Origin: Schlesneria paludicola DSM 18645
Lineage (GTDB): Bacteria; Planctomycetota; Planctomycetia; Planctomycetales; Planctomycetaceae
Direction of reading: 5' to 3'
Assembly (NCBI GenBank): GCA_945876035.1
Contig: CAMCMU010000006.1
Location: 79,437-143,436 of the forward strand
DNA length: 64,000 nucleotides
Shown here: piece by piece, positions 1 through 64,000 of the stretch
How positions within the stretch are numbered: the first letter of the stretch is position 1
Layout of the letters: every line of letters begins with the position of its first letter
The notes under the pieces: model-generated
Seen by the model: only the letters and a program-made list of their open reading frames with translations
What the model was told of the DNA's origin: nothing
Database searches by the model: none
Program-made: the position numbers and the translations under genes

Positions 1-1484
1 GCGGAGGCCACCACCCCGACTGGGAGATCGATGGCTTCGATCGATATCGGACCGAGGTTCGAATCGGCGGGCGTTCGTCGCTGAATGGTGACCGGGAACT
101 CTGTTGGCTTTTCGGGAACCACGACGACCGAGTCTCCGCTTGTGGTTAGTTCGAAATCCGCTTCTTCCAATCGGGCCGTCAGTCGATAAAAGAAGCGGTC
201 ATGCCCCTGCAGATTTCGCTCACGGACACTCAAATGGTAATCCCCTGAGACGGTAGCCCGATGACTGACGACGGATGGCAGAAACCTTTGAGGAACGGGA
301 TCCAGATCGAACACAATCTTTCCTTCTGGATCTGCAAGCCGAATTTCTGGAGGAATCAAAGGAGACTCCAAGTTCCGAGATTCCACAGTGATCACAACCG
401 TCTGCCCCACGATGAGCGGGATCCGGTAATCATCAATTTGATGCGCTGAGGCGAATCGTCCTGCTGTCGTCACGGGAGGAAAAATAGTCAACGGATCACG
501 AGCCTTGGCCCAAGAAATTCCCGCGACAACTGGAAAGGGAACGATCCGAACTCGAACCGATCCAGCCATATGAGGTCCATTCACAAAGCCAATTCGAGAA
601 TCCGGATGAACCCTCAGTTCGGCCACGGATTCAAGTGCTCGATCCTGTGACGGATTTTCTCCACCGAGTGGAACAACGGGAAGCCTTGTTCCGGGAGGGA
701 TATTCCATCCGAACACATCCACCATTCCGAGTCCTCCCGCAGTGACTGCCGACGGCAGTGCGTGTGTGATGAATGGCCCCGTTGAGAGCGTCAGACGGTA
801 GACATAGTTGGCACCTCCGCGCAACGCAATCGTCGCATCCTGCCCGGCGGGAAAGGCGAATAATCGCATAACGAACGTCCCTGCCTTCTTGGGGGTAAAA
901 ACAATTCGTGGGTCAAGAGCCACTTCGTCGTTATTCTCGGCCAATACAAACCCATCAGGAGTGACCACCTGCAGAATTGCATCCATCGGAGAACCCAGTC
1001 TGGCATTGGCGTCAACATTAGCAACCAAAGTTTGTCCCGCATTTAACGTGACGGCAAAGGCATCCACATCCGCATCAAGAATGACTCCATTAATCGTCTG
1101 ATTCAGATTCGAAACGACCTGTGCACGGCGTGGGAGATTGTTCGGCTCGATTTCGACGGCCTCTTTCAGATTACCGATCTGAAAGGGAACCGCTTCTGAC
1201 GCCCCCTGCTCATTAAATAGTCTGACCCAAATGCGATCCGTATCCAGATCTGGCGGAATCGTGATTTCGAGTTTTCCGGATTCTTGGCTAACCAACACGT
1301 CAACACTTGGCGAGGACACGCTGACAGGCCACGTGAAGGCTCCTGCACACGTAACACTCACCTTGGTGCCTCGTTGCCCTCCCGCGGGAAATAGATGAGT
1401 CAGCGTTGGCGCCGCCGCAAGCACCTCACTGCAGGAAAAGACTGCGGCACTGAAGATAACGGCTGAAATCTGGATTCGTTGCAT
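1..1484 (-). CDS. Secreted protein with signal peptide and pre-peptidase C-terminal (PPC)-like domain; 3' end lies outside the window
   Basis: Hand translation from ATG at 1484 (MQRIQISAVIFSAAVFSCSEVLAAAPTLTHLFPAGGQRGTKVSVTC...IEPNNLPRRAQVVSNLNQTINGVILDADVDAFAVTLNAGQTLVANVDANARLGSPMDAILQVVTPDG...); open well into the window edge. Missing from the ORF track because no stop falls in the window. Confidence 0.75.
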   Translation of the reverse strand, partial: MQRIQISAVIFSAAVFSCSEVLAAAPTLTHLFPAGGQRGTKVSVTCAGAFTWPVSVSSPSVDVLVSQESGKLEITIPPDLDTDRIWVRLFNEQGASEAVPFQIGNLKEAVEIEPNNLPRRAQVVSNLNQTINGVILDADVDAFAVTLNAGQTLVANVDANARLGSPMDAILQVVTPDGFVLAENNDEVALDPRIVFTPKKAGTFVMRLFAFPAGQDATIALRGGANYVYRLTLSTGPFITHALPSAVTAGGLGMVDVFGWNIPPGTRLPVVPLGGENPSQDRALESVAELRVHPDSRIGFVNGPHMAGSVRVRIVPFPVVAGISWAKARDPLTIFPPVTTAGRFASAHQIDDYRIPLIVGQTVVITVESRNLESPLIPPEIRLADPEGKIVFDLDPVPQRFLPSVVSHRATVSGDYHLSVRERNLQGHDRFFYRLTARLEEADFELTTSGDSVVVVPEKPTEFPVTIQRRTPADSNLGPISIEAIDLPVGVVAS

Positions 1485-1710
1485 GATTCACAATTCGGTC
1501 GCGGAGGTCAGGGGCCAAACGAGGCAATCAAGGAACGCGCCAAATTCAGCCACGGCACTCAAGCGTGGACGTCAAGACCGGCCACTCACCATGTCTCGGT
1601 CCCCCACGGATGAACGTGTCCACTCCGACAGATCAGGCCGATTCACAGGAGAACATCAACATGCAGTCGGCAATCAGTCTTCACGACCGTCTCAATGTGC
1701 AAATTCCGAG

Positions 1711-3045
1711 TTACCCCATCAACTCAGAAATCGGATGAGGATCACTGACCAGATGCGTGGGACGGCCTGTTGGCGTGTAAAGGATTTTGTCGGGATCGAT
1801 TCCAAGCTTTCTGTAGACGGTTGAGACCAAATTTTCCGGTGCGTAAATCTTTTCAGTTGCCGCATATCCATTCTTATCCGTGGAGCCCACAATCTGTCCA
1901 CAAGGCGTCCCACAACCCGCAACGAGTATCGACATTGCATTCGACCAATGATCTCTTCCGGGCTCTGGGGATCCTGGGAGTATCGAGATCTGTGGTGTTC
2001 TACCAAATTCTCCCATCACCAAAACCAAAGTCGTCTGCAAAAGGCCTCGCTGGGAAAGATCCTCGAGCAGCGTCGCCACAACCGCGTCGAGTTCCCGTCC
2101 TTGTTTCCGGAATGACGGAAAAATGCTGGAATGATGATCCCAACCTCCATTAATGATCGTGACAAAGGGGACACCTGCTTCAATCAATCGTCGCGCCAGC
2201 AGGGCTCGCTGCCCCAAGGAATTTCTTCCAAACGCATTTCTCACGCCTGCAGGTTCACGTTCAATTTCAAACGCTTTTTGTGCGGCTGGGGAGGTCACCA
2301 GCATCACTGCCTGCTGAAAATTTTCATCGACACCGAGTACCGGATCGCCCGCCGCTCGATCTCGAAATCTCACTAGGCCATCTACCTGGTTTCGCAATTC
2401 TCGACGAGCGGTTGCACGCCCATCTTGAATCCCTTGCGGGATCGTCACGTCACGCACTCTGAATGATTCGGCATTCGGATCGTCGCTGACCACAAATGGG
2501 GCATGCTTCGCGCCCAAAAAGTTAGGGCCACCAGACTTTGACATGGTAGGCATTGAAAAATACGGCGGGAGACCTTCGAGGGCTCCACGCTCAGCAGAGA
2601 CGACCGAGCCCATGCTTGGATGAAAACTCACATGGGCACCGCAGCTGACAGGAATCCGAGTGGGTGCCCCCGTCATCATGTAGTGGTTGCCTGCCCCATG
2701 ATTGTTTTGGTCGTGACGAACGGAGCGAACGATTGTCAACTTGTCGCTGATGGCAGCGAGGTTTGGCATGTTCTCGGAAAAAAACATACCCGGAATCTTG
2801 GTCGGAATCGTTTGAAAATCACCCCGAATCTCACTGGGAGCCAGCGGTTTTGGATCAAATGTCTCGAAATGGCTTGGACCACCGTCCAACCAGATCAAAA
2901 TGCAATTGGTCTTGGTCGATGAACCGGAGCCGGCGGATAGACGTTGTCGGAGCGAGTCGACGAAACCGCCTCCCAAAAATGCCCCCAACCCCAGTTTCAA
3001 ACAGTCCCGTCGAAGCAACCCTTCGCAATTGCGAGGCTTCGCCAT
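1711..3045 (-). CDS. DUF1501 domain-containing protein (sulfatase-like fold, Tat-type N-terminus)
   Basis: MAKPRNCEGLLRRDCLKLGLGAFLGGG...CILIWLDGGPSHFETFDPKP...GEFGRTPQI; typical DUF1501 motifs. Confidence 0.9.
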   Translation of the reverse strand: MAKPRNCEGLLRRDCLKLGLGAFLGGGFVDSLRQRLSAGSGSSTKTNCILIWLDGGPSHFETFDPKPLAPSEIRGDFQTIPTKIPGMFFSENMPNLAAISDKLTIVRSVRHDQNNHGAGNHYMMTGAPTRIPVSCGAHVSFHPSMGSVVSAERGALEGLPPYFSMPTMSKSGGPNFLGAKHAPFVVSDDPNAESFRVRDVTIPQGIQDGRATARRELRNQVDGLVRFRDRAAGDPVLGVDENFQQAVMLVTSPAAQKAFEIEREPAGVRNAFGRNSLGQRALLARRLIEAGVPFVTIINGGWDHHSSIFPSFRKQGRELDAVVATLLEDLSQRGLLQTTLVLVMGEFGRTPQISILPGSPEPGRDHWSNAMSILVAGCGTPCGQIVGSTDKNGYAATEKIYAPENLVSTVYRKLGIDPDKILYTPTGRPTHLVSDPHPISELMG

Positions 3046-3063
3046 GATGTCGCCTCCTCTCCA

Positions 3064-5304
3064 TCAATCAATAAAGAAAAACTCAGGTGTATTCATCAGT
3101 GCCCAGAACAGATCTTCAACCTTCGAGCGACGATTTTCGCTTGTGGGCAAGGTCACGATCAGTCGGGTTCTTTCTGTCGTCGTCGGGAATCGACAGTACA
3201 CCCGGAGAAAAATTTCGTCGAGTAAGGAAACGTCGTCACGTTCGCTGGCTGCCAGCCGCGCGGGAGTGGCGGTGTCCAGTGCGAGCTTCTTATTGAGTGC
3301 CGGGGAGTTCATCAAATGAAGAACTTGGGGCGTCGTAAAGTCACTCGTTCGTTCGCAAGGAGGGTCCTGATTGGCATCGGGCCGCCCAAACGTATCAAGA
3401 AACAGAGACGAGGAGCGATAGGTCCAAAGCTGAGACGCACGGGAGCCAGGCGGCATGCCCACAAACTCTTCCTCGGTTCCCAACACATCATTCACTCCGT
3501 CCAACAGCACCTCGGCTCTTAATCGCTGCCGATAGTATCGGGAAAAGTTCTTAATGTCAGCAACATTGCGTTCCACGGGTGTCGAACTCAGATTAAAGGC
3601 ATGCGACTTCATGATCCTTCGGATCAGATGCTTGATGTCATAACCATGCAGACGAAAATCGTTGGCCAGGTATTTCAGTAGAGGTTCATTGGAAGCCGGG
3701 TTGGTGGCTCGAATGTCATCAACCGGCTCTACCAGTCCCTGCCCCATCATCTCTGCCCAGACTCGATTTGCCATCACTTTGGCAAAAAAGGGGTTCGCGG
3801 GGTCAGTCATCCATTGAACCAGCATCTCGCGAGGATCGTCCTCGCGATTGATTTGCAACGGCGGACCGATCAGAGTTTTGGGGGCGACTGGCTCGCCAGT
3901 CCGGCCATGTTTGAGCTGCCCGGATCGAGTGGAAAAAACGATCTCTCGTCCCCCAGAAATCGGCGGAGTCAATTCCCCCGTCCGTCCGACTCGCGAAAAG
4001 AATGACGCGAATCCGTAAAAATCGTCCTGACTCCAAACCTCAAACGGATGATGGTGGCACTTGGCACACTCAATTCGAATCCCGAGGAACAGCTGACTCA
4101 CCGAAGAGCCAATTTCCACTGCTTCACGGCGATCTCGAAAGAGGACAGTCGCTCCGTTGATCCAAGTGTCTCCGCGCGCTGTCACCAATTGTCGGACGAA
4201 CTGATCGTAGGGCACATTGTTTCGAAAGATGTCTCTCAACCAGGCATCAAACGTGAGAACCGGCTTGATTCCCACTCGGAATGGATTGGGACGCAGTAAG
4301 TCCGCCCATTTGTTTGCCCAGAAATCCGCATACTCGTGGTGATCGAGTAAACGATCCACCAATTGGTGACGTTTATCAGAGGTCGTGTCGGTCAGGAATG
4401 CGCGAGTTTCCTCACTTGTCGGAAATCGGCCAATCGCTCGGAGAAAGGCCCGGCGATGGAACGTTGCATCGCCCGCGACCTCTGACGGCAGCATTCGGAG
4501 CAACTTCAGCTTGTTCCAGACATGCTCGTCGATCTCATTCGATCGTGGCAAACTGTCGTACACGTCATCGGAGACGTTTCCGCTCAACGGGATTGTCACT
4601 GCGCAAACCGCTATGTGGTTCATGTATCGCACCATCACGGCCGATTCACCGGGAACCGGCCCCGCTTGAATGACACCTTCTGGGCTCACCGCGGCAACCG
4701 CCCGATCATTGGATTGGAATGCGCTCGCGTCGGTAACATCACGCGTCGTCCCATCGGAATACTCGGCCAAAACCCTCAAGGGAAAACTTTCGCGGGGAGC
4801 CAGGCTGCGGTTCGTCGGTTTCACAAGAACTCGCTCAAGTTGAGCCGATTTCTCGGGAGTTCGCGGCGTCCCCGCAAGAATCCATCGGCGAATCAGATCA
4901 TAGGATGGCCCATTCGATTCGAAACGAACACCACCGCCGTGCGGCACCAGTCCCGTCGCCTTTTGCAGCAGCAGGCTCGTCTCCGGAGACGCCGAAAAAA
5001 CACGTCTGCCGCGACCTTCAAGGACGAGTGCTGAATAGTCGAATTCTGAGTCAAAACCAAGAAGCGACAACGCAAATCCGTTTTGGCCTCGGGACTTGCC
5101 GTGACAAGCTCCGGCAGTGCATCCAAAACGAGTCAGCAGCGGCTGAATGTCCATCTCAAAAGTCACCGTGTCGTTTGACGGCGTCCGGACTTCGCCAAAC
5201 GACACAGGCTGAATAGCCGTCAAATCCGCAGCGCAGATGCCGTCCGATGCAAGAGTGACGTCTAGTAACGCGATACGTAAGATAATCGCTCGAACCAAGT
5301 TCAT
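3064..5304 (-). CDS. DUF1549/DUF1553 protein with N-terminal CX4CH motif, Ig-like (BIG2) region and CXXCH motif
   Basis: FGCTAGACHGKSRGQNGFALSLLGFD, ECAKCHHHPFEVW, MANRVWAEMMGQGLVEPVDDIR; only 18 bp separate it from the DUF1501 gene; internal ATG at 5304 preferred over the track start at 5334. Confidence 0.88.
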   Translation of the reverse strand: MNLVRAIILRIALLDVTLASDGICAADLTAIQPVSFGEVRTPSNDTVTFEMDIQPLLTRFGCTAGACHGKSRGQNGFALSLLGFDSEFDYSALVLEGRGRRVFSASPETSLLLQKATGLVPHGGGVRFESNGPSYDLIRRWILAGTPRTPEKSAQLERVLVKPTNRSLAPRESFPLRVLAEYSDGTTRDVTDASAFQSNDRAVAAVSPEGVIQAGPVPGESAVMVRYMNHIAVCAVTIPLSGNVSDDVYDSLPRSNEIDEHVWNKLKLLRMLPSEVAGDATFHRRAFLRAIGRFPTSEETRAFLTDTTSDKRHQLVDRLLDHHEYADFWANKWADLLRPNPFRVGIKPVLTFDAWLRDIFRNNVPYDQFVRQLVTARGDTWINGATVLFRDRREAVEIGSSVSQLFLGIRIECAKCHHHPFEVWSQDDFYGFASFFSRVGRTGELTPPISGGREIVFSTRSGQLKHGRTGEPVAPKTLIGPPLQINREDDPREMLVQWMTDPANPFFAKVMANRVWAEMMGQGLVEPVDDIRATNPASNEPLLKYLANDFRLHGYDIKHLIRRIMKSHAFNLSSTPVERNVADIKNFSRYYRQRLRAEVLLDGVNDVLGTEEEFVGMPPGSRASQLWTYRSSSLFLDTFGRPDANQDPPCERTSDFTTPQVLHLMNSPALNKKLALDTATPARLAASERDDVSLLDEIFLRVYCRFPTTTERTRLIVTLPTSENRRSKVEDLFWALMNTPEFFFID

Positions 5305-5665
5305 GGGATCTGATTTTACTTCGCAGTGAGTCATGTCACATCAGTCAAAAAAACAACACCGGGCCAAGCCGAGACGAATCTTCAGAACAGCTGATGAATT
5401 TTCAGCGACGATTTGGCTGAAGTCAACCTTCAAAACAGTTTGCGGACAAGTCGTGGTGGCTGAACCTGAGAAGAATGCAGGGATGCCCCGTCAACTGCGG
5501 TCGGTCTGGTGGGTTTGGACCTGTCTGATCGATCGGACAGCAGATCTGCACCCTCTTCGCCGCCACAATTCATAGCCGACACGGAGGTCCTGCTGATCCT
5601 CAGTCGCGACTCGAGATTCCGCATCCTACGGCATCTCGAGGGCCGCATAAAAAACGTCATCAAGC

Positions 5666-7387
5666 TTATTTGCGTTTCAATTGCGTCCGGTCATCCCGTT
5701 CTTCATAGGGGCGGTTTTTTTGATACCATTCCTGCCAGCGTTTCGCCGATTCGTTGCCCCACAACTCAAGGTGTGACTGGCGATCAGCATCAGACGCATC
5801 TTCCGCCAAGTTGTCCAACGGATCCAGAGGCAGTCCGCAACCGTTGATCCGCCTACTGAGAATACTCAGCCCAAACGAGGCTTCGCGGGCGACGGACTCA
5901 TCGGCGTCCGTGAGCGCCTGAATCAGCATCGGTGCCGCAGTGATCTCACCGGCCCGCCCCAAAGCCCAGCAAGCGGTACGCCTCACTTCAACGCGTGAAT
6001 CGAATGCCAGTTTCTTGAGTTTCTCGACATGCTGAAAAAGATCTTCCGTCCGTTCTAACTGGACAGCCTCAACCACTGCCGCTTGAATTGATGCCACCTC
6101 GACAGGCGAAGATCGTTCGAGATCCAGCAACAAACTATCCACGGGTCCACGCATCTTTCTTTCAGCGACAACCCCCTCCTTCACCGAAATTTGACCGAGA
6201 TTGGCAGGCAGGCCACGTCCTCCCGCGAGCAATCCGCCACCGAACGTCGGAGTCTTCCGGACCGGTGAAATTGTCGACGCGGTGACCTTCATCAAAAACA
6301 ACAACGCAAGCGCGGTCGAGGCGACGGCATCGCCGTTGACTTCAATCCAAGATCCATCACCTCGCTGGCGGCGCAGCAATTCATCCGCACCTTCGTCATA
6401 CCAGTCGTGTACGCCAATTTTTTCAACGCCGTGCAGGGAGCCGACCCGTTCAATTCCATACCGATAGTAACAGGGGTAATTTTCAGACCGAGCGTCCTGT
6501 CCCCCAATATTGATTGCCAACCAGTGCAAGCTTTTTTTCAATGATCCGTCAATCGCCGGCAGAATCGGCAACTCCGTCTTCCGCGCAGTTGCAGGGACAT
6601 CCTCCGTCATTCGATCGAGGACTCCGAATCGACGGCCGGATTCCGGTACGCGTGTTTCTCCAACAAACTCAACATCTCCAAATAACATCCGACGACTCAG
6701 CATCAAGCTTCCGGTCCCTGCAACGGTCATTGTCCGATTCGAAACATTGACGAAACCGCTTTCTCCACCGACGAAGGGATGATATCGAAAAGCGCCATCG
6801 CTGGCCTGTCGCGTGATATGCCAACGAGCGGCATTTTCCCAGACTTGATTGGGTATTTCGATCCCCGCCCGCACGGCGGCCCACAAACCAAGCAGGGAAT
6901 ACTGGGTAATGCTCGTGTCTCCCGAGTCCGGAAGAACCACCGTGGGGTAAAACCAGGCCCCATTGGGCCGCTGATTGGCGATTACAAATGCGACAATCGG
7001 TTCCATCAAATGTCGATGGGTTTCGCCACTGATCGCTTCCAAGAGCATCAGCGCAATGCCGGCTTCGTAGAAATGATGTTGCAACGGGGAATAACTTCCG
7101 TCAACGATCCTTTCTTCAATCGTTTTGACGGCCCGTTGCACTGCCGAGTCTTGCTTATCGAATCCCAACTTGACCAACGCATACAAACCCAAATTGCCGG
7201 CCACTCCAGGTTTGATCTGTTGTACGAGATGTGTTCGGCCACGTTGAATCGCGGCGTCCACGGCAGCCTGCTCCGCAGCCCATAATCCGGTAGACGCTCT
7301 GCTGAAGAGACAAATCGCGATTCCAAGAAAAGGCAGGCGTACATCCCCTGGGCCAAGCATGATTTCTCGATTTATAAAGAGCTTCAT
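5666..7387 (-). CDS. Prenyltransferase/squalene oxidase-repeat-like (alpha-toroid) protein with C-terminal HEAT repeats
   Basis: Repeats such as NGAWFYPTVVLPDSGDTSITQYSLLGLWAAVRAG and GDGSWIEVNGDAVASTALALLFL; HEAT-like VRRTACWALGRAGEITAAPMLIQALTDADESV. Confidence 0.75.
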   Translation of the reverse strand: MKLFINREIMLGPGDVRLPFLGIAICLFSRASTGLWAAEQAAVDAAIQRGRTHLVQQIKPGVAGNLGLYALVKLGFDKQDSAVQRAVKTIEERIVDGSYSPLQHHFYEAGIALMLLEAISGETHRHLMEPIVAFVIANQRPNGAWFYPTVVLPDSGDTSITQYSLLGLWAAVRAGIEIPNQVWENAARWHITRQASDGAFRYHPFVGGESGFVNVSNRTMTVAGTGSLMLSRRMLFGDVEFVGETRVPESGRRFGVLDRMTEDVPATARKTELPILPAIDGSLKKSLHWLAINIGGQDARSENYPCYYRYGIERVGSLHGVEKIGVHDWYDEGADELLRRQRGDGSWIEVNGDAVASTALALLFLMKVTASTISPVRKTPTFGGGLLAGGRGLPANLGQISVKEGVVAERKMRGPVDSLLLDLERSSPVEVASIQAAVVEAVQLERTEDLFQHVEKLKKLAFDSRVEVRRTACWALGRAGEITAAPMLIQALTDADESVAREASFGLSILSRRINGCGLPLDPLDNLAEDASDADRQSHLELWGNESAKRWQEWYQKNRPYEERDDRTQLKRK

Positions 7388-7564
7388 TTCCCATTAGAAA
7401 AGCGATGGACCGAGATCGTAGATCTCGGATCGCACGAGCGTCAACGGAGGCCCGACAGTGATTCCATTGACCGTGTTCAAATGTAGACTTCATAGACAAC
7501 TTATCTTACCATCCTCGTACCACTGAAATTGGAATTTTCCTCTTATGTGCGGCTCGATCACGAA

Positions 7565-8440
7565 ATGAAACTTCCCGTTGAAGCCATTGGTTCGCCAGAG
7601 TTATTGAGTACCGACGACGTGTTTGTGATTGACGCAACAATCGCTGCACAGTGGTTTGACGTCGCAGAACTGTGGCGTTTTCGCGAACTCATCTGGATTC
7701 TGACACTTCGAGACATTCAGGTGCGTTATCGTCAGGCTCTCGTTGGATTGGCCTGGGTTGTCTTGCAGCCGCTGGCACAAATGCTCGTCTTCAACGTATT
7801 TTTTAAACTCATTCGGCCTGTTGATGGTACCGTCTCTTACGAGTCTTCGATGGTCTCAATTCTCTGCGGACTTGCGCTCTGGCAACTGTTCGCATCGATA
7901 CTTCTCGGGTCGACAAACTGCCTCGTCGATAACCGTCAACTGATCACCAAGGTCTATTTTCCCCGAGTCGTATTGCCTCTCTCTGCGACATTTCGTCCAT
8001 TGATTGACTTTTTTGTTGTCTTGGGTGTGTTGCTCGCGTTTCTAGGATTCTGGCAAACATGGCCGGGCATCGCGATTCTTGGGTTGCCCCTTGTTGTTCT
8101 GGGGACAATGGTGCTTGGATTGTCATTTGGTTTGTGGCTCTCCGCTTTGAACGCTCATTATCGAGACTTTGGTCACATCGTCCCGTTCGTCTTGCAAATC
8201 GGGTTCTTTGTCAGTCCCGTGATCGTCGAAACTTCAAACGTGATTCCCCAAAAATGGCAACTGCTTTACGCAATCAATCCGATGTCCTGCCTGTTGGGTG
8301 CATTTCGAGGATGCGTCCTCGGTACTCCATGGCCCACGTTATCGCAAGGGATGATCTCTTCAGCAGTCGCGGTCGTGGTTCTGACATCCGGTGCATGGTA
8401 CTTCCATCGCGTGGAACGTTTTCTAGCAGATCGCCTTTGA
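7565..8440 (+). CDS. ABC-2 type transporter permease (Wzm/TagG-like polysaccharide/polyol phosphate export)
   Basis: ELIWILTLRDIQVRYRQALVGLAWVVLQPLAQMLVFNVFF... and several TM helices; ATG at 7565 preferred over TTG 7529. Confidence 0.85.
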   Translation: MKLPVEAIGSPELLSTDDVFVIDATIAAQWFDVAELWRFRELIWILTLRDIQVRYRQALVGLAWVVLQPLAQMLVFNVFFKLIRPVDGTVSYESSMVSILCGLALWQLFASILLGSTNCLVDNRQLITKVYFPRVVLPLSATFRPLIDFFVVLGVLLAFLGFWQTWPGIAILGLPLVVLGTMVLGLSFGLWLSALNAHYRDFGHIVPFVLQIGFFVSPVIVETSNVIPQKWQLLYAINPMSCLLGAFRGCVLGTPWPTLSQGMISSAVAVVVLTSGAWYFHRVERFLADRL

Positions 8441-8993
8441 ACGGTTGCATTCGTTCGGCGGAATCGCCAACGGCATCGAACGTCTGAACGAACGAATTCC
8501 ATTTGTCGTCTTACCGACACCGTTTGCCGGTTGTGCCAACCGTGGCACATCAACAACTCCGCCGTGGTCCTGTTGATTCGAGGAATTTCGTGAGCACCTG
8601 ATCACCGGAACGACCAGCCGCACCATAGCAGTCCCGGAGTGACATCGCCTGCTTTTAAAAAGCACCGAACTCTGATCGATTTATCAAATCGGGTTCCGTT
8701 CGAGGTAGCCAACGCCGGGTTTAATCGGACGTCGCGAGCGAGACGCTCGCGGAATACCGTGGATCGAATCGGCCGTGGCGATGCACTCGACTTGAGGCAG
8801 ATCACTGCCAAAGCGGGACGAACTCCATGAACACGATGCCCCGTCCCCGACAGACTATTCGTTTCAGACGGTTTATATATAGGACAACTCCGGCCCCAGT
8901 CGGCCCTTCTGCGAGTTCAGTTGCCGCTCCGCAAACGAGACGTTACGCTCCAAGTCGTTTTGCTTCCGTTTCGCATTGAAGGAGTTTTGCTCG

Positions 8994-9983
8994 ATGACTG
9001 CCCCGATTCATGTCGCCGTGACAGGTGCCGCTGGTCAAATCGGTTATGCCACTCTTTTTCGCCTCGCCTCCGGGGAAATTTTTGGGCAGCATCGACCTGT
9101 GGTGTTGCACCTGATCGAAGTGCCGCCGGTCATGGCTGCCCTTGATGGTATTCACATGGAACTGGATGACTGCGCCTTCCCCAATCTTGCGGGAGTCATC
9201 AAACACGACAGCGACCATATGGAAGACGGCTTCCGCGACTGTAATTTCATCCTGCTCGTCGGAAGTATTCCTCGTAAACTGGGAATGGAGCGAGCGGACC
9301 TGATTCGGATTAATGGCCCAATTTTCACCAGCACGGGCAAGGCAATTCAAGCGTCTGCCGCCAAAGATGTACGGGTTGTTGTGGTTGGAAATCCTTGTAA
9401 CACGAACTGTCTGATCGCGATGTCGCATGCACCTGATGTTCCACGAAATCAATGGTTTGCAATGACCAGACTAGACCAGAACCGAGCGTCTGCTCAATTG
9501 GCGATGAAGGCCGGCCGGCCGGTTGGCTCGGTCTCCAATGTCGCCATCTGGGGCAATCACTCATCGACTCAGTACCCCGACTTTGTGAATGCAAAGATTG
9601 ACGGAAAACCGGCCACCGAAGTGATCTCCGACAAAACATGGTTGAAAGACGACTTCATCAAATCCATTCAGCAGCGTGGGGCGGCGGTGATCAAAGCGCG
9701 TGGTGCCTCCAGTGCAGCCAGTGCCGCCAATGCGGCACTGGATACCATCAAGAGCATCATTACGCCGACAGCGGCGGGATCGTGTGTCAGTGCGGCCGTC
9801 TGTTCGAATGGAAGTTACGGAATTGAATCCGGTTTGATCGTCGGCCTGCCGCTGGCGAGCGACGGCCGCGATTGGCGGGTTCTTTCCGATTTCCACGTGG
9901 ATGATTTCAGTCGGAGCCAGATCGACAACACTGTCGCCGAACTGAAGCAAGAGCGAGATCTCGTGAAGGATCTACTTCCTTAA
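8994..9983 (+). CDS. mdh: Malate dehydrogenase
   Basis: MTAPIHVAVTGAAGQIGYATLFRLASGEIFG...NPCNTNCLIAM...WGNHSSTQYPDF; AAGGAG Shine-Dalgarno upstream of ATG 8994. Confidence 0.93.
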   Translation: MTAPIHVAVTGAAGQIGYATLFRLASGEIFGQHRPVVLHLIEVPPVMAALDGIHMELDDCAFPNLAGVIKHDSDHMEDGFRDCNFILLVGSIPRKLGMERADLIRINGPIFTSTGKAIQASAAKDVRVVVVGNPCNTNCLIAMSHAPDVPRNQWFAMTRLDQNRASAQLAMKAGRPVGSVSNVAIWGNHSSTQYPDFVNAKIDGKPATEVISDKTWLKDDFIKSIQQRGAAVIKARGASSAASAANAALDTIKSIITPTAAGSCVSAAVCSNGSYGIESGLIVGLPLASDGRDWRVLSDFHVDDFSRSQIDNTVAELKQERDLVKDLLP

Positions 9984-10018
9984 ATTGGCCGCGTGGTGCC
10001 AATCAACGATTCCCCCAC

Positions 10019-10042
10019 TGAGCGAGAGAATTTTCTCGCTCA
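10019..10042 (+). terminator. Candidate hairpin between mdh and bioA (9-bp perfect stem, 6-nt loop)
   Basis: TGAGCGAGA-GAATTT-TCTCGCTCA followed by CTTTATT. Confidence 0.4.
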
Positions 10043-10058
10043 CTTTATTCCTTGCAAT

Positions 10059-11504
10059 ATGAATTCACACGATCTCCGTCGCTTGGACAACTCGCATGTC
10101 TGGCACCCCTTTACTGCGATGTCCGCCTTTCGAGATGAGCAAGCACCGATCATCGTCGAAGCCGAAGGATTCCATCTGATTGATACGGACGGTCGCCGCT
10201 TTATCGATGGGCATTCGTCGCTGTGGTGCAACATTCACGGCCATCGTGTCCCCGCCATTGACGAGGCGATCCAGAAGCAGTTGAACCGAGTGGCTCATTC
10301 AACCCTTTTAGGGCTTTCGAATGAACCGAGCATCGCCTTGGCGACCGAGTTGGTCCAGCAGGCTCCGCTCGGACTCAACAAAGTTTTCTTTTCCGACTGT
10401 GGTGCGGCAGGAGTCGAGGCGGCGTTGAAGATTGCCTACCAGTACCACCGCCAAAAATCCAACCCTTCCGAGAAACGCGATCTCTTTGTCTGTCTGGAAC
10501 AGGCCTATCACGGAGACACGGTCGGAGCGATGAGCCTCGGTGGGATTGACCCCTTCCACAGTCTGTTCGGTTCACTATTATTTCCCGCCAAACGGGTTCC
10601 GACACCCGGAGGATCTCGGCGACAACGTGACCGGAACTCGAATCCTCCGACAGGGTTTGCCTGCCGAACGAACATCTTCGATTCCAGCAGACTTCTTTCA
10701 GAAACTGAGGAACTCGCCGAACTCGAAAGGATGCTTGAAGAGAACGCGCACCGCATCGCAGGCTTCGTGATTGAGCCACTGGTTCAAGCGGCTGCAGGAA
10801 TCCTCGTCCATCCCCATGGCTATTTGAAGAAAGTTCGCGAACTAACTCAACGACACGACATTCTATTGATCGCAGACGAAATCGCCGTCGGTTTCGGCCG
10901 AACCGGGACCTTGTTTGCCTGCGAGCAGGAAAACGTTTCTCCGGACATCCTGATCCTTTCAAAAGGACTGACAGGGGGCTATTTGCCGCTGGCCGCAACG
11001 CTCGTCACCGATGAAATCTACACCGCGTTTTTGGGAGATCCTTGGTTGGGGCGAACGTTTCAACATGGACACACCTACACAGGAAACCCACTTGCCTGTG
11101 CTGCAGCCCTGGCATCACTGCAGCTGATTCACACAAATCAAGTCGTACCCAACGCCCAGCGGATGAGTGAGGTCCTGCGTCGTGAAATGACTTCGCTCAC
11201 ACGATCGGATCCGCCACATCAGCGACAGACATCAACCCATGCTCGCGTTCTCGAGGTTCGTCAGAAGGGAACAATGGTCGGCATAGAACTCGTGCAAGAT
11301 AATGCCGGACTCTCACCATTTCCAGCCGAAAAACGAGTGGGACACCTCGTCACGACAGCCTGTCGTCGTCGAGGAGTCATCCTCCGCAACATCGGCGACG
11401 TCGTTGTTCTTATGCCTGCTCCATCGATGCCCGAACCGCTTGTCGTTGAACTTTGTCGGATCGTCAAAGAGTCTTTGGCAGAGATCTCGACGCTCGTCAT
11501 TTGA
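10059..11504 (+). CDS. bioA: Adenosylmethionine-8-amino-7-oxononanoate aminotransferase
   Basis: LDNSHVWHPFTAMSAF...IDGHSSLWCNIHGHRVPAID...LIADEIAVGFGRTGTLFACEQENVSPDILILSKGLTGGYLPLAATL. Confidence 0.93.
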   Translation: MNSHDLRRLDNSHVWHPFTAMSAFRDEQAPIIVEAEGFHLIDTDGRRFIDGHSSLWCNIHGHRVPAIDEAIQKQLNRVAHSTLLGLSNEPSIALATELVQQAPLGLNKVFFSDCGAAGVEAALKIAYQYHRQKSNPSEKRDLFVCLEQAYHGDTVGAMSLGGIDPFHSLFGSLLFPAKRVPTPGGSRRQRDRNSNPPTGFACRTNIFDSSRLLSETEELAELERMLEENAHRIAGFVIEPLVQAAAGILVHPHGYLKKVRELTQRHDILLIADEIAVGFGRTGTLFACEQENVSPDILILSKGLTGGYLPLAATLVTDEIYTAFLGDPWLGRTFQHGHTYTGNPLACAAALASLQLIHTNQVVPNAQRMSEVLRREMTSLTRSDPPHQRQTSTHARVLEVRQKGTMVGIELVQDNAGLSPFPAEKRVGHLVTTACRRRGVILRNIGDVVVLMPAPSMPEPLVVELCRIVKESLAEISTLVI

Positions 11505-11541
11505 GGAATTCACATTTTCCAGATATCCCCCCCCGCCCCAC

Positions 11542-11561
11542 CACACACACACACACACACA
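11542..11561. repeat. (CA)10 dinucleotide microsatellite preceded by C8-G-C4 tract
   Basis: Read directly: cccccccc g cccc a c (ca)10 ttg; begins 38 nt after the bioA stop. Confidence 0.95.
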
Positions 11562-12607
11562 TTGAAGTCGTCTAATGAACGTCTCCACTGGCTCCCGTAA
11601 TTCATGCGTCTGCCGCTCAAAGTGTCCGATGGATCCCCCAGATTTGTCTCGCAAGTGGCATTTCCGGAGCGATGCGTTTCCAATAAAGACGCTCAACTAT
11701 TCCTAAAAAACATTGATCGGACTCGTCCGGCGGAGAGGCGACCCTTGTGTGTTGATATTGGCATCGCATTCCGAATCCGCTGCGGACCTGACAAAAGACG
11801 TTCGGTTTGAGAAAACTTAAGTTCCATGGGACACATTGGAGGGGGAGCATGTGCAATGACGTTCAGAAGACGTGTACGAAACATGACTGAACATCAAATC
11901 CTCGACTGTCCAGCGGAGAGGACTACACACCTGAACCATGTTCTCACGCTTGCGGAAAATTATCGAACTCACCGAAAAGCCGTCACGATCCCTCGACCGT
12001 TTCAAACGGCGACACCCTTCGTCAAAAGTCCGTCATCCCTGAGGGGCCTCGGAGATGCGGTCGTGATCCCCAACGATGCAACAACGGTTCATCACAACAC
12101 GGAATTTCTCCTTGGCAAGAAGTGCCACAGGGTGTCTTGAGAGGAGGCCCTGCGTTCGGTCTGCGGAGTGACTGCCGAACACGATCTCCGCGAATGCTTC
12201 AAAAAAACGATCCACACGCGCAGGCCATCCGCGGATGGCGAGCCGCGGAAACAGACACATTGGGCCCCGTGATTGCAACAGGAATTGACAATGCCCGCCT
12301 TTTGCTCGGATTCCACCTCAACGGCGAAACCACACAAAAAGAGAGCACGGTGCGTCTGATTGACCGCAGACCGCGATTCGGCAGTTTTATTTGCCAGTAC
12401 ATCACCCTTTATCTTGGCGTTGCAACCATGACCGGCACCACTGACAAGAGTTCAAGGATCGAATCGGGAGATCTCGTAGAGAGGAATTTCGAGGGCGTTA
12501 GCGGCTTTGCGGCACCGGGCGGTTGTGGCAAAGTCCTCGCGTATCACTCGCGAGATCCATCGTGAGTATGGTGACATCGACCGGCGTTTTGCGAAAGGAC
12601 GGCGTGC

Positions 12608-13765
12608 ATGCGTTGGATAGAAATCGGTGCGTGGGGGATCATCGTCCTTTGGGGGCGAGCGTTCTTCCCTGCCTGCTACGGGATCTTGTTTCCTCGATTT
12701 CTAAAAGATGTTCCCCCGATCACGGGAGAGGACCTTCCGACGATATCGATCATCGTTCCCGCGCGCGACGAAGTCTCGGCCATCGAGGAATCGTTGGAAC
12801 ACCTATTGAAGGTTTGCTATCCCCGCCTCGAGGTGATTGCCATTGATGATCGATCGACCGATGAAACCGGCGTAATCATGGATCGCATGGCGGCGTTCCA
12901 TGATTCTCGATTGAAAGTGATCCACGTGACCGAACTCCCGGCGGGATGGTTAGGAAAAAACCATGCACTCGCCTTGGGGGCGGCCGAATCCAACGCAGAC
13001 TTTCTTTTGCTGACGGACGGCGACGTGATGATCGATCCGCTGACTCTTCGTCGAGCGATGTCCGTTGTTCATGACCGCAAACTCGATCACTTGGTCTTGC
13101 TGCCGGAGATCGTGACCTCGACGTTTCTTGAAATCGCACTGATCAACTTTTTTTGTTTGTTGTTGATGACAACGACTCAATTTCCGCTTGTCCGCTGGAG
13201 CTGGTTTAAAAATGCCTATCTGGGAGTCGGTGCTTTCAATCTGGTACGCCGAACGGCCTATGATGCCATTGGCGGATTCTCGAAACTGCAATTGGAAGTG
13301 GCGGACGATTTAATGCTGGGGAGATCCATTAAGCGCGCAGGACTCCTTCAAGATGTTTATGGGGGGCAGAAAAACGTCTGGGTCAAATGGCAACAGGGGG
13401 GTGTTTGGTCCATCGTGAAGGGACTCGAAAAAAATGCGTTTGCCGCGTCGAGGTATTCGATGTTCAGAACACTCTTGGCCTGCATCACGATTCTGGGAAT
13501 TTCGGTTGTCCCGATCGGGGCTCTGGCTTGCGGAGTCGCCGTTTGGCAATCATCGATTCTGATTGTTGGGACGGTTCTACTTTCTTTGGGAACGGCACGA
13601 ACAGTAGGCTTTCCGCTGGCCGTTGGTTTTTTGTACCCGTGGGCTGCCGTCGTTTTCTGTTACATCATGACTCGTTCGATGGTCCTAACCATACGTCAAG
13701 GAGGTGTCCGTTGGCGCGACACCTTTTATTCACTCAACGATCTGCGAAACGGTTGTGAGAAATAG
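12608..13765 (+). CDS. Membrane glycosyltransferase family 2 (HpnB/CrtQ-like)
   Basis: PTISIIVPARDEVSAIEESLEHLLKVCYPRLEVIAIDDRSTDETG...LLLTDGDVMIDP; C-terminal TM segments. Confidence 0.85.
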   Translation: MRWIEIGAWGIIVLWGRAFFPACYGILFPRFLKDVPPITGEDLPTISIIVPARDEVSAIEESLEHLLKVCYPRLEVIAIDDRSTDETGVIMDRMAAFHDSRLKVIHVTELPAGWLGKNHALALGAAESNADFLLLTDGDVMIDPLTLRRAMSVVHDRKLDHLVLLPEIVTSTFLEIALINFFCLLLMTTTQFPLVRWSWFKNAYLGVGAFNLVRRTAYDAIGGFSKLQLEVADDLMLGRSIKRAGLLQDVYGGQKNVWVKWQQGGVWSIVKGLEKNAFAASRYSMFRTLLACITILGISVVPIGALACGVAVWQSSILIVGTVLLSLGTARTVGFPLAVGFLYPWAAVVFCYIMTRSMVLTIRQGGVRWRDTFYSLNDLRNGCEK

Positions 13766-13917
13766 GGACCACGAGCATCGCCAATGCTGCTTCCGTGATG
13801 CGGGAGGATCACGAGTCCCCTGATGCTCCGGAATGCGATTTTCCGTTTAGGGCGTTTGGTGTGAAACAGACGTGGCCGTCCTTTTTCCTTTGTGTTGAAT
13901 TCCCTCTGACGGTGTTT

Positions 13918-14508
13918 TCAATTTGCCGACGTCGCCGATTCGGCAAATTGAAGGAATGCGTCTTTTTGATCAATGACTGTCGCTAGTGGCCCCGTGAGCT
14001 TGATAAAGAAATTTGTGGGTCCGAGGGGAGCGGCGAGCCCCAGCATTCTCCATTGGGGACTGGGTTGCCCCCCGTTGAACATATCCGAGTACGTGCCAGA
14101 AATTTCGACCAGCGAACTGCGGCGGCCATCGAATGTGATTGTGGACTCGCGAGACTCGGCATCGTTTGGACCTCGTCGAAACTGGCCTCGCCAGCGTTCT
14201 ATGTTCGCCTCAATGCCACCACCAGCCGAAGAGAGCGTCAGTCGCGCCGAGCCTCCAACCCCGGGGAGAGTGAATTCCCCGAGAACGAATTCACTCTTCG
14301 GAGGCTGCTGCTGCCAGCCTGCGGGGACCATGAATTGAAACCCCCCAACGGAAACGCGATGGGGCTCTGTCTCGGATGTTGATGAATGGATATCCAACGC
14401 AACCGCCTTAGCCATGGGGATGGGAACATCCGCCTCCGGTTTCGGCTGTTCCATGCATCCCAAAGGGACGAAAATCGCCCAGAAAAAAAACGTATTCGTC
14501 CAGTGCAT
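13918..14508 (-). CDS. Hypothetical lipoprotein
   Basis: MHWTNTFFFWAIFVPLGCMEQPKPEADVP: N-terminal hydrophobic segment then Cys (lipobox-like). Confidence 0.65.
   Translation of the reverse strand: MHWTNTFFFWAIFVPLGCMEQPKPEADVPIPMAKAVALDIHSSTSETEPHRVSVGGFQFMVPAGWQQQPPKSEFVLGEFTLPGVGGSARLTLSSAGGGIEANIERWRGQFRRGPNDAESRESTITFDGRRSSLVEISGTYSDMFNGGQPSPQWRMLGLAAPLGPTNFFIKLTGPLATVIDQKDAFLQFAESATSAN
13919..13950. terminator. Candidate bidirectional terminator hairpin between convergent genes (11-bp perfect stem, 10-nt loop)
   Basis: CAATTTGCCGA-cgtcgccgat-TCGGCAAATTG, overlapping the stop of the minus-strand gene. Confidence 0.45.
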
Positions 14509-14562
14509 TGTCAAAGTCCCTGCCCTTAAGAAATGACCAAGTTTTGTTATCGTTTCGAAGAC

Positions 14563-16401
14563 TCAAAGAGCTTTCGACTTTCCTAAAATGTGATCGGCCA
14601 AATCCACATATTGACGAACTCGGCTGGCAACAATTTGGAGGCTTTTGACCCAGAACTCTGGCTTCTGCAAATCAAAACCGAGCGTCGATCGCACGGCCGC
14701 TTCTGCATCCTGGCAGCCAGTCGCGATCAACAGTCGACGATAGGTCTCGGCAAATTCACCGCCCGCTTCCCGAGCGACGGCATAGAGACCCATCGAAAGA
14801 AGGTAGCCGAAGGTGTAGGGAAAATTGTAAAAGGGAAGCCCACTGATGTAGAAGTGAAGTTTAGAGGACCAGAATCTCGGATTCCAGCCGTCGTCGGCCA
14901 ACACATCAAGATAGGCCGTCTTCTGAGCCGCTTCCATCAGCGCGTTCAATTGATCCACCGTCAATTCCCCGCGGCTTCGTTCTCGGTAAAACTCGTCTTC
15001 GAAAAGGAATCTCGCATGGATGTTCATCAGAAATGCCACAGAGTCGCCTAACAGATCATCCAGGATTTTCAAACGATCGTAGTCCGAACGTGCCTGCTGC
15101 AGACGTCTTTCACTCAACACCGCCTCTGCGAATGTCGAAGCGGTCTCGGCAAGGTTCATCGGGTAGTCCTGCAGGAACACTGGTTGATCCCGCAGGACCC
15201 ACGAATGATAGGCGTGTCCGAGTTCATGCGCCAGTGTGCTCATGCTGTCAGCACTGTTCGTATAGGTCATGAAGATCCGAGACTGCTTCAAAGTCGGAAA
15301 GCTTGTGCAAAACCCGCCCTGATGCTTGCCGGTACGGTTCTCGGCTTCCACCCAACACCCCGAAAACGCCATTTTGGCGAAGTCGCCGAAGTCGGGGCTA
15401 AAGGCATGAAAGGCATCAATAATTTGTGAACCTGCGTTGTCATAGCCGATGTCGTCAGCCGCGGTGGCACCCGGCAATTGCGGCAGAGGTGCGGTTATGT
15501 CGTACCAGGCCAATCGATCGATTCCGAGGAGTCGCGATTTAGCTCTAAAATAGTCTTTCAGAACCCCCTTTTCCGCGTTGATCGTTGACCACATCGCATC
15601 CAAAGTCTCCCGTGTCATTCGATTGAACCGCAAAGGCGCCTCGAGGTGATCGCACAACCCGAGATGCCGATACGTTGTCAATCGGGTACCGGCGATGTGG
15701 TTCAGCGTATCCGCGCACGTTTCCGCAATCGTTGCCCACGCTCCATCGACTGCAAAGAAATTATTTTGGCGGATCGAGCGTTGCGGAGAATCAAAAGGCA
15801 CCTGACCCGGTGATCGCAAAACGAGCTTTCCCTTCTCCTGAATCGACACTTTCAACGAACCCGAAAGCCGGTCAAATAGGCGACTCCAAGCGTGAATTCC
15901 ATCGACGGCCAAATCGGCGGCAAGCAGTTCCTGCGACTTTGGCAATCGCAATGCTGCGTTGCGTCGTCGTGTGGTCAGAAAGTATTCGTTACGTTTGAGT
16001 TCCGCCGCGGATTCGATCAACGCGAGAAACTCTGCATCCGTTGCCTCTTTGAATGCAAATTCTATATGGGTGGCGATTTGTTCACGATGCGGCGTCAGTG
16101 TTGCGAGTTCCGCCTGCAACTGCTGATAAAGCTTGCACTCCGCATCGGCCGCCATGTAACACTCGACAAGGGCCTTGAAGTCGGACGCCTCGGCATCGAG
16201 CAACTCGTACTCGGAAATCAACGCGATCCAACTCGAAGAACTCTCACTTCGACCGTTGACCGGCGGTAGAGAATTCGTCGAGGCCGCGAAGTTCGCGAGT
16301 TTGGTTTTCAGGAGATCCAGCTGCAGCCGAAACTCCATCGATGCCGGTTCGTCAGCCAAGGAAGCCAAATCCCAAGTCAGAGGAATTTTTTTTAAGGTCA
16401 T
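14563..16401 (-). CDS. pepF: Oligoendopeptidase F-type M3 metallopeptidase
   Basis: STLAHELGHAYHSWVLRDQP (HExxH) and M3 family architecture, 612 aa. Confidence 0.9.
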   Translation of the reverse strand: MTLKKIPLTWDLASLADEPASMEFRLQLDLLKTKLANFAASTNSLPPVNGRSESSSSWIALISEYELLDAEASDFKALVECYMAADAECKLYQQLQAELATLTPHREQIATHIEFAFKEATDAEFLALIESAAELKRNEYFLTTRRRNAALRLPKSQELLAADLAVDGIHAWSRLFDRLSGSLKVSIQEKGKLVLRSPGQVPFDSPQRSIRQNNFFAVDGAWATIAETCADTLNHIAGTRLTTYRHLGLCDHLEAPLRFNRMTRETLDAMWSTINAEKGVLKDYFRAKSRLLGIDRLAWYDITAPLPQLPGATAADDIGYDNAGSQIIDAFHAFSPDFGDFAKMAFSGCWVEAENRTGKHQGGFCTSFPTLKQSRIFMTYTNSADSMSTLAHELGHAYHSWVLRDQPVFLQDYPMNLAETASTFAEAVLSERRLQQARSDYDRLKILDDLLGDSVAFLMNIHARFLFEDEFYRERSRGELTVDQLNALMEAAQKTAYLDVLADDGWNPRFWSSKLHFYISGLPFYNFPYTFGYLLSMGLYAVAREAGGEFAETYRRLLIATGCQDAEAAVRSTLGFDLQKPEFWVKSLQIVASRVRQYVDLADHILGKSKAL

Positions 16402-16469
16402 GAAACCAGTCGCTTCCTTTGGAGAACAGATGTTGCTTGAGGAGTCCTAGAAATGTCCCGTGATGCCCG

Positions 16470-16667
16470 TCAATCATCCGGGTCGAGGTGTTCATCATCG
16501 GACAGCATTTTACCGACGGACGGGCCGAAATCGAGATCGAGCCGTTCCGAAATCTTCTGCAGTAGCACGGGTAACGCGTGAGCCAAGATTTTCGGGCGGA
16601 TTCTTGGAGACAAACGTGATGGGCTCCAACCGTGTTGAGATGCCGGATGTTTTTGATGAGCAGCCAT
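16470..16667 (-). CDS. Small hypothetical protein (65 aa)
   Basis: Gap-free placement between yjbQ and pepF on the same strand: MAAHQKHPASQHGWSPSRLSPRIRPKILAHALPVLLQKISERLDLDFGPSVGKMLSDDEHLDPDD. Confidence 0.5.
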   Translation of the reverse strand: MAAHQKHPASQHGWSPSRLSPRIRPKILAHALPVLLQKISERLDLDFGPSVGKMLSDDEHLDPDD

Positions 16668-16676
16668 GTGACGAAA

Positions 16677-17099
16677 TCAGACCTCACCATGCAGGGTCAG
16701 CATCAGCGAGCGTGGACCGCCGTGGTTACGGTGTTCGCAGAGGTAGATCCCCTGCCATGTGCCAATGGACAGACCGCCGTTCGCAATGGGAATCGTAATC
16801 GAACTGCCCAGCAACGCAGACTTCACGTGGGCAGGCATATCGTCCGGCCCCTCGCACGTGTGGAGATGAGGGAATCCTTCGGGAGCGATGGCATTGAAGG
16901 ACGACTCCAAGTCGTGAGGCACATCGGGATCGGCGTTCTCATTGATGGAGATCGATGCCGAGGTATGTTGAATGAACACATGCAGCAGGCCAACGCGGCA
17001 GCAGGTCAACGCAGGTATGGCGTCGATCACCTCCCGCGTGATGAGATGAAATCCGCGGGGCATTGCCGGCAATATCAAAATGTGTTGATGCCACGCCAT
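16677..17099 (-). CDS. yjbQ: YjbQ/UPF0047 family protein (secondary thiamine-phosphate synthase-like)
   Basis: LLHVFIQHTSASISINENADPDVPHDLE...IANGGLSIGTWQGIYLCEHRNHGGPRSLMLTL. Confidence 0.9.
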   Translation of the reverse strand: MAWHQHILILPAMPRGFHLITREVIDAIPALTCCRVGLLHVFIQHTSASISINENADPDVPHDLESSFNAIAPEGFPHLHTCEGPDDMPAHVKSALLGSSITIPIANGGLSIGTWQGIYLCEHRNHGGPRSLMLTLHGEV

Positions 17100-17146
17100 G
17101 ATGTCTCCTGGAGGTTTCTTGGAGTCTTCGCCGTTTCGGGTTTTGA

Positions 17147-18274
17147 TCACCGTCCACGTTGCCCCAACCATCTCAACCAATGATCGGCTAAAACGATGGC
17201 GACCATCGCTTCGGCCATCGGAATAAACCGTGGCAACAAACAGGGATCGTGACGGCCCTTGGTCTTGATTGTGGAGGGCTCTCCCCTGCTCGTGACCGTT
17301 GGTTGTTCGATGGGGAGACTGCTCGTCGGCTTCACCGCAGCGCGCAGGATGATCGGCAAACCAGTCGTGATTCCTCCCAACATGCCGCCGTGGCGATTGG
17401 AATCCGTCGTGATTCCGGCGTGGCCGTCATACGGGTGGTCTGCATCCGAAACAAAGTGATCGTTATGTTGGCTTCCGCACATCGTAACGCATCTGAAACC
17501 GATGCCGTACTCGACACCGAGTACGGCTGGAAGCGAGAATAGCGCCTTGGCGAGGTCGGCCTTGATCTTGTCGAAGACCGGTTCGCCGAGCCCTGCGGGA
17601 ATGTTCGTGGCCACAATTTCCGCCGCACCACCGATTGAATCCCCCACTTTACGAATTTGCTCGATGAGTTCAATCATCTTCGCCGCAGCGGCGACATCGG
17701 GGCAGCGAACGATGTTCGGTTCTCCGTTCGGCAGGGATTCGACCTGCTCTAGTGTCACCTTCGCAGGATCGGCAATCACGGCTTTAACCTCGCCGACCTG
17801 TGTCACGTATCCGACGACTCGCCCCCCAAAACCATGATCAAGAATTTTTTTTGCGACCACCCCTGCCGCAACTCGAACCGTCGTCTCCCGCGCACTCGAC
17901 CGGCCACCACCGCGATAGTCGCGGAAGCCGTACTTGGCATCAAAGGAAAAATCGGCGTGACCCGGCCGGTAAAGGTCCTTGATGTCCCCGTAGTCTTTGC
18001 TGCGTTGGTCCTGATTGCGAATCAAAATCGCAAGACTGGTCCCCGTCGTTCTTCCCTCAAACACACCTGATAAAATCTCGGGCGTATCGGATTCGTCGCG
18101 TTGAGTCACAATGTGGCTCTGACCCGGTCTGCGTCGGGACAGGTCGATCATCAAATCCTCAATCGACAATGGAATCCCCGGGGGAGCACCATCAATAATG
18201 ACAACGTTCGCCGGTCCGTGGCTTTCGCCAGCCGTCGTTACCCGAAATGCTTGTCCGAATGAGTTTCCTGCCAT
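17147..18274 (-). CDS. aroC: Chorismate synthase
   Basis: MAGNSFGQAFRVTTAGESHGPANVVIIDGAPPGIPLSIEDLMIDLSRRRPGQSHIVTQRDESD. Confidence 0.96.
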   Translation of the reverse strand: MAGNSFGQAFRVTTAGESHGPANVVIIDGAPPGIPLSIEDLMIDLSRRRPGQSHIVTQRDESDTPEILSGVFEGRTTGTSLAILIRNQDQRSKDYGDIKDLYRPGHADFSFDAKYGFRDYRGGGRSSARETTVRVAAGVVAKKILDHGFGGRVVGYVTQVGEVKAVIADPAKVTLEQVESLPNGEPNIVRCPDVAAAAKMIELIEQIRKVGDSIGGAAEIVATNIPAGLGEPVFDKIKADLAKALFSLPAVLGVEYGIGFRCVTMCGSQHNDHFVSDADHPYDGHAGITTDSNRHGGMLGGITTGLPIILRAAVKPTSSLPIEQPTVTSRGEPSTIKTKGRHDPCLLPRFIPMAEAMVAIVLADHWLRWLGQRGR

Positions 18275-18676
18275 GGTGCCCCCGATTGTATTGACCGCCA
18301 ACGGAAACCGAAACCGGAAGCCGGGCGCGGATACCCATAAACTGCGGAGAATCCTTGAATAACCCTGCCAGACTCAACTTTTGGACCCGCAAACGCGTGA
18401 CAGGAGATGCTTGATCCTTGACTTCTGCTACAGGCCCGCTTCTCACGAAAGAGAATTGCCCTCAGGACGGCTCGCCAGCACGCGAACGTTGGGCTAGTAT
18501 TCATGCTGCGAGTGCAAATTCCGCCGGCGAGTGGGATCGCTCGCAAGTCAAGAACCCGATGTGGTCGATGACGGAGAGCATTCAGACAACTCCTGAAATT
18601 GGTCTGAATCACTGTGGCTTCGTGTACAAGAGCAACATCATCCCGCGGCGACGATCAGTCGAGAGGTGACCAGATT

Positions 18677-19078
18677 ATGGCAAAAGCAGGCGGACGGAAA
18701 AAACTTCCCAAGGAAATTGCGGTCATCAATGCCGACAACTGCACGGGCTGTGAAGCCTGTCTAGAAGTCTGCCCCGTGGACTGTATTGCTAAAGTCCCTG
18801 GCGATTCGATTTCGGTGCTGCAGTCGTGGTGCGAGATCGACGTTGAACGCTGCGTCGGTTGCGAAGTTTGCGTTGCGATCCCGACGAAAAAAACAGACCC
18901 CTACGAATTAACCGTTTGCCCGTGGGATGCCATTGAGATGATCCCCACGGTTCAAGCGGCCCAAATCGTCGCAAAAAAAGGGGGCCCGCCCGGTTATATG
19001 ATCGCCAACTGGGATCGCCTCGTGATCCCCGCTCAACGCATGGCGGAGCTGGCTGCAGATCAACAAAGCGCCAAATAA
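18677..19078 (+). CDS. 4Fe-4S dicluster ferredoxin, second cluster with atypical Cys spacing
   Basis: MAKAGGRKKLPKEIAVINADNCTGCEACLEVCPVDCIAK...CVGCEVCVAIPTKKTDPYELTVCPWDAI. Confidence 0.85.
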   Translation: MAKAGGRKKLPKEIAVINADNCTGCEACLEVCPVDCIAKVPGDSISVLQSWCEIDVERCVGCEVCVAIPTKKTDPYELTVCPWDAIEMIPTVQAAQIVAKKGGPPGYMIANWDRLVIPAQRMAELAADQQSAK

Positions 19079-19363
19079 TTCTCGGCCAACGTCTCGACCG
19101 AATCCAACATGACAACACATGGTAACGGCGGAGTGCTCGGGAGGGGCCTGATTGTGAAGAGCGTGTTTTGCCCAGCCTGGATGCCGCATCATTTTTCTTA
19201 AACAGAAACTCGTCTTTAATGACCTCGCGGCCGCCCCCTCTTGACCCTTCGAACACGTGATTTCAAGATCGGTGGGCCATCTCTAGGCGAATACCGATCA
19301 CCTTCCATTCCGCTATTTCCTCAGCCGAGCAGTCGGAAAAACAGCTTCATCCGAAGAGATTTT

Positions 19364-19879
19364 CTATGAGGCATGTAACCTTGCCAGCACTCGGTGTGAA
19401 CCGAGCATCTCGCCTTCGCAGAGCAACTCGAGGACATAGACGCCTTCGTGAGGAGTCGGCAACGGGGGCAACCCCACGGTGATTTGAATCGTTTCTAACG
19501 GGTTGCGGCATGACACTTCAAATGCGGTCGAGAATAAAATATTGTTCTGTTGCAAATCGACATAACGCATTTCGAACTTTCGAGATCCCTGCAACTCTGT
19601 CAGGCTCACGAAGGCGAACGGTGAACCGACTCTGGCCAGCGGAGGGATTGAAACCGGAGTGGACAGCGGTTCTTCAATCCTCGAATTGTCCGACGAGGCC
19701 GTACGACCGGTCGGTCTATGACTCGTCCCAGCCGGCACCGGCCGTTCGGGTTCGGGAGTAGAGCATTTCGGCACGAAAGTGATCGCACTGAAAATGCCGC
19801 AAATCACATACTTGCCTGTCGCCCGATCCTGATAAATCTGGTCTGCTAACAACATCGCTTGTAACACGGGAACGGCCAT
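19364..19879 (-). CDS. Hypothetical protein (DUF6941-like)
   Basis: MAVPVLQAMLLADQIYQDRATGKYVICGIFSAITF...; coherent 171-aa ORF. Confidence 0.65.
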   Translation of the reverse strand: MAVPVLQAMLLADQIYQDRATGKYVICGIFSAITFVPKCSTPEPERPVPAGTSHRPTGRTASSDNSRIEEPLSTPVSIPPLARVGSPFAFVSLTELQGSRKFEMRYVDLQQNNILFSTAFEVSCRNPLETIQITVGLPPLPTPHEGVYVLELLCEGEMLGSHRVLARLHAS

Positions 19880-20770
19880 GATGCTTCCTTACTGGATTAC
19901 TTTTTTTGAGTCGGCGATGAGCGATTGTTTGCCTTTATCCAAAAAAAGAAATTCGATTCTGTCAACCAAGGCATGACCTCGCCAGCAGCGTCAATAGTCC
20001 GGAGGGGAACCATGCGCGTCGAATGCACGGAAAGAGGACCCCGTAGCAAACACCGGCACGGCCGAGGAGTTCCATCGTGGCAGGGATTCCATGAGTCCGC
20101 AACTGTCTGCCCGTTTGATCGCTGCCGGACTTTCAGCCCCTCGGAATCTTTTCCAGAAAACTCGCCCGACAGGATTCCTAGCGCGTTTTTCTCAACGATG
20201 TTGATGACCCTCAAGCGATCTTGCCAAATGGCGACCGACGCACGGCAATCCGTGTTCGATTTCAGGGGAGCGGATTCGATCAACCGACAGCAGATGCTCC
20301 ACACTCACCTGATCGACAGAGTCTCCAAGGTGACGTCCAACATCACGTGACCACAAAACAGGGTCGCTCCACATCGGAAAAGAGGTAGCCCAAGAACCTC
20401 CATCGGGAGACACTCCATACGCGAGACCCCCAAGTTTAGAATGATGGCTAGGAAGACTTGCAAACCTTCTGTCTCGACACGCCACTGAGCACATTTTCAT
20501 ACGGGGCTCGGGAACACAGATCAAAACAAGCAGCGCGCTCAACAGCGACCTGAATCACGTTCGCTGCGACGAGCTTCAGCAGTCCACTGCTTTTCCGTAG
20601 ACTGATACGGTGTAGAGTCGGTGAGATTCCACGAAAGTCCGTGTCCTCGACGTGGTTCTCGAGCGTCTGAAGGCCGAGGCATGCCAGTGCAAAAAGTGAA
20701 TGGAACGCTACCCACCGAGTCGTCGCGAGGCGGAGGGGAGTGTGCCATCAAAAACACTTGACCGCAGGTC

Positions 20771-21142
20771 TCATCGTCTGCCGCAGAACAACATTGCCGA
20801 TGCTAGAAACAGGAACCATTCCGTTGCCGCAAACCAGTAAGTCGCCGTAGGTATGCCACTGTAGAATACGAAACTCGTTGTCCGAAACGCCACAAGGGAT
20901 CCATGAACCAGCAGACATAACATCAAGGAGTGAGCAACTTCCGCCGGCCTGATTAGGGGCCAGAGGAAGGCGAGGCCGAGTGCCAGTTCCAGACCTCCAT
21001 AAACAGTTAAAAACTCAGACTGTCCCGAACCAGGCTGGAGTGTGAATCCAACCACGTTTGATGTTTTGTCAGGCATCAGAGAGCACCATCCCGCTAAAAA
21101 GATGTAGACGACTCCGACGATTGCCAAGAAGAGACGTGTCAT
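20771..21142 (-). CDS. Small membrane protein (DUF4345-like, 4 TM)
   Basis: MTRLFLAIVGVVYIFLAGWCSLMPDKTSNVVGFTLQPGSGQSEFLTVYGGLELALGLAFLWPLIRPAE. Confidence 0.65.
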   Translation of the reverse strand: MTRLFLAIVGVVYIFLAGWCSLMPDKTSNVVGFTLQPGSGQSEFLTVYGGLELALGLAFLWPLIRPAEVAHSLMLCLLVHGSLVAFRTTSFVFYSGIPTATYWFAATEWFLFLASAMLFCGRR

Positions 21143-21209
21143 GTGATCCTGATCGGTGAAAGAAGACGATCTGTTGAAACCTTGAATTGCAACGAAATTC
21201 GAACTGCGA

Positions 21210-21693
21210 CTTAATGGTCGCCGATGATGTTAGATTCAACGAAGCAGAGTTTATTGTCAATGTCTCAGGAGATTGCCGTGAACAGGTCGGCCGTGTCCAC
21301 ATTACCGAGTTCCGTGCCAGAGTTGATCGCCATCCGAACAACCTTGCTGCACGTGGCCAACGCTGTCGATAACGCTTCGACGTGATCGCCTCCTCTTGAG
21401 ATGTCGACAGGATAAGCCGGCAATTGGTTGAGTTGGCAAACATGAATGATGGTTCCGCCAGCGATCCCCCCCCAATACCACGATCCGTTCGGCCACGGTG
21501 TCCACAAATTCCTCAGTGTCCTCCCTGACGCTGTCAAACAGATGGTGCAGGACCATGAAGGCCGAGTCCTTGACGTTCCAGTGAGCTTGTTTGGCCTGCA
21601 GTTTCAAGTCGATCAGGTCGGCAAACCGCGATACTGAAGATAGCAAAGGGTTACTGTTGCTTCTAAGGGAAGATCATTCTTGGTCGGGTGCAT
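21210..21693 (-). pseudogene. dps: Dps/ferritin-like DNA-protection protein gene with at least two frameshifts
   Basis: ATG at 21693 gives MHPTKNDLP; a second frame gives FADLIDLKLQAKQAHWNVKDSAFMVLHHLFDSVREDTEEFVDTVAERIVVLGG; a third gives IAGGTIIHVCQLNQLPAYPVDISRGGDHVEALSTALATCSKVVRMAINSGTELGNVDTADLFTAIS. Downstream shift coincides with a G8 run; 3' boundary approximate. Confidence 0.85.
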
Positions 21694-21813
21694 CTTAAGG
21701 GTTCCTAGAGATACCTTACGGGGGTTAAAGGACAAATGTATTCCCCTTCCGCGAAGTCCTGAAATGAATAAACCGTCGTCGTCGCAATTCCTTAACATCG
21801 GCGTCAGCGGTTC

Positions 21814-21945
21814 CTAGAAGGCTCCTCGATGATCGCCACCGCATTCGATCCAGTATCGACCACGGTCCTTGACTCGTTCCTCGAAATCGTGACCGGGAAT
21901 CAGCGCATCGACCACGCCATGCAGGATTACGATATGGGGTTTCAT
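21814..21945 (-). pseudogene. C-terminal fragment of an alpha/beta-hydrolase (YqiA-like)
   Basis: MKPHIVILHGVVDALIPGHDFEERVKDRGRYWIECGGDHRGAF*: LHGxxDxxIP and GGDH motifs without the upstream nucleophile region. Confidence 0.45.
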
Positions 21946-22646
21946 CGCCTTGGCTGTTCCCTCAGTATTTGAAGCGGCAAATTCGCAGATGCGTTTGTCA
22001 GAATCCGACTTGCATCTTCAAGAGATGCGTCGATGACCCTCGTCGTTGAGGGCGGTATTGACGACCTCACCGCCGTGATCCTTCCGGATCAGCGGCAAAA
22101 CACCACCGAGAACCGGGCATCAACCATCACCGACGAGAATTCGGGCAACGGGTCTCGATCATCGAAAAGACCTGCGACCGGATTTTATAGAATTTGAACT
22201 CGTCCCAAAACTATCGGATGAGTCACCGCTTGCGGATAACACGCTCTGGCAACTCACGGCCTCGGCGAGCGACTGGCAACAAATACAGCCCTGCGGTTGT
22301 CAAAATCTGAGGTCCACGTCGGTAAGACGTTGTTCATCCATCTCCTTGACGAGACGACCCACATAACGCCAGCACAGGTGGCTTCGTATTTACGTCGTCA
22401 GCGAGCATTGATTAGAAGACACCATGAAGCGAGACGCGCCACGCAATGATCAATCGTGCGTGCCCCCCCCGTTTGGAGAACCGCAGACGGCTCCGTCTCA
22501 TTCACGGTTCCTCGCCAAGTCACGAGACGCTGATGGATGGATTGGATCAGCAACATCATTTTGAAATCGACACCGATGGCCCTAATGAGGGGAACGCAGG
22601 ATGATTGATCTCTCGCGGCAGCGAAAATCGGGCTGATTCGGAGTGA

Positions 22647-24770
22647 TCACACAAAAGCGGATTTTCGAAACAATGCGATGCTGTGAGGCTGCAGCGGGTA
22701 TGGATGTTTCGGGTCGTAGGGGATGATCGACGTATCGCCATCGTAAGTGTCGAATAGTCGCTCAATCCCCTCCATTTGCTGCAAACGAATGGGCATTGTG
22801 AAGGGGACCATCTCTTGGTGAGCATTCATCAGAATCAGCAGGTTATCTCCGACGATGCACGCCCCTTGGTCATCAATCTGGCTGCAATACCCCAACAGCA
22901 GGACTCCCAGCGACTGAACAAGCCGGTCGTTCCAGGATTCGTCTTCCATTTGTCGTCCATGACTGTCAAGCCAATAGAGTTCTTTGAGATCGGTTCCGTC
23001 TGTCGAGTCTCGGAAAAAATGCCGGCGGGACAGTGCCGGTTGGCGTTTTCGAATGGCGATCAGGTGTCGAGTGAACTGCAACAAATGTTGTTGTGTGGGC
23101 GACAAACTCCAATTGAGCCACGACGTCTCGTTGTCCTGTGAATAGCAGTTGTTGTTGCCCTGTGCCGTATGGCCAATCTCGTCTCCGGCCAGCAACATAG
23201 GAACCCCTTGGGAAAGCAGCAAAGTGGCCAGCAGGTTTCGCTGTTGCCTTTGCCGCAGGGCAACAATGTCTGGATCATCGGTTGCACCTTCGAGACCACA
23301 ATTCCAACTCCGGTTGTCGTCGCTGCCATCGCGATTCCCCTCGCCGTTAGCTTGGTTGTGCTTTTCCTCATAGCTCACGAGATCCTGCAGCGTGAAACCG
23401 TCATGACAGGTGACAAAATTAATGCTCGCAGAGGGATGTCGACCATCATTTTCATAAAGATCGCTGCTACCCGCCAGACGTGTCGCCAGTTCATTCACAA
23501 CGCCGCCATCACCCTTCCAGAAGCTTCTGACACAATCGCGGTAGCGCCCGTTCCACTCGGTCCAAATGATTGGAAAATTTCCGACCTGATAACCATCAAC
23601 CCCAATATCCCATGGTTCAGCGATTAATTTGACTTGCGAGAGGATCGGATCCTGATGAATGACGTTAAAGAATCCACTCATCAAATCAACATCGTGGAAC
23701 TGTCGAGCCAGTGTTGCGGCCAGATCAAAGCGAAACCCATCAACATGCATCTCCGTCACCCAGTACCGCAGGCTGTCCATGACAAGCTGCAGGACACGTG
23801 GATGCCTTAAATACGGCGAATTGCCACAGCCCGTGAAGTCCTTATAGGAGCGTAGGTCCTCCGCGACGAGATGATAGTATGCCGTATTATCGAGGCCTCG
23901 CCAGGAGAGTGTCGGGCCGAACTGATTTCCTTCGGCCGTATGATTGTAGACGACATCGAGAATGACCTCGATTCCAGCAGAATGCAGAGCCTGGACCATC
24001 GACTGAAATTCCTGGACCACCAATTCGGGATCATCGGTCGCACAATACCGCGGGTCTGGAGCAAAAAAACCAAGGGTGTTGTAGCCCCAATAATTGACGC
24101 GTCCCTGTTGGACAAGAAATGCCTCATCAATGTGAAAATGAACGGGTAGCAGTTCGACCGCCGTGACTCCGAGATGCTTCAAATGATCGATCGCAGCGCC
24201 GCTGGCAAGTCCGGCGTATGTCCCACGCTGCTCCACTGGCACTCCCGGGAGAAGCTGTGTGAACCCCTTCACGTGAACCTCATAAATGATCGTCTTTTCC
24301 CACGATGTTTGCGGGGGATGATCGTTTTTCCAATTGAAAGTCGGATCGACAATTAACCCCAATGGTGCAAACGGAGCGGAATCTCGTGCGTCGAACGACA
24401 TGTCGCCCCTGGGATCGTCGATGCAGTAACCAAACAAGGAGTCGTCCCATTTCAGTGGACGCCCAATGGCGCGAGCGTAGGGATCCAAGAGAAGCTTGTT
24501 GGAATTGAATCGAAGACCGACTTCCGGCTTGTAGGGACCGCTGACGCGGAGCCCGTAAAGCGTACCGGGCTTCAAGTCGGGAAAGTAACCGTGAAAAACA
24601 TGGTACGTCCGTTCTGGTAATTCAATCCGACGGCTTTCTTGGAGTGCTTCTGGTGAGTCAAAAAGACACAACTCCACTTTCGTCGCAGCGTCCGAAAAGA
24701 CGGCGAAATTGACGCCTGCTCCGTCCCAAGTGGATCCAAGTGGATAGGGTTGCCCTGGCCAGACACGCAT
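22647..24770 (-). CDS. glgX: Glycogen debranching enzyme
   Basis: MRVWPGQPYPLGSTWDGAGVNFAVFSDAATKVELCLFD...VILDVVYNHTAEGN...DGFRFDLAATLAR...MLLAGDEIGHTAQGNNNCYSQDNETSWLNW. Confidence 0.95.
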   Translation of the reverse strand: MRVWPGQPYPLGSTWDGAGVNFAVFSDAATKVELCLFDSPEALQESRRIELPERTYHVFHGYFPDLKPGTLYGLRVSGPYKPEVGLRFNSNKLLLDPYARAIGRPLKWDDSLFGYCIDDPRGDMSFDARDSAPFAPLGLIVDPTFNWKNDHPPQTSWEKTIIYEVHVKGFTQLLPGVPVEQRGTYAGLASGAAIDHLKHLGVTAVELLPVHFHIDEAFLVQQGRVNYWGYNTLGFFAPDPRYCATDDPELVVQEFQSMVQALHSAGIEVILDVVYNHTAEGNQFGPTLSWRGLDNTAYYHLVAEDLRSYKDFTGCGNSPYLRHPRVLQLVMDSLRYWVTEMHVDGFRFDLAATLARQFHDVDLMSGFFNVIHQDPILSQVKLIAEPWDIGVDGYQVGNFPIIWTEWNGRYRDCVRSFWKGDGGVVNELATRLAGSSDLYENDGRHPSASINFVTCHDGFTLQDLVSYEEKHNQANGEGNRDGSDDNRSWNCGLEGATDDPDIVALRQRQQRNLLATLLLSQGVPMLLAGDEIGHTAQGNNNCYSQDNETSWLNWSLSPTQQHLLQFTRHLIAIRKRQPALSRRHFFRDSTDGTDLKELYWLDSHGRQMEDESWNDRLVQSLGVLLLGYCSQIDDQGACIVGDNLLILMNAHQEMVPFTMPIRLQQMEGIERLFDTYDGDTSIIPYDPKHPYPLQPHSIALFRKSAFV

Positions 24771-25602
24771 TCCACGTTCCTTAGTATTGACTGTCTTCAG
24801 CAGATTCGCCTCTTGCGTTTTCTTCTCCAGCCATCCCCAGAGCGATCGGCGGGTCGATTCTACGGAACAATCGATATCGTCAAGAATGTTAACAATACGG
24901 GAGTTTCCGGCAATTCATAGCCTTTCTGCCGTCGAACAGCGATTGATTTACCGCGTCTGCAGAGCTCTTTCGCTGAGAGTTGACATTTCCAATCGCCAAC
25001 GGCAGCGTGATGGATCAGAAACCGAAGTCTGATCGACGATTCCTGGCCATGCCGCCACAACCTGTTGACCAAAGTTAGGGCGAGCCCCCCCGAATGGAGT
25101 CTCTGAAAACGGTTTCGTGAGGGTTCCGGATCAGCGGGAAACTCGGCATCCGTCACCCTCCTGTTTAACCGCCTGTTAACGCCGGAAAACAGCCTGACAC
25201 AATCCGGTGATTTCATTGACGCCAACAGCGCATGAGATCCGTTCAGGTCCAACATTCAACCCCCTCAACGCCAATGGATCTGGTCCGAGTATGGATCTAA
25301 GCATTCTGCGGGCGATCACGCAACGGAATTCCCTCGCTTGCGATTCCTGCCTCTTAAAATTCAGGGTTAGCAAACTCGACAAACGCGATACAGGAAACAC
25401 CGATTCCGTCAGCAAGCGAAAGTCGCTTCCTGCTGTCGCTAAGTACGTCGGTGCCGGAATTATCACTGTGATTATCGGTTTTCTAGTCGGTCGCTGCACC
25501 ATGACTGACAGTGGCTTGCCAAAGGTTCCGACCTCGGACAAGTCTTCCTCCACTCGACCGAGCAAACACAAAAACCGTGTCAACGCAGACAACGTTCGTC
25601 AG

Positions 25603-25641
25603 GACGCCCGAGACGCGACGGCCCCCCGCGTCTCGGGCGTC
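25603..25641. repeat. Perfect 15-bp inverted repeat (9-nt loop)
   Basis: GACGCCCGAGACGCG-acggccccc-CGCGTCTCGGGCGTC. Confidence 0.9.
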
Positions 25642-25960
25642 AGTGAATCAATGAGTACACCTGAAAGATGTCACTAAAGTGAAGGGACGCCAGACGCGTG
25701 ATCAAACGTCTCGGGAGCGATCACTCCAGCACTCTGCTCGTGGGAAGTTCCTTCCTGCTGGACTTGCACCTTTCGTCGAAGTCTTGTCGCGTCCCGTGTG
25801 ACAAAAACTCTCCTCGAGTAAAATCATCGGATCGACAACTCCGGAGCACTTGCAACGCGTGACGATCGCCAACACAAGCGGTATACTCGCAAGCCTGCAG
25901 CGGTGGTTTGCTGCATGGCGGCTTTGTCTTTATTTGAAATTTGCTACAGGATGACACGCA

Positions 25961-26881
25961 ATGCCAGCGTTCGATATTTCTCCTAAAAAAACGCGTGTCG
26001 GGTGGATCGGTACCGGTGTTATAGGTTCGAGTATGGTGGGCCATTTGATAACGGCCGGCTATTCCACGACGTTGTTTACGCGGTCCAAACATAAAGCCAG
26101 TGGACTGATTGACCGGGGTGCCAAGTGGGCTGAAACACCCAAACAGGTGGCCGAGCAGTCGGACGTTGTTTTTTCGATAGTTGGTTTTCCAAGCGATCTT
26201 CGAGAGGTGATTCTCGGTGCCAACGGTGCTCTTTTCGGCGCAACGCAGGGCTCGATTCTTGTGGATATGACTACCAGCGATCCGACATTGGCCGTTGAAA
26301 TACACTCCCTCGCAAAGCAGAGAGGTGTCTACAGCGTGGATGCGCCCGTTTCCGGAGGCGACATCGGTGCTAAAAATGCGACTCTGTCAATCATGATCGG
26401 TGGGGACAAGGATGTCGTCGATGCCTTGCTGCCCTTGTTTTCAGTCATCGGAAAAACAATAGTCCATCAAGGGGGACCTGGTGCCGGCCAGCATACCAAG
26501 ATGGCGAACCAAATTCTCGTCGCGACCAACATGGTCGGTGTCTGTGAGTCCCTCCTTTACGGTTACAAAGCAGGGCTCGACTTGCCAACAATGCTGAAGT
26601 CTGTCGGTCCAGGCGCTGCAGGAAGTTGGTCGCTCAATAATCTCGGACCACGCATCATTGAAAACAACTTTGATCCAGGCTTCTTTGTTGAACATTTCAT
26701 CAAGGATATGGGCCTTGCTCTGGCAGAAGCCCGGCGGATGGGCTTATGTCTTCCGGGTCTGTCTTTGAGTGAGCAGTTGTATCAATCGGTCAAGTCCAAG
26801 GGCTGGGGCCGGAACGGCACTCACGCATTGATGTTGGCGCTGGCCGAAATGGCAAATATCGATTGGCGAAATCGAGAGTGA
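25961..26881 (+). CDS. NAD(P)-dependent beta-hydroxyacid dehydrogenase (3-hydroxyisobutyrate dehydrogenase / tartronate semialdehyde reductase family)
   Basis: [31 protein letters not shown]...[22 protein letters not shown]...[20 protein letters not shown]. Confidence 0.92.
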
Positions 26882-27021
26882 AGGTGGCTTTCGGGGAGGC
26901 CTCCACGGAAGTGGATGAGTCTAGATTGTCCCCAAGAAAACCCGGCGTTCATTGGTTCATTGGGATGACTTGGAAACTCGCAACGTCAGGCACAGACTGT
27001 GCCAATTCAAGGCAGAAACTC

Positions 27022-27909
27022 ATGGCACGCAAGGGCGAGCAATTCGCAGGACTGACAGTGGCGATCGTCACACCATTCAAGGAAGGGCGTGTTGACGAGG
27101 CGGCACTCCGCAAGGCAGTGGATTGGCATGTCTCGCAGGGGACCAATGGACTTTGCCCCGTGGGGACGACGGGTGAATGCCCAACGTTGTCAACGGCTGA
27201 GCATGAGCAGGTCATCGCCGTCGTGTGTGAACAAGCGGCGGGACGGATCAAGGTCATGGCTGGCACCGGTTCCAACAGCACCTCTGAAGCAATTGAGTTA
27301 ACCCGCTTTGCGAAGTCCGCGGGCGCGGACGGGGCCATGATGGTCGCCCCCTATTACAACAAACCGACCGCGGAAGGCTTCTTTCAACACTACCGAGCGG
27401 TGGCTGAAGCCGTCGATATTCCGATTATTCTGTACAACATTCCGGGTCGTACAGCAAAGAACATGGAACCAGACGTCGTCGCACGCATCGCCGAAATTCC
27501 AAATATCGTCGCGATCAAGGAGGCCACAGGCTCCATGGATCAGGCATCCCACACCCTTTCTCTGACGAATCTGACGGTCTTGTCAGGTGATGACAGCCTG
27601 ACATTGCCTTTGCTGTCGATGGGTGGAAGTGGAATCGTGTCCGTCGTCGGCAACATTGTTCCCGGTGACATGCTGCAGATGCTCACCGCGTGGAACACGG
27701 GCAACATTTCTGAAGCACAGCGATGGCATTTCAAGCTGTTCGGCCTTTGCCGTGATATGCTCGGGATTGCCACAAATCCCATTCCCATTAAAGCCGCCAT
27801 GAAAATGCTAGGACGAGATACCGGTGAATTGAGACTGCCTCTCACCGCACTTTCAAAACTTGAGGAGTCGCGATTAAGGCAGACACTGAATCAGTATGGA
27901 CTCCTTTAA
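27022..27909 (+). CDS. dapA: 4-hydroxy-tetrahydrodipicolinate synthase
   Basis: [47 protein letters not shown]...[34 protein letters not shown]...[11 protein letters not shown] 27022 preferred over 26863. Confidence 0.95.
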
Positions 27910-28059
27910 TCCGCGTTGAAAAAATGTCGTGAATACCACGGCCCTCCAAATCTTCTGACCGACTGAATTTTCGACTTTTCAACTGCCAACCGACCTCGAG
28001 TCAGCTGATTTTCAGGGTGATCTAAGATTCCTGTTTTCAAAGCAACGAAAGAACTGATC

Positions 28060-29400
28060 ATGGTTTTCGGATTCGGCAAGAAGAAACCAACCGCGAAGCG
28101 GAACGATGAAGGAGACGAGTCCGATGACGATGATGGTGACGATGATGGTGATCTCGTCAACTTTCAGGGCGCAATGAATGGGAAATCCGTGGACTTGGTG
28201 GCCCAAGGAAAATTGGTTCAAGTGGCATTACTACCGGCTAAGCGGTGGATTAGCAGTGGGCTTGAGAGACGTGCCGAAATGATTCGTCTGGACGTCAAGG
28301 GTGAGAACGCTCACACCACGTTGTCCATTGATGGGATGCCTTACGGCGGCAGTCGAATGCCGAGACAACAGGCTTCGTACATCATCCAAATGATGAAATT
28401 TTTGGCGGGGCTCGATGCCAAAATCAAGGGTCGACATCAGGCAGGCGGGATCAAGTCGGAGTATCTTGGAGCGAAGTTCGAACTTTCGGTGGAGGTCATA
28501 CCACATGCGGAAGGAACGGAGCGACTGACAATTCGCGTGCGTAATTTAAAACAAAAGCTGGATACACCCGCCGAACTTGGATTTACCGAGTCCTTACGGC
28601 AGTCGATTCGAGATTTGACCGCACACAGACGCGGTCTGATTGTCGTCTGCGGGCCTCCGGGATCTGGAACGACAACGACCGTATACGGCCTGTTACGTGG
28701 AATTGACGTCTACCTTTATTCCATTTATTCCATTGTGAATACAGGGAGTCGAGAACTGCTCAACGTCAAAACCTTTGAAGCCAATGATGGTGACAATTAC
28801 GAGACGTCGTGCCTACGAATGATGCGTGAAGAAGCGGATGTGATCTTTGTCCCCCCTCTGAAAGATGCCGAGACGACCCAACAATTCATGAGTGTCGCCG
28901 ACCGGATATGCATTGTTTCCGAAATGACAGCGAAAGACTCAGCGCACGCCATCGCTCAACTGGTGGCATTGTCTGGCAACTCCAAGTTGGCGAGCGAGGT
29001 CATTGATGCGGTATTCAGCCAAAAACTAGTTCGTTTGCTTTGTCCAGAATGCCGCGAAGCCTTTCGGCCAAGCCCAAAGCTTCTGTCCAAGGTCGCTCTG
29101 CCTCCCGAGACAAAAGTGCTCTATCGAAAACCCGTGCCGGTGGTTGACGAAAAGACAGGCGAGGAAGAACCACCGTGCGAAAAATGTAGCGGCACCGGGT
29201 TCTTTGGGCGCGTGGCGATGCTGGAAGCGATTTTGGTATCCGATGCCATGCGAGTATTGATCGCCATGAATGCCACTGCCGCCCAAATTAAAGAGCTTTC
29301 CCGTTCCGAAGGCGGCCTGACCTTTCACAAAGACGGTTTAAGGCTTGTGGCCGAAGGAAAGACATCGCTCGAGGAATTGCAACGCGTGTTCCGAGTTTGA
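28060..29400 (+). CDS. GspE/PilB (T2SS/T4P) ATPase-family protein with degenerate nucleotide-binding motifs (probable pseudo-ATPase)
   Basis: VVCGPPGSGTTTTVYGLLRG (Walker A Lys replaced by Thr), MREEADVIFVPPLKDAETT (GEIRD replaced by PPLKD), C-terminal CPEC...CEKCSGTGFFGRVAMLEAI zinc/CM domain retained. Confidence 0.85.
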   Translation: MVFGFGKKKPTAKRNDEGDESDDDDGDDDGDLVNFQGAMNGKSVDLVAQGKLVQVALLPAKRWISSGLERRAEMIRLDVKGENAHTTLSIDGMPYGGSRMPRQQASYIIQMMKFLAGLDAKIKGRHQAGGIKSEYLGAKFELSVEVIPHAEGTERLTIRVRNLKQKLDTPAELGFTESLRQSIRDLTAHRRGLIVVCGPPGSGTTTTVYGLLRGIDVYLYSIYSIVNTGSRELLNVKTFEANDGDNYETSCLRMMREEADVIFVPPLKDAETTQQFMSVADRICIVSEMTAKDSAHAIAQLVALSGNSKLASEVIDAVFSQKLVRLLCPECREAFRPSPKLLSKVALPPETKVLYRKPVPVVDEKTGEEEPPCEKCSGTGFFGRVAMLEAILVSDAMRVLIAMNATAAQIKELSRSEGGLTFHKDGLRLVAEGKTSLEELQRVFRV

Positions 29401-29611
29401 TTCCGAGGGCCTTTTGTGGAAGCGTTCTAGGGCTAGTCCACCGGGAAGATTCGGCAAACCTGATACAATCTGAAACGGGATTCAACGACTGGGGCATTCA
29501 TCAAAAAACAGCAGAAAAGAATAATTGACCGGTGCCGATCTTGCTTAGGATGTCGTGGTTAAGTTGGGATTCCGACTGTGGCCCAATTTCTTTCATTGAA
29601 GGATTCGACCC

Positions 29612-30064
29612 GTGGGACGCACACAACGCGCACTGACGTCTTTGGTAGCCGCGATTCCTGCGGGCTACCTCAGTTATTTGTTGATCATGGCGTTTCTGAG
29701 TAAGGCGGACACACTTAAAACGTCGATGCAAGTCATCGCTGGAGTGACGCTGCTTGCTGCGATGTTTGTTGCTGCGATGCCGTTCATTCTGTTAGTACCC
29801 AGTCGAAAAAAGAACGTCCCGGCTTCAACAACGGCGGTCCCGAAGGATGATGTGGACGCTGAAGCAGACTCTGTCGGTGATGAAAGTCGTGAGGAACTGT
29901 CCGCAACTGACGATTTCGCTTTCGACGATTCAGGCTCAAGGATTTCCTCCGCGTCGGAAGAATTATTCACATCCGATCCGGAAATCTCGCTGGACGATCT
30001 GAACGCGTTCGCTCTTGACGAAGACGAGGACGAGGAACCCGCGCCAAAGACGCGAAGAAAGTAA
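29612..30064 (+). CDS. Small membrane protein, two TM helices and acidic C-terminal tail
   Basis: GTG start; LTSLVAAIPAGYLSYLLIMAFL, MQVIAGVTLLAAMFVAAMPFILLV, then Asp/Glu/Ser-rich tail ending DEDEDEEPAPKTRRK. Confidence 0.65.
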   Translation: MGRTQRALTSLVAAIPAGYLSYLLIMAFLSKADTLKTSMQVIAGVTLLAAMFVAAMPFILLVPSRKKNVPASTTAVPKDDVDAEADSVGDESREELSATDDFAFDDSGSRISSASEELFTSDPEISLDDLNAFALDEDEDEEPAPKTRRK

Positions 30065-30595
30065 TTTCCGAGCCCTGCCGCTGAAGGACTTGTAATCATC
30101 CCCGCGATTCGGCGGAATCGTTGTACGGAATCTCTATCCGAACGCCTTCAAAGGGATTCATCGACCGGGGTGGTGATGCGCATGCTGCGTTCCGACCATT
30201 GCCTCGGGTTCAATGATCGTGGACGACAAACTTGGCTCCTGATCGGGGTATACCCGTGCGAGAAACGGTTCGCCCACCACAGGATACCTCGAACGAGTTT
30301 TTCTGACGCTGGGTCAAATATCGGAAGGCCCAATCCGCTAAATCGTCAATGCGATCTTCACCTCTGGGGCCAATTGGCGTGCCTCCCTTCCGATCGTGGA
30401 CAGACCCTGTTGATCCAACCCGAGCACTCCACTTACCTGCTGACTTTTGACCTGTCTTTCTCGCATGGCAAACAACGTCCATTGAATCGTATGGTGTGAG
30501 TCGCACAATTCGATTCACACTGTCTGGAACCGCGAAAACGGTGCCACGGACCAGTGTTTGAAGGCGGTCACCTCGATCGCGACAGCCTTTCTATC

Positions 30596-30635
30596 TTGCG
30601 AAATTCAGAGACGTCGTCGTCTCTGAATTTCGCAA
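30596..30635. repeat. Perfect 18-bp inverted repeat hairpin, 4-nt loop (TCGT)
   Basis: TTGCGAAATTCAGAGACG-TCGT-CGTCTCTGAATTTCGCAA; intergenic, 275 bp upstream of sppA ATG. Confidence 0.95.
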
Positions 30636-30909
30636 AGCGAGTCCATTCCAAATTGGCGCCGACTGGACGATCACAGTCACGAGGACTAGAACAGCAATAC
30701 ATAGAATTTCGATCTTGACGGTCGCAGTCAAAAAAACGGGGCTGGACAACGATATTGAGAGTCGACGGGACCGCCAATATCTCTCTGGATGGAGTGACTG
30801 GCGGGTCCGTCCAAGGCTGTCAATTCGGTCCATTTTCAATGGACAAATCACGATGTGTCGCAGTTTCTGGCAGCGCGATAAGAGCCCACACTTTCGAGGA
30901 GTTACTCTG

Positions 30910-32733
30910 ATGTATCGGTCCCACATGTCCCTACCGTTATTGGCCATCCTGTGTTTGTGGACTCCGTCGGCCTTCGCGGAAAACATTCAAGGTGAAGAGA
31001 CGGGAAAGATTGCTGCTACTGAAAAGAAAACGCTTTCGGTGGCTCACATGGAGATTTCCGGAACCTACGCGGAGGGTGTCAGTATCCCTGGGCTATTTGG
31101 CGACGTCGTCGAAACGCTCGATTTCGGTTTGAAGAGAATGGAAAAGGCCGCCCGTGACGACACCTTAGAGGCGGTCATTCTGCACATCAATGATCCGAAA
31201 ATTGGTTGGGCCAAGCTGAACGAATTGCGAGTCGGAATTCACAAGATGCGATCGAAAGGCCGCAAAGTCTTCGCCTGGATGGAGAGCGCGGACACCAAGA
31301 GTTACTTGATTGCGACGGCCTGCGACACAATTGTGATCCCCGAATCAGGGATGGTGATGCTTCCTGGACTGCATGCCGAAATCTCGTTTTACAAGAATCT
31401 TTTCGACATGCTGTCGATTCAACCTCAAATGCTCCGTGTCGGTGAGTTTAAATCCGCCGCGGAACCGTATAGCCGCTCCGAAATGAGCCCTGCGTTTCGC
31501 GAAGAAATGGAAGCGATTCTGGACGATTATTACCGCCAAATGGTCGAAATCATCAGTACATCTCGCCAACTCACAATCGATCAGGTCAAGACCATTATTG
31601 ACACCGGATTGTTCTCCGCGAGCGATGCCCAACAACTCGGACTGATTGACGTGATCGGCTACGAAGACGCCATTTCGTCACTGATTAAAGCCGGGAACAA
31701 AGACTCTGAATTCAAAATCACCAAGGGATATGGCAAGAAAAAGATTGATACCGACTTCAGTGGATTCACCGGTATGGCAAAACTGATGAATTTGCTGATG
31801 GGAGTTGAGCCGAGCACACGTAAATCCACCGCAGCCAAGATCGCCGTAATTAACGCATCCGGCGCGATTGTCTCCGGTCCCAGTACCGCGAGTCCGTTTT
31901 CGGGGGAAGAGACGATGGGCTCCACGACAATGGTCAAGGCCATTCGTCAGGCTCGAGACGATCCCTCGGTAAAGGCCGTCATTCTGCGTGTTGACAGCCC
32001 AGGAGGAAGTGCCCTCGCCAGTGACCTCATGTGGCACGAACTGGAATTGCTCAACGAAAAAAAAACATTCGTTGTGAGTATGGGGGATACCGCTGCCAGT
32101 GGTGGTTACTATATCGCGATGGGTGCTGATCGGATTTTTGCGGAGCCGGGGACACTCACTGGGTCAATCGGGGTTGTCGGTGGAAAAATCGCGTTCGAAA
32201 AGTTCTACGAAAAAGTAGGAATTACAACGAGTGTCGTTCACAGAGGCACGAACAGCGGTGTCTTGAGCAGTACGATCCCGTTTTCTGATTCCGAAAAATC
32301 TGCGATGCAGAAGATGCTCAACGAGATCTATGCTCAGTTCACGACCAAGGCTGCGGCGGGGCGCAAAATGGATGTTGAAAAGCTGGAAAAGATGGCACGA
32401 GGGCGAGTTTATACCGGCGTGCAAGCTCTGCAACTCGGCTTGGTCGACGAATTGGGAACGCTGTCTGATGCCATCGCGTACGCAAAAAAAACTGCCGGGC
32501 TGGATCCCGATCAAAAACTCGAACGACTCGATCTACCAAAACCGACAAGCCCGTTTGAAACGCTATTTGGTCCGATCGATCCCTCCGCCGTAAGCACCCC
32601 GTCCGTTGTCGCCTCTTGGCTCACCCACTTTCCCCCAGAATTGGTCTCATTGTTACGCAGCCATGTGCTTTATGAGCAACTCTCGAAAGAACGGGTTCTG
32701 ACGGTGTTACCTTACCGGATTCACTTCAACTAA
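30910..32733 (+). CDS. sppA: Signal peptide peptidase SppA, 67-kDa type (S49)
   Basis: KAVILRVDSPGGSALASDLMWHELELLNEKKTFVVSMGDTAASGGYYIAMGADRIFAEPGTLTGSIGVVGGK; ATG 30910 followed by signal sequence. Confidence 0.93.
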   Translation: MYRSHMSLPLLAILCLWTPSAFAENIQGEETGKIAATEKKTLSVAHMEISGTYAEGVSIPGLFGDVVETLDFGLKRMEKAARDDTLEAVILHINDPKIGWAKLNELRVGIHKMRSKGRKVFAWMESADTKSYLIATACDTIVIPESGMVMLPGLHAEISFYKNLFDMLSIQPQMLRVGEFKSAAEPYSRSEMSPAFREEMEAILDDYYRQMVEIISTSRQLTIDQVKTIIDTGLFSASDAQQLGLIDVIGYEDAISSLIKAGNKDSEFKITKGYGKKKIDTDFSGFTGMAKLMNLLMGVEPSTRKSTAAKIAVINASGAIVSGPSTASPFSGEETMGSTTMVKAIRQARDDPSVKAVILRVDSPGGSALASDLMWHELELLNEKKTFVVSMGDTAASGGYYIAMGADRIFAEPGTLTGSIGVVGGKIAFEKFYEKVGITTSVVHRGTNSGVLSSTIPFSDSEKSAMQKMLNEIYAQFTTKAAAGRKMDVEKLEKMARGRVYTGVQALQLGLVDELGTLSDAIAYAKKTAGLDPDQKLERLDLPKPTSPFETLFGPIDPSAVSTPSVVASWLTHFPPELVSLLRSHVLYEQLSKERVLTVLPYRIHFN

Positions 32734-32819
32734 CCTCAAAACCAGCGTCAAGCTCCTTCGCGTTCGGCAACGAACCGGCCGCGACGGGATCTTCTCTTGC
32801 GTATTAAAAAGATTTGAAA

Positions 32820-33233
32820 ATGTTTCGTGTGACAAAAGAAATTAACTTTTGCTATGGCCACCGTTTACTGAATTACGAAGGCAAGTGCAAGTATTTACAT
32901 GGCCACAATGGTAAGGCGGTGATCACACTGGAAGGAGAGAACCTCGACGATCGTGGAATGGTCATCGATTTTTCCGACATCAAGAAGCACATTGCTGGTT
33001 GGATTGATATTCATCTCGATCACCGGATGATTTTGCATGAAGCGGACCCGATGGTGCCAATCTTCAAAAAGATGGGCGAACCGATGTATCTCATCAGTCA
33101 GAATCCCACGGCGGAAAATATCGCCAAGCTGATCTATGATTTCGCGAAGTCAAACAAGTTACCCGTATCTGAAGTCACGCTGTGGGAAACGCCCAACTCC
33201 TATGCCACGTTTAACGAGTCGCCGCGGCCTTGA
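32820..33233 (+). CDS. queD: 6-pyruvoyl-tetrahydropterin synthase / 6-carboxy-tetrahydropterin synthase (QueD-like)
   Basis: MFRVTKEINFCYGHRLLNYEGKCKYLHGHNGKAVITLEGENLDDRGMVIDFSDIK. Confidence 0.87.
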   Translation: MFRVTKEINFCYGHRLLNYEGKCKYLHGHNGKAVITLEGENLDDRGMVIDFSDIKKHIAGWIDIHLDHRMILHEADPMVPIFKKMGEPMYLISQNPTAENIAKLIYDFAKSNKLPVSEVTLWETPNSYATFNESPRP

Positions 33234-33457
33234 GTGGAAACGGTCGATTTCGGTTTTGGAGTATCGGCAATGATCGGTGGCTCGGATTGTTGGAAAAGTG
33301 TTGTCAAAGTTGATGGCCAAAGAACTCGGATTACCGACGGTGACTGAGAATCGCGTACGGATAAAATATTACGGATCGATTTGTGATTCCGTTTCGCACC
33401 TGTTGAAACTCTGCAGAAATCATCGATGACACGGACTCTGCAGAGAAGGATCATCCC

Positions 33458-34654
33458 GTGCTAAGTGAAACTCGGGAAATCCCATTTCTCCCTCCTGCGT
33501 CAGAATCGGATTTGACAAACGAGGCGTTAACCCAGGCAATCAAAGCCGAATCACGACGGCTTGGATTTGAATTGGTTGGCGTGACTCCGGCTGTTTCACC
33601 TCCGGGGTTGCCCCAGTTGCATGACTGGCTTCGTGCCGGGTACGCAGGTGAAATGCTTTATCTGCCGCGACGTTCATCCGCCTATGAGCATCCACGCCAT
33701 GTCTTTCCGTCGGTGCGGAGTGTCGTGATGTTGGCGATGAACTATCGTTCGGAGGAACCGGCACAGGTTGCGGCAAATGAGGGGCGTGTTTCTCGGTATG
33801 CCTGGGGAACGCTCGACTACCATGAACTCTTGAAAAACAAACTGAACCAACTGAGTCAATTCGTCCATGAGCAACGTCCGGGATGCACGACGCGCGGAGT
33901 CGTCGACACAGCTCCCCTATTAGAGCGAGACTTCGCTCGTCTGGCCGGACTGGGTTGGTTCGGAAAGAACACCATGCTGATCAACACGAGAAAAGGGAGT
34001 TGGCTGCTGCTCGCCGCATTGTTGGTCGATATTGAACTTGTTGCAGACTCGCCGCATGACACATCTCATTGCGGATCGTGTACCCGATGCCTCGATATTT
34101 GCCCAACCGATGCCTTTCCGAAACCCTATGTTCTTGATGCAAGAAAGTGCATCTCGTACCTGACAATCGAGCTGAAGACTCCGATTCCCGTCGAACTGCG
34201 TGAAGACGTTGGCGAATGGCTCTTCGGCTGCGATCTGTGCCAAGATGTCTGTCCCTGGAACCGAAAGGCGCCGCATACGAACGAACGTGCTTTTCAACCT
34301 CAATCCGATCTCAATCCTGCCAACTGTATTGCCCTTCTCGAAATGACTCGGGAGCAATTCGACTCGCGGTTTAAAAAGATGCCGATGGAACGGCCAGGAT
34401 TTGAGGGACTGCGTCGCAACGCAGCGATTGTGCTCGGCAATCATGGTAATAGTTCCGCCGTTCCCGCATTGATCGCAGCCCTTCAGGATGACTCCCCGCT
34501 CGTTCGAGGTGCGGCGGCGTGGTCGCTGGGAAAACTGGGAGGTCTTGCCTCCCAATTGGCACTTTCTGAACGATTGCAGGTCGACTGCGATGACCACGTT
34601 CGGAACGAAATTTCTGCGGCACTCGCCGCGACCTCTGCAGCCGTAACTCCATGA
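33458..34654 (+). CDS. queG: Epoxyqueuosine reductase with C-terminal HEAT repeats
   Basis: GWFGKNTMLINTRKGSWLLLAALLVDIEL...CGSCTRCLDICPTDAF...FGCDLCQDVCPWNRKAP, HEAT-like VRGAAAWSLGKLGG. Confidence 0.93.
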   Translation: MLSETREIPFLPPASESDLTNEALTQAIKAESRRLGFELVGVTPAVSPPGLPQLHDWLRAGYAGEMLYLPRRSSAYEHPRHVFPSVRSVVMLAMNYRSEEPAQVAANEGRVSRYAWGTLDYHELLKNKLNQLSQFVHEQRPGCTTRGVVDTAPLLERDFARLAGLGWFGKNTMLINTRKGSWLLLAALLVDIELVADSPHDTSHCGSCTRCLDICPTDAFPKPYVLDARKCISYLTIELKTPIPVELREDVGEWLFGCDLCQDVCPWNRKAPHTNERAFQPQSDLNPANCIALLEMTREQFDSRFKKMPMERPGFEGLRRNAAIVLGNHGNSSAVPALIAALQDDSPLVRGAAAWSLGKLGGLASQLALSERLQVDCDDHVRNEISAALAATSAAVTP

Positions 34655-35708
34655 CCTCACAAACGGCGATGCGTCGGCGAGAATAAGACTACCGCCGAAT
34701 TCTATCGGTCACCCGCTAGCAATGAGTGGAGCAATACCAAGGATCATTTTTGGTATAGATTCGGCACGGTGAAAGCGTGGATCGAGTTCTCGAATAGGCT
34801 TTCAACGCAAGTCGCTTATCCCACACACCAACTGTTAGACCATGATCGAGTTTTCGGGAGGATCGTCTCGTGAGATCACCCGTTTCCGAAACTGAGATTG
34901 ACGTGCGCGACTGCCAACCCGCCATGGATCGAAATCCGATGCCCCGATCCTCCTGGGTGCGAATGCTTCAAAATTGGTCCTGATCGCTCGTGACTTCTGG
35001 GCCATTCTCAAAGATTTCAGACACGTGGCCACCGTCTCGCGGTTCCAAAATCGCCCTGCAATGACTAACGCTGTTTGAGTCTGTGACGCACCAGACATGC
35101 TAGTTTTCTGTTCAGAGTTCAAGACGTTCGGACGCACCTTCCCGGAAACATGCTCGCCCGGAACTGTCACCAAACAAGTGTCAGTCCCTGCGGCAGGCGC
35201 GGCGTCAATTTCTTGACCCTGCGTTCGCATGTGGAGTACGGGTGTTTATTCACCGCCGGAGGCGAAGCATTTCTTTTGTCTCCGCCGAATCATAACTCCT
35301 CCACACAATTTCCAAGTCAATTTCCAAGTCCAGTTTTTAAAAAAACGACAGCAATTAAGACCGGTCTTCCGGAGACTTTACCTTAGGCGGGCAGACCGTT
35401 TCATGAAACCGGATATGCCAAATCCTCCGAAACCGTCTCGACTGTATTGACGTATCAGCTGTTGTTTGATGCAATAGCCTAGACCCATCGATTGTGTATG
35501 TTCATTCGCTGTTCTAGGCATGCCGTCACATTTCAGTCTGCAGGTGTTCATATAATTGATTCTTGAGTCCGTCTGATTCGGTCTACTACCCTCGTTTGTC
35601 CAATTCGTATTTTTGTCACTTCAATCAAATCGTCAGACGGAACTGATCTCGTCGAGCTTTTGGGAATGATTCGATCCACTTCTTCTGGTTCCCGTTCATC
35701 CGTCCTTT

Positions 35709-36584
35709 GTGGGTGCAATCGCGGTTGATACAGACTACCTCCAACTTTCCCCAATCTTCGGAGCTAGACTTTTGACAAACAGTGAATCCCCGTACCAGTT
35801 TGAGCGGTTAGATAATTACACTTTGCTCACTTTACATCCGCTGATTAATGACGGTCAGTGGGGGAACGTCTCGCAAGTGGGTACTGAAATTCTCAATCGT
35901 CTTGAGGCGATGGAGAATCCTTCGTTGGTGGTGGATCTTTCCCCGCTCGACTATATGGGGAGTGCTCAAGTGGCACTTCTTGTTAGGATTTGGAAATCTC
36001 TTAAGACTTCCAAGGGATCGATGGCCGTACAGTGTCCCGGCGAAACAGCGAAGGCCGTCTTGGCGACGGCTGGTTTAAAGTCCGTTTGGAAAATTGTGGA
36101 TACCCGCGAGGAAGCATTGGCTGCCGTCGGTGTCAGAGACTCTTATTCGTCCAATGAATCTGCGCCCCGTGTGGGAAGTCCCGTCCTCGGAATAATTGCG
36201 GTGGCCATTGCTGTGGCGGCGATTTTCCTTTGTGTTTTTGGACAAAAATTTATACCTGCTCCCGCCAGCTTCGGAGTGGTCGTTGTTTTCGCGCTGGCTT
36301 CTCTTGCTGCTGGTGGAACGGCTGCAATTCTCGCGACAGGTTTTTCGAAATGGGTCGGAGCAACCGCTGCCGTTGTCAGTGTCGGAGTGTTCCTTTGGGC
36401 CGGCTACCAATTTGGCAAATTTCAGAAACCACCCGTTGCCCCGCATTCGACCCCTGAATCAGAAGTGCAGACGGATGGTTCCGAATCCAAATTACCACCG
36501 GCAGACAAAAATGATGGTGGTGAGATCTCCAATCAGAAAATTGAAGCTCCACCTTCTCACGCTCCCATAAAAAGACCTAAATAA
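35709..36584 (+). CDS. STAS-domain protein followed by TM helices and hydrophilic tail
   Basis: LVVDLSPLDYMGSAQVALLVRIWKSLKTSKGSMAVQCPGETAKAVLATAGL; then GIIAVAIAVAAIFLCVFG and two more hydrophobic stretches; GTG start. Confidence 0.75.
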   Translation: MGAIAVDTDYLQLSPIFGARLLTNSESPYQFERLDNYTLLTLHPLINDGQWGNVSQVGTEILNRLEAMENPSLVVDLSPLDYMGSAQVALLVRIWKSLKTSKGSMAVQCPGETAKAVLATAGLKSVWKIVDTREEALAAVGVRDSYSSNESAPRVGSPVLGIIAVAIAVAAIFLCVFGQKFIPAPASFGVVVVFALASLAAGGTAAILATGFSKWVGATAAVVSVGVFLWAGYQFGKFQKPPVAPHSTPESEVQTDGSESKLPPADKNDGGEISNQKIEAPPSHAPIKRPK

Positions 36585-36746
36585 CAATGAATTACCGAAG
36601 CAAAAGACGTGATTTTAAGATAAATAATTCCTGAGAAATTCCCCAATCTTCAATAATGATCAAACTCGCGCTTTATCGCATTGATAACACGGATTGCACG
36701 CGTCAAAAAAACGACCGAATCCCTTCACTTCAGTGATGAATACACC

Positions 36747-37991
36747 ATGAGTCAATCTGCACATAAAAGTGAAAACATCTCCAGTCAAACAGCTGTTCGC
36801 GAAGAACTGCGTGAGCTTCTGGGGGTCGTTGGACCGGTTCCTCTTGTTGATTTGTTGATCGAGCGGGCATTTCATTTAAATGCGACGGACATTCACTTCG
36901 ACCCCACGGGCGAGGGTTTGAGATGCAGAATTCGGGTCGATGGGCTTTTGCATGACATCTTAATGGTCCCTTTGGCAACAATGCCTCAAGTCATTTCTCG
37001 GCTCAAGCTACTGGCTGGAATGGACATCACCGAGCGGCGTCTTGCACAAGACGGCCATATGGCAAACACGTTAGGAGAGCGGAGTCGAGACATTCGTGTG
37101 GGGAGTGGACCAACGATTTATGGAGAACGCCTCGTACTCCGCCTGATGCCAGATGCTCAGTCGTTTGAACGATACGACGATCTGCACGAACTCGGGTTGG
37201 AACCGAACCAAGCGACTCAAATGGAGCGTTTTATTAGGGCGCCATACGGAATGGTCTTGAGCGTTGGTCCAGTAGGAAGTGGTAAGAGTACGACAATGTA
37301 TTCATGCCTTAAGCGACTCAACGATCCGGCCAAAAGCCTGATTACCATCGAAGATCCTGTCGAGCGGCGAATGCCGGGAGTCAACCAGATTCAGGTTGAT
37401 CCTAAAATCAACTTTTCCTTTGTCGAAGCTCTCCGAGGTGTGCTGCGACAAGATCCCAATGTGATGATGATCGGAGAAATTCGTGATTCGGAGACGGCAC
37501 GAATCGCCGTCCGTGCGGGCCTGACCGGAGTGATGGTTCTGAGTACACTTCACGCCAACGATACGGCATCAACAATCGATGTCTTCCGTGATTTTGGCAT
37601 TCCGCCGATGTTCATTGCAGATAGCCTGCAGGGGATCCTCTCGCAGCGACTAATGCGCAAGGCCTGTCTTCATTGCCGACAGGCATATCATCCGGATGAA
37701 GCCACCTGCGTCATCTTGGGAATTGATCCTGCAAATGCGGCAGCAACGTCGCTGTTTCGCGGTCAAGGGTGCGATTCGTGCTTTGGAACAGGGTACTCCG
37801 GTCGAACTGGAATTTACGAAGTTATGGGACTTGATGCGGAACTTCGCCATGAGATTATTAAAGGTGCCCCGCAAAATGAGTTGATGTCGATCGCCAAGTC
37901 CAAAGGAATGCGCACACTCGATATGGCCGCCATTCAAAAAGTAACGGACGGGATCACGACAATTGAAGAAATGCATCGCGTCTTAACGTAG
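36747..37991 (+). CDS. GspE/PilB family type II secretion/type IV pilus ATPase (canonical motifs)
   Basis: [72 protein letters not shown]...[19 protein letters not shown]. Confidence 0.93.
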
Positions 37992-38062
37992 TTTCCAGAC
38001 AACGGATTTGATCGGCGTCCCGGATAGTATCGAGCGTTGAATTTCGCTATTTTTTACATGCT

Positions 38063-39250
38063 CTACAGAAAATCAGCAGCCACACGGTCTGCCATAAAGA
38101 GCCCCTCACGAGTGAGGCGTATTCCCGCATGATCATCGTCCAACCATCCACGTGCGACATTTTCTCGAATCGCTGTCTGAGCAATCTGATCCATGGGGAA
38201 ACCGCATCGTCTTTGGAACTCCGCTCGTGAAATGCCCTGAATACGGCGGAGACCGAGGAACAGAAGTTCTTTTGCTCGATGCACCGGTTCAAGTGTCTCC
38301 GTCTCGGCGACAGGTGACTCACCAGTTTTAATCCTCTTGAGCCAGCCGAGAACGCTCCGGATATTTGTTTCTCGAGAGCCATTGACATAGCGCGCCGCTC
38401 CGGGACCATAGGCCCAGTACGAGTCACCGATCCAATAGGCCTCGTTGTGTCGACAATGAAAACCAGGTCGAGCAAAGTTCGATATTTCGTAATGTTCGAG
38501 TCCTCCGTCGCAGAGATACTCGATGGCCAAGGCATATTGATCGCGTTCGAGTCCTTCGTCGATCGGCTGCATCTCACCGCGCCCTCGTCGAGTCCAAAAA
38601 CTAGTTCCCGGCTCCCATGTTAAACCGTAGATCGACATGTGGGTGACCCCCAGCCCGATTGCACGCCGCAAACTTGATTTCCAACCGTCGAGGGATTGAC
38701 CTGGCACGCCAAAAATTAAATCGATTGAAATGTTCTCAAACCGCTCCCGGAGACGAAGCATGACATCATCAATGTCATCTGGTGAATGGTCGCGTTCTAG
38801 CAATCTCAAAGATTGTGGCGAGAAGGACTGCACACCAAGACTGATCCGGTTCACGCCCGAATCGGCTAACAATCCAATTTTTTCTTGTGTCAGATCGAGT
38901 GGATTGGCTTCCACACTCACCTCTGCTCCCGGCAAAATCTGAAATCGTTGGTGAATGATCTGGAATAATTTTTGGAGTTGCTCGCATGAGGGGTGAGTCG
39001 GCGTACCACCACCTAAAAAAAGCGTCTCAAGGCCATCTGCCCGACTAGTCGCGGCCTGCTGATTCTGCTCGCGATCCCATTTTTTTCGTTCACTTTCAAT
39101 TTCCCGCTCCAGAGCCACGAGATACTCACTGATCAAGTCATCTCGATCCGCGATGAGGGTGAAATCGCAGTAGCCACATCGGCGACTACAAAATGGGACG
39201 TGAACGTAGGCCGAACGTGGCTTCGCAAAAAATTGTAAATTGCTGTCCAT
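38063..39250 (-). CDS. hemW: HemW-like radical SAM protein (coproporphyrinogen III oxidase-like)
   Basis: AYVHVPFCSRRCGYCDFTLIADRDD, LFLGGGTPTHPS, CRHNEAYWIGDSYWAYGPGA. Confidence 0.93.
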   Translation of the reverse strand: MDSNLQFFAKPRSAYVHVPFCSRRCGYCDFTLIADRDDLISEYLVALEREIESERKKWDREQNQQAATSRADGLETLFLGGGTPTHPSCEQLQKLFQIIHQRFQILPGAEVSVEANPLDLTQEKIGLLADSGVNRISLGVQSFSPQSLRLLERDHSPDDIDDVMLRLRERFENISIDLIFGVPGQSLDGWKSSLRRAIGLGVTHMSIYGLTWEPGTSFWTRRGRGEMQPIDEGLERDQYALAIEYLCDGGLEHYEISNFARPGFHCRHNEAYWIGDSYWAYGPGAARYVNGSRETNIRSVLGWLKRIKTGESPVAETETLEPVHRAKELLFLGLRRIQGISRAEFQRRCGFPMDQIAQTAIRENVARGWLDDDHAGIRLTREGLFMADRVAADFL

Positions 39251-40471
39251 TTTTTATTTTTCCGTGAAGCCAATCCGAATTCTCAAGCATTCATGGGTGA
39301 CGACAGAATCAGCCGTTGATGTCTCTGCAATCCAAATCATGGAATCCAACGGCGAATACGTTCCGCACGCTTTGGCAACATTTTTTTCTCTGTTGTGGAG
39401 AGTCCCGCTGCTGAAACCGTTCCGGTCACGAATGCTTCCTTGGTGAATTGAGTTTGATTGTTGTGACCGACGTTCACCAGAGCAAGGCGATCCTGTGGGC
39501 TGCGGACGGAAGGCTATGTTTTGTATCGTGACTAGGGGGATTTGGTGAGACGGTATTTTCCCCTTTTGAGGTGGTTGTTCCGAATCCTGAGAGTATGGCG
39601 CGGCGAACAGTCAGTCGTGTCTCTCATGGACGATTTCAACAATCCAAGTCGGTCGTCCATGTGAACTAGGGCATTGACGATCGGCAGCGGCGGTTCTGAC
39701 GTGTACCTTCCGCAGTAAACTTGCCTGCGGCAGACTAACAACCGGACTCCGTCAACGCTTCACAGAACTCCACACTGAAATACCCCATGATCAATCCCTC
39801 CGCACGAGACTGAGAGGAAACATCGAGTCCAGTACCCTTTTCACTGCGGTTCTCTGATCACAGAAATAAACGAGCAATGAGCATGCTCAGCCTGTGCCGG
39901 TTGGCATTCCGCACCAGTCACACAAGTCGGCACTCCTTGAAAGCCATGGCGGCGCGGTTTTTAAATGTTAGCCTCTGAAACGAACACCAGTCAGATCCGA
40001 ATCGGAGATCAGTACACTCAGACAGGGAATAGAGCGGGTGTTCGCTGTTAACAGCCTGTTGGCAGAGGCAGGCCGAAGCTCACGCTGAGCCCCATGGATG
40101 TGGAGAGCCATTTATTGATCGCGACTTGGTGTGATATTAAAACCCGTCGTGGACTTGTTCAGCAGGTTTCTCAGCATATTGATCGGCTGTAGCCGCCAAT
40201 TAGTCGCCACAAACACAGGCCCGCGATTACCGGTTCTCGCAATATTTTTCGCTGGACGGCCAAAACGTTTTTTTAATGTGACACACCATTTCAGCGACGT
40301 CGCCGACGATGCAACCAAAAAAAGAGCAACTCGTCGACGACGGTCACTTCAACGAAAGATCTAGGCAGATCAGCAAAAGCCAGTGACTGAGGCCTGATCA
40401 ATCGCTTGAGTGCGATACGTTACCGATTTGAAAACGTTTTTTCGCAACACTTTCCACGAGCGGCCAAGAAG

Positions 40472-40687
40472 TTACTTTCTTCGGGCGGCAGCGGGTTTTG
40501 ATGCAGCGATGGCCGTTGCGGCTCGCTCTTCCAAATTGACCATCGGACTGAATCGGCGAACCTTCGCTGCGATCGCCAACTTATCGGCTTGATTGGTTGC
40601 CTTGCGGAATCTCGCTTCAAATTTTTTCAATTTCACCGCATGTTTGCGGCGACGTTCTTTTTCGCGATCTCGTTCAGTGCGCGGCAT
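40472..40687 (-). CDS. Small basic protein, DUF6800-like
   Basis: MPRTERDREKERRRKHAVKLKKFEARFRKATNQADKLAIAAKVRRFSPMVNLEERAATAIAASKPAAARRK. Confidence 0.65.
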   Translation of the reverse strand: MPRTERDREKERRRKHAVKLKKFEARFRKATNQADKLAIAAKVRRFSPMVNLEERAATAIAASKPAAARRK

Positions 40688-40802
40688 GATGCAACTCTTA
40701 ATTTCCAAGCTCAAATCCACTGAGGCGATTCAAAGCGTCAAATCCACGGAATAGGAATAATTTCAATACGATGCGGCATTAGACGATGCTGTACGCAGCA
40801 TG

Positions 40803-40922
40803 CTAGCGCAACTTTTTGTGGCAGGTTTTACAGCGGACGCGCATTCCAACCAGCTTGTTGCATTTAGGACAACGCTTGGCCTTGCGAGCTAATTTCAATT
40901 TCGTACGTGGACGTAAAACCAT
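40803..40922 (-). CDS. 39-aa basic zinc-ribbon-like protein (two CxxC motifs)
   Basis: Hand-translated, not in the ORF track: MVLRPRTKLKLARKAKRCPKCNKLVGMRVRCKTCHKKLR*; upstream ATTTAGGACAGAATGAA-ATG contains an AGGA. Confidence 0.7.
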   Translation of the reverse strand: MVLRPRTKLKLARKAKRCPKCNKLVGMRVRCKTCHKKLR

Positions 40923-41362
40923 TTCATTCTGTCCTAAATCTCAGCCAACAACCGCAGCCTATATCGTCCAAGTCGGTTCCTGAACGATGGGTGAAGATAA
41001 CGGGCAAATCCTTTCCATGCAAGCCATTGAACCACGCCGAAATCGAATCCTCGGTCTAAACCTGATAATTCTCATTCCAGCAATGCGGCCCTTTGGACGG
41101 ACGCTGGTCAGGATAGAACTTCGGATCCTCCCTCGCCCCCCACATTGGTCTTCGCCGAAAAATCCGAGGAACCAATCTCGTGTCCCGAATCAGTCCGAGA
41201 ATCACTTCGAAAATCGCTGGCGGGCTCACCGACCGCTGACATTTTCCCGTGAACTCATCTGTGTGCCATTCGAGTCGGAATTCGGCGGAAATTTTTTCGC
41301 TCGCTTTTTTCGTCGATGACACAAAAAGCTTTCGTCTCGTCAACACCGTCAGCTAAGAAGGT

Positions 41363-43567
41363 CTATCTCGATTCGAATTCCCGTTCGACGGCTTCCAATT
41401 CTTTGGTCAACCGCCGGTAGCCATATTCGTTGAGGAGGGCGATGATTCCTCGATCACTGTTACTGCGTGCCACAACAGCGAGCGCGTTCAATGCGTTGTA
41501 CATTGAGTTGACTGCTGCTTGCAATTGAGCTTGTTGTTCTTCAGCGTTCTTCTCCTGTCTGGCGATTCCCGCCTTGGCCAACGATTCTAAGCTGTTCATG
41601 TATTCCCAGCCAAATTCCGCTCGACGAGCGTGATAGAGAACGTAAGATCGGCCTCCCACCCGAGCACGGGTATTCGCTCTGTACATTTCATTCATGGCAT
41701 TCTGGTAATGATCTCGGACCTGCCCCCACCATGCCGGAACGACTTTTTTTGGCTCGTAATGTTTCATCACGATATTTGGTATTGGGGAACTAAATTCGAC
41801 GTCATTCTCAGCAATCAGAGTTGTGGCCTCTTCAATCAGTCTCAGGGCTTTAATGACCGGAACGGCAATCCCATCCCCACAAATCGTCGAGACCATATCG
41901 TGACAGGCCTGATCGGACGTGATATCCGGATCAAAACTAGCTCGACTGAGAAAATAGGAGCTCAGATCGAAATCGCCAACAGACAAAAAATCCGTGCAAT
42001 AACCTGCCCAACGTTTTTCGCGGGACTGGGCTATCATGCGTTCCAGGGATTTATGAGAGGCCTGCGGTAGAAATCCCGTGTTGTCGTCTGTGAGGATCAA
42101 AATCAGTCTGTCGGAGATCAAATCGGCTGCAACTGCGGGCCGTTCATTTTCGTTCTGAGCGACCTGACGAGCCGTGTAATCCACAAAACGCAATTGGCCT
42201 TTCGGCGTGGGCGTGAGCTTGTCCAGACAGGCAAACAGATCGGGATCGATCTGCAGGAAATTGACCTCCAGAGGCTGTCCGTCGGGACGCAGGAACAGAT
42301 TCGAATCCGATCTCAAGCGGGTCAAAAAATCAAATCCGACCAGGTGACTACGAAAGGCGAGATCGCCTGTTTTACGAACTCCGATCTGCAGACGATGGCG
42401 TGCTGAGTCGGTGAACTGCAACAAACTCGGCAGTCCGTCAGGACCAGATCGTTGGGAGAGGCTGTTCCAAGAAGATTCTGCATGCTCGCTCCACTCGAGT
42501 TTTTTTGGCAGAGACAAATAGACTGCGTCTACTTCTGGATATGTGCCGAGATAAGCCCGGAGTTGAGTTTTGGCGATTTGCATGAGCACCTCGTCGTCCG
42601 CCATTTGTAATGGCCCGGGACCAATGCTCAATTCGTTTTCGCCTCGTAATAATTTTGCCTGCGGCATCGTTGTGAAAAACTCTTTAGGAAATTCCAGAGG
42701 CGACATCACGAGGCCAACAGTCATTCCCATCTCGTGGGCGTATTTGATGATCCCTTGCAACAGTGCGGTACCCGCTTCAATGCGTTCTTGGTAGGTCTTC
42801 CGTCCCGTGAAATCAGGGTTTTCAAACAGTTTCGCTCCTGCAAACGCCGAACGTCCCGCGGTGTTCGCGCCGACGGGATACTGCAATCCATACCACAGCA
42901 CTCCAGTCTGCTTTTTCACTCCGCCAAACTCGAAGTCCACGAACGGTTGCCACGAATGGACGCTCAGCAGAAGCCGGTTGTATTTCTGCTTAGCCAGCTG
43001 TTTCACAACCTGTTTTTGTTCTTGAAGCCCCCACGATTCCTGGCCGATAGGAAAATCATCAATGGTCCGCCATGCTCGACTGCGAAGCTGCGGCTCTCGC
43101 ACGACATCGTATCCTGTGAGTTTGAATGCGGGTGGCGTGGCCGGATCCAAGTCACCGTACAACAGTGAGCGAATGCCGAGTCGATGAGCCAATTCCGACA
43201 CGGCCCAGAAAGTCGCTGCGGGGGTCTCTCCCCCCACGAGTAACGCCGGTTGACCGCGAAAATTCACAGTCTTCAGGCAGTGTCCTTGGTCACTCAGTTT
43301 CGGCCATGAGGCACTCCAATCTCGCGTCTCTGGATTCGATGACGGACTACCGACAAAAATGACGTGTGCCCCAGGGTCGCTCGGCGTTCCCGCGAGACTG
43401 ACTTCGGCCTGATACAGTCGGCGAAGGTGACCTGCCAACTCTTCTGCCGCCGTATGTTCCAAACTTGGCGACACCACATTTGTCACAATTTCGACCTTTG
43501 GACCGGCTAGCAAATCCAAATGAGACCCAAGAAGTAGGATTGCCAGCCACAGAAAACGTCGTGTCAT
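41363..43567 (-). CDS. Secreted putative glycoside hydrolase-like protein (GH67/GH115-type N-terminal fold suspected)
   Basis: Signal peptide MTRRFLWLAILLLGSHLDLLAG; SLEHTAAEELAGHLRRLYQAEVSL...ATFWAVSELAHRLGIRSLLYGDL. Confidence 0.6.
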   Translation of the reverse strand: MTRRFLWLAILLLGSHLDLLAGPKVEIVTNVVSPSLEHTAAEELAGHLRRLYQAEVSLAGTPSDPGAHVIFVGSPSSNPETRDWSASWPKLSDQGHCLKTVNFRGQPALLVGGETPAATFWAVSELAHRLGIRSLLYGDLDPATPPAFKLTGYDVVREPQLRSRAWRTIDDFPIGQESWGLQEQKQVVKQLAKQKYNRLLLSVHSWQPFVDFEFGGVKKQTGVLWYGLQYPVGANTAGRSAFAGAKLFENPDFTGRKTYQERIEAGTALLQGIIKYAHEMGMTVGLVMSPLEFPKEFFTTMPQAKLLRGENELSIGPGPLQMADDEVLMQIAKTQLRAYLGTYPEVDAVYLSLPKKLEWSEHAESSWNSLSQRSGPDGLPSLLQFTDSARHRLQIGVRKTGDLAFRSHLVGFDFLTRLRSDSNLFLRPDGQPLEVNFLQIDPDLFACLDKLTPTPKGQLRFVDYTARQVAQNENERPAVAADLISDRLILILTDDNTGFLPQASHKSLERMIAQSREKRWAGYCTDFLSVGDFDLSSYFLSRASFDPDITSDQACHDMVSTICGDGIAVPVIKALRLIEEATTLIAENDVEFSSPIPNIVMKHYEPKKVVPAWWGQVRDHYQNAMNEMYRANTRARVGGRSYVLYHARRAEFGWEYMNSLESLAKAGIARQEKNAEEQQAQLQAAVNSMYNALNALAVVARSNSDRGIIALLNEYGYRRLTKELEAVEREFESR

Positions 43568-45015
43568 TATTGGGCCTCACGAGAAAAACAGTGCAACGAT
43601 TCGCGTCCGCGAATGAAAAGGCGTCCGTCGGCAATAGCGGGCGACGACAAACAGCTTTCCCCGATATCGTTCTGAGCGAGAACTTTCAATTTCGATCCCT
43701 GTTCCAGCACGACGATGGTGCCATTTTCACCGGGAACGTAAATCTTCCCGTCGCCTGCGGCGGGCGAACCGTAATAGTCTCCAATGGCCCGGATTCGGCT
43801 CAACTCCCAATGCGGCGTTCCGTCTTTCGTACTAAACGAGCTGGAAATCCCACCTTTCTTAACGACGAAGAGTTGTTCGTTAACCACAAGCGGTGAAGAA
43901 ATATTAGAGGGGGACCGATTGTTGAGATTCCACAACACATGCGTTTTCGTGACATCGCCAGTCCCGCCACCCCTGATGGCTTGGATGGTGTTCCCGCCAG
44001 CCGTTTGGTTATCTAACGAAACAAACGCCGTATCTAATTCGATGCCGCTCAGCGTTCCGCTTTTGTCTCGGTCTGATTGATCGAATCGACTCCAAAATTC
44101 CACAGGAATTTCTGCTCGTGAGAGGATTCCGTCTTGATCGGTGTCCAACCACTCGAGCAGCGCGAACTTCAATGTTCGAGTATGATCACCATAGCTTTGG
44201 ACCGAGACATAAATCACGCCATCGCGTTCGACGGGCGAGGTGATCATGGTGCGTAACAACGTGTTGCAGGTCCACAATTCCTTTCCTGTCAATGGGTCAT
44301 ATCCCTTAAGTTTTCCGCTTCCGGAAATTACAACATCCGTGCGTCCGTTCGCTTCACAAATGACCGGAATCGCATAGCCGGCAAGCATCTCTGAGCGTTC
44401 CGCTTTCCAGCGACGTTTTCCGGTTCGACTGTCCACGGCGAAGAGCGCGGGGGCCAAATCATCATCCTGGTTGAACAGCACCGAATCCTTGTAAACGATC
44501 GGCGAGGAGGCGGCGCCCCAATCCATCAAGTAGGCGGGAACCTCCATTTCGTGTCGCCACACCTTTGCCCCCGTTCTGACATCCAAGGCCAAAAGTCCGA
44601 GCGTGCTGAAGTAGACATAGATCCGCTCTCCGTCGCAGGCGGGTGTCGATGACGCTGCGCTGTTTGGTGGAGTCGTCCGCGGCAGTTTTCCGGTGTCGTA
44701 TTCCTGTTTCCACAATTCCTGTCCCGTGGCCGCATCAAACGCAAACACCGCTAGCTCTTGCTCACCGGTCATGGCTGTTGTAAAGACGCGTCCATCGAAA
44801 ACGATTGGGGAACAGGCTCCGTCGCCAACCTTAACTGACCACAGACGGTTCTGCGCGTCTGAAAATTCCGTCGGGAGCGACTTCTCGGAAGTCGAAACCC
44901 CTCCGGCATTGTGGCCGCGAAACTGAGGCCAATCTTCAGCGTCTCCGCGCGTTGGTATCAACGGAAGAACGAGCAGAGGCAGTAGACAACGAATTCGTTT
45001 AATAAGCCGCTTCAT
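43567..45015 (-). CDS. PQQ-like/BamB-like beta-propeller protein with inserted EF-hand pair
   Basis: WPQFRGHNAGGVSTSEKSLPTEFSDAQNRLWSVKVG...FDAATGQELWKQEYDTGKLPRTTPPN...LDTDQDGILSRAEIPVEFWSRFDQSDRDKSGTLSGIELDTAF. Confidence 0.88.
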   Translation of the reverse strand: MKRLIKRIRCLLPLLVLPLIPTRGDAEDWPQFRGHNAGGVSTSEKSLPTEFSDAQNRLWSVKVGDGACSPIVFDGRVFTTAMTGEQELAVFAFDAATGQELWKQEYDTGKLPRTTPPNSAASSTPACDGERIYVYFSTLGLLALDVRTGAKVWRHEMEVPAYLMDWGAASSPIVYKDSVLFNQDDDLAPALFAVDSRTGKRRWKAERSEMLAGYAIPVICEANGRTDVVISGSGKLKGYDPLTGKELWTCNTLLRTMITSPVERDGVIYVSVQSYGDHTRTLKFALLEWLDTDQDGILSRAEIPVEFWSRFDQSDRDKSGTLSGIELDTAFVSLDNQTAGGNTIQAIRGGGTGDVTKTHVLWNLNNRSPSNISSPLVVNEQLFVVKKGGISSSFSTKDGTPHWELSRIRAIGDYYGSPAAGDGKIYVPGENGTIVVLEQGSKLKVLAQNDIGESCLSSPAIADGRLFIRGRESLHCFSREAQ

Positions 45016-45057
45016 GAAACCGCCTCACAGTGTGCAGAAAAATTGTGATGTCGTTTG

Positions 45058-46269
45058 TCATTTTGTTTGGACTGATTTCTTGGGGGCTTCCGGCCTGCCC
45101 TGTGTGACGGTCACTTCTGGGAGACCAATCGACAGGAATCCGATGTCCCACACAGCGAGACTCTTGTCATGTCCACCCGTTGCCAGAGTCTCTCCATTGC
45201 GAGACAGGGCAACCGCTGTGATACGACTTTCGTGACCTTCTGCCGTGGCCAGTTCTTCTCCGGTGGCTAACTCCCAGATCTTCAATTCGTTCTTTCCTAC
45301 CGCTCGACCACCACTAATGCTGATTGCTGTCTTTCTGTCCGGGTGGAATACGACTGCGTTCACAGATCGACTGTGACCCGCGAAGAAGCCCAATGCTTTT
45401 TTGGCGTGGATGTCGTAAACGTTGACATTCTCATCCATGCCACTCGACGCCAGATAGGCTCCGTCATGTGAAAAGGCGACGCCTGTCGCTCCCTTTGCGT
45501 GGAGTTCGAACGACTGCTCCACTTCTCCCGTTGAGGCGGCCCAGATTTTGACTTCGCCCCCTCGAGTTGGTCGGGTGTCGTCGCCGGCTGATGTGGCGAT
45601 CCACATGCCATCCGGAGACCAGGCGACTCCGGTGACCGGCAACCGATGTTTTTTGAATAGGAGCGGCGTTTCCGTTCCCTCCACAGTCCACACATAAGCC
45701 GTTTCATCATCACTCGCCGTAGCCAATCGACGCCCATCCGGCGAAAACGCCAAACTCGTGACGTAGCCCCGATGTCCTTTGAATTCCTTGACGAGGCCTC
45801 CTTGGGCTAAGTCCCACAGCGACACGTTCTGATAACCGCCGGTGGCAATCACTGTTCCATCGCTGGAGAAGGAGAGTGCACGGACTTGTCCTGAACGGAC
45901 GACGATCTCGCGAATCACCGACTTGCGATCGAGGTCAATGAACTGCACGGCCCCGTTGATACCTGCCGCCAGCAACTTTCCATCGGGGCTGAAGGCAACG
46001 CTTGTCACCCAACTCGGGAATGAGCTCAGGCGTACGAGCGGAACGAGTTGCCGGGGTTCAAGATTGGCTGCTTTTGAAACAGGCTGCTCCTGCGGTAGGG
46101 CGTTTGTTTCCTCCTCCGCCAATGTGGACAGACTCATGATCAACGTCAAAATTGCTGGCATGGCGATTTGCACAAAGCGTCCCTTCAAGCTCTTCCCCCA
46201 CTTTAACCAGACTGCGTGACAGCCCGCAAGCGGTGACAACAACATTGACTGGACCGGTGTCGTTGTCAA
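45058..46269 (-). CDS. WD40-repeat protein with N-terminal signal sequence
   Basis: Repeats VTSVAFSPDGKLLAAGI, VRALSFSSDGTVIATGGYQNVSLWDLA, VTSLAFSPDGRRLATASDDETAYVW, ITAVALSRNGETLATGGHDKSLAVWDI; true start may be the internal MPAILTLIMSL. Confidence 0.9.
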   Translation of the reverse strand: MTTTPVQSMLLSPLAGCHAVWLKWGKSLKGRFVQIAMPAILTLIMSLSTLAEEETNALPQEQPVSKAANLEPRQLVPLVRLSSFPSWVTSVAFSPDGKLLAAGINGAVQFIDLDRKSVIREIVVRSGQVRALSFSSDGTVIATGGYQNVSLWDLAQGGLVKEFKGHRGYVTSLAFSPDGRRLATASDDETAYVWTVEGTETPLLFKKHRLPVTGVAWSPDGMWIATSAGDDTRPTRGGEVKIWAASTGEVEQSFELHAKGATGVAFSHDGAYLASSGMDENVNVYDIHAKKALGFFAGHSRSVNAVVFHPDRKTAISISGGRAVGKNELKIWELATGEELATAEGHESRITAVALSRNGETLATGGHDKSLAVWDIGFLSIGLPEVTVTQGRPEAPKKSVQTK

Positions 46270-46513
46270 ACAGAACTCATTTGGACAAGGTCCCGTATGA
46301 CCCGCAAAACAATTTGGGGGGGAAAGATACGGCGATGGAAAAAGTCGACCCCCGTGCGTCGAACGAGCCTGGGATCAAACAGACGCTGGGTGCCTCATGG
46401 GCAAGAATCACGATAACGGATGAACGAGGATGGTCGAATAGTGTTCACCGATATAGACTTGCCATCGACAGTCTGAAATTTTCTTGTAACGCGATCTGAG
46501 GGGAGATTTGGTG

Positions 46514-47422
46514 ATGGTTCGACACTCGAAAGGACTCCGGGGATCCCGTTCAATGAGACGAGCGAGTATTGAGTGCATCGTTTTTCTGACGATGCTGATG
46601 TCTGCAGGCCTACTCTGGCAACGAGCATTTGCGGAAGAGACGGAGAGTCTCGGGACGACATCGGCGGAAAGCTCGGCAAACATCGGCAAACAAATGCAGA
46701 ACACGCCCCCGCCCAAGGGAATCCCACGCGAGCCGATGGAGGTTCTGATTGCCCTCGGTCCGTTTCTCTATCCGCTCGGGATTTGCTCAATCGTTCTGGT
46801 TTGGTTTTCCCTAGAAAGAATGGTGATATTGCGGCGGGGTCGAGTCATTCCTCGCCCCTTCGTGAAACGGTTCTTTGAGCATCTTAATGAAGGCAAACTC
46901 GATCCCAAATCCGCCCTCAAGCTGTGCGAGGAGAATGGAAGTCCGATCGCTTCCATTTTTGCTCATGGGATTCGCAAGTGGGGCAAAGGCAGCGTGGAGG
47001 TCGAACAGGCAATTATTGATGGTGGTGAGCGGCAAGTCAGTCTGTTCCGGAAGCACTTGCGGATCATCAATGGCGTGGCCACAGTCTCACCGTTACTCGG
47101 ACTGCTTGGTACGGTTGTCGGCATGATTGAGTCGTTCAACACGATTGCAACAAAGGCCGCCATGGGGAAATCCGAGGAATTAGCCGCCGGAATCGGCTTG
47201 GCCCTGCTGACAACGGCAGCAGGGCTGATGATCGCCATTCCTGCTCTGATCATTTACATGTATCTATCGGGAAAAGTCGATGCTCTGGTGATCGCGATGG
47301 ATGGGCTTGCACAAACCTTAGTGGATACCATTTCGGCCGAAGGCCTCAATGATCAGGTTCGCCTCGCGGCGCGTGCTGGTGCCAGCACCAAACCCAGCAG
47401 CGAGATTCGCAAGCCAAATTGA
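46514..47422 (+). CDS. MotA/TolQ/ExbB proton-channel family protein
   Basis: INGVATVSPLLGLLGTVVGMIESFNTIATKAAMGKSEELAAGIGLALLTTAAGLMIAIPALIIYMYLSGKVD. Confidence 0.92.
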   Translation: MVRHSKGLRGSRSMRRASIECIVFLTMLMSAGLLWQRAFAEETESLGTTSAESSANIGKQMQNTPPPKGIPREPMEVLIALGPFLYPLGICSIVLVWFSLERMVILRRGRVIPRPFVKRFFEHLNEGKLDPKSALKLCEENGSPIASIFAHGIRKWGKGSVEVEQAIIDGGERQVSLFRKHLRIINGVATVSPLLGLLGTVVGMIESFNTIATKAAMGKSEELAAGIGLALLTTAAGLMIAIPALIIYMYLSGKVDALVIAMDGLAQTLVDTISAEGLNDQVRLAARAGASTKPSSEIRKPN

Positions 47423-47581
47423 TCGCATTGACTGCGATTCGTTCCTCGGCACCGATTACAGAAATGTGACCGGTGCCGCCGCCGAGCCGCAAAGGTGAAA
47501 ACATCCTGCTGTTGATTGCAGCGATGCCGAAAGGACATTTTCCCGAAAGACATTTTTTGACAGGCGACAAGCCCTGATTGG

Positions 47582-48166
47582 TCAGAGTCCTGCGCGATTG
47601 GCGCCCGGAATCCACAACACGTCCCGAAGTCCGTTGTTGTTTGCCGCGCGAGCCATAACAAAAAACAGGTCTGAGAGACGGTTCAGATAGATCGCAATCT
47701 GGGGATTGATGTCTTCGTGTGAGGTCAATTTCAAGACGCCGATTTCGACGCGACGACAGACGGTTCTCGCATGGTGCAGGTGTGCCGCACAGACTGTTCC
47801 GCCGGGAAGAACAAAACTGTTCAAGGGCGACAACTTTTCATTGGCGGCATCGATCCACCGTTCGAGTTGTGTGACCTGAGCTTCGGTGACACGGAGTGGC
47901 TTCGTGGCTGTGGGTATTTCAGTTTCAGACTCGGGAACACATAGGTCGGCTCCAATGTCAAACAGATCATTTTGAATATGAATCAAAATCTGCATCTCCA
48001 GATCCGTCGGACCGTTTGCTAAGACCACTCCGATCACTGAGTTCAGTTCATCAACGCCACCGTAGGCACAGATCCGCGGATCTGTCTTGAAAACGCGACG
48101 ACCGTTACCCAGTGAGGTCTGTCCCGCATCACCACTCTTGGTGTAAATTCGATTCAAATGAACCAT
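47582..48166 (-). CDS. Cob(I)alamin adenosyltransferase, PduO type
   Basis: MVHLNRIYTKSGDAGQTSLGNGRRVFKTDPRICAYGGVDELNSVIGVVLA...LPGGTVCAAHLHHARTVCRRVE. Confidence 0.94.
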   Translation of the reverse strand: MVHLNRIYTKSGDAGQTSLGNGRRVFKTDPRICAYGGVDELNSVIGVVLANGPTDLEMQILIHIQNDLFDIGADLCVPESETEIPTATKPLRVTEAQVTQLERWIDAANEKLSPLNSFVLPGGTVCAAHLHHARTVCRRVEIGVLKLTSHEDINPQIAIYLNRLSDLFFVMARAANNNGLRDVLWIPGANRAGL

Positions 48167-48502
48167 TGTCGGACTCCCTGATAAATTTCAAGACGCCAAG
48201 ACCTATCGAAACCGGATTGACGATCCATCAAAACCACCGGCCGAGACGGATCATCGCGCCAGTGCCGGTGACGCGCGGCGCTCATTCACGAAGACAGAAA
48301 AAAGAGAGCCTTCGTCAGGTGGAAATTGACATTGTTTGGCTGCCGTCTTCAAACCAATTCGGCGGCCATCGGATCCGGAGAAAAGTCGGCCGCTCACTCG
48401 ACTGACTGCACCGGCACCGGCACCCTGGAGTGTTCAATGCACGAGAGATCCGCCTGCCGAGGCAGGGGCGGTCAGGCTGAAACGTTGATCATTCGATTGG
48501 GA

Positions 48503-50752
48503 CTAGGGTCTCTGCCCGGTGGACGCAGCAAATTGCTGGAGCCGTTGACCAACGACCGCTGGACTCGGACGCAGAGTTCCAACGACGCCCGCCAAAGCCG
48601 TTTTGATCGCAGGATCCTGTGTGGTTAACCAAGCGGAATGAATTGCTGCGATGCCCTCTTGGGTAAGCAGCAGTCCGAATCGCTGGATGTGAAATGTTAG
48701 TTGAGTCGCCGCTGTTTCTCGAAGTTTCATATCGAGCGACGTGTTCAGCACAAGAACTGACAACTTCTTTTGAGCTGATCCGGTGCCGATTCCTGCTAAA
48801 GCAACAAGGGCATTTTCTCCGGTGTCCGCGACTTCAGCGACTCGTCCAATTTGCTGCTCCGCCGGAGCGATGTCGAAGACACGTACGCCTTGATCCGAGG
48901 CGAGTGACGCCAACCAATAAACTGCCGCGATCTTCTGTTGATTCCGTTCATAAGCCGTTAATTCAGGTGATCTTACACGTTGAACAAACGGCTGAAACTG
49001 TACTAAGAAATCATTGTCCGATGCCGACTCAGAGACAAATACGGCCAGTTTGCTGCGGGAGACGAGACGAGCCACTTCGGTCCGGACGGATTCAGGACCA
49101 TAAATCACAATGGGCACGGCCGAGGTACGGGAATCACTCCGTAAATTAGAAATCGTCTGAGTCAAATCCCAGCGAATGCAGTTTGCATGGACGACAATAA
49201 GATCAATTCCAGCTTCCGTCGTTGCCTTCTCAAACCCCTCACGTCCCGTCGTTGCTGTCGTCGCCTGGTACCCCACGCCACGCAAGTAGCCCGCCGTGAC
49301 GCCACTGCGACTCTCATCAGCATCCACAATCAGTGCTCGGGATCGACCTGAATCCGTGAGAGCCCTTGCGAGAATCGAAACGACTCGACTGGAACCGGTA
49401 AATCCGTTCTTGGGACCAATTCTCAGAACAGTGACGGCCGCCGCGAATTGGATTCGGGAATCGGGGGCATTCAAGGCAGCAATCACCGGTGATTTCAAGC
49501 CGGCGGACCCGTAAATCTGTTCTCGAGTTCCAATTTGTGCCAGAACATTGAGCGTTGCAACGGCGGTGGACGATTGTCCGGCATCTATCGCTTCCGCCAA
49601 GCCCCTCGAGACGGTCTCCTCTCCAGCAGTCAACGCCAAGTCACTTGCGGAACCAGGTCCCGTCGGAAGAGGCTTACCCCAGCCGTTCTGAAGAACCTCG
49701 GAGCCCAACAGCGAGGCCAGATATTGCGCTTGCATCTCAGGCTGTTCCGGAGACAGCGCCAATGATTGATTGGCAAATTTGGCAGAGATCAGCAGAGCCG
49801 CAATGGAGGGGTCATACGATTTAGAGGCGACCGTCGACAGACTCTTGTCCCAGCCCCAGAGGGCAACCGATCCATCATCTTTGAGCGGCAGGATATCTCG
49901 ATCGCGGTAAAATCGTCGGGCGAAATATCTCAACTGGTTGGATGCCAAAACAGAGGAAATCTGGTCTATTTTGGAGGGTGATCCCTTGAGCAGTTTGGCA
50001 AGCACCCTTTGAGCCGCATCGCGGACACTGAGCGACAGACGATCCGAAAACGCCGGGTACCAAAGGTAGGGAATGGCTTCTTGTGCATTGAGCCATCCGA
50101 GGAGATCAAGGATCACGATCTGGATCCGCTCTTCGGGTGCGTCAAGTCCTCCCAACAACGGGGGCACAATTTCCCTTCCCATGCGAGACAGCACAAGCAC
50201 CAAAGTATTCTGTTGTGTGCCGGCTCCCGCCTGTCCGATCATTTTTAGAATATGTGGGACGGCGAGCGGCCCCGCATTCTTCAATTCCACAATCGCCTGC
50301 TCACGTTCTGTCGAGTTTCCTAGTACGCGGACAAGCAGTTCCTCTATGTAGGCGGGATCTTCCGACCGTCTTTTGCCGATGTCACTCAATCGATTGAGAA
50401 GCCGAATCGAGACGGGTTGTAGCTCTTTAATGCCTGCAAGTTTGACGAACTCGGCAGTCCCAAACAGAGTTCGAATTTTGGTGAGCAAATCATCGTTAGG
50501 TAAAGCCGCTTCGACTTGTTCGAGATATTGACGGGCCAAGTCCATGCGTGCCAGATCGACCATTAACAACGTTCTGCGGAACAGATCTTCCGGCGTCTTC
50601 GGTTCCACTAATAATGGTGATGGCTCGGGAACTTGCGGAAGTTTGACAACTGCGGTTGCGTCAGGGGCTTGAGCCAGCAAGGCTCTCGGACAGAGGAGCA
50701 ACATGGCCATCCAAACGGCGCTCATTGAAACTATTGGACGAAGCCGGACCAT
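48503..50752 (-). CDS. HEAT-repeat-like protein with an internal degenerate response-regulator receiver domain
   Basis: Signal sequence; helical repeats (AVPHILKMIGQAGAGTQQNTLVLVLSRMGREIVPPLLGGLDAPEERIQIVILDLLGWL); RALIVDADESRSGVTAGYLRGVGYQATTATTGREGFEKATTEAGIDLIVVHANC. Confidence 0.75.
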   Translation of the reverse strand: MVRLRPIVSMSAVWMAMLLLCPRALLAQAPDATAVVKLPQVPEPSPLLVEPKTPEDLFRRTLLMVDLARMDLARQYLEQVEAALPNDDLLTKIRTLFGTAEFVKLAGIKELQPVSIRLLNRLSDIGKRRSEDPAYIEELLVRVLGNSTEREQAIVELKNAGPLAVPHILKMIGQAGAGTQQNTLVLVLSRMGREIVPPLLGGLDAPEERIQIVILDLLGWLNAQEAIPYLWYPAFSDRLSLSVRDAAQRVLAKLLKGSPSKIDQISSVLASNQLRYFARRFYRDRDILPLKDDGSVALWGWDKSLSTVASKSYDPSIAALLISAKFANQSLALSPEQPEMQAQYLASLLGSEVLQNGWGKPLPTGPGSASDLALTAGEETVSRGLAEAIDAGQSSTAVATLNVLAQIGTREQIYGSAGLKSPVIAALNAPDSRIQFAAAVTVLRIGPKNGFTGSSRVVSILARALTDSGRSRALIVDADESRSGVTAGYLRGVGYQATTATTGREGFEKATTEAGIDLIVVHANCIRWDLTQTISNLRSDSRTSAVPIVIYGPESVRTEVARLVSRSKLAVFVSESASDNDFLVQFQPFVQRVRSPELTAYERNQQKIAAVYWLASLASDQGVRVFDIAPAEQQIGRVAEVADTGENALVALAGIGTGSAQKKLSVLVLNTSLDMKLRETAATQLTFHIQRFGLLLTQEGIAAIHSAWLTTQDPAIKTALAGVVGTLRPSPAVVGQRLQQFAASTGQRP

Positions 50753-51065
50753 TCACTGACTCCACTGTTGTGGTATGCAACCTTCGCGATTCCCGTGAAG
50801 AGTGGAAATTGACGGGCAAAGTCACTGCTCTCCCAAGGCGATCCAGCGGCCCCTATAAGACAGGACACTCTGGATTCGACCTCATCAACATCGACAGACG
50901 ACCCGTAAACAATCCACGCCGCTCGACGACCGAATTCATCGAACGAACAGTTAAATCATCGGGAATGGGTGTTACCGGTCAGGCTGATCGCGTAAAGCGT
51001 GTCGGTCAATCCTTTTTTTCGAGGAGGCCCGTGTGGGGGGCTAACAATCAAAAATCGGCCGATTT

Positions 51066-51103
51066 TGCAGGACTCGAACCGACTGACGGGTGTCAGTCCT
51101 GCA
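51066..51103 (-). terminator. Overlapping, mutually exclusive hairpins straddling the lysA stop codon
   Basis: TGCAGGACT (51066-51074)/AGTCCTGCA (51095-51103), competing with GACTGAC (51081-51087)/GTCAGTC (51092-51098); palindrome AAAATCGGCCGATTTT at 51051-51066. Confidence 0.4.
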
Positions 51104-52367
51104 GTTCATGAGCGATGAGATCGGCATAGATTTCGCGGCGACGAATGACTTTCACATCCGAACCGTCGACAAGAATCTCTGCAGCGCGGGGTCTTGAATT
51201 GTAGTTGCTGCTCATTGCCGTGCCATAGGCACCAGCGCTGAAGATCGCCATCAAATCGTCTCGGCGCATGGGGGGAAGGTAGCGATCTTTCGCAAAGTAG
51301 TCGCTGGATTCGCAGACCGGACCAACGACGTCTGTCTTTTCGCATCCAGCGATCTCTCCCTCAACAACGTCGGGCATTGCCACAGGGGAGCTGACTGGCC
51401 AGACGCGGTGGAATGAGTCGTACATAGCAGGACGAATCAAATCATTCATCGCACCATCTTGAATCACGAAAAGTTTGCCGCCCTCACGCTTGGTATAGAC
51501 GACGCGGCTGACGAGAACGCACGAATTACCGACAATAAATCGACCAGGTTCTAAAGCCAGTCGACACTTTGCGGCCTTAACTGCAGGGACGATCACTTTC
51601 GCATAGGCTTCGGCTGGCAAGCCCTCTTGACCTCGGTAACTAATGCCGAAGCCTCCGCCGAGATTGAGCCAATTGATTTCGTGACCGTCTCGCCGAAGCC
51701 CCTCAACAACCTCAATCGCTTTCTGTCCCGCGGCCTCGTAGGGATCGGTCGTCAAAATCGGCGAACCGAGGTGCATATGGATTCCCTGCAGTTTCAGTCG
51801 CTTGTCTCGCAGCACTTTGGCTGCCAACTCGCGAAACCGCTCGATATCCATACCAAACTTATTTCCCTTCTTGCCGGTCGTTGTTTTGGCATGGGTCTTT
51901 GCATCGATATCGGGATTGAGACGCAAGGCAACGGGACCGACCACGTTCATCGAACCAGCAACAGCGGCAATCGCATCGAGTTCCGCTTCGCTTTCGACGT
52001 CGAACATCAGGATATTGTTTTCCAGTGCGAATCGAATCTCCGCGTCCGTCTTGCCCACGCCTGCGAAGACCACCTTCGATGTGTCGCCCCCCGCAGCCTT
52101 GACGCGATACAGTTCGCCGCCCGACACCACGTCAAAGCTGATTCCCGCATCATGCATCACCCGGAGAATACCGAGAGTGGAATTGGCCTTGACCGAATAG
52201 CAGATGACCGGATCCACCTCCGCAAATGCGTTCTGTAGTTGCTGCAGTTGACCGAGCAAAAATGCCTTTGAATAAATCCACAGCGGGGTGCCGAACCGTT
52301 CCGCCAGATTCGCCACCGAAACATCTTCGCAGTAAAGGTCGCCATTGCGGTATTGAAACTGACTCAT
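51093..52367 (-). CDS. lysA: Diaminopimelate decarboxylase
   Basis: [64 protein letters not shown]...[13 protein letters not shown] 52367 preferred. Confidence 0.95.
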
Positions 52368-52468
52368 GTTGATCCTTGTTGAGAAAATCCGACAACTTTC
52401 GAGAAAGGCTATTGCCTCCGTCTCGATACGCAGACACATTGGATCCACAGCGCACTGAAGACGGGGCC

Positions 52469-53491
52469 TCAACGATTCTCTGTTCTCGCGGCATGGCTCG
52501 CCAAAAGTTCGGCAATCTGGATCGCATTTGTTGCCGCCCCTTTACGAAGGTTGTCGCTGACACACCAGAACGTGAGGCCGTTCGGATGGGAAAGGTCTTG
52601 GCGGATCCGGCCGATAAAGACAAGATCACTGCCCGTACAGTCGCAGGGCATTGGATAGCCACCGTAGGCCTCTTCATCAATGACCTGGATGCCAGGAAAG
52701 GCAGAGAACAGTCTTTTCGCCTCCGGCACCGAAATCGGCCTTTCCGTTTCAACGAGAACCGTCTCGCTGTGACAGTTGACGACCGGCACCCGGACGCATG
52801 TTGGGCACACCCTAATCGAGGGATCACCCAGAATCTTCCGCGTTTCGTAGACCAACTTCATTTCTTCACTTGTATAGCCCTGCTCCTTAAATCCACCAAT
52901 TTGCGGGATGACGTTGAATGCGATCGGTGACTTGAACACCCGCTGTTCGTATGTCGACCCCTCGAGATGCGACCGTGTTGCATTGATCAGATCTTCCGTG
53001 CCCACCAATCCCGCGCCGCTGACCGCCTGATAGGTACTGACAACGACTCGGCGAACTCGTCCCGCGTCGTGTAGCGGCTTCAATGCCATCACAAGTTGTG
53101 TAGTGGAACAGTTAGGACTGGCGATGATGCCTCTGGCATTGATCGCGTCCTGAGGATTGATTTCAGGGATCACCAATGCCACATCTGGATGCATGCGGAA
53201 ATAGGCCGACTCGTCGATGACTTTACAACCGGCGGCGACGGCGGCAGGGAGGAACTCGGCGGACACCTCATCCGGCGTACTCGCAATCACCAGATCGACG
53301 CCGATGAAGGCAGCCGGTTCCAGTAACTCGACAGTATGCTCCCGTCCCGCGAAGACCAGTCGAGAACCAGCACTGCGAGCCGACGCAAGAAATTTGAACC
53401 TATTCGCAAGCCCCGGCTTTTGTTCGAGCAACTGCACCATGATGCGACCAACTGCTCCCGTCGCTCCCACCATCGCCATCGTTCCAAACAA
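52469..53491 (-). CDS. asd: Aspartate-semialdehyde dehydrogenase
   Basis: [21 protein letters not shown]...[40 protein letters not shown]; start TTG 53491 or ATG 53479. Confidence 0.94.
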
Positions 53492-53767
53492 GTTGCACCT
53501 TCCCCTTGAAGCCCGTCGAGGAACCGACAGACATGTCGTTGATTACGACAGATTGTTTCCTTGACTCAAACACACCTGCGGAATGATAACGGCTGACTTC
53601 AAGGAGTCGCAACATCTGGGGGACGAATGATGAAAAAATGAAAACGGCCGAGCTACAGACCTGCGCAGGTCGCTGCTATCATCACGCCTCTATAAAAAAG
53701 GGGAAGGGACGATCGGCGTTCCGTCATTCGGATTTCAGACAGCTCTTTTCAGAATGCATATTTGGTC

Positions 53768-55093
53768 ATGAAGATTCTTGTGGTTGGTAACGGTGGTCGC
53801 GAGCACACTCTTGTTTGGAAGCTCAGACAGTCTTCCTCGGTCACAAATATTTTTTGTGCCCCCGGAAATGCCGGAACGGGATTGGAGGCAACAAACATCG
53901 ACATTGCAGCGACCGACATTCCCCGGCTGATCAAGTTCGCGATCGCAGAAAAGATTGATTTGACCGTGATCGGCCCTGAAGCCCCTCTGGTCGCGGGGAT
54001 TGTCGATGAGTTCCAAAAAGCCGGATTGCGGGTGTTTGGTCCGTCAAAAAAGGCCGCCATGCTGGAGGGCTCGAAGAAATTCGCCAAGGAAATCATGAAG
54101 AAGGCGAACATTCCCACGGCAGAATTCCGGGCCTTCCGAAAAGCGGATGAGGCCATCCGTTACATTGATGAAAAAGAGAATACCGATCGGTTTGTGATCA
54201 AGGCCGATGGATTGGCTGCCGGAAAGGGAGTTTTTGTCTGTTTGTCAAAGGACGAAGCGCGAGAGGCAATCCGACGCGTTCTGGTGCATCATGAATTCGG
54301 CAAAGCGGGTTCGGAAGTCGTGATTGAAGAGTTTTTGGTTGGAGAAGAAGCAAGCCTGCTTGCGTTTGTTGACGGCACGACAATCGTCCCCTTAGAGGCT
54401 GCACAGGACCACAAGTCGGCGTTTGATGGCGACAGTGGGCCTAATACCGGTGGAATGGGAGCCTACTCACCCACTCCGGTCATCACGACCGAACTGACGG
54501 ACTTGGTTGTTGAAAAAATATTGATTCCGATCGTTCATGAGATGCAGAAGGCCGGTCGGCGCTTTTGTGGGTGTTTATATGCGGGTCTGATGTTGACAAA
54601 TCAGGGGCCGAAGGTCCTCGAATTCAATGTCCGACTCGGTGACCCCGAGACCCAGGCAGTTCTCATGCGGCTGAAGTCTGATCTTGCCCACGTGTTGTTC
54701 GCTGCGGCCGACGGAAAACTTCACGAAATTGAGCCCCTCGAATGGGACCCTCGGTCGTCGGTTTGCGTCGTGATGGCTTCGGCAGGTTACCCGAGTGCCT
54801 ACGAGACCGGAAAGCCGTTACGGGGTCTCGATGCGGCAGCTCGCGTTCCCGATAGCAAGGTGTTCCACGCCGGAACGATCCAGCAGGGAGACCAGATCAT
54901 GAGTGATGGCGGCAGAGTCCTCGGGGTCACGGCTCTTGGTGACACTCTGGCGCACGCCAAATTGCGAGCCTATCAAGCAGTAAAATGCATTCGCTGGGAG
55001 GGCGCCTGGTGCCGCAAGGATATTTCCGACAAGGCCACCGGCCGGCAGGTACATCCCGCCATAGAAATTTCCACTGAGTCTGAGGTGTCTTGA
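53768..55093 (+). CDS. purD: Phosphoribosylamine--glycine ligase
   Basis: MKILVVGNGGREHTLVWKLRQS...DRFVIKADGLAAGKGVFVC...SAFDGDSGPNTGGMGAYSPTPV. Confidence 0.96.
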   Translation: MKILVVGNGGREHTLVWKLRQSSSVTNIFCAPGNAGTGLEATNIDIAATDIPRLIKFAIAEKIDLTVIGPEAPLVAGIVDEFQKAGLRVFGPSKKAAMLEGSKKFAKEIMKKANIPTAEFRAFRKADEAIRYIDEKENTDRFVIKADGLAAGKGVFVCLSKDEAREAIRRVLVHHEFGKAGSEVVIEEFLVGEEASLLAFVDGTTIVPLEAAQDHKSAFDGDSGPNTGGMGAYSPTPVITTELTDLVVEKILIPIVHEMQKAGRRFCGCLYAGLMLTNQGPKVLEFNVRLGDPETQAVLMRLKSDLAHVLFAAADGKLHEIEPLEWDPRSSVCVVMASAGYPSAYETGKPLRGLDAAARVPDSKVFHAGTIQQGDQIMSDGGRVLGVTALGDTLAHAKLRAYQAVKCIRWEGAWCRKDISDKATGRQVHPAIEISTESEVS

Positions 55094-55100
55094 TCTCGCC

Positions 55101-56195
55101 TCATTTAATTTTCAGGCTCGCGACCGCCAACAAGGCCAACAAGGCCGAGCCAATCCAAAATCGGACAACAATTTTTGTTTCCGAGTGGCCACGAAAAACA
55201 AAATGGTTATGCAGTGGACTACACGCGAGAATTCGTTTTCCTGTCAGACGGAAACTTGCCACTTGGAGAATCACGCTTAATGTCTCAATCACAAAAACAC
55301 CTCCCACAACGACCAGCAAGGCTTCCTGGCGAGTCACGAGTGCTCCGTAGCCCAGGAGTGCACCCGTCGGCAGAGAGCCGCAGTCCCCCATAAAGACGTC
55401 TGCAGGGTGGCAGTTGTACCATAGAAAACCAAGCACCGCTCCCACCATCGAGGCAAACAGCACTCCGAGTTCACCGGCCCCGACCATGTGTGGAATGGAC
55501 AGATATTCAGCCATCAGTCGATGCCCGCTGAGGTATGACAATACAGCGAAAGCCAAACCCGCGAAGACCAGGCAACCGCCCGCCAATCCGTCTAGCCCAT
55601 CGGTCAGGTTGACCCCATTCGAACTGCCGACCATGACCAAGGCTGCCCAAGCAACAAATACGGATCCCAGATAGAGTCCTCGGCGGCCAATCGGAAAGAT
55701 GAGCTCCAACCCCTGTTGCTGACTGGTCTGCACCAGATACAGCCACGACGCGATCGCGATCGCGAACAACATCTGTGCGGTAAATTTTTGCGATATTGAG
55801 AGACCACGCCTGCGGGTACTGACCTTGATCCAGTCGTCCATTGCTCCCAAGCATCCAAATCCACACACTACGAGCAGTGCCTGAATCACATAGCGATTTG
55901 ACAAATCCGCGCAACAGACGGCCGAGACCACGATCGCAGCGACAATGAATAACCCACCCATCGTCGGTGTATTACTCTTCGATGCGTGTAATTCATTCAA
56001 CCGAGCGGAAGCACTGTCGATCCGTTCCCGAAAACGGGAGTTGAGGAATCGAATCGCAAGCGGACCACAAAAGACGGAAATCACGAACGAAGTCAAAGCC
56101 GCCGTTGCGATCCGAGCGGTCAGAAAGACCGTCGAATCGCCTGTGGAAGCTCCGGCGAAGGTTGAACTGTACTGTTGAAGGATCCAAACAAGCAT
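55101..56195 (-). CDS. mraY: Phospho-N-acetylmuramoyl-pentapeptide-transferase
   Basis: SKSNTPTMGGLFIVAAIV...GAMDDWIKV...NGVNLTDGLDGLAGG...FMGDCGSLPTGALLG...HNHF. Confidence 0.95.
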   Translation of the reverse strand: MLVWILQQYSSTFAGASTGDSTVFLTARIATAALTSFVISVFCGPLAIRFLNSRFRERIDSASARLNELHASKSNTPTMGGLFIVAAIVVSAVCCADLSNRYVIQALLVVCGFGCLGAMDDWIKVSTRRRGLSISQKFTAQMLFAIAIASWLYLVQTSQQQGLELIFPIGRRGLYLGSVFVAWAALVMVGSSNGVNLTDGLDGLAGGCLVFAGLAFAVLSYLSGHRLMAEYLSIPHMVGAGELGVLFASMVGAVLGFLWYNCHPADVFMGDCGSLPTGALLGYGALVTRQEALLVVVGGVFVIETLSVILQVASFRLTGKRILACSPLHNHFVFRGHSETKIVVRFWIGSALLALLAVASLKIK

Positions 56196-56490
56196 CAGCG
56201 ACGGTCCACATTCCAGCACACGAATTAAATCTCAACTCTTGAACACTCTGGTTTTTTCCCTGCCTGACGAAATTCGGAATCGCTTTCGAATATCTTCGTG
56301 ATACACCGAGCTCAGGCCATGAGACCCCGCCGAAACGGTTGACCGATCATGTCGTCTTTCCATTGACAAAAGTAATGGAGGAGCGCCCTATCCGAATCAA
56401 CGCCTCTTCAGTGACACATTTTTCCTGTCACTTCCGTTTGACTTTGGTCTCATTTCTCGGTCGTCCGCGAAGTTTTTCTTGACATCAAAT

Positions 56491-56524
56491 CGAGTGCCGC
56501 AAGGCAAATACCTTGCGGCACTCG
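56491..56524. repeat. Perfect 14-bp inverted repeat hairpin, 6-nt loop, between murF and mraY
   Basis: CGAGTGCCGCAAGG-caaata-CCTTGCGGCACTCG. Confidence 0.9.
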
Positions 56525-56663
56525 GACGCAAATTCCGCCAATTTGATGACAATTGCGACTGACCCAGTAGCCGCCTCAACCATCAACCAAGCGATCGCAT
56601 CCGGCGCGACCCGGACCGCAGCGGATTCCCGCAAACCCGTCACTGGTGGCGGAATCGCGTTTT

Positions 56664-58085
56664 TCAAGCGCAATACCGTTGTCGACTCAAATCCCTGAAT
56701 GTTGATTCCAGAACGGCTCGCTCCTGAAGCCATTCCACAATTCGTTCCATGCGAGTCGCGCGCGATCCTTTGACGAGAATCACATCGCCCGCTTCGATCC
56801 AACAATCGAGCACCGCTTTTGCCGTCTCAATGTCATGTGTCGCGGCAATTCGACGAGAATCTAAGCCGCTACGTTCCGCACCGGCTGCGACATGCTCAGA
56901 GTATTCGCCGCAGGCGAGAAGAAACTCAATTCCTGCATGGGCAGCGAGTTCACCAATCCGCTCATGTTCCCTGACGGCCGTCGAGCCGAGTTCTTTCATA
57001 TCGCCCAAAACCAATATCCGCTGACCGCCCCTAGAAGTCTCAAATGTTTTTAACGTCTGGCAGGCCGCGGCGACCGATGGGGGATTCGCATTATAGGTAT
57101 CGTCAATGACAGTCCATGGACCGATGGACTTCAAAACACTGCGTCCTTCAATCGGTCGAAAATAGGATAGCCCCTGCTGAATGGATTGCGGACTGATCCC
57201 GATTTCACGAGCAATCGCGATCGCACACAGCGCATTGGTCAAATGATGGCGCCCACAAACGGGGATGTCGTAATCGCATCCGCCTGCTTGAAACTGAAGC
57301 CCTTGAACCGAGGTGTGAACATTAGAGGCACGAAGATGGTTGTCATCCCCCTCCCCAATGAAAATGACCGGACAGGGGGCACGGTCAGCCATTTGACGCA
57401 AAACAAAGTCGTCACCGGGAAGAATGGCAAGGCCGGTCGAAGGCAGCGATTCCAACAATTCCCCTTTGGTTCGAATGATCGCCTCGAGACAGCCAAAGCT
57501 TTCCATGTGAGCTGGACCTACCGCCGTCACCACACCGAATTCAGGCATCGCAAGTCCGGCCAATAGGCGAACATCACCGATGCGTGCAGCACCCATTTCT
57601 ACCACAGCGAATTCATGATGACGTTCGATTTCGATCAGGCTCAGAGGTAGACCGATCTGATTATTGAAGTTCTTCGAACTGCGAACTCCGTCAAATTCGG
57701 AGCTCAGGGCAGAATGGATCAAATCACGAGTTGTTGTTTTTCCGACGCTGCCAGTGACACCAATCACGAGCGCATCAAGGGTTCGCCGATACCAATTCGA
57801 AAAACGGCCGAGGGCCAACAGGGAATCATCAACAATCACTGTCGGCGAACCCGTCGTTTCGGGATTGGTTCGTTCGCTGACACAGCCGATAGCCCCTTGG
57901 GCGATGGCCTGATGAATAAAATCATGTCCGTCGAAGCGTTCGCCTTTCAACGCCCAAAACAGATCGCCAGATCGAACATCACGCGAGTCAATACAGACGC
58001 GTTTGATCGGAATTTCGGTGGAGAAAACCGAAAGCAGTTGACCTTCGGTGGCCCGTCTTAAGTCTTCAAAACAGACCTGTTCCAT
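56664..58085 (-). CDS. murF: UDP-N-acetylmuramoyl-tripeptide--D-alanyl-D-alanine ligase
   Basis: VCIDSRDVRSGDLFWALKGERFDGHDFIHQAIAQGA...VIGVTGSVGKTTTRDLI...VIDDTYNANPPSVAAACQTLK. Confidence 0.95.
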   Translation of the reverse strand: MEQVCFEDLRRATEGQLLSVFSTEIPIKRVCIDSRDVRSGDLFWALKGERFDGHDFIHQAIAQGAIGCVSERTNPETTGSPTVIVDDSLLALGRFSNWYRRTLDALVIGVTGSVGKTTTRDLIHSALSSEFDGVRSSKNFNNQIGLPLSLIEIERHHEFAVVEMGAARIGDVRLLAGLAMPEFGVVTAVGPAHMESFGCLEAIIRTKGELLESLPSTGLAILPGDDFVLRQMADRAPCPVIFIGEGDDNHLRASNVHTSVQGLQFQAGGCDYDIPVCGRHHLTNALCAIAIAREIGISPQSIQQGLSYFRPIEGRSVLKSIGPWTVIDDTYNANPPSVAAACQTLKTFETSRGGQRILVLGDMKELGSTAVREHERIGELAAHAGIEFLLACGEYSEHVAAGAERSGLDSRRIAATHDIETAKAVLDCWIEAGDVILVKGSRATRMERIVEWLQERAVLESTFRDLSRQRYCA

Positions 58086-58088
58086 GCC

Positions 58089-59609
58089 TCAAGCACTCGC
58101 GCGTCGTGGGTGGTGGTTAGACAACTGATGCCATCGTTCCGAAAGAATGTATCGCGCCACCTGACGATCATCGAACGCCACTCGCCGCGGTCCAACGATC
58201 TGCTCCGACTCGTGCCCCTTGCCCGCAATCAGAACGCTGTCGCCGCGCTCTGCAAGTTCGAGTACAGTCTGAATCGCCGCTGCGCGATCCGGCTCAATGA
58301 TCGGCGTGACATCATCGGCCGACATTCCGGCGAGAATTTCGTCAATGATCGCCTGTGGATCTTCACTCCGAGGATTATCACTCGTGACGACAACGAGATC
58401 GGCGAGCATGGCGGCCCGGCCCAGCAATGGTCGTTTGGTCCGATCCCGATCACCACCCGCTCCAAAGACACACAAAACGCGTCCTGGCGTAATACTTTTC
58501 AGGCTCTGGATGGCTCGTCTCAACGCGTCGTCGGTATGGGCATAATCCACAAAGACCTCAAAGGGCTGATCGCATTTAATCCGCTCCATCCTTCCAGGTA
58601 CGAAGTTGAATTGTTCGATACCATCAACAATTTCCTCGGGCGACAGGCCAAAATGAAACGCTGTCGCTGCGGCAGCCAGACAATTGGAAACATTGTGGCG
58701 GCCGACCAATCTTGTCGAACAATCCAGCGTCCGTCCATGGATTGAAAGTCGGAAACGAGTTCCTTCAAGAGATTCTTCTCGCACTTGAGCGGCCACGTCG
58801 GCAGTGGCACATTGGCCAAAGGAGGCAAAGTTGACGGCATCGTGAACATGGCTGCGGAGCAACCAGCTACCGGGATCATCCACATTCAATGCAATCAATC
58901 CGCCGGGACGCACGATTTCCAAGATGCGAGCCTTGGCCTTGTGATAGGACTCATAGTCGCCGTGATAGTCAAAATGGTCCTGTGTAATATTCGTGATGAC
59001 AGCAGCTTCAAGTTCTATTCCTGCCGCGCGACCTTGATGTAAGGCATGGCTGGAGAGTTCGATGGCTGCATGAGTCGTGCCCCGCGTCGGCATCCGCTGC
59101 AGCCACTTGGCCAGCGTACGAGACTCGGGAGTCGTCAGCCGAGCCGATTCCGTCACAAGACCGTCAGAGTACTCCACAGTTCCGAGGACACCACAGACGC
59201 GTCCCGCCCTTTGAAGCAAACTCCGAACCAGCCACGTCGTTGTCGTCTTGCCGTTTGTACCAGTCACTCCTGCAACATCGATCCACCGCGTTGGATCCCC
59301 CGCAAGTGCCTCACAGACCCGTGAAAATGCCGCTCGAACATCCGGCACGATACACTGAGGGATTGTTACCCCGATGCACGGCTTGTTAACCAGCAATCCA
59401 CTTGCACCGCGCGCCACAGCGTCCTCAATAAATTGAGTGCCGTCCAACCGCATACCGCTGACCACTGCAAACAAACTGTTCGGACAGACATCAACGCTAT
59501 TCTCGAACGCATCCGTCGCGCAAATATTGGCGCAGCCCACAAAACGTGCCTGCGGAAAAAGTCGCCGTAAGCTAACCGCCACGGGAAATGCCGAGCCTGT
59601 CGAAACCAC
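58089..59609 (-). CDS. murE: UDP-N-acetylmuramoyl-tripeptide synthetase
   Basis: DVAGVTGTNGKTTTTWLVRSLLQRAGRVCGVLGTVEY...FVDYAHTDDALRRAIQSLK...VVVTSDNPRSEDPQAIIDEI (DNPR motif). Confidence 0.95.
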   Translation of the reverse strand: MVSTGSAFPVAVSLRRLFPQARFVGCANICATDAFENSVDVCPNSLFAVVSGMRLDGTQFIEDAVARGASGLLVNKPCIGVTIPQCIVPDVRAAFSRVCEALAGDPTRWIDVAGVTGTNGKTTTTWLVRSLLQRAGRVCGVLGTVEYSDGLVTESARLTTPESRTLAKWLQRMPTRGTTHAAIELSSHALHQGRAAGIELEAAVITNITQDHFDYHGDYESYHKAKARILEIVRPGGLIALNVDDPGSWLLRSHVHDAVNFASFGQCATADVAAQVREESLEGTRFRLSIHGRTLDCSTRLVGRHNVSNCLAAAATAFHFGLSPEEIVDGIEQFNFVPGRMERIKCDQPFEVFVDYAHTDDALRRAIQSLKSITPGRVLCVFGAGGDRDRTKRPLLGRAAMLADLVVVTSDNPRSEDPQAIIDEILAGMSADDVTPIIEPDRAAAIQTVLELAERGDSVLIAGKGHESEQIVGPRRVAFDDRQVARYILSERWHQLSNHHPRRASA

Positions 59610-60392
59610 TGTGAACGCCTCCGTGCGTGTAAGCCCGAATTCCTTGCGGGCCTTCCCTGTGACAGACTTGTCGTTGATAACCGTGAAATGGTCAAGCCAA
59701 GCTTCCGTTTAACGAGAGCCAAGCGATACCGATCGCCGGGCGCAGAGTGCTCTGTTCGCCATCCGCTGAAGAACCATGTGATTGACCCTCTCGCGTTTCG
59801 ACGGACTTCGTAAAGAACGTCCGTTCTTCGATTACCCGTGGACGATTAGATTTGACGGGGAAGCCGGAGAAATCAACCTTAGGGAATCATCACTTACCGG
59901 TTGCGGAAGGGGGTCCGTATCGCGACAAAAAGATTCGACTCCAACGCCCGTGAAACGATTTAACGTTGTCGCCCGACCCGTAGCCGTTGTGGACAGAACA
60001 GGTTCGGTAAGGTGTCAGATCGTATGAACGCCGTACGCCATGACCGCCTCCGATGAATCACCCCTATTGACCGCCGTATCCGCGATCGTCAAAAACAATG
60101 GACTCGGCGATCCACTCAATTCAATGCCGACAACAGATTTCATCGATGCGCCTAGGTTTCTGTATTTCCTCGAAAACATGCCCGATCGAAAAAGGGTGAG
60201 GGACGGTCTACCCCAACTCTGTAATCGAGGCTTTTAGCACAGAAGACGGACGCGATGATATCGGGACAGTGCGACCGCTGGACGTCCGATCCCGAATCCG
60301 TGACATCGGATATGGCCCTCTAGATCGGCGTTTCAACTGACGATGACAGCGGCTTTCGTTAGGATTGTCGAATCCATTAGCTGTCTGTCCCA

Positions 60393-61145
60393 ATGCCGAG
60401 CCTAAATTCCATGCAGGTTCTTCCCGTCCTTGATGTTCTTAACGGTATCGTCGTTCGCGGTGTCGCAGGCCGTCGTGCTGAGTATCGGGCTCTACGCAGT
60501 CAACTGGTGGACGCAGTGGCTCCCCTAGAAGTTGCACGAGCACTCCGCCGGACATTCGGATTTCAGCGACTGTACGTTGCCGATTTGGACGGAATACAGC
60601 ATCAGCATCCCCACTGGACAACGTTTGAGAAGTTGATCAACGACGGGTTTCAGTTGCTTGTCGACGCTGGACTGAGCAGCGATGCGGATATCCGTCGATT
60701 GAAAGACATCGGTTGTGAAGTCGTTCTGGGAATGGAGAGCTCCAAAAATCCCGAGCACGTCGCTCGCCTCGCGGCGATCGGGGGCATGACGACATTCAGC
60801 CTAGACCTTTCCGGCGGAGAGTTAATGCTGGCCGCCGATGCCCACGGATGGTGCCATGATCCCCTGGCGGTCGCGAGACAAGTGATCCATTGCGGAATCT
60901 CACGACTCATTGTACTGGATCTGGCTGACGTCGGAATGGGTCGTGGCACCCGCACCCGTGCGCTGTGTTCGTCTCTTCTTGCGGAGTTTCCCGAGCTACA
61001 TCTCACGAGTGGTGGAGGTATTCGGGGCCTTGACGACCTGCGGCAGTGGCGGATTCTGGGGGCAGATCAGATACTTGTTGCTTCAGCACTTCATGACGGA
61101 AACTTAACACCGCAAGACATTTCAGAAGTGAGCGAATTGCGTTAA
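60393..61145 (+). CDS. HisA/HisF-family TIM-barrel protein (HisA paralogue-like)
   Basis: QVLPVLDVLNGIVVRGVAGRRAEYRAL...LYVADLDGIQ...DAGLSSDADIRRLKDIGCEVVLGMESSKNP...TSGGGIRGLDDLRQWRILGADQILVASALHDG. Confidence 0.85.
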   Translation: MPSLNSMQVLPVLDVLNGIVVRGVAGRRAEYRALRSQLVDAVAPLEVARALRRTFGFQRLYVADLDGIQHQHPHWTTFEKLINDGFQLLVDAGLSSDADIRRLKDIGCEVVLGMESSKNPEHVARLAAIGGMTTFSLDLSGGELMLAADAHGWCHDPLAVARQVIHCGISRLIVLDLADVGMGRGTRTRALCSSLLAEFPELHLTSGGGIRGLDDLRQWRILGADQILVASALHDGNLTPQDISEVSELR

Positions 61146-61898
61146 ATTCAAGAATAACTCCGGCCGCGAGCTCGGGGCGATGGCGACAGCAGGTCTTGCT
61201 TAGCAACAGAGCGTCCCATCCATTCGAAGAGGGGCTTTCACCGACAGTGTTCTGGTTTCAGAGCGATCTTTTCCGCCCAGCCTGATCCCGAGGAAGAACA
61301 AGCCGTGAGTTTGGATCTGACGAGTCACGCCGAAGGGGTTACTCAATGCGAGGGCTGTCTGGGCACTGAAGCTCCGTTGCCGTTGGTTATTCGAGAGAAT
61401 GAAAACCTACCCGCGAGTCAACACGGATTTGTGTTCTGCCTGAATGAACCACCCACGAGGACGTGACGATTCGGGCAGATTCCTTGGCAGACAAAGTCCG
61501 CTGCCGCGGTGTGATTGCCCAGCGAGGGAACGGCCCGCGTTGCTCGTTGCCGTACGTCCGGTCGAAGGCGCCGAGACTACGGCTGACGTGGACTTTTGAA
61601 ACGAGCAGCCTGTTAAGATCACAGATAAAGGGATCGCAAAACACGACAGCCTTAATGCATTCGACTCGGCGGGTGCCGCGTCCTGAGGCTTGCAACAGAC
61701 GACCAACACAACATTCCTAAACACCCGTTGCCTGTCTTGCAGACACCGCCTGTGCGGAAACGCTCCGGTCGTCGAGCCAAGTGGCATCGACATCTGGCCA
61801 CGGTACAAACTCCGCCCGGACATCTCGACTCGGGAACGGCCATTCGATGTCGGAGCTACCACGGGCGAATGATGAGTGAACGGCGTTCCTGACCGCCA

Positions 61899-63032
61899 TC
61901 ATCGGAACACTGATGTCCTGTCGGAGAAGCGTTTCAACTTGTCACGATCGATCTCAACACCGAGTCCCGGCGAAGACGAAATTTCTAAATTCCCGGCGTC
62001 GTCGATGACGAATGGCATTGTCGTCAGTTCCTCCATATAGGCCGATGGGGTCAGGTATTCCACGTACTTTGCCCGCGGAATTGCGGCGCTGAATTGAAGA
62101 TCCGCCGCGAGACCGATGGCCGTGTTCCAGCCATGTGGAACGAGGGTGATATTGTGATCGAAACAGAGCCAAGCGAGGCGTCTTGATTCCGAGAGGCCTC
62201 CGTTCTTTGTGCAGTCGGGCTGCAGAATGTCCACGGCCCGGCGTTCAATCCAAGGAATGAAACTCTGCCGCCGTGTGAGAACTTCACAGCCTGCGATCGG
62301 GACCGGCGAAACGCGGGTCAATTCGATATAGCCTTCGATGTCATCGGGAGGCAGCGGCTCCTCGAACCATGTGATGTCATAATCGGCAAGCATTCGTGCC
62401 GTCTCACGCGCCCAATTCGTCCCGTGCGGCCAGAATTGTTCGCTTCCCCCAGCATCGACCATCAGCTCGACCCCATCACCCACGGTTTCGCGAGCCGTTC
62501 GAACCAGCAATTCGTCGAATGCCCGATTGCGTCGCCCAAACGGTCGCCAACCCATTTTGATTGCCTTGAATCCCCGTGCAACGACACTCTCAAGGACTTT
62601 TTTCAATGGCTCGGGCTCGTCGAAAAGGATCGATCCATAGGGCTTAATCGTGTTTCGGTAATTACCGCCCAGCAGACGCGAAACCGGTTGACAGCAGGCC
62701 TTTCCCATGATGTCCCACAGGGCAATATCGAGGCCGCTGATGGCATGCTCAACTGACCCACCGCGTCCTTGCCAAAAACTCGCCTGCCGCAGGGTCTCAG
62801 AAACACGTTCGGGCTCGACTGCCGACTGACCCTTTAACAATGGCCACAGAAGAGCCACCGCGCCGTCAACCAGTTTTCCGGAAGTGAAGCAACTGCCCCA
62901 ACCGTGAATTCCGGAATCCGTACGAACTTCAATCAGTGTATGCAAATTTTCTTGAGGCTCATGTCCTTGAGGCCAGCCTCCATCAACGGTGCCCCCCGTC
63001 AGAGGAATGACTTCCACTTCGACGATCTTCAT
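61899..63032 (-). CDS. Enolase-superfamily mandelate racemase/muconate lactonizing enzyme-like dehydratase
   Basis: MKIVEVEVIPLTGGTV...FKAIKMGWRPFGR...VELMVDAGGSEQF...WFEEPLPPDDIEGYIELTRVSPVPIAGCEVLTRRQSF; ATG 63032 preferred. Confidence 0.9.
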   Translation of the reverse strand: MKIVEVEVIPLTGGTVDGGWPQGHEPQENLHTLIEVRTDSGIHGWGSCFTSGKLVDGAVALLWPLLKGQSAVEPERVSETLRQASFWQGRGGSVEHAISGLDIALWDIMGKACCQPVSRLLGGNYRNTIKPYGSILFDEPEPLKKVLESVVARGFKAIKMGWRPFGRRNRAFDELLVRTARETVGDGVELMVDAGGSEQFWPHGTNWARETARMLADYDITWFEEPLPPDDIEGYIELTRVSPVPIAGCEVLTRRQSFIPWIERRAVDILQPDCTKNGGLSESRRLAWLCFDHNITLVPHGWNTAIGLAADLQFSAAIPRAKYVEYLTPSAYMEELTTMPFVIDDAGNLEISSSPGLGVEIDRDKLKRFSDRTSVFR

Positions 63033-64000
63033 TTCCGGAACTCCAAGAAAACTAGGATAGAGCAAGACATTGGCAAGGATATGTTTTGAGGATCTGAAAC
63101 CGCCGCGAACGATTCGGAACCCTGAGTCACGAAGAAACGGATCAGACGGTTGGCTGAACCCATCGCGGTGACTCGTGTCACCGCATGATCGACCTGTTCT
63201 TGGTAAAAGCCCGACAACGAAGACCCGAGAGGAACACAATTCATCACATCGACGTCAGCAATCTGCATGACTCGTCTAGTCGCTATGGGTCTCGCCAACA
63301 CTGTTTTGATCCAACGTACCCCAACAAGTCAACCCGCCTCGAACGATTGGTGCAAAAACACCCATTCCGAGCCTCCTCCGTGACCTCTTGGTTCACTACT
63401 CCGAAATTCCAGGTGGTTCAATAATAACCATCTCTTGAGATTCATCGACGTAGAACCACCCTCCTTGTCATATCGGAATCGATTCCACAACGGTGGACCG
63501 TTTTCCTTGGTGTGCTCATTGTCCGTAAGAATCAGGCCGGGGGCCGCCCGTAACGAAATGGGATCGGAAATATGGACACCGATACAACTCCACTTAACGT
63601 TTCGAGCCTCGAATCCATTCCGTATCTGGCGTTTCGGAATGGCCTTCCTACGCAACGACGACGGTTGTTCTGTGCCCTGATTTTCTGCGGAAGTGTCGTA
63701 GGCCTGAAAGACACACGAATCGATCACAAGACTGCGTCTCTTGTGGGAATCACCATCACCCGGATCCGTCGGTAGGTCGAGAGTATTCCGATCGCGGCAT
63801 TTGCCACCGCCGTTGAGACTGCCAAGAAATTGCTGAACCACACGGACATCGCCCCTAGCAGCCCGTGGTGAAAGGCAATTATTGGAGTTCGAGTCGGCGA
63901 TGGACCGGCAACTCAGGCGAGTGTGGGTGTCGGTTGTGTCCAATGAATTGTTCGCGGTCGAGACGGCAGAAATGTTGGAGCGGCGGACCAACAGCGCCAG

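Follow-up and report, generated by a model that had tools for sequence, protein, structure and literature searches.

A PilB/GspE-type pseudo-ATPase predicted to be maintained throughout the Planctomycetaceae

PilT/VirB11-like ATPases are reported to show complete conservation of Walker A and B, the catalytic Glu, the ASP-box Glu, and two arginine fingers (PMC5424180). Whether such motor rings double as adaptors or sensors has so far been approached mainly through point mutants (i.e., PilT K136A and PilB Walker A mutants). In V. cholerae, PilT K136A still permits PilU retraction of pili, and in this best-studied pair each of the two proteins assembles into a homohexamer of its own (PMC6821130). 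Hetero-oligomers of PilB and TfpB have been proposed (PMC11656802). A Walker A mutant of M. xanthus PilB is the active signaling form for exopolysaccharide, and PilB can signal independently of piliation (PMC5544727). In Planctopirus limnophila, genes can be deleted with available tools, and pilQ deletions have been made (PMC11958385). A search of the open-access literature yielded no prior report of a natural PilB/GspE-family pseudo-ATPase, which is weak evidence of absence.

Here, we describe such a candidate from a 64,000-nucleotide stretch of DNA (the window; contig CAMCMU010000006.1 of Schlesneria paludicola DSM 18645). Its ORF is intact, and the Pfam T2SSE profile (PF00437) matches residues 61 to 442 of the product with 121.8 bits against a cutoff of 24.9. 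An earlier reading made from the letters alone (the sequence-only reading) had described a full-length, uninterrupted gene of 446 aa in which every core nucleotide motif is degenerate; the ORF and the motif letters were exactly as quoted, and alignment to PilB bore out their degeneracy. The features are as follows.

28060..29400, plus strand: PilB/GspE-like pseudo-ATPase coding sequence, stop codon included (ATG start, 446 aa; Pfam T2SSE; orthologues in 150/150 genomes)
28060..28158, plus strand: N-terminal hydrophobic-basic start (MVFGFGKKK) and acidic linker, residues 1 to 33 (mostly disordered in the model; character conserved in orthologues)
28651..28680, plus strand: degenerate Walker A, residues 198 to 207, GPPGSGTTTT, with the Lys replaced by T204 (compared across 94 distinct orthologues)
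28729..28755, plus strand: degenerate ASP box, residues 224 to 232, with the Mg-coordinating Glu (PilB E357) replaced by S230 (Glu in 4/94)
28831..28866, plus strand: degenerate Walker B/catalytic segment, residues 258 to 269, with the catalytic Glu (PilB E395) replaced by P266 (Glu in 2/94, Pro in 81/94)
28906..28941, plus strand: degenerate HIS box, residues 283 to 294, with both His gone (I283 and T290; His in 0/94) and a new invariant Glu, E288
29032..29034, plus strand: R325, equivalent of PilB R455 (neighboring-subunit contact; role from PMC5424180), retained in 94/94
29041..29052, plus strand: zinc module, first CxxC (C328 and C331, each in 93/94)
29176..29187, plus strand: zinc module, second CxxC (C373 and C376, each in 93/94)
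26863..27909, plus strand: dapA-like gene, conserved syntenic neighbor, directly upstream on the same strand in 40/72 loci (the conserved protein starts inside the ORF)

Residue equivalences follow the Geobacter PilB numbering (PMC5424180), with the register set through the neighboring canonical protein. K331, E357, E395, H413, H420, and R271 of Geobacter PilB correspond to T204, S230, P266, I283, T290, and S143, respectively; the arginine finger R286 is kept as R159, and the inter-chain R455 is kept as R325. Judged by this alignment, the protein has lost the residues that bind ATP, coordinate Mg2+, and carry out hydrolysis. The pore-loop acids (D269/E271) are retained, and the N2 domain, the RecA-like domain, and the tetracysteine zinc module are all present. 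Retention of the C-terminal zinc module had been noted from the letters and holds across the orthologues. The accompanying statement that the fold-defining N-terminal region remains was correct for N2, which alone makes up that region; a domain of the N1/MshEN type is absent. The acidic N terminus had been called unusual, and this did not stand: the same kind of start, M-[IVA]-F-G-x-x-[KR], followed by an acidic linker (of the 22 residues preceding F35, 10 on average are acidic), recurs through the orthologue family. We take this arrangement to resemble the membrane-targeting start of FtsY and treat the likeness as a lead.

An orthologue was detected in each of the 150 sampled Planctomycetaceae genomes, a count in which a few fragmented assemblies give a partial or weak best match, as contig ends would. 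The family was taken to be the Planctomycetaceae from the named loci, which belong to Schlesneria, Gimesia, Thalassoglobus, Alienimonas, Fuerstiella, and Planctomicrobium. In a class-wide sample, scores were bimodal, with an orthologue in 56/56 Planctomycetaceae genomes and no match above 192 bits in the other families (143 genomes). The sequence-only reading had proposed searching planctomycetes for orthologues that share the K-to-T change. All 94 distinct orthologues lack the Walker A Lys (V in 67, T in 16, L in 9, I in 2, and K in 0), well outside what chance would give, and none has an intact GxxGSGKT. The P-loop keeps its first and last Gly and its T-T, and an acid is present in pore loop 1, at position 269 or 271, in 90/94 orthologues. 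The equivalent of arginine finger R271 is Arg in 24/94 (i.e., lost in 74%), and that of R286 is Arg in 55/94 and Lys in 25/94; the latter may keep a residual role at the nucleotide site of a neighboring subunit. Two positions are newly invariant in the family (E288, 94/94; R253, 93/94), which points to new constraint rather than drift. One divergent orthologue (L144, in genome G018) has lost the zinc Cys, with LRDDIKEAY replacing the first CxxC and the remaining protein kept.

Strong purifying selection was evident in close orthologue pairs, with dN/dS values (NG86) of 0.02 to 0.09 in most pairs and 0.25 in the highest pair. The ATPase core is under purifying selection too, and its constraint is little weaker than that on the zinc/C-terminal part. 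These values argue for a maintained pseudo-ATPase and against decay. The AF2 model of the protein had a mean pLDDT of 87.6, with residues 1 to 28 alone disordered (pLDDT of <50). Its best PDB matches were PilF, PilB, and GspE (Foldseek E value of 1.9e-32 to PilF), with TM-scores over the query of 0.50 to 0.67 among these matches; variable angles between the domains make a low RMSD unlikely. The suggestion of a pseudo-ATPase with a maintained non-catalytic role was supported by the family-wide absence of catalytic residues, the presence of the gene in every sampled family genome, the strength of selection, and a model that folds fully. From these comparisons, we conclude that 28060-29400 is a family-wide, selectively maintained PilB/GspE-type pseudo-ATPase and not a product of decay.

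As a lineage, the protein carries the traits of the PilB/GspE clade, i.e., the tetracysteine zinc motif and the clade-specific inter-chain Arg. As an enzyme, it lacks the residues of the extension ATPases (Lys in 0/94, ASP-box Glu in 4/94, catalytic Glu in 2/94, and HIS-box His in 0/94). Scores against the NCBIfam equivalogs were below their cutoffs (TIGR02533, 148.7 versus 630.25; TIGR02538, 119.3 versus 675.65; NF053534, 143.2 versus 850). Identity as a PilT/PilU retraction ATPase was rejected, given a PilT-family score of 42.1 bits against a cutoff of 319.1 and the presence of the zinc motif.

In the tree, the pseudo-ATPase was nested in a planctomycete clade of longer (about 570 to 680 aa) PilB-like proteins with an N-terminal signal/TM region, here termed membrane-anchored PilB-like proteins (a label coined in this study and not a published family). 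The enclosing branches had SH-aLRT values of 98 to 99, also after removal of the catalytic columns, and AU tests of the exact sister placement gave p values of 0.79 and 0.71. By phylogeny, the pseudo-ATPase descends from this clade of membrane-anchored ATPases, whose genes often adjoin a canonical pilT. The membrane-anchored protein is canonical in six families of the class (f1 to f4, f27, and f41) and degenerate in at least 12 others (f5, f7, and f9 to f18), with a consensus-like Walker A of xPxGGLTTL. The two degenerate groups differ in what they have lost: the degenerate membrane forms retain the first ASP-box Glu but not the first P-loop Gly, and the short form retains that Gly but not that Glu. 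This difference favors separate losses; AU tests were compatible with both a common and a separate origin. Catalysis was probably lost more than once across the membrane-anchored clade. The loci of the degenerate membrane-anchored paralogue (L133 to L137, L154, and L170 to L188) usually lie beside a canonical pilT. Two further families (f6 and f8) show partial loss in this paralogue and look like partial stages.

The usual gene context of the pseudo-ATPase consists of a 3-hydroxyisobutyrate-dehydrogenase-like gene, dapA, and the pseudo-ATPase gene, and in most genomes it does not lie among pilus genes. A scan bearing on a possible operon of dapA and the pseudo-ATPase gene yielded no promoter-like site, and terminator-like sites were near chance. 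Downstream, 29612-30064 encodes a small TM protein that has no Pfam match and whose C-terminal tail is strongly acidic; the same place in other genomes is often taken by a different small lipoprotein (e.g., L049, L065, and L144). Downstream of the pseudo-ATPase gene, members of the Thalassoglobus group encode a CNNM protein, three proteins of the T2SSF type (GspF/PilC-like), pilin-like proteins, and one DUF1559 pilin-like protein. The three-GspF cluster of most other genomes has its own canonical ATPase of roughly 405 aa and is sited far from the pseudo-ATPase gene. The cluster is absent from this genome, in which no F9 match and no close XA match were found. A general role as the ATPase of this cluster, to which the Thalassoglobus gene order had pointed, was rejected on the basis of that distance, the lack of F9 here, and the location of the canonical XA ATPase elsewhere in Thalassoglobus-group genomes. 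The cluster itself (L197, L198, L203 to L205, L207, and L095 11438-20818) is conserved in planctomycetes; besides its GspF/PilC-like genes, pilin-like genes, and a DUF1559 gene, it encodes a short canonical T2SSE ATPase and often an exported protein of ~650 aa, and it looks like an undescribed T2SS/T4P-like machine. This genome (G000; 4.7 Mb, 97% complete, versus 6.3 to 9.0 Mb in sampled congeners) has lost it and possibly represents a streamlined lineage.

Two canonical ATPases were considered as obligate partners and rejected. One is encoded in the window at 36681-37991, a short PilB/GspE-like protein of patchy distribution, with a STAS/TM protein upstream (35709-36584) and no GspF nearby. 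The sequence-only reading had suggested a hetero-hexamer with this ATPase, a pairing that its distribution disfavors: 10 of 23 tested genomes (eight congeneric genomes plus G028 and G042), all with the pseudo-ATPase, have no orthologue at an E value of ≤1e-100, and where present in other genomes the orthologue is unlinked to the pseudo-ATPase. The other is the nearest canonical paralogue, the membrane-anchored PilB; 14 of 45 family genomes (five genera) lack it but do carry the pseudo-ATPase. This absence was confirmed with a profile of its N-terminal domain, which recovered the positive controls.

The best explanation for the locus, which we advance tentatively as falling just short of an even call, is a nucleotide-free, PilB-shaped adaptor or regulator at a T4P/T2SS-type platform. 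The protein would be locked in the nucleotide-free form and would self-assemble through the retained packing interface, i.e., R325 and the zinc module. Docking by way of its pore loop, either to a GspF/PilC-type platform protein or against a canonical motor ring, would make it an adaptor, a clutch, or a signal rather than a source of energy. By elimination, the likeliest host machine would be the core PilB-PilT-GspE-GspF type cluster (C17 in this genome), a guess made because canonical 560- to 600-aa PilB/GspE proteins were found in the family genomes examined for paralogues. In favor of an adaptor are the presence of the gene in 150/150 family genomes with bimodal scores, the alignment, in which structural and interface residues are invariant and catalytic residues lost in 94 orthologues, the low dN/dS values, the AF2 model with its PilF/PilB/GspE matches, the pore-loop acid in 90/94, the Thalassoglobus gene order, and the precedents of PilT K136A and the M. 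xanthus PilB mutant. Against it, the usual neighbors are dapA and the 3-hydroxyisobutyrate-dehydrogenase-like gene, the Thalassoglobus-type GspF cluster is absent here, and the mostly kept R286 equivalent may still act at a neighbor's nucleotide site.

Those metabolic neighbors also fit a re-use of the PilB fold outside the pilus world, in a regulatory or structural protein (e.g., in near-membrane signaling) without contact with a pilus machine. No single canonical ATPase or GspF cluster always co-occurs with the pseudo-ATPase, and the capacity of PilB to signal independently of piliation (PMC5544727) points the same way. We nevertheless consider this reading unlikely, though worth keeping in view, given that the pore-loop acids and zinc module are kept, that GspF-like and pilin-like genes adjoin the pseudo-ATPase in one lineage, and that dapA synteny may be mere chromosomal conservation. 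Distinctly less probable is a hetero-hexamer in which the pseudo-ATPase shares a ring with one specific canonical ATPase, either 36681-37991 or the membrane-anchored PilB, and governs how it steps or its symmetry. Full retention of the packing-interface R325, the mostly kept second arginine finger, and the proposed PilB-TfpB hetero-oligomers (PMC11656802) would fit such a ring. However, neither named partner is needed (absent from 10/23 and 14/45 genomes, respectively), PilT and PilU form separate homohexamers (PMC6821130), and, with the other arginine finger lost in 74% of orthologues and T411/H413/H420 gone, both shared interfaces would be dead.

An active NTPase with a non-standard site, using a relocated Lys or another cofactor, is very improbable. 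The conserved P-loop Gly residues and T-T indicate that the loop is not drifting freely, but the Lys, the Mg-coordinating Glu, the catalytic Glu, and both His are jointly lost, leaving no known chemistry, and the Lys position is hydrophobic or Thr in 94/94. A decaying gene or a sequencing or assembly artifact can be practically dismissed: beyond the draft, multi-contig state of this assembly, nothing was found in its support, and sequencing error, isolated mutation, and decay are ruled out by uninterrupted orthologues in 150/150 genomes, Lys loss in 94/94, the dN/dS values, and the many independent assemblies.

As a family-wide exception under strong selection, the pseudo-ATPase suggests that the PilB ring fold can be useful without a need for ATP, and it departs from the complete conservation of catalytic residues reported for PilT/VirB11-like ATPases (PMC5424180). 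It would offer a ready-made, natural dead variant for the adaptor/sensor question, and a protein shaped like a motor appears to serve these bacteria in a non-motor role. More broadly, it is a realistic possibility, somewhat short of probable, that PilB-like motors of the Planctomycetia have repeatedly been turned into ATP-independent parts. Such dead rings, acting as adaptors or clutches in pilus/secretion machines, would be a previously undescribed class. This class might, with similar reserve, comprise two forms: a short soluble one in every sampled Planctomycetaceae genome and a membrane-anchored one beside canonical pilT in many other families.

Compared with the PilB/GspE extension ATPases of T4P/T2SS (PDB 5oiu PilF, 5tsh PilB, and 1p9r EpsE), the pseudo-ATPase has the same fold of N2, RecA-like, and tetracysteine zinc domains, and the inter-chain Arg and pore-loop acid are common to both. 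It differs in lacking the Walker A Lys, the ASP-box Glu, the catalytic Glu, and the HIS-box His and in having the hydrophobic-basic start and acidic linker in place of N1/MshEN. With the planctomycete membrane-anchored PilB-like ATPase (L128 8790-10703 and relatives), a sister lineage in the tree, it shares a homologous linker and N2 domain, whereas those proteins have an N-terminal signal/TM region where the pseudo-ATPase starts with MVFGFGKKK. The PilT-PilU (V. cholerae) and PilB-TfpB (A. baylyi) systems provide a precedent for a second ring that functions as a partner even with a dead Walker A (PMC6821130, PMC8213720); PilU and TfpB are described as active motors, in contrast to the loss of catalytic residues across this whole family. 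In M. xanthus, nucleotide-free PilB is the active signaling conformation (PMC5544727), but that case is a laboratory point mutant of a bifunctional motor, whereas the protein described here appears to be a dedicated, natural pseudo-ATPase.
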